The position numbers were made by a program, and so were the translations under genes. This document shows, in pieces, positions 1-23,028 of a stretch of DNA of 23,028 nt; position 1 is the stretch's first letter, and each line of letters begins with the position of its first letter. The DNA is from a virus: positions 1 to 23,028 of IMG/VR virus record IMGVR_UViG_3300044691_000252. One strand, written 5' to 3'. The notes beneath the pieces are model-generated. The model worked only from the letters and a program-made list of their open reading frames with translations. It had not been told where the DNA came from and made no database searches.

Positions 1-478
1 AGACCTGATCCCAGACCTGAGCCCCGACCTGAGCCCCGACCTGAGCCCAGACCTGAGCCCCGACCTGAGCCCCGACCTGATCCCCGACCTGAGCCCCGAC
101 CTGATCCCCGACCTGAGCCCCGACCTGATCCCAGACCTGATCCCAGACCTGATCCCAGACCTGAGCCCCGACCTGAGCCCCGACCTGAGCCCAGACCTGA
201 GCCCCGACCTGAGCCCGCGCTTTCCCGCCCACGGCTGTCATTGCGCCGATGATGATGTCTGGTGCGATTGCCTGGGCGAAAGCTCCCGCATATGGGGAGT
301 CAACCCAGATGATGAATTGTGGTGCGGGGAGGTTTGCGGCTTTGTAGGCGAGTCGTACTCCGCGTTCGGCATCTGGTCGGTTGGCGGGTTGGGTGGATAG
401 TCCACGGGCGAGCCATTCGTCACGAATTTTGGGTAGGAGCTCGAGTTGGGCGCTTGTGAGCGTTTCGATTTTTTTCAT
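1..478 (-). CDS. QV-repeat protein, 3' end beyond the window (DUF6745-like N-terminus)
   Basis: The frame is open from the ATG at 478 to the window edge (159 codons), so the C-terminus is missing. The ATG overlaps the stop of the upstream gene as ATGA (475-478), which fixes the start. Residues 1-87 form a compact domain beginning [11 protein letters not shown], with an [11 protein letters not shown] stretch and a hydrophobic [13 protein letters not shown] segment. From residue 88 there are 18 tetrapeptide repeats of the form [G/W/R][A/D]QV, encoded by a 12-bp tandem repeat. From memory this layout (RDEWL domain followed by QVWxQV repeats) occurs in actinobacterial and actinophage proteins annotated DUF6745 or hypothetical; function unknown. 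Unusually many repeats carry Gly (GGG) where I would expect Trp (TGG) or Arg (CGG). It is the last visible gene of the leftward early operon. Gene confidence is high, family confidence moderate. Confidence 0.8.
2..217. repeat. 12-bp tandem repeat, 18 copies, in frame
   Basis: Unit GACCTGAkCCCm on the plus strand, 18 consecutive copies with exact 12-bp period and no indels (starts at 2, 14, 26 ... 206). Only two positions vary systematically, G/T at unit position 8 and C/A at position 12, with one G at the last unit. On the minus strand these become Ala/Asp and Gly/Trp/Arg choices in the QV-repeat protein. The left end of the array is cut by the window edge, so the true copy number may be higher. 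Confidence 0.95.
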
Positions 479-846
479 TTCGCGAGTGTCCAAACGATTG
501 AGGCGCGCCCTGTAGTGGTGGGGCGGCGGGTGATGGTGGGGATGACGAGACCGGCTTTGGTCAGGTCGGAGCGGCGTTTGCGTGGTGAATCGAAGTGGGC
601 TTCTGGGGAGGTGGTGTCGACAAAGAACCGGACTGTGAGCTCACTGTCGGTCATGGGTCCGAATCTCTGGAGCAGGTGGAGGACGTGCTCTGCGACTTCC
701 TCCCGGTTTTGGTTGGAGTCGGCTGCGGCGTGACTGGTCAGCGGGTCGGTTTTCCGTGCCCGTGCCGTGTCGCGTTCCGCGACGATCTGTGGGAGGTTGT
801 CGCCCTCGAACAAGGTCAGGTCGGTTGGGTCGGTCATGGTGATCAC
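475..846 (-). CDS. Small phage protein, winged-helix-like C-terminal half
   Basis: This encodes 123 aa. The start ATG at 846 overlaps the stop of the preceding gene (ATGA, 843-846); an in-frame ATG at 837 is the alternative. The stop overlaps the start of the QV-repeat gene. The middle segment (about residues 30-105) reads TDPLTSHAAADSN, then a predicted helix (EEVAEHVLHLLQRFG), PMTDSELTVRF, and SPRKRRSDLTKAGLV. This is the pattern of small phage winged-helix proteins that ask whether a regimen 'TDP.TS..AA' precedes a DNA-binding wing; I have seen similar proteins annotated only as hypothetical or HTH DNA-binding. It probably binds DNA, but target and role cannot be read from sequence. It is translationally coupled on both sides. 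Confidence 0.75.
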   Translation of the reverse strand: MITMTDPTDLTLFEGDNLPQIVAERDTARARKTDPLTSHAAADSNQNREEVAEHVLHLLQRFGPMTDSELTVRFFVDTTSPEAHFDSPRKRRSDLTKAGLVIPTITRRPTTTGRASIVWTLAK

Positions 847-1055
847 GACTCCACCCCGGACCCGATGCCCCGGTCAGCGAGCGCCCTCTTGCGTGCCTTC
901 TCCGAACGACGGCGCGACACAGGAAGCCCAAGACGGTCGAACCCGGGAATCACGGCTGCGAACCACGCCCGCTCCTCAACCGGTGTCCCGACCTTCGCCG
1001 CGCGCTCGAACTTCACACCTGCGGCCTTGCGTGCTTTACGATTGGCGTTAGCCAT
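843..1055 (-). CDS. Small basic hypothetical protein (70 aa)
   Basis: The longer open frame extends to 1088, but the ATG at 1055 is chosen because a strong purine-rich Shine-Dalgarno (GGAAGAAGGA) lies about 6 nt upstream and inside that extension. The product starts MANANRKARKAAG and is rich in Arg/Lys with few hydrophobic stretches, apart from ERAWFAAVIPGFDRLGLP. No family recognised. The stop overlaps the next gene as ATGA. A stem-loop (1082-1104) sits in the leader between this gene and the upstream repeat-protein gene. A DNA- or RNA-binding role is possible from charge alone, and nothing stronger supports it. Confidence 0.65.
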   Translation of the reverse strand: MANANRKARKAAGVKFERAAKVGTPVEERAWFAAVIPGFDRLGLPVSRRRSEKARKRALADRGIGSGVES

Positions 1056-1081
1056 TTGGAATCCTTCTTCCTTCTGGTTAT

Positions 1082-1104
1082 GCCCCACGCGACGAACGTG
1101 GGGC
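1082..1104 (-). other. Stem-loop in the leader of the 70-aa gene
   Basis: GCCCCACG (1082-1089) pairs perfectly with CGTGGGGC (1097-1104) across a 7-nt loop. It lies between the (Y/S)A(A/T)-repeat gene, which stops at 1124, and the ribosome-binding site of the gene starting at 1055. No U-tract follows on the minus strand, so it does not look like a classical intrinsic terminator. It may act in mRNA processing, stability or attenuation. Confidence 0.5.
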
Positions 1105-1123
1105 TCTTACGTTTACAGGTGGG

Positions 1124-1822
1124 TTAGGCGTGTTGCAGCATCTTCGCGATAGCCGCATCCACCGTCACCGGGAGAGGTTCGGGTGAACCTGTTCCGGTGA
1201 GTTCCTTGAACAGGGCGATGATTTCCCATGCAAGGTCGATCTTGAATTTGGCCGCGTAGGCCGCGGAGGTCGCGTAGGCCGCGTAGGTCGCGGAGGCCGC
1301 GTAGGCCGCGGAGGTCGCGTAGGCCGCGGAGGTCGCGTAGGCCGCGTAGGCCGCGTAGGCCGCGGAGGTCGCGTAGGCCGCGGAGGCCGCGTAGGCCGCG
1401 TAGGCATTAGCTGCTGTTGGCTCCGCAATCCACTTCTCGGCCAGTTCGATGTAACCGAGCGCCTTCCCAGACGTGTCGAGGGGCAGCACCTTGCGGGCGG
1501 CGAACACCGCGCACTTGACGTACACGATGCGCAATTCCAGGGCGGTCAGTTTGTGGCTTGTCGTCCCCACCGTGGCATGCCCAAGGTCGAGGGCTGTGAT
1601 CGAATCCTCTGGCGACAGCATGCCGTCAGGACCGGCAAGGGTGTCGTTGGCTCCCTGCACGATCCGGGACAGCATCTCGTCGGAGCAAGACGGGTAGTCG
1701 GTGATTTTCTTGTCGCCGTTCTCATACGAGACGACATTCATGGCGCAGCCCTTACCCGAGCCTTCTTGGTGGGAGCCGCGGGCGAGTTGCAGCGGGTGGA
1801 GGATGCGGTCGGTGTCAAGCAA
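1124..1822 (-). CDS. (Y/S)A(A/T)-repeat protein, phage accessory protein of unknown function
   Basis: This encodes 232 aa from a TTG start at 1822, chosen because AAGGAG lies 7 nt upstream and because the segment it adds (DTDRILHPLQLARGSH) looks like genuine protein continuous with the next domain. An ATG at 1741 is the shorter alternative. The N-terminal part contains a GSHxxGSGKGCAMNVVSYENG motif, then ITDYPSCSD and a QGANDTLAG segment. From memory this combination (GSH...GxCAMexVs...G...tDxPxC) recurs in actinobacterial and actinophage hypothetical proteins. After an alpha-helical middle come 17 tripeptides [Y/S]A[A/T] (about 51 residues, predicted helical), then an amphipathic tail ending AKMLQHA. 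No enzymatic motif is evident. Confidence 0.8.
   Translation of the reverse strand: MLDTDRILHPLQLARGSHQEGSGKGCAMNVVSYENGDKKITDYPSCSDEMLSRIVQGANDTLAGPDGMLSPEDSITALDLGHATVGTTSHKLTALELRIVYVKCAVFAARKVLPLDTSGKALGYIELAEKWIAEPTAANAYAAYAASAAYATSAAYAAYAAYATSAAYATSAAYAASATYAAYATSAAYAAKFKIDLAWEIIALFKELTGTGSPEPLPVTVDAAIAKMLQHA
1251..1403. repeat. 9-bp tandem repeat, 17 copies, in frame
   Basis: Unit GyCGCGkAG on the plus strand with exact 9-bp period. The array starts at 1251 and ends at 1403. Variation is confined to C/T at position 2 and T/G at position 7. On the minus strand each unit encodes (Tyr or Ser)-Ala-(Ala or Thr). As with the 12-bp array nearby, the period is a multiple of three, so copy-number change would alter protein length without shifting frame. 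Confidence 0.95.
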
Positions 1823-1865
1823 TGTGGTTCTCCTTCGTGAATGGTTTGCGGATGAAATCTGGGGT

Positions 1866-1911
1866 GGCAGCCCTGCGGGGGTTAGCGTTTCGGGAGTACG
1901 CCAGGGCTGCC
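1866..1911 (-). other. Long-stem hairpin in the leader of the repeat-protein gene
   Basis: GGCAGCCCTG (1866-1875) pairs with CAGGGCTGCC (1902-1911), a 10-bp perfect stem enclosing 26 nt that contains a further GCGT/ACGC pairing. It lies in the 131-bp gap between the excisionase-like gene (stop at 1954) and the TTG start at 1822. On the minus strand the stem is followed by ACCCC rather than a T-run, so a simple terminator is not supported. The rest of the gap shows no recognisable ORF. Confidence 0.5.
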
Positions 1912-1953
1912 TGCGTTCCAAGGGGTTCGGGCCAACTTGGAGCGCGACCGGAT

Positions 1954-2232
1954 TTAGGGGTTATCCGGGGTCATGGGGGTTTTCTCCGTAGAGGCAGACA
2001 AACGCTTCGCGGAACGGTCGGTGAGGCCGAACGGGTTCGGGGCAACCACAGATGTGGTGTTGTCGGTGACGTACCGCTCGAGGGCTTCCACCGGGAAGGT
2101 GAGGAGTCGACCGGTTTGGATGGCACCAATCTTGTGCTGCCGAACCAACGCGCGGAGGCGACGCTCACCATCGATGCCGGGTTGGTTGAGGCGCAGATAC
2201 TCGACCGCTTCAGGGAGGGAGAGGACAGTCAC
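1954..2232 (-). CDS. Excisionase-like helix-turn-helix protein
   Basis: This encodes 92 aa from a GTG start at 2232 that overlaps the upstream stop as GTGA. The longer open frame to 2385 is rejected because it is antiparallel noise inside the upstream gene. Residues 1-60 (TVLSLPEAVEYLRL, RRLRALVRQHKIGAIQTGR, LLTFPVEALERYV) follow the MerR/excisionase-type pattern: 'pEAa.yL', a helix with RALVR, the turn GAIQTGR, and LLTFPVEALERYV as wing plus helix. About 30 residues of polar tail follow. Such proteins act as recombination directionality factors or small regulators. The phage encodes a tyrosine integrase at 3687-4901, so a partner excisionase is expected. The operon position, downstream of the divergent switch, fits lytic-phase expression. 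Confidence 0.7.
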   Translation of the reverse strand: MTVLSLPEAVEYLRLNQPGIDGERRLRALVRQHKIGAIQTGRLLTFPVEALERYVTDNTTSVVAPNPFGLTDRSAKRLSASTEKTPMTPDNP

Positions 2233-2540
2233 GCTGCAACCTCGATCCCGAGTAGTTCCGTTACACGAGACACGACTTCGGAGTATTTCTTCGTCAGCGG
2301 GAACGTCCGCCCAGTGATGCCTGTTCGGTCGTTCTGTTCGTAAACGTCCCAGCCGATCCAGACCTGCTCGTTCTTGCGCCACCATTGGTCGTGAACCTCG
2401 ACTGTGCTATCACCGTGACGGATGGCGATGAAGTGAGCCGTGCGACCGGTGCCGCTACGGGCGGTGACGTGGCATTTGATGCCTGCTTCGTTGAGGCGCG
2501 CTTCGAGCTTCATCCAACTCGCCACGGTCGCGGCGCTCAT
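2229..2540 (-). CDS. Hypothetical phage protein (103 aa)
   Basis: The ATG at 2540 overlaps the stop of the HTH gene as ATGA (2537-2540); the open frame extends a further six codons to 2558, with no benefit. The product has an N-terminal helix (SWMKLEARLNEAGIKCHV). A beta-rich middle carries many aromatic residues (HFIAIRHGDSTVEVHDQWW, NEQVWIGWDVY), and a C-terminal helix ends in LLGIEVAA. No family recognised. It sits between two DNA-binding proteins in the early operon and is coupled to both through 4-bp overlaps. A regulatory or anti-host role is guesswork. Confidence 0.7.
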   Translation of the reverse strand: MSAATVASWMKLEARLNEAGIKCHVTARSGTGRTAHFIAIRHGDSTVEVHDQWWRKNEQVWIGWDVYEQNDRTGITGRTFPLTKKYSEVVSRVTELLGIEVAA

Positions 2541-2755
2541 GCTGCGACCTCGAACCATGACAGGAAGGGGACGCCGAGGGCATTGGAGACAAGACGGAGC
2601 TGGTGGACCGAGCAGTCGTCGCCGTTCTTCACCAACCGTTGCAATGTGGTGCGGGGGATCCCGGTTTCATCCGCTAGGCGGGTGAGGGGGATGTCGAGTT
2701 CGGCGCGAATGCGATCGATGCGATCAGCAATCTGCGGCTCTGCGGGAGTGACCAT
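2537..2755 (-). CDS. Cro-like XRE-family HTH regulator
   Basis: This encodes 72 aa, first gene of the leftward operon. Residues 8-66 form an XRE-type HTH: IADRIDRIRAELDIPLTRL, then ADETGIPRTTLQRLV (helix 2-turn-recognition helix) and a fourth-fifth helix region ending ALGVPFLSWF. The ATG at 2755 has no Shine-Dalgarno and sits just after a TAGTGT element, suggesting a leaderless or near-leaderless mRNA. The 18 bp around the start are identical to those around the start of the divergent HTH gene at 2902. By position it is the Cro-like lytic regulator, but which of the three HTH proteins is the immunity repressor cannot be decided from sequence alone. Confidence 0.8.
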   Translation of the reverse strand: MVTPAEPQIADRIDRIRAELDIPLTRLADETGIPRTTLQRLVKNGDDCSVHQLRLVSNALGVPFLSWFEVAA

Positions 2756-2909
2756 ACGGACACTATTGCACAGATCGTGCCCGATTGGGCACTCTTTTGG
2801 GCAATCAGTTTGGCGGGATTCCCCATGCAGGAGAACGAAGAAAAGTCAATGCCCCAAAATGTTCACTTGTGCGAGTGCCCAAAATGGGCTTTAGTGTCCG
2901 TATGGTCAC
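2748..2909. promoter_or_regulatory. Divergent regulatory switch with operator palindromes and shared 18-bp start elements
   Basis: TAGTGTCCGTATGGTCAC occurs at 2892-2909 (plus) and again inverted at 2748-2765 (minus). Each copy contains the ATG of its gene plus a TAnnnT-type -10 candidate 4 nt before it. Between them lie a perfect palindrome GTGCCCGATTGGGCAC (2777-2792), a second GCCCA-AAA-TGGGC (2877-2889), and further TGCCC(C)AAAA half-sites at 2795-2803 (inverted) and 2850-2859. No convincing -35 box is seen on either side. The layout is that of a phage genetic switch, with operators positioned to control both promoters. Confidence 0.65.
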
Positions 2910-3147
2910 AGACATAACGGGCGACCCAGACAACGCCGCCCTCGCCTCTGCGCTCCTGGCGCAGAAAGAAGCAACCGGTATCAGCTACGAGGAGATCGCT
3001 AGGCTTTCGGGCCTCGGCTTACGAAGCGTGAAGCGCTACCTCCATGACGAGCGGGTGATGAGTATCGCCAAGGTCCGGGTGCTTACGAAAGCGCTTGGTG
3101 TTCCCTTTGGCAAGTTCATGGGCGAGCACGTCGCTGGCATCGAGTAA
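2902..3147 (+). CDS. HTH regulator divergent from the early operon
   Basis: This encodes 81 aa. The open frame reaches back to a TTG at 2785, but that extension runs through the operators, so the ATG at 2902 (MVTDITGDP) is chosen. Residues 14-75 are an XRE-like HTH: ALLAQKEATGISYEEIARL, SGLGLRSVKRYLHDE as turn and recognition helix, then a terminal helix ending ALGVPFGKFM. That ending matches the corresponding VSNALGVPF region of the divergent Cro-like protein, so the two may share ancestry and operator type. Expression is probably leaderless from the shared start element. It is a candidate maintenance or immunity repressor; at 81 aa it has no obvious dimerisation or protease-cleavage domain. 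Confidence 0.75.
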   Translation: MVTDITGDPDNAALASALLAQKEATGISYEEIARLSGLGLRSVKRYLHDERVMSIAKVRVLTKALGVPFGKFMGEHVAGIE

Positions 3148-3219
3148 CGCCGCCACATTCCAATTGTTCGCCCTTGCGAGGCGTACGAATTGGCCTGCGG
3201 GCATTTTCTCGATGTTCAT
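3019..3219 (-). CDS. Possible small protein antisense to the HTH gene
   Basis: A 66-codon frame whose ATG at 3219 is preceded by AAGGAAAACC, a good Shine-Dalgarno at correct spacing. The first 24 residues (MNIEKMPAGQFVRLARANN...) lie outside any other gene and look protein-like; the remainder is antisense to the HTH gene ending at 3147, which is very likely real. No family is recognised. Third-position GC in this frame is lower than in the opposing gene by my count (about 67% versus 74%). It could be a chance frame with a chance ribosome-binding site. Confidence 0.3.
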   Translation of the reverse strand: MNIEKMPAGQFVRLARANNWNVAALLDASDVLAHELAKGNTKRFRKHPDLGDTHHPLVMEVALHAS

Positions 3220-3451
3220 GGTTTTCCTTGGGGGGTGGCGACACTCCCAGTAGTCGCGGGCCTTTGCTGTGACGTAACACGGAATCGGCTTGGTGCGACC
3301 TTACGTCTGTCTGCCAACCACGGATAGAGGGTTCTGAGAATCAATACAGAAACGTCCGCCCCCGTTATGGGGGTTCCCGCTAAACGTCTACCGGATACCC
3401 GTTAGAAGATTTGGGCGTTGGCCAGCACATTCCCCGCGATACGTTCACACC
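3220..3451. other. Intergenic region upstream of the third HTH gene
   Basis: About 230 bp without a convincing ORF. It contains a 5-bp stem-loop CCCCC-GTTAT-GGGGG (3359-3373) and a weak TTCTG/CAGAA inverted repeat (3332-3351). The core ACGTCyrnC recurs near 3303, 3352 and 3384 (ACGTCTGTC, ACGTCCGCC, ACGTCTACC) and could be a regulator site. The right end holds the promoter described separately. No tRNA-like or attachment-core sequence is seen here. Confidence 0.4.
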
Positions 3452-3452
3452 G
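3418..3452 (+). promoter_or_regulatory. Leaderless promoter of the third HTH gene
   Basis: TTGGCC (3418-3423), 16-bp spacer, TACGTT (3440-3445), then six bases and GTG at 3452. The -10 to start-codon distance puts transcription initiation at or next to the G of the GTG, the hallmark of actinobacterial leaderless mRNAs. The GTG has no Shine-Dalgarno. Confidence 0.5.
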
Positions 3453-3709
3453 TGCCAGCGGGGAGGAATGCGCAACCGGGACCGTTGACTTTCGCGGTCG
3501 CGGCAATCCTCCACAGCGCCTTCCTCGAGCTGCTGATCACGCAAGCTAAGTTCGGCGCTCGGTTGGGGATTCCACAAACAACGGTGTCCGACTACCTTCG
3601 CGGGGCGAGGGTCATCGATGTTGAAACGTTGGCGCGCCTGTGTGAGGCTCTCGACCTTGACATGGTGCGGGTGATCGAGTTCGCGGTCAACTCTCTAACT
3701 GAGGCATAG
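3452..3709 (+). CDS. XRE-family HTH regulator, convergent with integrase
   Basis: This encodes 85 aa from a GTG at 3452 directly downstream of a leaderless-type promoter. Residues 20-78 give a clear XRE HTH: AILHSAFLELLITQ, AKFGARLGIPQTTVSDYLRGA (helix-turn-helix with recognition helix TTVSDYL), then DVETLARLCEALDLDM and VIEFAV. The 3' end overlaps the integrase 3' end by 23 bp on the opposite strand, so transcription of the two genes would interfere. It is expressed away from the lytic operon, so this is the other candidate for the lysogenic repressor or an int regulator. It is short for a classical repressor, but actinophage repressors of this size are plausible. Confidence 0.75.
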   Translation: MPAGRNAQPGPLTFAVAAILHSAFLELLITQAKFGARLGIPQTTVSDYLRGARVIDVETLARLCEALDLDMVRVIEFAVNSLTEA

Positions 3710-4901
3710 CGCCGGCGAGCAGCCGACCGATTGTTGCGGCTGGTGCGTTCATCTGTTCAGGGAGGATGTGTGAGTACGTTTTCTCTGTCGTCTCGATCGA
3801 CTCGTGGCCGAGCCTTCGTTGGACGACGAACATGGAGTTGCCGTCCGCGAGGAGCCAGCTCGCGTGAGAGTGACGCAGGTCGTGGATGCGAGGCATCTTC
3901 CGTATCGGCTCCGCGGCGGGTGTGCGGTCCCAGATGCCACCGGTACGGGGACGGTAGGCGTCTCCGGTCCCTCTCGTCTTATCGAAGGCTGCCAGCCCGT
4001 TAGCGAGGCGTCTAGCGGGGTTCCACACCTCGAGGTAGAAGTGGGAGTGGTTCACCGGTTTGCCTGACGGGGTTTCGAACAGGTACGTCCGACCCATGAG
4101 GGGCACGAGTTCGTGCGCCAGGTCGTCATCGAACGAGACAGTGCGACGCGAGCGGGAGGTTTTCGGCGGCCCGATGTACCACCCGTTCTCTTTCGAGGAC
4201 TTCCACGCCTTGGAGACATGAAGGGTTCGGGCCTCCAAGTTGATGTCGGCGGGGGTGAGTGCCACTGCTTCACCCCATCGGAGGCCGGTTGCAGCCAGCA
4301 GGTACACCAACGATTGGTAGTGCGGGTGAATGTAGGAGAGCAGGGTGGTGAATTCGTCAGGGGTGAGAAAAACATTCTCGGGGGTGACCGTTTTCTTGAT
4401 CCGCGTTTTCGTGCACGGATTCCGTCGAATCAACTCGTCCTGAAGCGCGGACCTCATAAGGGACGACAGAAACCCGTGACGGTTCTGAATCGACTTCGAC
4501 GCTGCGCCTTTGGCGGCTTGCTCGTTCACCCACTTGCTAACCAGTTCGGCCGACACCACCTCAAGAGGCAGGTCTCCGAACGCGGGAGAGATGTGATTGC
4601 TCATGAACATCCGGTAATGATCTGCCGTCTTGGGTTCAAGCCCGGATTTGGCGGCAATGAATGTGACGGCGTATTCGTCAACGGTGGGACCGTTGGCCTT
4701 GATGCCGCTACTGAGAAGTTTGACGGCTTCGGTGGGGCCGATCTGTCGGACGACACGCGCCCACTTTTCGGCCGCGTCAGAGCTCACGAACGACTTGGAC
4801 TTGGATGAACCGTCGAGCCTGTACCGGACATCCCAGGAGACGGTTCCGTTGCGTTGCGGGCGGGGGCGCACCGTCGCCCCGAAGTTCGCTTTTGTGACCA
4901 T
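3687..4901 (-). CDS. int: Tyrosine-family phage integrase
   Basis: This encodes 404 aa. ATG at 4901 is chosen because AGAGG lies 5 nt upstream; the frame extends to a GTG at 4922, but that lies inside a GTGGCA arm-site cluster and has no ribosome-binding site. Order: N-terminal AP2-like arm-binding region (about 15-55, WDVRYRLDGSSKSKSF), SAM-like core-binding domain (about 70-165), catalytic domain (about 175-400). Catalytic residues visible: R208 in ATGLRWGEA, a likely Lys near 247 (PPKTSRSRR), H340 and R343 in HDLRHSHAS, H366 in RRLGHES, and nucleophile Y376 in KTYSHI. All are intact, so it should be active. It integrates the phage at a tRNA gene, judging by the adjacent tRNA 3' fragment. 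Length is usual for the family. Confidence 0.95.
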   Translation of the reverse strand: MVTKANFGATVRPRPQRNGTVSWDVRYRLDGSSKSKSFVSSDAAEKWARVVRQIGPTEAVKLLSSGIKANGPTVDEYAVTFIAAKSGLEPKTADHYRMFMSNHISPAFGDLPLEVVSAELVSKWVNEQAAKGAASKSIQNRHGFLSSLMRSALQDELIRRNPCTKTRIKKTVTPENVFLTPDEFTTLLSYIHPHYQSLVYLLAATGLRWGEAVALTPADINLEARTLHVSKAWKSSKENGWYIGPPKTSRSRRTVSFDDDLAHELVPLMGRTYLFETPSGKPVNHSHFYLEVWNPARRLANGLAAFDKTRGTGDAYRPRTGGIWDRTPAAEPIRKMPRIHDLRHSHASWLLADGNSMFVVQRRLGHESIETTEKTYSHILPEQMNAPAATIGRLLAGAMPQLES

Positions 4902-4955
4902 TTCGACCTCTTTTACTGCCACAGGCGTGGCAGCGTGCCACAGCCAACTTCCGCT

Positions 4956-4961
4956 AGTTTA
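4956..4961 (-). promoter_or_regulatory. Candidate -10 box for int
   Basis: TAAACT on the minus strand fits TAnnnT and would start a transcript around 4949, giving a leader of about 48 nt before the int ATG. It lies between candidate arm sites, which would allow integrase to repress its own gene. No good -35 hexamer is seen, so this is tentative. Confidence 0.3.
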
Positions 4962-5043
4962 CGCGGCCTGTGGCATCGGGACGTGGCATGGAACTCGTGA
5001 ATCGCACTATCTGTCACAAAAGTGCTGGTCAGAACGCTACTAA

Positions 5044-5076
5044 ATTGTGCCGGTGGTGGGACTCGAACCCACAAAC
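5044..5076 (-). other. attP: tRNA 3'-end fragment, probable attP core
   Basis: On the minus strand this reads as a T-arm (GTGGG-TTCGAGT-CCCAC, five perfect pairs with the canonical TTCGA loop), then CACCGGC as the 3' acceptor strand and a discriminator A. The sequence upstream does not give a GCCGGTG acceptor partner, D-arm or anticodon arm, so it is not a complete tRNA gene. Phages that integrate into a tRNA gene carry exactly such a 3' piece as the identity segment of attP, so the gene is restored after integration. Location directly upstream of int supports this. The tRNA identity cannot be read from the fragment. Confidence 0.65.
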
Positions 5077-5244
5077 AGAGTGCTCGCTGAGGGGTAAAAC
5101 CGCTGAAACTCGCGGAATCCCAAACGCCCGAAACCCGTCAAAACCGGGAGAGTGTGGCACGCTGCCACACAATTACCCATTCCGTGGAGCCGCTCGCCCA
5201 GCTTTCCTCCAATTGGGGTCTCGCGTTGTGGTGCTGTCAGGGCC

Positions 5245-5258
5245 TACTATCTGGGGCA
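5245..5258 (+). promoter_or_regulatory. Leaderless promoter of the plus-strand membrane-protein gene
   Basis: TACTAT (5245-5250) matches TAnnnT well and is followed by seven bases and the ATG at 5258, so transcription should begin at the start codon. No Shine-Dalgarno is present. A -35 element at standard spacing is not obvious (TTGTGG at 5226-5231 is too close). Confidence 0.45.
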
Positions 5259-5554
5259 TGAGTGAAGCTGAGCCGTCCACGCCCGAGGTCAAACCGAATG
5301 GGACGTTGCGGTTCCTCCTGATTGGTGGGCCGATTATCGCTGCCCTGGGACTAATCGTTGCTGTGGTCGTTAATAGCAATGCTCAAGGAGCCGATCTGAC
5401 CGATGCTTACGGGGCCACATTGAGCGGCGGTGGCTTGGGGGACTTCTCCGGTGCTGCCGGCCTTCACGCGGCGGCTATCGGATGGCTGGTCGTCGGGTTG
5501 GTGGGCGTCGCCCTCCTGATTGTCGGGCTTGCGATACGGGCTGCGAAGAACTGA
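5258..5554 (+). CDS. Two-TM membrane protein, candidate lysogenic-conversion or exclusion gene
   Basis: This encodes 98 aa from the ATG at 5258 (MSEAEPSTPEV). The open frame runs back to 4970, but that part spans the attP fragment and arm sites and is rejected. A short polar N-terminus precedes TM1 (about 21-39, FLLIGGPIIAALGLIVAVVV), then a Gly-rich loop and TM2 (about 69-92, AAAIGWLVVGLVGVALLIVGLAI). The product should sit in the cytoplasmic membrane. It is the only plus-strand gene between integrase and the structural block, with its own promoter and terminator, beside attP. That is typical of phage genes transcribed from the prophage, such as superinfection exclusion or host-modifying proteins. 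No family recognised; function is inferred from context only. Confidence 0.75.
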   Translation: MSEAEPSTPEVKPNGTLRFLLIGGPIIAALGLIVAVVVNSNAQGADLTDAYGATLSGGGLGDFSGAAGLHAAAIGWLVVGLVGVALLIVGLAIRAAKN

Positions 5555-5571
5555 CGACTTAACGACGAATC

Positions 5572-5605
5572 TCCCCCCAACCGCACCCGAAGGCGGTTGG
5601 GGGGA
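5572..5605. terminator. Bidirectional intrinsic-type hairpin
   Basis: TCCCCCCAACCGC (5572-5584) pairs perfectly with GCGGTTGGGGGGA (5593-5605), 13 bp with an 8-nt loop. It lies 18 bp after the plus-strand stop at 5554 and 14 bp after the minus-strand holin stop at 5620, so it can serve both convergent units. There is little U-tract on either side, as is common in GC-rich actinobacterial terminators. Confidence 0.85.
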
Positions 5606-5619
5606 TTCGCTCGATCGTG

Positions 5620-5826
5620 TTACGGCTTTTTGATGTACCCCGCGAGTGACGCACCGAGAGCGACGACGCCGGCGTAGACGACCACGGACCACGTGCCCGC
5701 GAAGGTCAGTAGCTGCGGGGTCACTGCGGCGAGGGCCGCAACAACGACGGTCAGTGCCACACCAGTTATGGCGGCGGCTTTCACCTTCGGGTGGACAGGG
5801 TTTGGTACTGGTGTTGGGGTTGTCAT
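5620..5826 (-). CDS. Putative holin (two TM segments)
   Basis: This encodes 68 aa. ATG at 5826 is chosen: GAAGGAG lies 5 nt upstream and the ATG overlaps the preceding stop as ATGA; the longer open frame to 5898 is in the previous gene. The N-terminus is short and Pro/Thr-rich (MTTPTPVPNP). TM1 is about residues 15-35 (AAAITGVALTVVVAALAAV), followed by a short loop. TM2 is about 42-62 (WSVVVYAGVVALGASLAGY), with a short basic tail YIKKP. Size, topology, charged C-terminus and place as last gene of the late operon next to the terminator fit a class II holin. Holins are too divergent to confirm by sequence; a generic small membrane protein is the alternative. Confidence 0.65.
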   Translation of the reverse strand: MTTPTPVPNPVHPKVKAAAITGVALTVVVAALAAVTPQLLTFAGTWSVVVYAGVVALGASLAGYIKKP

Positions 5827-6164
5827 TGTTTCTCCTTCGTTCGGCGGGCGTTCTTTATTTCTTCCCGACTCAACGTGCGGTCGAGGTCTGTGGGCCACGG
5901 GCCAGGATCTAGACCATGTTCGGAAAGGTCACCGCGGAGGCGGGACGCATACTCGAGGGCTTTCCTGCGGGCCGAGTCGTACCGGTCGCGTTCCGTGACG
6001 GCTTTCTGTCGTTGCGTTTCCGCACTGGTGTCTCGTGCCCGATCCCGTGCAGCTCGCCCGGTGATCTGCCTGTACACACCACGTGCTATTGCGGCACCAA
6101 TCGCGGGACCGCCAACCCATTCCGCCAACGTCACAAGAGTTTGGGCAACGTCAGTGCTGCTCAC
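5823..6164 (-). CDS. Small lysis-region protein, N-terminal helix plus basic coiled-coil-like tail
   Basis: This encodes 113 aa from a GTG at 6164, preceded at short distance by AGGGGTGA, which also contains the upstream stop (6168). An N-terminal weakly hydrophobic segment (about 5-32, VAQTLVTLAEWVGGPAIGAAIA) is followed by a highly charged Arg-rich helical region (about 33-80, RAARDRARD, AETQRQKAVTERDRY). A DPGPWP turn and a basic tail ending RRTKEKQ complete it. Overlap with the holin start (ATGA) implies coupled translation. Phage genes of this layout beside holins can be lysis accessories such as spanin-like or antiholin proteins, but I recognise no family. Confidence 0.65.
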   Translation of the reverse strand: MSSTDVAQTLVTLAEWVGGPAIGAAIARGVYRQITGRAARDRARDTSAETQRQKAVTERDRYDSARRKALEYASRLRGDLSEHGLDPGPWPTDLDRTLSREEIKNARRTKEKQ

Positions 6165-6167
6165 AAG

Positions 6168-6584
6168 TCACCCCTGTTTCGGAATGTGCGAAGGCCTGAT
6201 TTCCAGATAACGGATTGTGAGCATGAGGGCGAATGCGGCACCGAAACCGAAACCGGCAACAGTGCCACCCAACGCAACAACGATCACCAAGAAGATGAAC
6301 CACCCCACCGTGAGTGCCACAATTCCGGCGCGTTCCACCCACTGGAATGGGAGGGGGACGAACACCCCCACTGAGCCGAGTATCCCCCCAACGGTGAGGA
6401 ACACCCCGAAGATGAGGGTTGCGCCGAAGCCGAGGAGGTCGGAGAACTTGATCGGTGGCATGAGGATGATTGCAACACCGACGACGACGAGGAGGGCGTA
6501 GACGAAGAACTGCAACAGGCGTGTCACACGTGGTTCACGGATGAGGTAGAACCATCCTTTGATGGTGTTGCCGATCCGGTTCAT
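6168..6584 (-). CDS. Four-TM membrane protein of the lysis region
   Basis: This encodes 138 aa; the ATG at 6584 overlaps the preceding stop as ATGA. Four hydrophobic segments are visible at about 24-43 (LLQFFVYALLVVVGVAIIL), 50-75 (LLGFGATLIFGVFLTVGGILG), 84-105 (GIVALTVGWFIFLVIVV) and 106-124 (GGTVAGFGFGAAFALML), with a basic N-terminal region (RIGNTIKGWFYLIREPRVTR). Proteins with four TMs are common between tail tip and holin in actinophages and may be holin partners or be involved in membrane disruption. No specific family recognised. Confidence 0.7.
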   Translation of the reverse strand: MNRIGNTIKGWFYLIREPRVTRLLQFFVYALLVVVGVAIILMPPIKFSDLLGFGATLIFGVFLTVGGILGSVGVFVPLPFQWVERAGIVALTVGWFIFLVIVVALGGTVAGFGFGAAFALMLTIRYLEIRPSHIPKQG

Positions 6585-7411
6585 GGGGCGATGATCTTCG
6601 TGCGTACCGCGGCGGGCAGGTTGTTGATTGCGGTGATGAGTGCGGTTTGGTCTGCCGCCTCGAGCTTCCCGATCGCGGCGAGCTGGTCGAGGACGGGTTG
6701 CAGATTCGTGGAGCTCGAGCTACCCGTCACGACTGGGGCGGTAACAAGTTTCCATGCCGCATAGTCTTTGTTCCAGTCGGCCTCAGCAACCGGGTACACG
6801 CTCAGGCGACCTGCCGCATCTTCGGCTTTGATCGCATTGATTTCGTTGTTGCCAGCAACCCGGTAGGTGAGGGTGGCAAAATCTGCGACCCGGTATTGGG
6901 AACCCCCGCCAGCGTTCGACCAGAGAATGATGTATTTGTCCATGTCGCGTTTTCCAATCGGTGCAGTGAGTGGTGTGACAGTTCCGGTACCTGATGTGTC
7001 GGTACCGGTCAGGGTGTAGCCCAAAAAGTTGTCGGTCCAGTACAGGAGGGATCCGCCGACCTGACGTGCGCGGGCAGCCAATGTCATGGTGCCGATGACG
7101 CCCCAATGGATTTTCCCGGCAGCATCGGTGTAGTCGGATGCGACACAATGCACACCGTCGCCGGTCGCGAGCACAACGTCACCGGAACCGCCTGCACCGG
7201 AGAAGAACACCGGGTAGTTGGCGGGCGCGTGTGTTGCATGCTGGTGTGCGGCCCCAGCGTTTCGGCCGGCGATCGCTGCTGTGAGCGCATGCTGCAGTAC
7301 CGGGTTGCCGTCAAGGACCGCATTGCCGACAGCGACCAGGCATTCGCCGCGGATGTTGGTGTGCGTGGCGAGCATTCGTGATGCGGCACCGGACGGGTTC
7401 AGGGAAGTCAT
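6581..7411 (-). CDS. Cysteine-hydrolase-like (CHAP/NlpC-P60-type) lysin-like protein, possible active-site change
   Basis: This encodes 276 aa; ATG at 7411 has AAGGA 5 nt upstream. The N-terminal 120 residues match, by pattern, the CHAP-like domain of actinophage endolysins. C24 in RGECLVAV corresponds to the nucleophile position. PVFFSGAGG and SGDVVLATGDGV match the usual 'PvfW..G..GHv.ia.G.G'. ASDY and the later LLYWTDNFLGY match 'sTDy' and 'yLGWtedl.G'. The residue normally His in GHV is Asp here (GDVV), so catalysis is doubtful or altered. The C-terminus is a linker (TGSSSSTN) then helices ending ALITAINNLPAAVRTKI, as in other phage lysins. It lies between tail tip and holin, and no other endolysin candidate appears in this block. 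The family call is pattern memory, not a search. Confidence 0.5.
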   Translation of the reverse strand: MTSLNPSGAASRMLATHTNIRGECLVAVGNAVLDGNPVLQHALTAAIAGRNAGAAHQHATHAPANYPVFFSGAGGSGDVVLATGDGVHCVASDYTDAAGKIHWGVIGTMTLAARARQVGGSLLYWTDNFLGYTLTGTDTSGTGTVTPLTAPIGKRDMDKYIILWSNAGGGSQYRVADFATLTYRVAGNNEINAIKAEDAAGRLSVYPVAEADWNKDYAAWKLVTAPVVTGSSSSTNLQPVLDQLAAIGKLEAADQTALITAINNLPAAVRTKIIAP

Positions 7412-7418
7412 GTCGTCC

Positions 7419-8960
7419 TTAGATTGGGAACTTGAACGAGATCATCAGCACGGAGCCTGTGGTCCATGTTCCGGGGACGGTGGCTGAGCAGGCCACTTGG
7501 GTCAGATTGGTGCCTGCTGCGTTGAGGGCGCGGGCGAAGATGCTGCCTCCCGCGGTGACAAGGCAACGCAGATCGAATAGTGAACCGATTGTTGCCCGCC
7601 CGTTCGCAAGCTCGGCGGTGATGGTGTTCGTGGGGGTGAGTGGTGGTGCGAAGGAAATGTCTCCGGTGACGGCGGTGGTTGAACCGAACACGACGTTGAT
7701 GGTGCCTGCGCATTCCCCATCGGATATCCAATATTCACCAGTTATGGTGCCGTTGCCGAGGGTGAGTCCGGTGTTGATTGCGGGGGTCCATGAGACTCGT
7801 GCTTTGCCGGTGTTGGCGATCGCGGATGCACCGGAGCCGGAGGAGGGGCGCGGGTTGGCACCAATCTCGACTTGTGTTCCCGCGGTCTCCCACGCAATCT
7901 CTGGGGTCAGATCGATGTAGGTTGCGACACCGCCGACGAAGTAGCGGAAGTACACTCCCATGCCGTTGACGATGGGCCACGTGTACCCGACCGCCCGAGT
8001 GATAAGGGGGGTGATGACTTTGCCTCGGTAGTACACCTGCTGTGTTTGGTCAATCAGGCCGAGGAGGGCGTCGTAAACCCAGATGGGGTCACCGACTTTG
8101 ATGTCCGCGCTGATGTCGTAGGTGGTGGCATCCAAAGTGAGTTCGCGTCGGATCGCGTTGAACAAACCCAACTCGGTTGTGGCGAAAGCTGCCGCGTTGG
8201 CGGGGTCAACCTGACCGATGTCGACGGTGCGTTTCATGACGAGGGCGTTGCCTTGCCCGTCGAAGTAGGGAGACGTTCCGGTGGCTGTGGCGACAGCGGC
8301 CGCACCGGAGGCGGCAGTGCTGGCGACAATGATTTTGGTGGAGTAATCGTCAAGGTCACGGTTGAGGTTGATGCCGCCTTGGACACCGGTGACGTTCAGG
8401 TCACGCCCTGACTCACCTACTGTGCGAACGATGACCGCTTTGGGGGTGGCGGCGTAGAGGACCGACGCCAACCCTGCATCCAAAGTGAGGTTGGGGTTGG
8501 TTTTCCATTCGCATCCGAGCGCGGCGGTGATGACGTTGATCGCATCCGCAGGAGACGACAGGTAGAAGGTTTGCGCGACCGTACCAGCCGGGGAGGTCAC
8601 CGACCCCGCTGTCAGGGCTGGGGGGCGTAGTGCGGTGATCCAAGCAGCCAGGTTCTGGTTCGCGGTGATCGCGGTTTCGATGAGGTTGCCTTTGTTGTCC
8701 TCATCGGAAAGCCATGCTGCAAGTCCAACCCCGGTCATGGTGAATTCGTTGGGTTGTGCCCGGTAGATGCCCGTGTATTTGGAGAGCCCCAGTATGGTGG
8801 CGTCGCTGTAGTTGGCTACATCGATATGTGTTTTGGTGATGATGATGTGCCCGAAGCCGACCTTTTCGACGTTGAGGGTGTCCAACATTTTGCGGGGAAT
8901 GTTCGGGGACAGGGGCAGCGACCACTGCCCGACACCCATCAGCCGTTCGGTAACAGTCAC
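7419..8960 (-). CDS. Tail-tip protein, Gp37-like hub region with C-terminal binding domain
   Basis: This encodes 513 aa; the GTG at 8960 overlaps the preceding stop as GTGA. The N-terminal 330 residues (GVGQWSLPLS, FGHIIITKTHIDVANYS, a GVGLAAWLSDED segment, long beta-rich stretches with NPNLTLDAGL and GESGRDLNVTGVQ) resemble the siphovirus ReqiPepy6 Gp37-like tail-hub family. Residues about 365-375 are a Ser/Gly/Pro-rich linker (PRPSSGSGASA). About 380-513 is a separate beta-sandwich-like domain (GKARVSWTP, GEYWISDGECAG, FGSTTAVTG) that could contact the cell surface. It follows the Dit-like protein as expected for a tail-tip gene. Host-range function of the C-domain is inferred. Confidence 0.7.
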   Translation of the reverse strand: MTVTERLMGVGQWSLPLSPNIPRKMLDTLNVEKVGFGHIIITKTHIDVANYSDATILGLSKYTGIYRAQPNEFTMTGVGLAAWLSDEDNKGNLIETAITANQNLAAWITALRPPALTAGSVTSPAGTVAQTFYLSSPADAINVITAALGCEWKTNPNLTLDAGLASVLYAATPKAVIVRTVGESGRDLNVTGVQGGINLNRDLDDYSTKIIVASTAASGAAAVATATGTSPYFDGQGNALVMKRTVDIGQVDPANAAAFATTELGLFNAIRRELTLDATTYDISADIKVGDPIWVYDALLGLIDQTQQVYYRGKVITPLITRAVGYTWPIVNGMGVYFRYFVGGVATYIDLTPEIAWETAGTQVEIGANPRPSSGSGASAIANTGKARVSWTPAINTGLTLGNGTITGEYWISDGECAGTINVVFGSTTAVTGDISFAPPLTPTNTITAELANGRATIGSLFDLRCLVTAGGSIFARALNAAGTNLTQVACSATVPGTWTTGSVLMISFKFPI

Positions 8961-10252
8961 CTTGCTACGACCGTGACCTTCTCGTTCTGGGCAGCCATGT
9001 ACTGGTAGATCAGAGACTGCGGAGTTTCAAGGCCCGTCGCGCCCGCATATCCGGGCACAATCCCAATGCAGAAGTCGTACCGGCTCGTGGCTGCGTTCGC
9101 GATAATCCCAGAACCGACAATGGTCGGGTCGAGTGTCCCACCCAACGAGCTACCCATCACCCACGCCCACGTTGGTGTACCGAACGTGCTCACGAAACGC
9201 TGACCAGCCGTGAGGGCGCTTGCAGTGTAGGCCGGGCCGACGTTAACACCCCACGTGTAGCTCGAGTTGCGCATCGTCACCACACCATTGACCGTGCGAG
9301 CACCCCGCCGAAGTGTGAGGTCAACATTCACCGCGAACCGTGAGGTCGCAAGAACTGACTTCGCATCCCATGTGAGACGGATCGCAACCTCTTCCGGGCT
9401 GTTGCGCAGGACCACAAAATTGGTTGGTGCAAGGTTGAACGACGTTCGCCCACTACCGCCAGCATTCGTGGATATCGACCACTCGCCGTAGTCAATCCAC
9501 GCCGACGTTCCCGAATCCCATGCAGCGAACTCAAACGCATACGCCGAAGTCGTCGGGGTCTTCCGTACCCTGACGAGACCGTTGTTGATCTCCCACGATG
9601 ATGGAAGGTTCGCGACCTGCCGACCCGTTGCCACCGCACCTGCAACAGTAGAGGTGACTCCCGTCTTCAGAACGCACGCGTTCTGGTACCAAGAAGAGGG
9701 AGGCAGATAGAAGGCTGGGCGTGAGTTGTAGAGCGTGTTCCCCGCATCAGAAAAGATGGACACGTTGCCGTCAGCACCTACCCGCGTGGTAGTCGTGGGC
9801 GTGACCACGCCGTTGTCATAGCCTGAGACGGTGGCCCTCAGCCCATGCCACGGAACAGTCGTCCCAGTCACAATGCCGGAGGCGTTGGCACGTAGCGCAC
9901 CCAAGATCACCGATTCAAACGACGGTGAAGCGAACCCTTGAACCCGCGTCATAGAAATTGAGAAGTCGTAAACGCCGGCGAACTCACCATCCGAATTCGC
10001 GGTGATCGACGCCGCCTGGATCGTATAGAACCCGTTGATCGATGGGCGGTCCGCCCACGTGACCGGAACGAATTCCTCATCGGGAGAATCCACATACCCC
10101 ATCAACTGCTGGCGGATCGTCTGCGCATCAGACAGGGAACCATAGTTGGTCTGCCCAGTGATCGTCACACCCTGACTGGAACTGTCATCCCAACCATTGA
10201 TCGAGCTGATATCGATGTCGAGACCAACACGTCCCACAGTGAAGTTCGTCAC
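8957..10252 (-). CDS. Minor tail protein, Dit-like
   Basis: This encodes 431 aa; the GTG at 10252 overlaps the tape-measure stop as GTGA. The first 120 residues (FTVGRVGLDIDISSING, QTIRQQLMGYVDSPDEEFV, PVTWADRPSINGFYTIQAA) fit the N-terminal ring domain of distal-tail proteins of actinophages. The remaining 300 residues are beta-rich (Thr/Ser/Val, many aromatic residues) and probably form a jelly-roll/carbohydrate-binding-like extension. The gene lies directly downstream of the tape measure, the standard Dit position. No enzymatic motif is seen. Confidence 0.75.
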   Translation of the reverse strand: MTNFTVGRVGLDIDISSINGWDDSSSQGVTITGQTNYGSLSDAQTIRQQLMGYVDSPDEEFVPVTWADRPSINGFYTIQAASITANSDGEFAGVYDFSISMTRVQGFASPSFESVILGALRANASGIVTGTTVPWHGLRATVSGYDNGVVTPTTTTRVGADGNVSIFSDAGNTLYNSRPAFYLPPSSWYQNACVLKTGVTSTVAGAVATGRQVANLPSSWEINNGLVRVRKTPTTSAYAFEFAAWDSGTSAWIDYGEWSISTNAGGSGRTSFNLAPTNFVVLRNSPEEVAIRLTWDAKSVLATSRFAVNVDLTLRRGARTVNGVVTMRNSSYTWGVNVGPAYTASALTAGQRFVSTFGTPTWAWVMGSSLGGTLDPTIVGSGIIANAATSRYDFCIGIVPGYAGATGLETPQSLIYQYMAAQNEKVTVVAR

Positions 10253-12936
10253 TTCAACGCCCTGTCATATTTGCGAACCGTTGCTGCGACCGTCTTACCG
10301 TCCAGTTGTAGGTAAATCGTTTCCGTCACTGACTGGGTTGCCGCCAAAGGTGACGAAGCCGCAGCGGGAACATAGGTGGGTGATGGGCTGCTCAACGAAC
10401 GGGCCATGTCACCACCCGCATGCATGAACTCGAGCACGGCACGGTTCGCTGGCTTCGCCGTCGCTTCGGCATCAGTCACGAACTCCCTACCGTGCACAAC
10501 ACCAGCGACAGTGTTGACGGGGAGGTAACCGGTGAAACCACCCGACCCGAAAGTGCCACCCCGCCCAGTACCCGAACCCTTCCCGTTCAGATCTGGAAGA
10601 CCCGCCCGCTGGTTGATAGTGAACACAGTCCTCAGTTGCGCCTGCAAAGCAGATAGAGAAGCGACGGCCTGATGCGTGTCAATCGTCACCGTCGTAGCAA
10701 TCTCAGCCGGCGTCGCCAGAACAGACGCAACGTAATCGTCAGCCGCAGCCCCCGTCAGCCCATACTGCGCTGCCGCGGCGTAGAGGGCTGCGGAACCAGC
10801 GGTGAGAGCCGCGGACGCATCCTCCTGGTTGCCGGTCTGCGTGTAAATCGCGGCTGCGGCCGCATTGGCTTTCTGCGCGATCGCATCCAACGCCGCCTGG
10901 TTATCGCGACCCGCCTGCGTGTTGATGTCAAGGGTCACACCGTTCGCCTTCAACGACGCTGCAGCATCATCGACCGCCTGCTGGAAATCGCGTTGTGCGG
11001 AACGAGAGTCCAACGTCGTCTTACCGAAATTGTTGAGCTGGTCAGTCAGGTCAGAGATTGACCCGTCCGCATTCTGTGCCGAAGCCGAAACGCCATCGAG
11101 GGAACCAGCGACAGTCTTCCCGTTCTCGGCGGCTTTTGCGTCCGCGGATGCTTTCTGCTTCGCGACGTTGATGGAGTCCGCGACGAACCCAGAGTTGCTG
11201 TTGATGGCCTGTGACAGCAAATCGAACTGCGCCTGAACGGTCGTGGTCGTCTGCCCCGTTGCCGAGGCTGCTTTCTCGACGGCACCAAAGTTATCACGGT
11301 TGGTATTCAGATCATGGTTGAGTGCCTTCAGCGCAGGCCCGTTTCCCGACGCCGCATCGGTCACCTTTTTGAGGCTGAACCCATACTGTTCAGCTACATC
11401 GAAGGCCGACCGTCCACTATCGATGAAGCCCGCGATCATGATGTGCTGCGCCAGAGTATTCTCGACCGACGCGCGGGTCGATGCGGTGATTTTGTGCGTG
11501 TTCGCGTCGAGAGTTTCACCGTACGCTTCGGTCTTCGCTGTCGCGTCCGCGTTCGCCTGCGATACCGCTGCGAGGATCAGTACAAGAGCGGTCGCGGCTA
11601 CTGCGACTGTCCCTATCCCGATGGCTGCCGCTCGTCCCGTTATTCCGAGATCCGCGATCGCCGCCTTGAAGGCCACAATCTTGGGAACCGCCGTCAACGC
11701 GCCACCACTAACCAAAGCCGTCACCGCGACGATCGTTCCGAGCGCCAAAGCCCCCTCAGCAACCGGTCGCGGAAGTGCGCTGATACCAGTCACCAGACCC
11801 GTTAGGTTCTGGGTCAACTGGCGAAGAATGTTGTTCGCCCCGGAACCACCCTCGATAATGCCCGTCTGGAACGCGGCACCCAACTTCTTGATGTCACCCT
11901 CAAGGTTGTTCATCTTCCCGGATGCTTGCTGCTGCGCGAACCCGGAATCGTTGACCGCTTTCGTCCAGTCGGAGATTCCTTTCGCGCCCTCTTTGTAGAG
12001 GACGTTCGCGCCAGCGATCGCACGAGACCCGAAGATGGTCGCGAGGGCGGCGTTGCGTGCCTCCGGGGACAACGCACCCAGCTTGTCTTTGAGCTGGCCG
12101 GCAAGGTTTGTGATGCCGACGAACTGCCCGGACGCGTCGTACAAGTTGATGCCAAGGTCCTTCATGTCCTTAGCGGAATCCGCGGCAGGGTTCGCGAGCT
12201 TTAGCAGCATCTGCCGCAAGTCCGTGCCTGCGGTCTCACCGATCAGGCCCGCGTTGGCGAACGCCGACAGGGTACCCACCGTCTCATCCAGCGACACACC
12301 GAACTGCGCAGCAACCAGACCACCAGACTTCAGCGCCTCACCAAGATCCTGCACACCACCCAGCGCCTTATCGGCACCCGCAGTGAGGAGGTCCGCAACG
12401 TGGGGGATGTCCTTGCCTTTCAGCCCGAACTGGGTCATCGCAATGGTCGCGATCTCCGTCGCATCCGCAACATCAATCTGCCCTGCCGCCGCTAACTGCA
12501 ACGCACCCGGCAACGCCCCACCAAGAATGTCCTTCACCGAAATTCCGGCCTTGACCATCTCAATCTCAGCATCCGCAACCTGTGTTGCGGAAAACCCGAT
12601 CTTCTGCCCCGCGGTCAACGCGGCTTGGGTGAGGTCCGCCATGTCCCCGGCTGTCGCGTGTGACAGGGTTTGAACCTGCGACATTTTCGCGTCGAAGTCC
12701 GCGAACTCCTTGATCGCAAGCCCTACCCCAACAGCAGCCACCGCACCGATGGCGAGGAACGCGGTGCCGATCTTCTTCGACGCTTCACCCTGAGCGACCG
12801 CTGCTGCGGCTGCTGCTGCCTTCTGCTGAGCGAGGGACGTAGTGAGCTTCACCGTGCCGACACGGGCGGCTTCCATGCCTGCCTGATAGTTGGAGACAAT
12901 CGCTGTGAGCCGAACTGTTTCGACGCGTTCGGTCAT
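10249..12936 (-). CDS. Tail tape measure protein
   Basis: This encodes 895 aa, the longest gene here; ATG at 12936 is preceded by ACGGAG. The N-terminal coiled-coil helix (about 1-50, with an Ala-rich KAAAAAAAVAQG stretch) leads to the TP901-type core (about 75-370), which has typical phrases such as FADFDAKMSQVQTLSHAT, DMADLTQAALTAGQKIGFSATQ, LKGKDIPHVADLL and a TDLRQMLLKLANP motif. A hydrophobic block (about 385-470, EGALALGTIVAVTALV and GTVAVAATALVLIL) follows, then long Ala/Asp/Gln helices. At roughly 1.5 angstrom per residue it predicts a tail around 130 nm. Position between the chaperones and Dit is canonical. Confidence 0.97.
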   Translation of the reverse strand: MTERVETVRLTAIVSNYQAGMEAARVGTVKLTTSLAQQKAAAAAAAVAQGEASKKIGTAFLAIGAVAAVGVGLAIKEFADFDAKMSQVQTLSHATAGDMADLTQAALTAGQKIGFSATQVADAEIEMVKAGISVKDILGGALPGALQLAAAGQIDVADATEIATIAMTQFGLKGKDIPHVADLLTAGADKALGGVQDLGEALKSGGLVAAQFGVSLDETVGTLSAFANAGLIGETAGTDLRQMLLKLANPAADSAKDMKDLGINLYDASGQFVGITNLAGQLKDKLGALSPEARNAALATIFGSRAIAGANVLYKEGAKGISDWTKAVNDSGFAQQQASGKMNNLEGDIKKLGAAFQTGIIEGGSGANNILRQLTQNLTGLVTGISALPRPVAEGALALGTIVAVTALVSGGALTAVPKIVAFKAAIADLGITGRAAAIGIGTVAVAATALVLILAAVSQANADATAKTEAYGETLDANTHKITASTRASVENTLAQHIMIAGFIDSGRSAFDVAEQYGFSLKKVTDAASGNGPALKALNHDLNTNRDNFGAVEKAASATGQTTTTVQAQFDLLSQAINSNSGFVADSINVAKQKASADAKAAENGKTVAGSLDGVSASAQNADGSISDLTDQLNNFGKTTLDSRSAQRDFQQAVDDAAASLKANGVTLDINTQAGRDNQAALDAIAQKANAAAAAIYTQTGNQEDASAALTAGSAALYAAAAQYGLTGAAADDYVASVLATPAEIATTVTIDTHQAVASLSALQAQLRTVFTINQRAGLPDLNGKGSGTGRGGTFGSGGFTGYLPVNTVAGVVHGREFVTDAEATAKPANRAVLEFMHAGGDMARSLSSPSPTYVPAAASSPLAATQSVTETIYLQLDGKTVAATVRKYDRALK

Positions 12937-12952
12937 GGCGTCTCCGTTCGGG

Positions 12953-13773
12953 TCATTCGTTCAGTTCGACACCCCACAGGTGACCGGCACGACTGATGGG
13001 TTTCTTCGACTTCGCATCCAGGGGCGTGTAGTACGCGTCCTGGCGGTTGGCTATGTCTCGCGCGGCGAAATCGACCCGTGGTTTGGTCGGGCCGGTGAAC
13101 TTGCCCTCATTCGCGGGATCGGTTGCCGCAGACATGGGGATGCCGTGTGAGCCGAGGTCACGCTCGAGCTCCTCATGCGCCAACAGCAGCGCCACCTGGT
13201 TGGCGTCGAATTCGGGTTCCCGAACAGTGAGGGCACTGATGACCCGGCCGGCTTCGTCATACGTGTAGGTCGTGAGTTCTTGCGGTTCCCAACCCCAGAG
13301 ACGCTTCGGGGCGACGCCGAGCTTTACTGCTAGCTGGAGGCGGCGGCGGAACCGGTGAGCGCTTTTTTTGCCGCTTCCACCGCCTGCTGCGGGCCGTACT
13401 GGTTCAGGTTGAACAGGGCATCGGTGATTCGCTGGAACGCGTCACCGTCGATCGCTTTGAACAGCGACCGCCACTCATCGACACGGCCTCGCGTCTTCGG
13501 CGGGTCGACACGCAACTCCACCTCCGTGTCACCTTCCAAACGGACGCCGCACAACGGTGCGACACCCATCGTCATGGTGCGAATGTTGTACCCGTACGCC
13601 CGGTCAATGAGGACGGTGGGGCGGGCAGGGTAGTTGTCGCACTGCGCTGCCCACTCGAACGCATCCATCTTCTTGAACCGGAACACATACAACGTCCCGT
13701 TCAACAGAATGTCGACATCCTCGAACGGGATCGGGGCGGTTTCTTGGGTTTTCAGGTCGTCTTCGAAAGACAT
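12953..13773 (-). CDS. Tail assembly chaperone, long frameshift product (GT-type)
   Basis: Translation starts at 13773, slips -1 on the A-heptamer (13363-13369), and continues in the -1 frame to the stop at 12953, giving 273 aa (137 + 136). The -1 frame is fully open from the slip site. It encodes the features expected of the extension: LGVAPKRLWGWEP, TTYTYDEAGRVI, VREPEFDANQVALLLAHEEL, ERDLGSHGIPMSEAT-like (here SAATDP), and a basic tail. The part annotated by simple start-codon calling (from 13195) would start mid-domain at an internal GTG with no ribosome-binding site. In siphoviruses the G and GT products cooperate in tape-measure folding and tail polymerisation. Only the ratio is unknown. 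Confidence 0.9.
13330..13773 (-). CDS. Tail assembly chaperone, short product (G-type)
   Basis: This encodes 147 aa; ATG at 13773 has GGAGAGAAAACC upstream. The sequence (FEDDLKTQETAPIPFEDVDIL, FRFKKMDAFEWAAQCDNYP, GVRLEGDTEVELRVD, RVDEWRSLFKAIDGDAF, ITDALFNLNQYGP) is characteristic of actinophage tail assembly chaperones encoded between the major tail protein and the tape measure. It ends with VEAAKKALTGSAAASS and a TAG at 13330-13332, 30 nt downstream of the slip site. Most ribosomes are expected to end here and a minority to shift into the extension. Confidence 0.93.
   Translation of the reverse strand: MSFEDDLKTQETAPIPFEDVDILLNGTLYVFRFKKMDAFEWAAQCDNYPARPTVLIDRAYGYNIRTMTMGVAPLCGVRLEGDTEVELRVDPPKTRGRVDEWRSLFKAIDGDAFQRITDALFNLNQYGPQQAVEAAKKALTGSAAASS
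13363..13369 (-). other. Programmed -1 frameshift slippery heptamer
   Basis: Seven A residues on the minus strand, read in the zero frame as gcA-AAA-AAA-GCG, matching X-XXY-YYZ (A AAA AAA). After slipping -1 the next codon is AGC and the frame stays open to 12953. The zero-frame stop lies 30 nt downstream. GC-rich sequence just downstream may form a stimulatory structure, although no single obvious stem stands out. Confidence 0.9.
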
Positions 13774-13811
13774 GGTTTTCTCTCCACCGGATAGGTCACC
13801 GGAAGTTTGGA

Positions 13812-13845
13812 CCTGCCGCGCGCTCCGGTGGGGACGCGCGGCAGG
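13812..13845 (-). terminator. Strong hairpin after the major tail protein gene
   Basis: CCTGCCGCGCG (13812-13822) pairs perfectly with CGCGCGGCAGG (13835-13845), 11 bp with a 12-nt loop. It begins 9 bp after the major tail stop (13855) in the direction of transcription. No U-tract follows. It may be a partial terminator that keeps major tail protein output above downstream chaperones, or a 3'-end stabiliser of the mRNA. Confidence 0.7.
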
Positions 13846-13854
13846 CGATCAGGA

Positions 13855-14349
13855 TCAGGCGGCGACGGTAGCTTTGCGCTGCGTGGCGGTCTTGAAGTAC
13901 ACGCCCTGAGTGATCGTGTCGAGACCGTTCTCCGTGGGCGCGTCAGGGGCCTGCACGCCAAGCTGGAAAGTGATCACGTCCACGACATCAGCGATGGCGT
14001 ACACGGTTCCGTTCGCGATGTGACGACGGACAACGAAGAACCCGAGGAGACCGGCCGTGAACAGCACCGCGGCAGAAGCTGCGTCGGTGGAGTCCACGTA
14101 CTTCAACGTCAGTGTCTCTGTCGTCTTGCCGGGGGCGGAGAGGTCCTGGACGAGGGTGAGTCGCTTGTCTGGGACTTCGGCCTGCGTTACCCCGTAGTTG
14201 AACCCGTCGCTGGTGAGGCTGTAGGTGACATCCTTCGCGGTGCCACCGTTCAGGATCGCCGCAGACAACGGGTTGGAACCGGAGGGGACGTAGGTGATGG
14301 TCCACAGACCATCGGACTGGAAAGATGCGGGGATTGGATCGAGTGCCAC
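13855..14349 (-). CDS. Major tail protein
   Basis: This encodes 164 aa. The GTG at 14349 (VALDPIPASFQS) is chosen because AAGGAG lies 7 nt upstream; the longer frame to 14403 would place that ribosome-binding site inside the gene. The sequence is beta-rich: SDGLWTITYVPSGSNPL, GGTAKDVTYSLTSDGFNYG, TETLTLKYVDSTD, RRHIANGTVYAIADVVDVITFQLG. This is the pattern of short siphovirus tail-tube subunits in actinophages, in which a C-terminal segment ends TQGVYFKT. It precedes the chaperone pair and tape measure, as tube genes do, and is followed by a strong hairpin, consistent with high expression. Confidence 0.88.
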   Translation of the reverse strand: MALDPIPASFQSDGLWTITYVPSGSNPLSAAILNGGTAKDVTYSLTSDGFNYGVTQAEVPDKRLTLVQDLSAPGKTTETLTLKYVDSTDAASAAVLFTAGLLGFFVVRRHIANGTVYAIADVVDVITFQLGVQAPDAPTENGLDTITQGVYFKTATQRKATVAA

Positions 14350-14432
14350 GATGATGCTCCTTTTTATGAGTCCAGCGAGGAACCCGCAGGACGGGGTACC
14401 CACGGGATGTGGGTAGTCAGTGGAGTGAAGGG

Positions 14433-14855
14433 CTACGCCTTCACGGTCGAGAGAGTGAACTCGGTATCGCTGAAATACAGCGGCGGTTGGATCGAATCGT
14501 CCGACTGCACCTCATGGGCGAGCGTCAATCGGATTCGCGAAGGACGCCGACCCTCAGCAGTCACAACAGCGCCGATGAGTTGTGTGCATGCGGCGGACAG
14601 GATCGCCCGCACACCATCCGGCGTGACAGACACCGCACGAACCGTGTACACAAAATCGGCATCCGAATCGCCCTGCTGCGGGAGCGTGAACCTCCCCGAG
14701 GTGAGAGTGTCAGGCGCGCCACCGAACAACACCAGATAGGTGTCACGAATCAACGCCCCCGACGCGTCCCGGCGGGCCGTGTCAAACACCTTCGATGACA
14801 GGTTCACGCCCGCCTTCAACTGGGTTTCCACCGCGGCGTAATGTTCTACGATCAC
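14433..14855 (-). CDS. Tail terminator / head-tail connector protein
   Basis: This encodes 140 aa; the GTG at 14855 overlaps the preceding stop as GTGA. The N-terminal helix (IVEHYAAVETQLKAGVNL) is followed by LIRDTYLVLFGG, beta strands (FVYTVRAVSVTPDGVRAILSA, LIGAVVTAEGRRPSRIRL) and a C-terminal LYFSDTEFTLSTV strand. Size, fold pattern and placement between the HK97-gp10-like protein and the major tail protein fit the tail terminator (gpU-like) role. The 84-bp gap before the tail gene holds its ribosome-binding site. Confidence 0.7.
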   Translation of the reverse strand: MIVEHYAAVETQLKAGVNLSSKVFDTARRDASGALIRDTYLVLFGGAPDTLTSGRFTLPQQGDSDADFVYTVRAVSVTPDGVRAILSAACTQLIGAVVTAEGRRPSRIRLTLAHEVQSDDSIQPPLYFSDTEFTLSTVKA

Positions 14856-15253
14856 GACGTGAGCCCCTCAGTCGCGATCAGGAGACCCCGCTCGTAATCA
14901 CCAATGTTCAACGCCAGCGCGAGACGGTCGTTGTGCTGAGGTGAGGCCGAAACCCCACCGGGGGCATCCTCAAGGAAACCGAGAGCACCTTGCGACTTCG
15001 CGAGGTTCGGGCCAGCGACAGCGCTTATCTCACCGTTCGTTCCCAACTCCATGTCGTAGTCGATCGAGTTTGGGTAACGTTTCGCGTGCTCCGGGTTCGA
15101 CACCGCAGCAGCTTTCTGCCACGTGTCTTTCACGTTCCGAATGGATATCTCCGTCGCCTGCCGTACCCGATGCACCGCCTCAACCGGAACGGTCCCCAGA
15201 TCCGCGGAGAGCTTCAGGAGGTCGGAGAAATCCATGCTCACCGAATCGGCCAT
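14852..15253 (-). CDS. Neck protein, HK97 gp10-like
   Basis: This encodes 133 aa; the ATG at 15253 shares one base with the preceding stop (TGATG). The N-terminal helix (MDFSDLLKLSADLGTVPVEAVHRVRQATEISIRNVKDTWQ, interrupted here) continues to AAAVSNPEHAKRYPNSIDYDM. A beta region (GEISAVAGPNLAKSQGALGFL) ends with NDRLALALNIGDYERGL. The phrases 'vk..w...a......h...yp.sI.yd' and 'GalGflleyGs..n....' belong to the HK97 gp10/neck family, which joins the connector to the tail terminator. It is the third of four tightly overlapped connector genes. Confidence 0.75.
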   Translation of the reverse strand: MADSVSMDFSDLLKLSADLGTVPVEAVHRVRQATEISIRNVKDTWQKAAAVSNPEHAKRYPNSIDYDMELGTNGEISAVAGPNLAKSQGALGFLEDAPGGVSASPQHNDRLALALNIGDYERGLLIATEGLTS

Positions 15254-15645
15254 CAGGACACCTCCGCCACGGGGACACGCAACGCTGTCGTCTGACCTGC
15301 CGCACCCAAACCCCGCGCACGATAGATGCGACCGACAAGCCCCGCGTCAGCAGTGGAGGCATCCACCCGAATGAGGACATCCTTGGCAATCCCCGTGGTC
15401 CCCGAAGGGAAATGCACCTCAAGTGCCTGCACGGCAGCCGCCTGGGTGCCCTGCTCATGCTCGCGAACGATCAGGGTCGGATATTTCACTCGCGCAACAC
15501 CCGTGTACACGTCCACCGTCGTATCTACGTCCTCGAACGTGACAGGATCCACGACAGTTGTCACGGTGTAGGCGGTGACCTCTTCCTTCATCCGCGAATC
15601 CGCTTGCCTGCGACCCATGCCGAGAACACCGAGCAGCATGCTCAT
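15253..15645 (-). CDS. Head-tail stopper-type protein (DUF6093-like)
   Basis: This encodes 130 aa. ATG at 15645 overlaps the upstream stop as ATGA; the frame extends six more codons without support. The N-terminal part (GMGRRQADSRMKEEVTAYTVTTVVDPVTFEDV) leads to YTGVARVKYPTLIVREHEQGTQ and ALEVHFP, then VLIRVDASTADAGLVGRIYRARGLG. From memory this is the DUF6093-type actinophage head-closure protein; it should cap the adaptor ring and gate DNA release. Context between adaptor and gp10-like protein is exactly right. Confidence 0.7.
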   Translation of the reverse strand: MSMLLGVLGMGRRQADSRMKEEVTAYTVTTVVDPVTFEDVDTTVDVYTGVARVKYPTLIVREHEQGTQAAAVQALEVHFPSGTTGIAKDVLIRVDASTADAGLVGRIYRARGLGAAGQTTALRVPVAEVS

Positions 15646-16199
15646 GCGGAGTGAACCATCCAAGAGGTGGTCCCGTACGTGTTCTGAAGGTACGAGATGG
15701 TGAACGCCGAAGGTGTCATCCCCGAAGACGCCCCACCGTCAGCCCACGCGGCTTTGAAATCATCAAGGGCGATCGAACTGAGACCCCCTGCGGTCAGACC
15801 GATGCCAGCCTCCACAGTCATCATCGACCCCGACACGAGGGCACAGTTGATGCTCACCAGATCATCGGGGGCCTCGTCTAACCCCCAACTGATAGTCACA
15901 TCGAGCGGCCAGTTACCACGCACGAGAATGGCATCTTCGAAACGTTCCCACCGCACATCGACGCTCTCGCGCTGCACAGAATCAATGGAACGAATGAAGC
16001 CTTGGGGTAGGTTCACCCGCCCAGCAACCGGGTACACGCGGTACGTCGACTGCTGGGACGGGTACACCTGTGAATGCATCAGACCACGCATGATTCCCGC
16101 CGCCTGCACGAGGAGGAGGGTCACCCAAGCGGCTTCGTCGTCGGTGAAGGTTCGCTTCATCGCGACGGCGAGCTGATCGGAGGTGGCGAATGCATCCAT
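15642..16199 (-). CDS. Head-to-tail adaptor protein
   Basis: This encodes 185 aa; ATG at 16199, six bases after the capsid stop (16205-16207), with no clear Shine-Dalgarno, so it probably depends on re-initiation after capsid translation. The N-terminal helices (FATSDQLAVAMKRTFTDDEA, WVTLLLVQAAGIMRGLMHSQ) lead to a beta segment (STYRVYPVAGRVNLPQG, IRSIDSVQRESVD). It ends with a helical part and SYLQNTYGTTSWMVHSA. This is the usual gp6/gp15-like adaptor pattern ('l...l......a..lL..aag.ir......v'). It attaches to the portal dodecamer after packaging. Confidence 0.8.
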   Translation of the reverse strand: MDAFATSDQLAVAMKRTFTDDEAAWVTLLLVQAAGIMRGLMHSQVYPSQQSTYRVYPVAGRVNLPQGFIRSIDSVQRESVDVRWERFEDAILVRGNWPLDVTISWGLDEAPDDLVSINCALVSGSMMTVEAGIGLTAGGLSSIALDDFKAAWADGGASSGMTPSAFTISYLQNTYGTTSWMVHSA

Positions 16200-16204
16200 G
16201 ATCG

Positions 16205-17401
16205 TTAGACCAGGAGTCCGCGGATCTGGCCGTGCGCACGCTCGTTGCCGTACTGCAGCCCGATCTCGCCGTAAATCTGCGACTTCGAAGCCGAGCCGGT
16301 CTTCGCGAGGTCTTCCTCGAACAGGACACCCTTGCCGGGGATGTCGAGGAACACGGGGGCAACCTGCTCGAGCGACACAACCGCGATCGCGTCCGGGGGC
16401 AGGGCGCGGTCGATGACCACGTTCAGCGTCCCGAAGTTGGTCACGATCTTCTCGACCGCGACACCACCAACAGTGCCCATCACGGCACCGGTCATGGCCC
16501 CGTATGCAGCCGCGTACGCCTTCGTGAGGCCCCGCTTCTGCCGAGACGAGCAGAACAGTGTCGCGGTCTCCTGCTGGGTGATGCCACCGTTGTCGAAGAT
16601 GGACTGCAGGAGGGTGTCAACGGTGTCAACATCCAGCGCAGTCTTCGCAGGAACGACGGACACCGTTGCGGTGCCGACGACGATCGCAGCACCACCGGAG
16701 GTGGCCGCAACCTTGAACGAAACGGTCGTGGAAACCGACTGCACGTAGTAGATGCGGTCACGACGGATCGTGGTCGACACACCAATGTCGGTGAAGGCGA
16801 GCTTGTCGCCAACAGAGAACGCATGCGTGCCCGTGATGGTGTCCGTCGCCGCCGAAGCGGCAACAATCTCACCCGTGGCGACACGGTTCGTCAGCAGGGA
16901 CGGCAGGAGGCCGGCTGTCTGGCGTGCGGTCGTGTTGTCGGTCGGCTTGACCTTCTTCCCGTGCCAGAACGTGTAGTTCACGTCCAGCGCGATCGTCAGC
17001 AGGGCGAGGGTGGTCTGGTGACCGTGCTCGTCAGCGACCGGGTTCGGGATGCCGTCGTTCGACTGGAACGGTGCCGAGCCTGCGGTCGCGTACTGACCAG
17101 TTGCGGCCTGCTTCGTGTACGAGGTCGAAACGGCCTCGTGGAAGATCTGGGTCACGTTCTCCACGTTCGCGCGGATACGCTCTTCAGCGGTCGGCGCGTC
17201 TGCACCCTCAAGGCGCTGGCGAATCTCCGGCGAGCGAAGGTCCTCCGTCTGCCATTCGAACGAGGTGGAGAGGGTCTGCTTGCCACCCGAGAGACCACCC
17301 GATGCGGAAAGCAGGGGGGTGTCGTGGGGGGTGAGGGCGATGAGTTCGCCGTGATAGTTCGGAAGACTGAATGTCGTCCCAATTCCTGTGGTTCCTGACA
17401 T
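16205..17401 (-). CDS. Major capsid protein (DUF5309-like)
   Basis: This encodes 398 aa; ATG at 17401 with AAAGGG upstream, inside the end of the scaffold gene. N-terminal part: LPNYHGELIALTPHDTPLL, GGLSGGKQTLSTSFEWQTEDLR, LEGADAPTAEERIRANVENVTQIFHE, a series I associate with DUF5309-type coats in actinophages. Residues about 175-255 (GEIVAASAATDTITG, FSVGDKLAFTDIG, RDRIYYVQSVS, AATSGGAAIVVG) look like an inserted beta domain that may project from the capsid surface. The rest has VEKIVTNFGTLNVVIDRALPP, the P-domain/backbone pattern. It follows a scaffold gene by 3 nt, as usual. Confidence 0.92.
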   Translation of the reverse strand: MSGTTGIGTTFSLPNYHGELIALTPHDTPLLSASGGLSGGKQTLSTSFEWQTEDLRSPEIRQRLEGADAPTAEERIRANVENVTQIFHEAVSTSYTKQAATGQYATAGSAPFQSNDGIPNPVADEHGHQTTLALLTIALDVNYTFWHGKKVKPTDNTTARQTAGLLPSLLTNRVATGEIVAASAATDTITGTHAFSVGDKLAFTDIGVSTTIRRDRIYYVQSVSTTVSFKVAATSGGAAIVVGTATVSVVPAKTALDVDTVDTLLQSIFDNGGITQQETATLFCSSRQKRGLTKAYAAAYGAMTGAVMGTVGGVAVEKIVTNFGTLNVVIDRALPPDAIAVVSLEQVAPVFLDIPGKGVLFEEDLAKTGSASKSQIYGEIGLQYGNERAHGQIRGLLV

Positions 17402-17404
17402 GGG

Positions 17405-18049
17405 TTACCCTTTCTGGGCTTGTGCAGCTTGCTGCTGCTTGAGAGTTGCTACGAGTGCGAAATTGCGTGCCGCGGTTGCGGCCGCAATGGCCTCTTCGAA
17501 CGATTCCTTCGGCTTCGGCGGGGCACCGGCTCCGCCATCACCGCCGCCTTCGAATCGGGGCTGGTTGCCAGCCGCGAGGTATGGGCGTTCCTTCAGGAGT
17601 TTGGTGATCGCTTCGGTGAGGGCGTCAGAATCGATGTCGCCGTTGTCGTCAACGTCGAAGTCGTTCGGATCGATGAAAGCGACCGCATCGGCAGGGTTCG
17701 CCAATTTGGTTGCGGCGGCGAGTTTCAGTGCACTCGTCGCGAGTTTCAGGTTTGCCGCTTTCGTTGCTGTGGCTGCGCCGCGTTTCTCGGCTTCATCCAG
17801 GGCTACTTGTTCGGCTGGCTTGTCCTTGTTCGCCAGTGCGGCTTCTGCCGCCTCAGCGCGTAGCGTTGCAGCCTTCGCGGCCTCCCTTGCGGAGGTTCGT
17901 TCAGCCTTCATACGGTCAAGGGCTTGCTTGCCTGCTTCCCGCAATTCCGCTTCCCCGTCAACGGGTTCGACAGGGGTTGCGGGGGTTACGGGTTCAACGA
18001 TCGGTTCAACGACCTCTGTCGTTGCGACGGGGGCGACTGGTTCTGGCAT
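17405..18049 (-). CDS. Capsid scaffolding protein
   Basis: This encodes 214 aa; ATG at 18049 has TTGGAG about 7 nt upstream, and the open frame to 18154 is not supported. The N-terminus is acidic and Pro/Val/Glu-rich (PVAPVATTEVVEPIVEPVTP), followed by a long Ala/Glu/Arg/Lys coiled coil (about 30-120, KQALDRMKAERTSAREAAKAA). An NPADAVAFIDPNDFDVDDNGDI segment follows, then ITKLLKERPYLAAG and a helical C-terminus. The 'DPNDFD.dd.G.id' and 'LL..rP.la' phrases are typical of actinophage scaffolds. It directs capsid assembly and leaves the head before packaging; no protease gene is evident in the window. Confidence 0.88.
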   Translation of the reverse strand: MPEPVAPVATTEVVEPIVEPVTPATPVEPVDGEAELREAGKQALDRMKAERTSAREAAKAATLRAEAAEAALANKDKPAEQVALDEAEKRGAATATKAANLKLATSALKLAAATKLANPADAVAFIDPNDFDVDDNGDIDSDALTEAITKLLKERPYLAAGNQPRFEGGGDGGAGAPPKPKESFEEAIAAATAARNFALVATLKQQQAAQAQKG

Positions 18050-18071
18050 GGAATTGCTCCAAGGGGGTTGA

Positions 18072-18115
18072 GCAGCGTTGCGCTGCGGTTTCTTCCGCCA
18101 AAAAAGGGAGCGGAA
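18072..18115 (-). other. Two adjacent hairpins between minor head and scaffold genes
   Basis: GCAGCG-TTG-CGCTGC (18072-18086) and TTCCGC ... GCGGAA (18093-18098 with 18110-18115, 11-nt loop containing a six-T run on the minus strand) fill most of the 70-bp gap. They could form an attenuator, a processing site or part of a promoter. No clear promoter elements were found, and the gap contains no ORF. Confidence 0.45.
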
Positions 18116-18119
18116 AGTG

Positions 18120-19205
18120 TTAGGCGAGGTAGCCGTATTTGGTGAGCAGCTCAACCCACCGGGAGGGGCTGCCGTTGGCCATGATGGCGAGCTGTTCTGG
18201 CATCAGCCGGACGCTGATCGTCCGCGTGTAGGTCCCCGCCGCGGCGGCAGCGTCAACGCGTGACTGCTCGGACTTGAAGAACTGACTACGGGCAGTGACC
18301 TTCGTCGCATACACCTGCAGCGGCGAACCGTCCGCCTTACGTCCGATAGTCAACGGGGTCAAACGCCCGCGACTCGCAGTGATAGGAACCTTCACCCCAC
18401 CGAGAGTGCGACTGTGACCCGTGTACCCGATCCCGTAAGCGGAACGGCGAGCGTTAACCACCTTCGCAACATCTGCGCCCTGCCTGATCGCCTCAGCACC
18501 AGCCTTCGTGAACACACGGTCCTGATCCGCAGCAGACAAGGATTCGAAGTACGCCTCCGGGTCCTCATGGAAACCGCCAGGGACCTTCGATGTCTCTTTG
18601 CCCTGAAACTCGATCGGGCAGGTAGAGCAGCAACAATGCACGTGACGTTGAAACGCTGTCTCCGTAGCCGAATAGGTTCCGGCGAGGACCGCACACCTCG
18701 AGCATGCGGTACCACCGATGACGCGCACATATTTGGTGTAACCCTTACCCGCGGATAGGACCTCATCCGCATTGCGGGCCATATCCTGCAACGCACCCGA
18801 AGCAATGATCGACAGGAACGACGCCCCCGACTGGAACGCATTCGCGGCAGGGACACCTTTGCCGATCAGTTCCTTCGTCGTCGTCACCGCACCGTAAAGG
18901 GCAGGCGCAACCTCACGCCCATCACCCATCACATTGGTGAACGCCTGCGGAACAATCCGGGTCGGCGGGGGGACGAAACTATACGAGCGGTCCAACGCGG
19001 CAATATATGCGGGCGTCAGCTCGGCTGCGGCGAACTGCGCAGCACCCACCAGTCGGGTCAACTGCGGGGCGACCCGAGCCCACGACCCGTCAAGGTTGTT
19101 GATATCCATCTGCGACCACAGCGCCGCCACCCGTTTCGCGAGCAAGCCACTGATGCGGAGCAGATCCGCGCGATGCGCGAAAGCGATCTCAGACTGCAGC
19201 GACAT
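18120..19205 (-). CDS. MuF-like minor head protein with Cys/His cluster
   Basis: This encodes 361 aa; ATG at 19205 overlaps the portal gene by 17 bp. The N-terminal helices (AFAHRADLLRISGLLAKRVAALW) and an Ala-rich region to about 150 lead to the MuF-type segment (about 155-200): GYTKYVRVIGGTACSRCAVLAG, QRHVHCCCSTCPIEF. C168, C171, H188, H190, C191-193 and C196 could bind a metal. FHEDPEAYFESLSAADQDRVFTKAGAEAI is the characteristic downstream region. The C-terminal 100 residues are basic. It sits between portal and scaffold, the standard place for proteins that enter the head with DNA or shape the portal vertex. Confidence 0.85.
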   Translation of the reverse strand: MSLQSEIAFAHRADLLRISGLLAKRVAALWSQMDINNLDGSWARVAPQLTRLVGAAQFAAAELTPAYIAALDRSYSFVPPPTRIVPQAFTNVMGDGREVAPALYGAVTTTKELIGKGVPAANAFQSGASFLSIIASGALQDMARNADEVLSAGKGYTKYVRVIGGTACSRCAVLAGTYSATETAFQRHVHCCCSTCPIEFQGKETSKVPGGFHEDPEAYFESLSAADQDRVFTKAGAEAIRQGADVAKVVNARRSAYGIGYTGHSRTLGGVKVPITASRGRLTPLTIGRKADGSPLQVYATKVTARSQFFKSEQSRVDAAAAAGTYTRTISVRLMPEQLAIMANGSPSRWVELLTKYGYLA

Positions 19206-20679
19206 CCGCAGTAGCAGGATCGGCAGGCGGGGTCTCCGAGTTCAAAGCCGCGTTGACCCCGAAGGACAGGTTCTGTTCGGATTCCTTCTCGATCATCGTC
19301 TGAATGCGGGCCATGTCGTACGGGTCGATCCCATCGAGTTCCATCAAGTACTCGAGCGGGTAACCAATGGACTTCTTCTTCACCAAAGCGTCCGCCAGTT
19401 GCGACTCTGAAGTGATTTCAGGGTTCATCCACACCATTGTTGAGAGACGGACCTCCTCCGCAAGTTTCGTGTCACCCCCAGCCAGAGCAACCAGACGGAA
19501 GTACTCACGCATCTCCGGTGTGGCGAAGGTTTGGAACTCAAGTTCCTTCTTCACCAAACCAATTTCGGACGCCTTCAAACCATCCGCATTCACATTCGAC
19601 ATACCCGTTTTGGAGATCAGGTACGTCGGGGGCGTGCGCGTCTGGGAGAAAATGTGCCCCACGAGAACGTCGATGACATCGGTGAACACATCCAACTTGG
19701 CCGCATCCCACTGGTCGATGGATGCCTTATCGCCGGAGAAAACCGCGAACCGTGTCGCGTTCAGCTCCTGCATGGTGACCTGTTCCTCATGGAACGTCAC
19801 ACCGTCGTCATGCATCACCTTCCGCATAGGCGGTGCCGCGCCCAGAAGCACCCGTCCGGGCATTGATGCGTAGTCGGCGGAGAAGAACAGGTACGCCCAC
19901 AACAGGTTGATGGCGTTCTGTTTCGGAATTACACCCTCGATCTCCGAAACGGGCTCACCGCGAAGCATCGGCCTGTTGGGTACCTCCACGATGGGAACAA
20001 CACCCATCGGGTTCCTCAACGGCCACGGCTCGGTCGGAACCTCACGCGGAGTCCACGTACCCCAAGCACCGAAACCGTGATTCTCCATCTGCACCGACTG
20101 CGGGTACATCTTCAAAGCGATCTGGTTCCTAGGGCGCTGGAACTTCCACAACTCTGTTGCCGTGTACAGGTTCGCGTATTCGTGGGTTTCATCGACCCAC
20201 GTCTTCAACGCGGCAGTCCGTTTTCGGGGGTTCATCCAGTCGTATTCGATCTCCACATTCGACGGGTGCTCCCACGTCGTCTCAGCGTCATCACCCCACA
20301 CCAGAACGTAGGAACGCTTCGAGTTGAAAGAGGTGATGAAGCCCTGCGATGACTGCGCATCCATCTCGTTGCGGTTCCACGTGTCCCACAGGTCAGACGC
20401 CCGCTTCAGGGTCGCCGTGTCCCGAACCATCGGGTCATCGCCCCGCAACTTGATGCCGGTCAGCTTCGTCCGCTCACCGATCGCATTCGTCACTGACGCA
20501 CACCAGTTATCCGAAAACTCTGTGTACCGACCGCCCACAGTTTTCAACCACTCATCACTGGCGAACTGCAACTTCTGGTCACCCTTGTAATGACGCTCGA
20601 ACATGTCAATCTGGTCGCGCCGGCCGGAGAGCCGCCAATACATTTTCGTGATCAGAGCAATAGCGGCAGTGGAGTCCAT
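19189..20679 (-). CDS. Portal protein (SPP1 gp6-like)
   Basis: This encodes 496 aa. ATG at 20679 (MDSTAAIALITKMYWRLSGR) is chosen for the GAGGGAG 6 nt upstream; the frame extends to 20751 into the terminase gene. Features: MFERHYKGDQKLQFAS, FSDNWCASVTNAIGERTKLTGI, a stem/clip region around TWTPREVPTEPWPLRNPMGVVPIVEVPNRP, LLWAYLFFSADYAS, and TPPTYLISKTGMSNVNADGLKASE followed by long helices. These fit the phage_prot_Gp6 family of dodecameric portals. It lies right after the large terminase, its packaging partner. Confidence 0.93.
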   Translation of the reverse strand: MDSTAAIALITKMYWRLSGRRDQIDMFERHYKGDQKLQFASDEWLKTVGGRYTEFSDNWCASVTNAIGERTKLTGIKLRGDDPMVRDTATLKRASDLWDTWNRNEMDAQSSQGFITSFNSKRSYVLVWGDDAETTWEHPSNVEIEYDWMNPRKRTAALKTWVDETHEYANLYTATELWKFQRPRNQIALKMYPQSVQMENHGFGAWGTWTPREVPTEPWPLRNPMGVVPIVEVPNRPMLRGEPVSEIEGVIPKQNAINLLWAYLFFSADYASMPGRVLLGAAPPMRKVMHDDGVTFHEEQVTMQELNATRFAVFSGDKASIDQWDAAKLDVFTDVIDVLVGHIFSQTRTPPTYLISKTGMSNVNADGLKASEIGLVKKELEFQTFATPEMREYFRLVALAGGDTKLAEEVRLSTMVWMNPEITSESQLADALVKKKSIGYPLEYLMELDGIDPYDMARIQTMIEKESEQNLSFGVNAALNSETPPADPATADVAAV

Positions 20680-20692
20680 CGGTGCTCCCTCG

Positions 20693-22393
20693 CTACATGA
20701 TCCATGCGTACTCTGGATGGTCGGTTTGGAAGTCGCCTGCGGCGATCGCATCCATAGTTGCTTCGTGCGCCAGATCGGAAGACATGGCCTGGTCGATCTT
20801 CTGGTGATCAGCCCCGTACGGTTTCCCGAGCACGTACCGCCCGGCGGTCTTCGCGACCATCACCGCATTGGTGATGTGTGTGCGGGTCACCTTGTCGCCG
20901 TCATGGGTGAAGCGGCTGTCCGGGTTGCGGATCGCGGAACGGAACTGCTCCAACGACGCATGCATGGGGGAGAGGCGAGAACACGACCACGGGATGAAAA
21001 CCTTCGGCCCGTACTTCGCCGCCCACTCCGCCAACTCGGTACGCCACGAATCATCATCAGCAAGTGCCGTGTCATCTACCGCACCCATCGCGGAACCGGC
21101 CGGGTCAATGTACGCCCGCACGATCTGGAACTCACTGGCGATGAAGTCAATCGCGGAACGAACCTCGCCGCGGGGAATGAACCCGCCGAAGTTCGCGGGG
21201 TCCCACACGGTCGGCCTCCGGTCACCACCAACGTTGTACGTCGGGGTGAACTGATACAAGTCGACGGTCTCGAGCCGAATACCGGTCCAGTCGTTGTTGT
21301 TCGACAAATCCATGCCGAGCGCCACCGCCGTACGCGGCTGCACGGTGATGGGCGTCTTCGCCGTTTTACCGTCCCACTCAACAGGCGTCACCCATTTACC
21401 GGAACCGGCCACCAGATTGTTGCCGAAGAACCGTTCCGCGTCCGCAGGGTCCTTCTCCATCATCTCCGACGCCTCAGCTTCGATCGAGCTAATGTCCACC
21501 CACGGTGAACCCGCGTAGTTGAAGAGGAAAATCTTGCGTCGGTCCGACTTCAGATCGAATCGAAGCTCAGGGGGTGGTTGGCGGAAATCACGGTTGACAT
21601 CGACGGCTTGTGATTCGTGGGTGCGCTGCGCAACGGAATCCTGCGCCGGATCCCACGCGTTCGTGGTCTCGATCGCACGCCCCGACATGCCCGCGAGACC
21701 CTGCCGTTGCTTCTTCGCCAAGTTATGTCCACCATTGGACGCCAACCAGATCCCAGTCTCATCCTGCGGGACGAAAGTCACCCGCTGCCCGAGCCTCGAA
21801 TTGCCCTTCGCCGTAACCACATCGATCCGACCACCGCCAGGCAGGCGAATGAACTCCTCACCCGTCTTCGGAATCACATCCGCCAACGCGCCGAGCTCAA
21901 TCATCGGACGGAGCACGTCATACGTGTTGTCCGTCTGCGCCTCAGACGTTGCCGTGATCTGAATCAACGGTGTCGCCCACGGGCGCCCCATCGGCTCGCC
22001 CGGTTCGTACTCATACACGAAACCGCAACCACAGCCATGGTCGCGGCAGTCGTAAACCTCGCCACCTTTAGCCCAGCCTGCGAACAGGACAGGGCCGACA
22101 CCCTCAGCACAGACGAACGCAGCAATCAGGGGAGACTTGCCCCACTTCTGCGCCCGAACCAACTGCGAACGACGGAACACGAACGCACCAGAACGCGGAT
22201 TCGGTGGTCGAGACGGATCCTCCTCAGCCAGCGGATCAAACCGTGCCGTCGCCTTGACCAGATAGTGGTTGCCAACGAACGACAGTTGCTCGTTCGAGAG
22301 AATGAACGGCTTACCCGCATGGGTCGTATCCGGGGTGACGCAATGCGCCTCGATCCAAACCGGAACGATCGCAAGCGACTGGTCAGCCCGCAC
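20693..22393 (-). CDS. terL: Terminase large subunit
   Basis: This encodes 566 aa; GTG at 22393 overlaps the small subunit gene by 11 bp, with AAGG upstream. ATPase: Walker A RAQKWGKS (about 80-87), coupling-type segment ITATSEAQTDN (146-156), Walker B-like VTFVPQDETG (205-214). Nuclease: LGMDLSNNNDW and YIDPAGSAMGAVDD carry candidate metal-binding Asp residues in the C-terminal half. A short Cys-rich insertion (CRDHGCGCGF, about 116-125) followed by EPGEPMGRPWATP is a trait I remember from actinophage terminases. The motor packages DNA into the prohead through the portal encoded next. Confidence 0.95.
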   Translation of the reverse strand: MRADQSLAIVPVWIEAHCVTPDTTHAGKPFILSNEQLSFVGNHYLVKATARFDPLAEEDPSRPPNPRSGAFVFRRSQLVRAQKWGKSPLIAAFVCAEGVGPVLFAGWAKGGEVYDCRDHGCGCGFVYEYEPGEPMGRPWATPLIQITATSEAQTDNTYDVLRPMIELGALADVIPKTGEEFIRLPGGGRIDVVTAKGNSRLGQRVTFVPQDETGIWLASNGGHNLAKKQRQGLAGMSGRAIETTNAWDPAQDSVAQRTHESQAVDVNRDFRQPPPELRFDLKSDRRKIFLFNYAGSPWVDISSIEAEASEMMEKDPADAERFFGNNLVAGSGKWVTPVEWDGKTAKTPITVQPRTAVALGMDLSNNNDWTGIRLETVDLYQFTPTYNVGGDRRPTVWDPANFGGFIPRGEVRSAIDFIASEFQIVRAYIDPAGSAMGAVDDTALADDDSWRTELAEWAAKYGPKVFIPWSCSRLSPMHASLEQFRSAIRNPDSRFTHDGDKVTRTHITNAVMVAKTAGRYVLGKPYGADHQKIDQAMSSDLAHEATMDAIAAGDFQTDHPEYAWIM

Positions 22394-22919
22394 CGTTCAA
22401 CGCCTTGAGACGCTCCCGAGCCGACGAAGCCGTTACGGGAGCAGAACGCTTCGCCTCGAGCTGATCCTCACTGAACTTCCACCGAAGAGCATTCATCCCA
22501 ATCAGAGACACACCCAACTCGGCTTCCATACGAAGAACGGCAGTCTTCAAACCAGCCGCCGCATCAGCCTCGACCGACTCAAGAAACGCACGCACATACG
22601 CGGCGACCTGGAACTTCATGCCCAGTTTCGACCACATGAAAGCCTGCGGTTTCAGCCACAACTCTGCCCAAAGATCCTGCTCGGCATCCCAAACGTCTTC
22701 GGTCTCTTCGAAATCAGGCTCCGTGACCTTCTTGCCCTGTTCGAAATACGTGTCGAACTGGATCGCCTTGGGCAACGGGAACTCCGGCACGACACCGTTG
22801 AAGCCCTCGACCGGGAGAGTCGTCCAACCCTTGTCATCCGCCCGATCACGCCGCAAAGCATTCGGATCAGGAGCCGGACCAGACCTAGCGCGAGCACCAC
22901 CAGAAGTCATTTGGATCAC
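22383..22919 (-). CDS. terS: Terminase small subunit
   Basis: This encodes 178 aa from a GTG at 22919 (GGGGAA upstream); an ATG at 22910 gives 175 aa and is almost equally good. The N-terminus is basic and Gly/Arg/Pro-rich (SGGARARSGPAPDPNALRRDR), a standard actinophage small-terminase opening, followed by WTTLPVEGFNG and PEFPLP. The helical core (about 75-150, WDAEQDLWAELWLKPQAFMW and VAAYVRAFLESVEADAAAGLK) should drive ring oligomerisation; MEAELGVSLIGMNALRWKF follows. It recognises packaging DNA, probably cos, and passes it to the large subunit. Confidence 0.85.
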   Translation of the reverse strand: MIQMTSGGARARSGPAPDPNALRRDRADDKGWTTLPVEGFNGVVPEFPLPKAIQFDTYFEQGKKVTEPDFEETEDVWDAEQDLWAELWLKPQAFMWSKLGMKFQVAAYVRAFLESVEADAAAGLKTAVLRMEAELGVSLIGMNALRWKFSEDQLEAKRSAPVTASSARERLKALNGAG

Positions 22920-23028
22920 TCATTCCCCAGCATTGCGCTGTCGCCATTGCGGCGAACGGATATTCGAAACTCGGTCAAAAGGTCACGGCCTATGAAACGG
23001 TTTGAACCTGACAAACCAGACGTTTGCC
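22920..23028. other. Region upstream of the terminase genes, possible cos-proximal sequence
   Basis: 109 bp with no gene I can support. On the minus strand one frame stays open through it and ends in a TGA overlapping the small-terminase GTG (GTGA), but the peptide does not look like a known protein. On the plus strand an ATG at 22992 opens a 12-codon frame to the window edge. A cos site or HNH endonuclease gene often lies here, but neither can be shown. Confidence 0.3.

What the first reader, a model, noticed from the sequence alone, without database searches (positions are those of the whole stretch)
4917..5170. Compact attP: tRNA 3' fragment flanked by seven TGCCAC arm-type sites
The T-arm and acceptor 3' strand of a tRNA (5044-5076) sits between five copies of TGCCAC/GTGGCA on the int side and two on the other side, the last two forming a perfect 19-bp palindrome. 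Such clustering of a hexamer around a core is far above chance and gives a concrete prediction of the recombination sequence and the integrase arm motif.
Basis: partly seen in the sequence, partly recalled or inferred. Interest (0 to 1): 0.7.

Follow-up and report, generated by a model that had tools for sequence, protein, structure and literature searches.

The report
Phage attachment site with arm sites
This short stretch is where a virus of actinobacteria (family Microbacteriaceae) most likely splices itself into the host's leucine-tRNA gene, with seven copies of the short sequence its integrase is expected to grip; it is a well-supported new example of a known kind of site.

Summary
TGCCAC occurs seven times in 4917-5168, against 19 in the rest of the 23-kb record. 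The tRNA piece is the T-arm and 3' acceptor of tRNA-Leu(CAA): 29-30 bp (5044-5073) are identical to this gene in Microbacteriaceae. An integrase 42% identical to the window's sits beside exactly this tRNA gene in Mycetocola zhadangensis, in an element bounded by 29-bp direct repeats.

The decisive evidence is a second attP, in another Microbacteriaceae genome (G217). Its integrase is 48% identical and its core is a different tRNA (Arg-CCT), yet it has the same hexamer. All five of its sites match window sites in order, orientation and distance: -100/-91 from the T-loop and -87/-74/-21 from the int ATG.

More distant actinophage integrases (about 30-36%) often keep the layout but with other hexamers. 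Putative arm sites flanking tRNA or tmRNA cores are published for mycobacteriophages (PMC3203893, PMC3706429).

Verdict: the attP of a lambda-type tyrosine integrase, a new member of a known kind. Binding and crossover were not tested experimentally. A link between integrase residue R33 and base 4 of the hexamer is suggestive, with one apparent exception.

The parts
3687..4901 (-). tyrosine integrase gene (404 aa from ATG 4901; the mechanical ORF starts at GTG 4922)
   Evidence: Pfam Phage_integrase 1e-19 and PHROG integrase 1e-69; related to Tn1549 Int and lambda Int in the PDB; R215, H347, R350, H373 and Y383, the expected catalytic residues, present and invariant in six relatives; residues 14-72 modelled as three strands and a helix
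4917..4922 (+). arm-type site nearest int (TGCCACA), 21 bp before the int ATG
   Evidence: same distance from ATG (-21) in the 48% relative
4927..4932 (-). extra arm-type site, inverted partner of the next one
   Evidence: absent in the 48% relative
4936..4941 (+). extra arm-type site
   Evidence: absent in the 48% relative
4970..4975 (-). arm-type site, near half of the direct pair (13-bp spacing)
   Evidence: same distance from ATG (-74) in the 48% relative
4983..4988 (-). arm-type site, far half of the direct pair
   Evidence: same distance from ATG (-87) in the 48% relative
5044..5073 (-). common core: T-arm and 3' acceptor end of tRNA-Leu(CAA)
   Evidence: 29-30 bp identical to tRNA-Leu(CAA) of Microbacteriaceae
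5154..5159 (-). arm-type site of the inverted pair beyond the core
   Evidence: same distance from the T-loop in the 48% relative
5163..5168 (+). arm-type site of the inverted pair beyond the core (3-bp spacer)
   Evidence: same distance from the T-loop in the 48% relative
1954..2385 (-). small HTH_17-like protein, candidate excisionase
   Evidence: Pfam HTH_17 4.6e-5, just under the curated cut-off; similar to a protein on the relative's contig; function not shown

Best explanation
This is the attP of a lambda-type tyrosine integrase in a temperate tailed phage of Microbacteriaceae. The core-binding and catalytic domains act on the T-stem/T-loop inverted repeat in the core. The N-terminal arm-binding domain grips TGCCACA sites on both sides, about 80-150 bp from the T-loop on the int side and 91-100 bp on the far side. 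A DNA-bending host factor presumably folds attP so that integrase subunits bridge arms and core, and recombination with tRNA-Leu(CAA) follows. Integration puts int next to the tRNA and restores its 3' end, so the tRNA stays functional. The sites next to the int start may also let integrase control its own expression. Shown here: the sequence features, the matching host tRNA, positional conservation in a relative, and a natural integration by a related integrase at the same gene. Inferred: binding, bending, crossover position and autoregulation.
For: Seven hexamers clustered around the core. Core identical over 29-30 bp to tRNA-Leu(CAA) of Microbacteriaceae, and the in-silico junction is still a tRNA-Leu. 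Integrase of 42% identity in a 17.9-kb element inserted at this tRNA in M. zhadangensis, with a 29-bp repeat at both junctions. Five of five sites at matching positions in a 48% relative whose core is a different tRNA, Arg-CCT. Arm domain modelled as three strands and a helix (pLDDT about 67-83); best structural match an AP2 DNA-binding domain (Z 5.5), with integrase arm-domain structures among the weaker rows (Z 3.2-3.5). Similar layout with other hexamers in other actinophages, where arm-type sites had been predicted before (PMC3203893).
Against: No binding or integration experiment. The host is unknown; the record is a metagenomic contig. The M. zhadangensis integrase, at the same tRNA, has no clear array of its own in this layout. 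About half of the more distant integrases show no such layout upstream of int. The structural Z-scores are low.
Confidence: 0.93

Rival explanations
1. The TGCCAC sites are operators of a phage repressor or other regulator, or iteron-like sites, that merely lie around an attP core.
For: Three sites sit directly before int, and inverted pairs look like operators. TGCCAC clusters without such an integrase beside them occur in other viral contigs. The window has HTH regulators nearby.
Against: Sites lie on both sides of the core, and in the 48% relative they keep exact distances to the core and to int although the target tRNA changes. The small HTH gene beside int in the window has no detectable similarity to the one on the relative's contig. 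In other phages the hexamer differs from integrase to integrase.
Confidence: 0.05
2. The stretch is a prophage junction (attL or attR), or an assembly chimera, not an intact attP.
For: The record is a metagenomic contig without end repeats.
Against: Both arm sets flank one core, phage-type genes lie on both sides, and there is no tRNA gene. The same two-armed layout recurs in G217.
Confidence: 0.02

Closest known systems
attP of cluster K mycobacteriophages (CrimD, Anaya, Adephagia; PMC3203893)
   Same: Core at the 3' end of a tRNA-like gene (tmRNA), 5' of int; predicted paired arm-type sites on both sides; in CrimD and Validus I find the same inverted pair with 3-bp spacer and a direct pair 12 bp apart.
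   Different: Other hexamers (GTCCAC, ATCCAC, ATCAAC), tmRNA instead of tRNA-Leu, four or five sites instead of seven, integrases only about 34-35% identical, other hosts.
attP of cluster J mycobacteriophages (Omega, BAKA; PMC3706429)
   Same: tRNA-Leu target, paired putative arm sites flanking the core, and an inverted pair of arm-like sites at the int start, proposed there as possibly regulatory.
   Different: 44-bp core reaching the anticodon loop, attP on the 3' side of int, arm consensus TGCATAC, direct-repeat pairs.
Lambda Int and attP
   Same: Arm-binding, core-binding and catalytic domains; sequence relationship detectable.
   Different: From general knowledge: lambda's arm sites have another sequence and arrangement, and its attB is not a tRNA gene.

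Membership tests
Lambda-type (bivalent) tyrosine integrase with attP | Tyrosine recombinase catalytic residues | tested here: met
   R215, H347, R350, H373 and Y383 present and invariant in six relatives; candidate lysines K241 and K254 too; Pfam
Lambda-type (bivalent) tyrosine integrase with attP | Separate N-terminal arm-binding domain | tested here: inconclusive
   Model of residues 14-72 has three strands and a helix; best matches are an AP2 domain (Z 5.5) and, among many unrelated rows, integrase arm domains (Z 3.2-3.5). Consistent but low Z.
Lambda-type (bivalent) tyrosine integrase with attP | attP core identical to a chromosomal attB | tested here: met
   29-30 bp identical to tRNA-Leu(CAA); a related element sits there
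Lambda-type (bivalent) tyrosine integrase with attP | Repeated arm-type sequences on both sides of the core | tested here: met
   Five and two sites; conserved in a relative
Lambda-type (bivalent) tyrosine integrase with attP | Integrase binds the arm sites; a bending host factor is needed | not testable with these tools
   Needs biochemistry
Lambda-type (bivalent) tyrosine integrase with attP | Excisionase (directionality factor) | tested here: inconclusive
   HTH_17-like protein at 1954-2385 with a relative on the G217 contig; role not shown
attP layout seen in cluster K phages | Inverted arm pair with 3-bp spacer beyond the core and direct pair before int | tested here: met
   Spacer 3; direct spacing 13 against 12 in cluster K
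tRNA-dependent lysogeny (PMC10865867) | Integration breaks the host tRNA and a phage tRNA replaces it | tested here: not met
   The core restores the tRNA 3' end in an in-silico join; no tRNA gene in the window, which may be an incomplete genome

The most novel reading that the evidence does not exclude
Many actinobacterial tyrosine integrases share one attP grammar: an inverted arm pair with a 3-bp spacer about 100 bp beyond the core, and a direct pair 11-13 bp apart before int. The hexamer is tuned largely by one residue of the arm domain's second strand (R33 here, residue 19 in CrimD/Anaya): Arg with C at position 4, mostly Leu (also Val or Ser) with A. This would make arm specificity predictable from sequence.
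Probability: 0.35. Interest if true: 0.6.

Novelty: new member of a known kind. Interest (0 to 1): 0.38.

Why it matters
It gives a testable attP/attB pair for Microbacteriaceae, a possible basis for integration vectors. The window/G217 pair shows arm sites keeping their sequence and position while the target tRNA changes, which is direct comparative evidence that they belong to the integrase. The comparison across actinophages extends a published guess about which arm-domain residue reads the arm site (PMC3203893) to more distant integrases.

Tried and rejected
Close integrase relatives in IMG/VR: none from peptide patterns; the two-sequence alignment gave only distant C-terminal matches. The full two-arm DNA pattern gave no hit in IMG/VR. 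The int-side pattern gave nine; none has an integrase like this one beside the sites (one has a 26% integrase match about 1.3 kb away), and several are unrelated TGCCAC clusters. An exact 33-bp core pattern found no bacterium, because identity stops at 29-30 bp. The proteobacterial-looking and other tRNA-Leu hits in viral contigs were set aside: many carry an encoded CCA, and the integrase matches there are weak (25-28%). An apparent relic of the tRNA anticodon arm just upstream of the core was not pursued; it may be chance. No sigma-70-like promoter was found at int. The single-sequence AlphaFold model is good only for residues 14-72, so the other domains were not interpreted from it. The small HTH gene beside int in the window showed no similarity to the one on the relative's contig, so gene-by-gene synteny is not claimed beyond the HTH_17 protein.

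Full report
What the sequence shows. The window is a 23,028-bp virus record with 60.5% G+C. It holds a terminase large subunit, an SPP1-type portal, a SU10-type major capsid protein and a minor tail (tape-measure-like) protein on the minus strand, and a tyrosine integrase at 3687-4901(-). In the gap upstream of int, TGCCAC occurs seven times in 252 bp. With the first 1500 bases and their two coding tandem arrays set aside, no hexamer clusters more densely, and 1 of 200 shuffles reached seven for any hexamer anywhere. The '19-bp palindrome' is GTGTGGCA-CGC-TGCCACAC, and its 15-bp centre recurs in reverse complement at 4927-4941. The mechanical int ORF starts at GTG 4922, inside the first site. 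ATG 4901, behind AAAGAGG, is a better start and is close to the start of relatives.

The core and the host. Reading the minus strand, 5073-5044 is TGTGGGTTCGAGTCCCACCACCGGCACAAT. A scan of about 85,000 species genomes for GTGGGTTCGAGTCCCACCACCGGCACAA found 17 loci, 16 of them Microbacteriaceae. Sixteen loci hold an intact tRNA-Leu(CAA) gene, 15 of them in Microbacteriaceae. Identity with the window spans 29-30 bp, and joining a host 5' part to the phage core still yields a tRNA-Leu in ARAGORN. The seventeenth, in Mycetocola zhadangensis, is a displaced 3' fragment. The intact tRNA lies 17.9 kb away, next to an integrase 42% identical to the window's, and the two junctions share a 29-bp repeat. 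That element looks like a genomic island rather than a phage (a weak DUF2637 match; my reading of its other ORFs). It shows that this tRNA is a real target for a related integrase.

The sites are conserved where it counts. The best relative found (48%) is on a 3.2-kb contig of another Microbacteriaceae genome, G217. It has an intact attP with five TGCCAC sites. Relative to the T-loop its inverted pair sits at -100 and -91, exactly as in the window. Relative to the int ATG its other three sites sit at -87, -74 and -21, again exactly as in the window. The window has two more, at -40 and -31. The only length change is 12 bp, about one helical turn, between core and direct pair. The G217 core is a different tRNA: it matches tRNA-Arg(CCT) of the same genome over 28 bp. 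So the hexamers go with the integrase, not with the target. The int-side pattern is found once in 400 Microbacteriaceae genomes, at this attP, while the reversed control pattern hits a handful by chance.

Layout in more distant integrases. In 24 integrase loci (the window, G217 and 22 others, at roughly 30-41% identity), an inverted hexamer pair with a 3-bp spacer and at least four copies upstream of int occurs in nine. It occurs in 44 of 4800 shuffles and in 33 of 742 control windows from the same loci. The hexamers differ: GTCACC (Squirty, LilSpotty), TTCAAC (Mufasa8), GTCCAC (Shandong1, Chris, Validus), ATCCAC (ZoeJ). CrimD, read later, has ATCAAC in the same arrangement. Several of these phages are close relatives, so the nine are not independent. 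The cluster K paper had predicted pairs of arm-type sites flanking a tmRNA core there (PMC3203893), and the cluster J paper noted an inverted pair of arm-like sites at the int start (PMC3706429).

A hint of a recognition rule. Among loci with an inverted N3 pair whose hexamer I read as an arm site, the residue aligned with R33 is Arg in the six with C at hexamer position 4: the window, G217, Shandong1, Chris, Validus and ZoeJ. It is Leu, Val or Ser in the ten with A there: Leu in Mufasa8, Sonali, DeadP, CrimD, G599 and a Rhodococcus plasmid; Val in Squirty and LilSpotty; Ser in SwagPigglett and Pippy. PMC3203893 had named residues 17 and 19 in CrimD/Anaya; 19 is the same column by my count. 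Limits: I chose the register of each hexamer, lineages repeat, loci without a clear motif were left out, and Arthrobacter phage Shoya (Val) has a direct TGCCACA pair, an apparent exception. This is a lead, not a result.

Mechanism. By homology to lambda-type integrases and the predicted arm-domain fold, the N-domain should bind TGCCACA, with core binding and catalysis at the T-arm repeat. The core carries the whole 3' end of the tRNA, so integration should leave it intact. Direct binding, the exact crossover, the bending factor and the excisionase are inferred.

Verdict. This is a new member of a well-known kind, with unusually good comparative support.

Noticed in passing
window 2-216 and 1250-1405: Two tandem arrays, 12-bp units (about 18 copies) and 9-bp units (about 17 copies), inside minus-strand ORFs that encode 4-residue (AQVG/DQVW-like) and 3-residue (AAY/TSA-like) repeats; no Pfam domain above its cut-off. 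Role unknown.
   Followed up: partly
G001:C1:1011788-1029701 (L060), Mycetocola zhadangensis: A 17.9-kb element at tRNA-Leu(CAA) that looks like a genomic island with possible defence-type genes rather than a phage; both its ends carry similar terminator-like sequences next to the tRNA 3' end.
   Followed up: partly
L101, upstream of int (Arthrobacter phage Shoya): A direct pair of TTGCCACAG between a tmRNA-like core and int, although the integrase is only about 30% identical and has Val at the R33 column.
   Followed up: no
L082, L086 (IMG/VR contigs, 67-68% G+C): Clusters of GGTGCCAC-type repeats with no integrase like this one nearby; possibly iterons or operators.
   Followed up: no
window 5074-5092: Just upstream of the core on the tRNA strand, GCGAGCACTC resembles the tRNA-Leu(CAA) anticodon arm GCGGAGCACTC; perhaps a decayed longer core, perhaps chance.
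   Followed up: no
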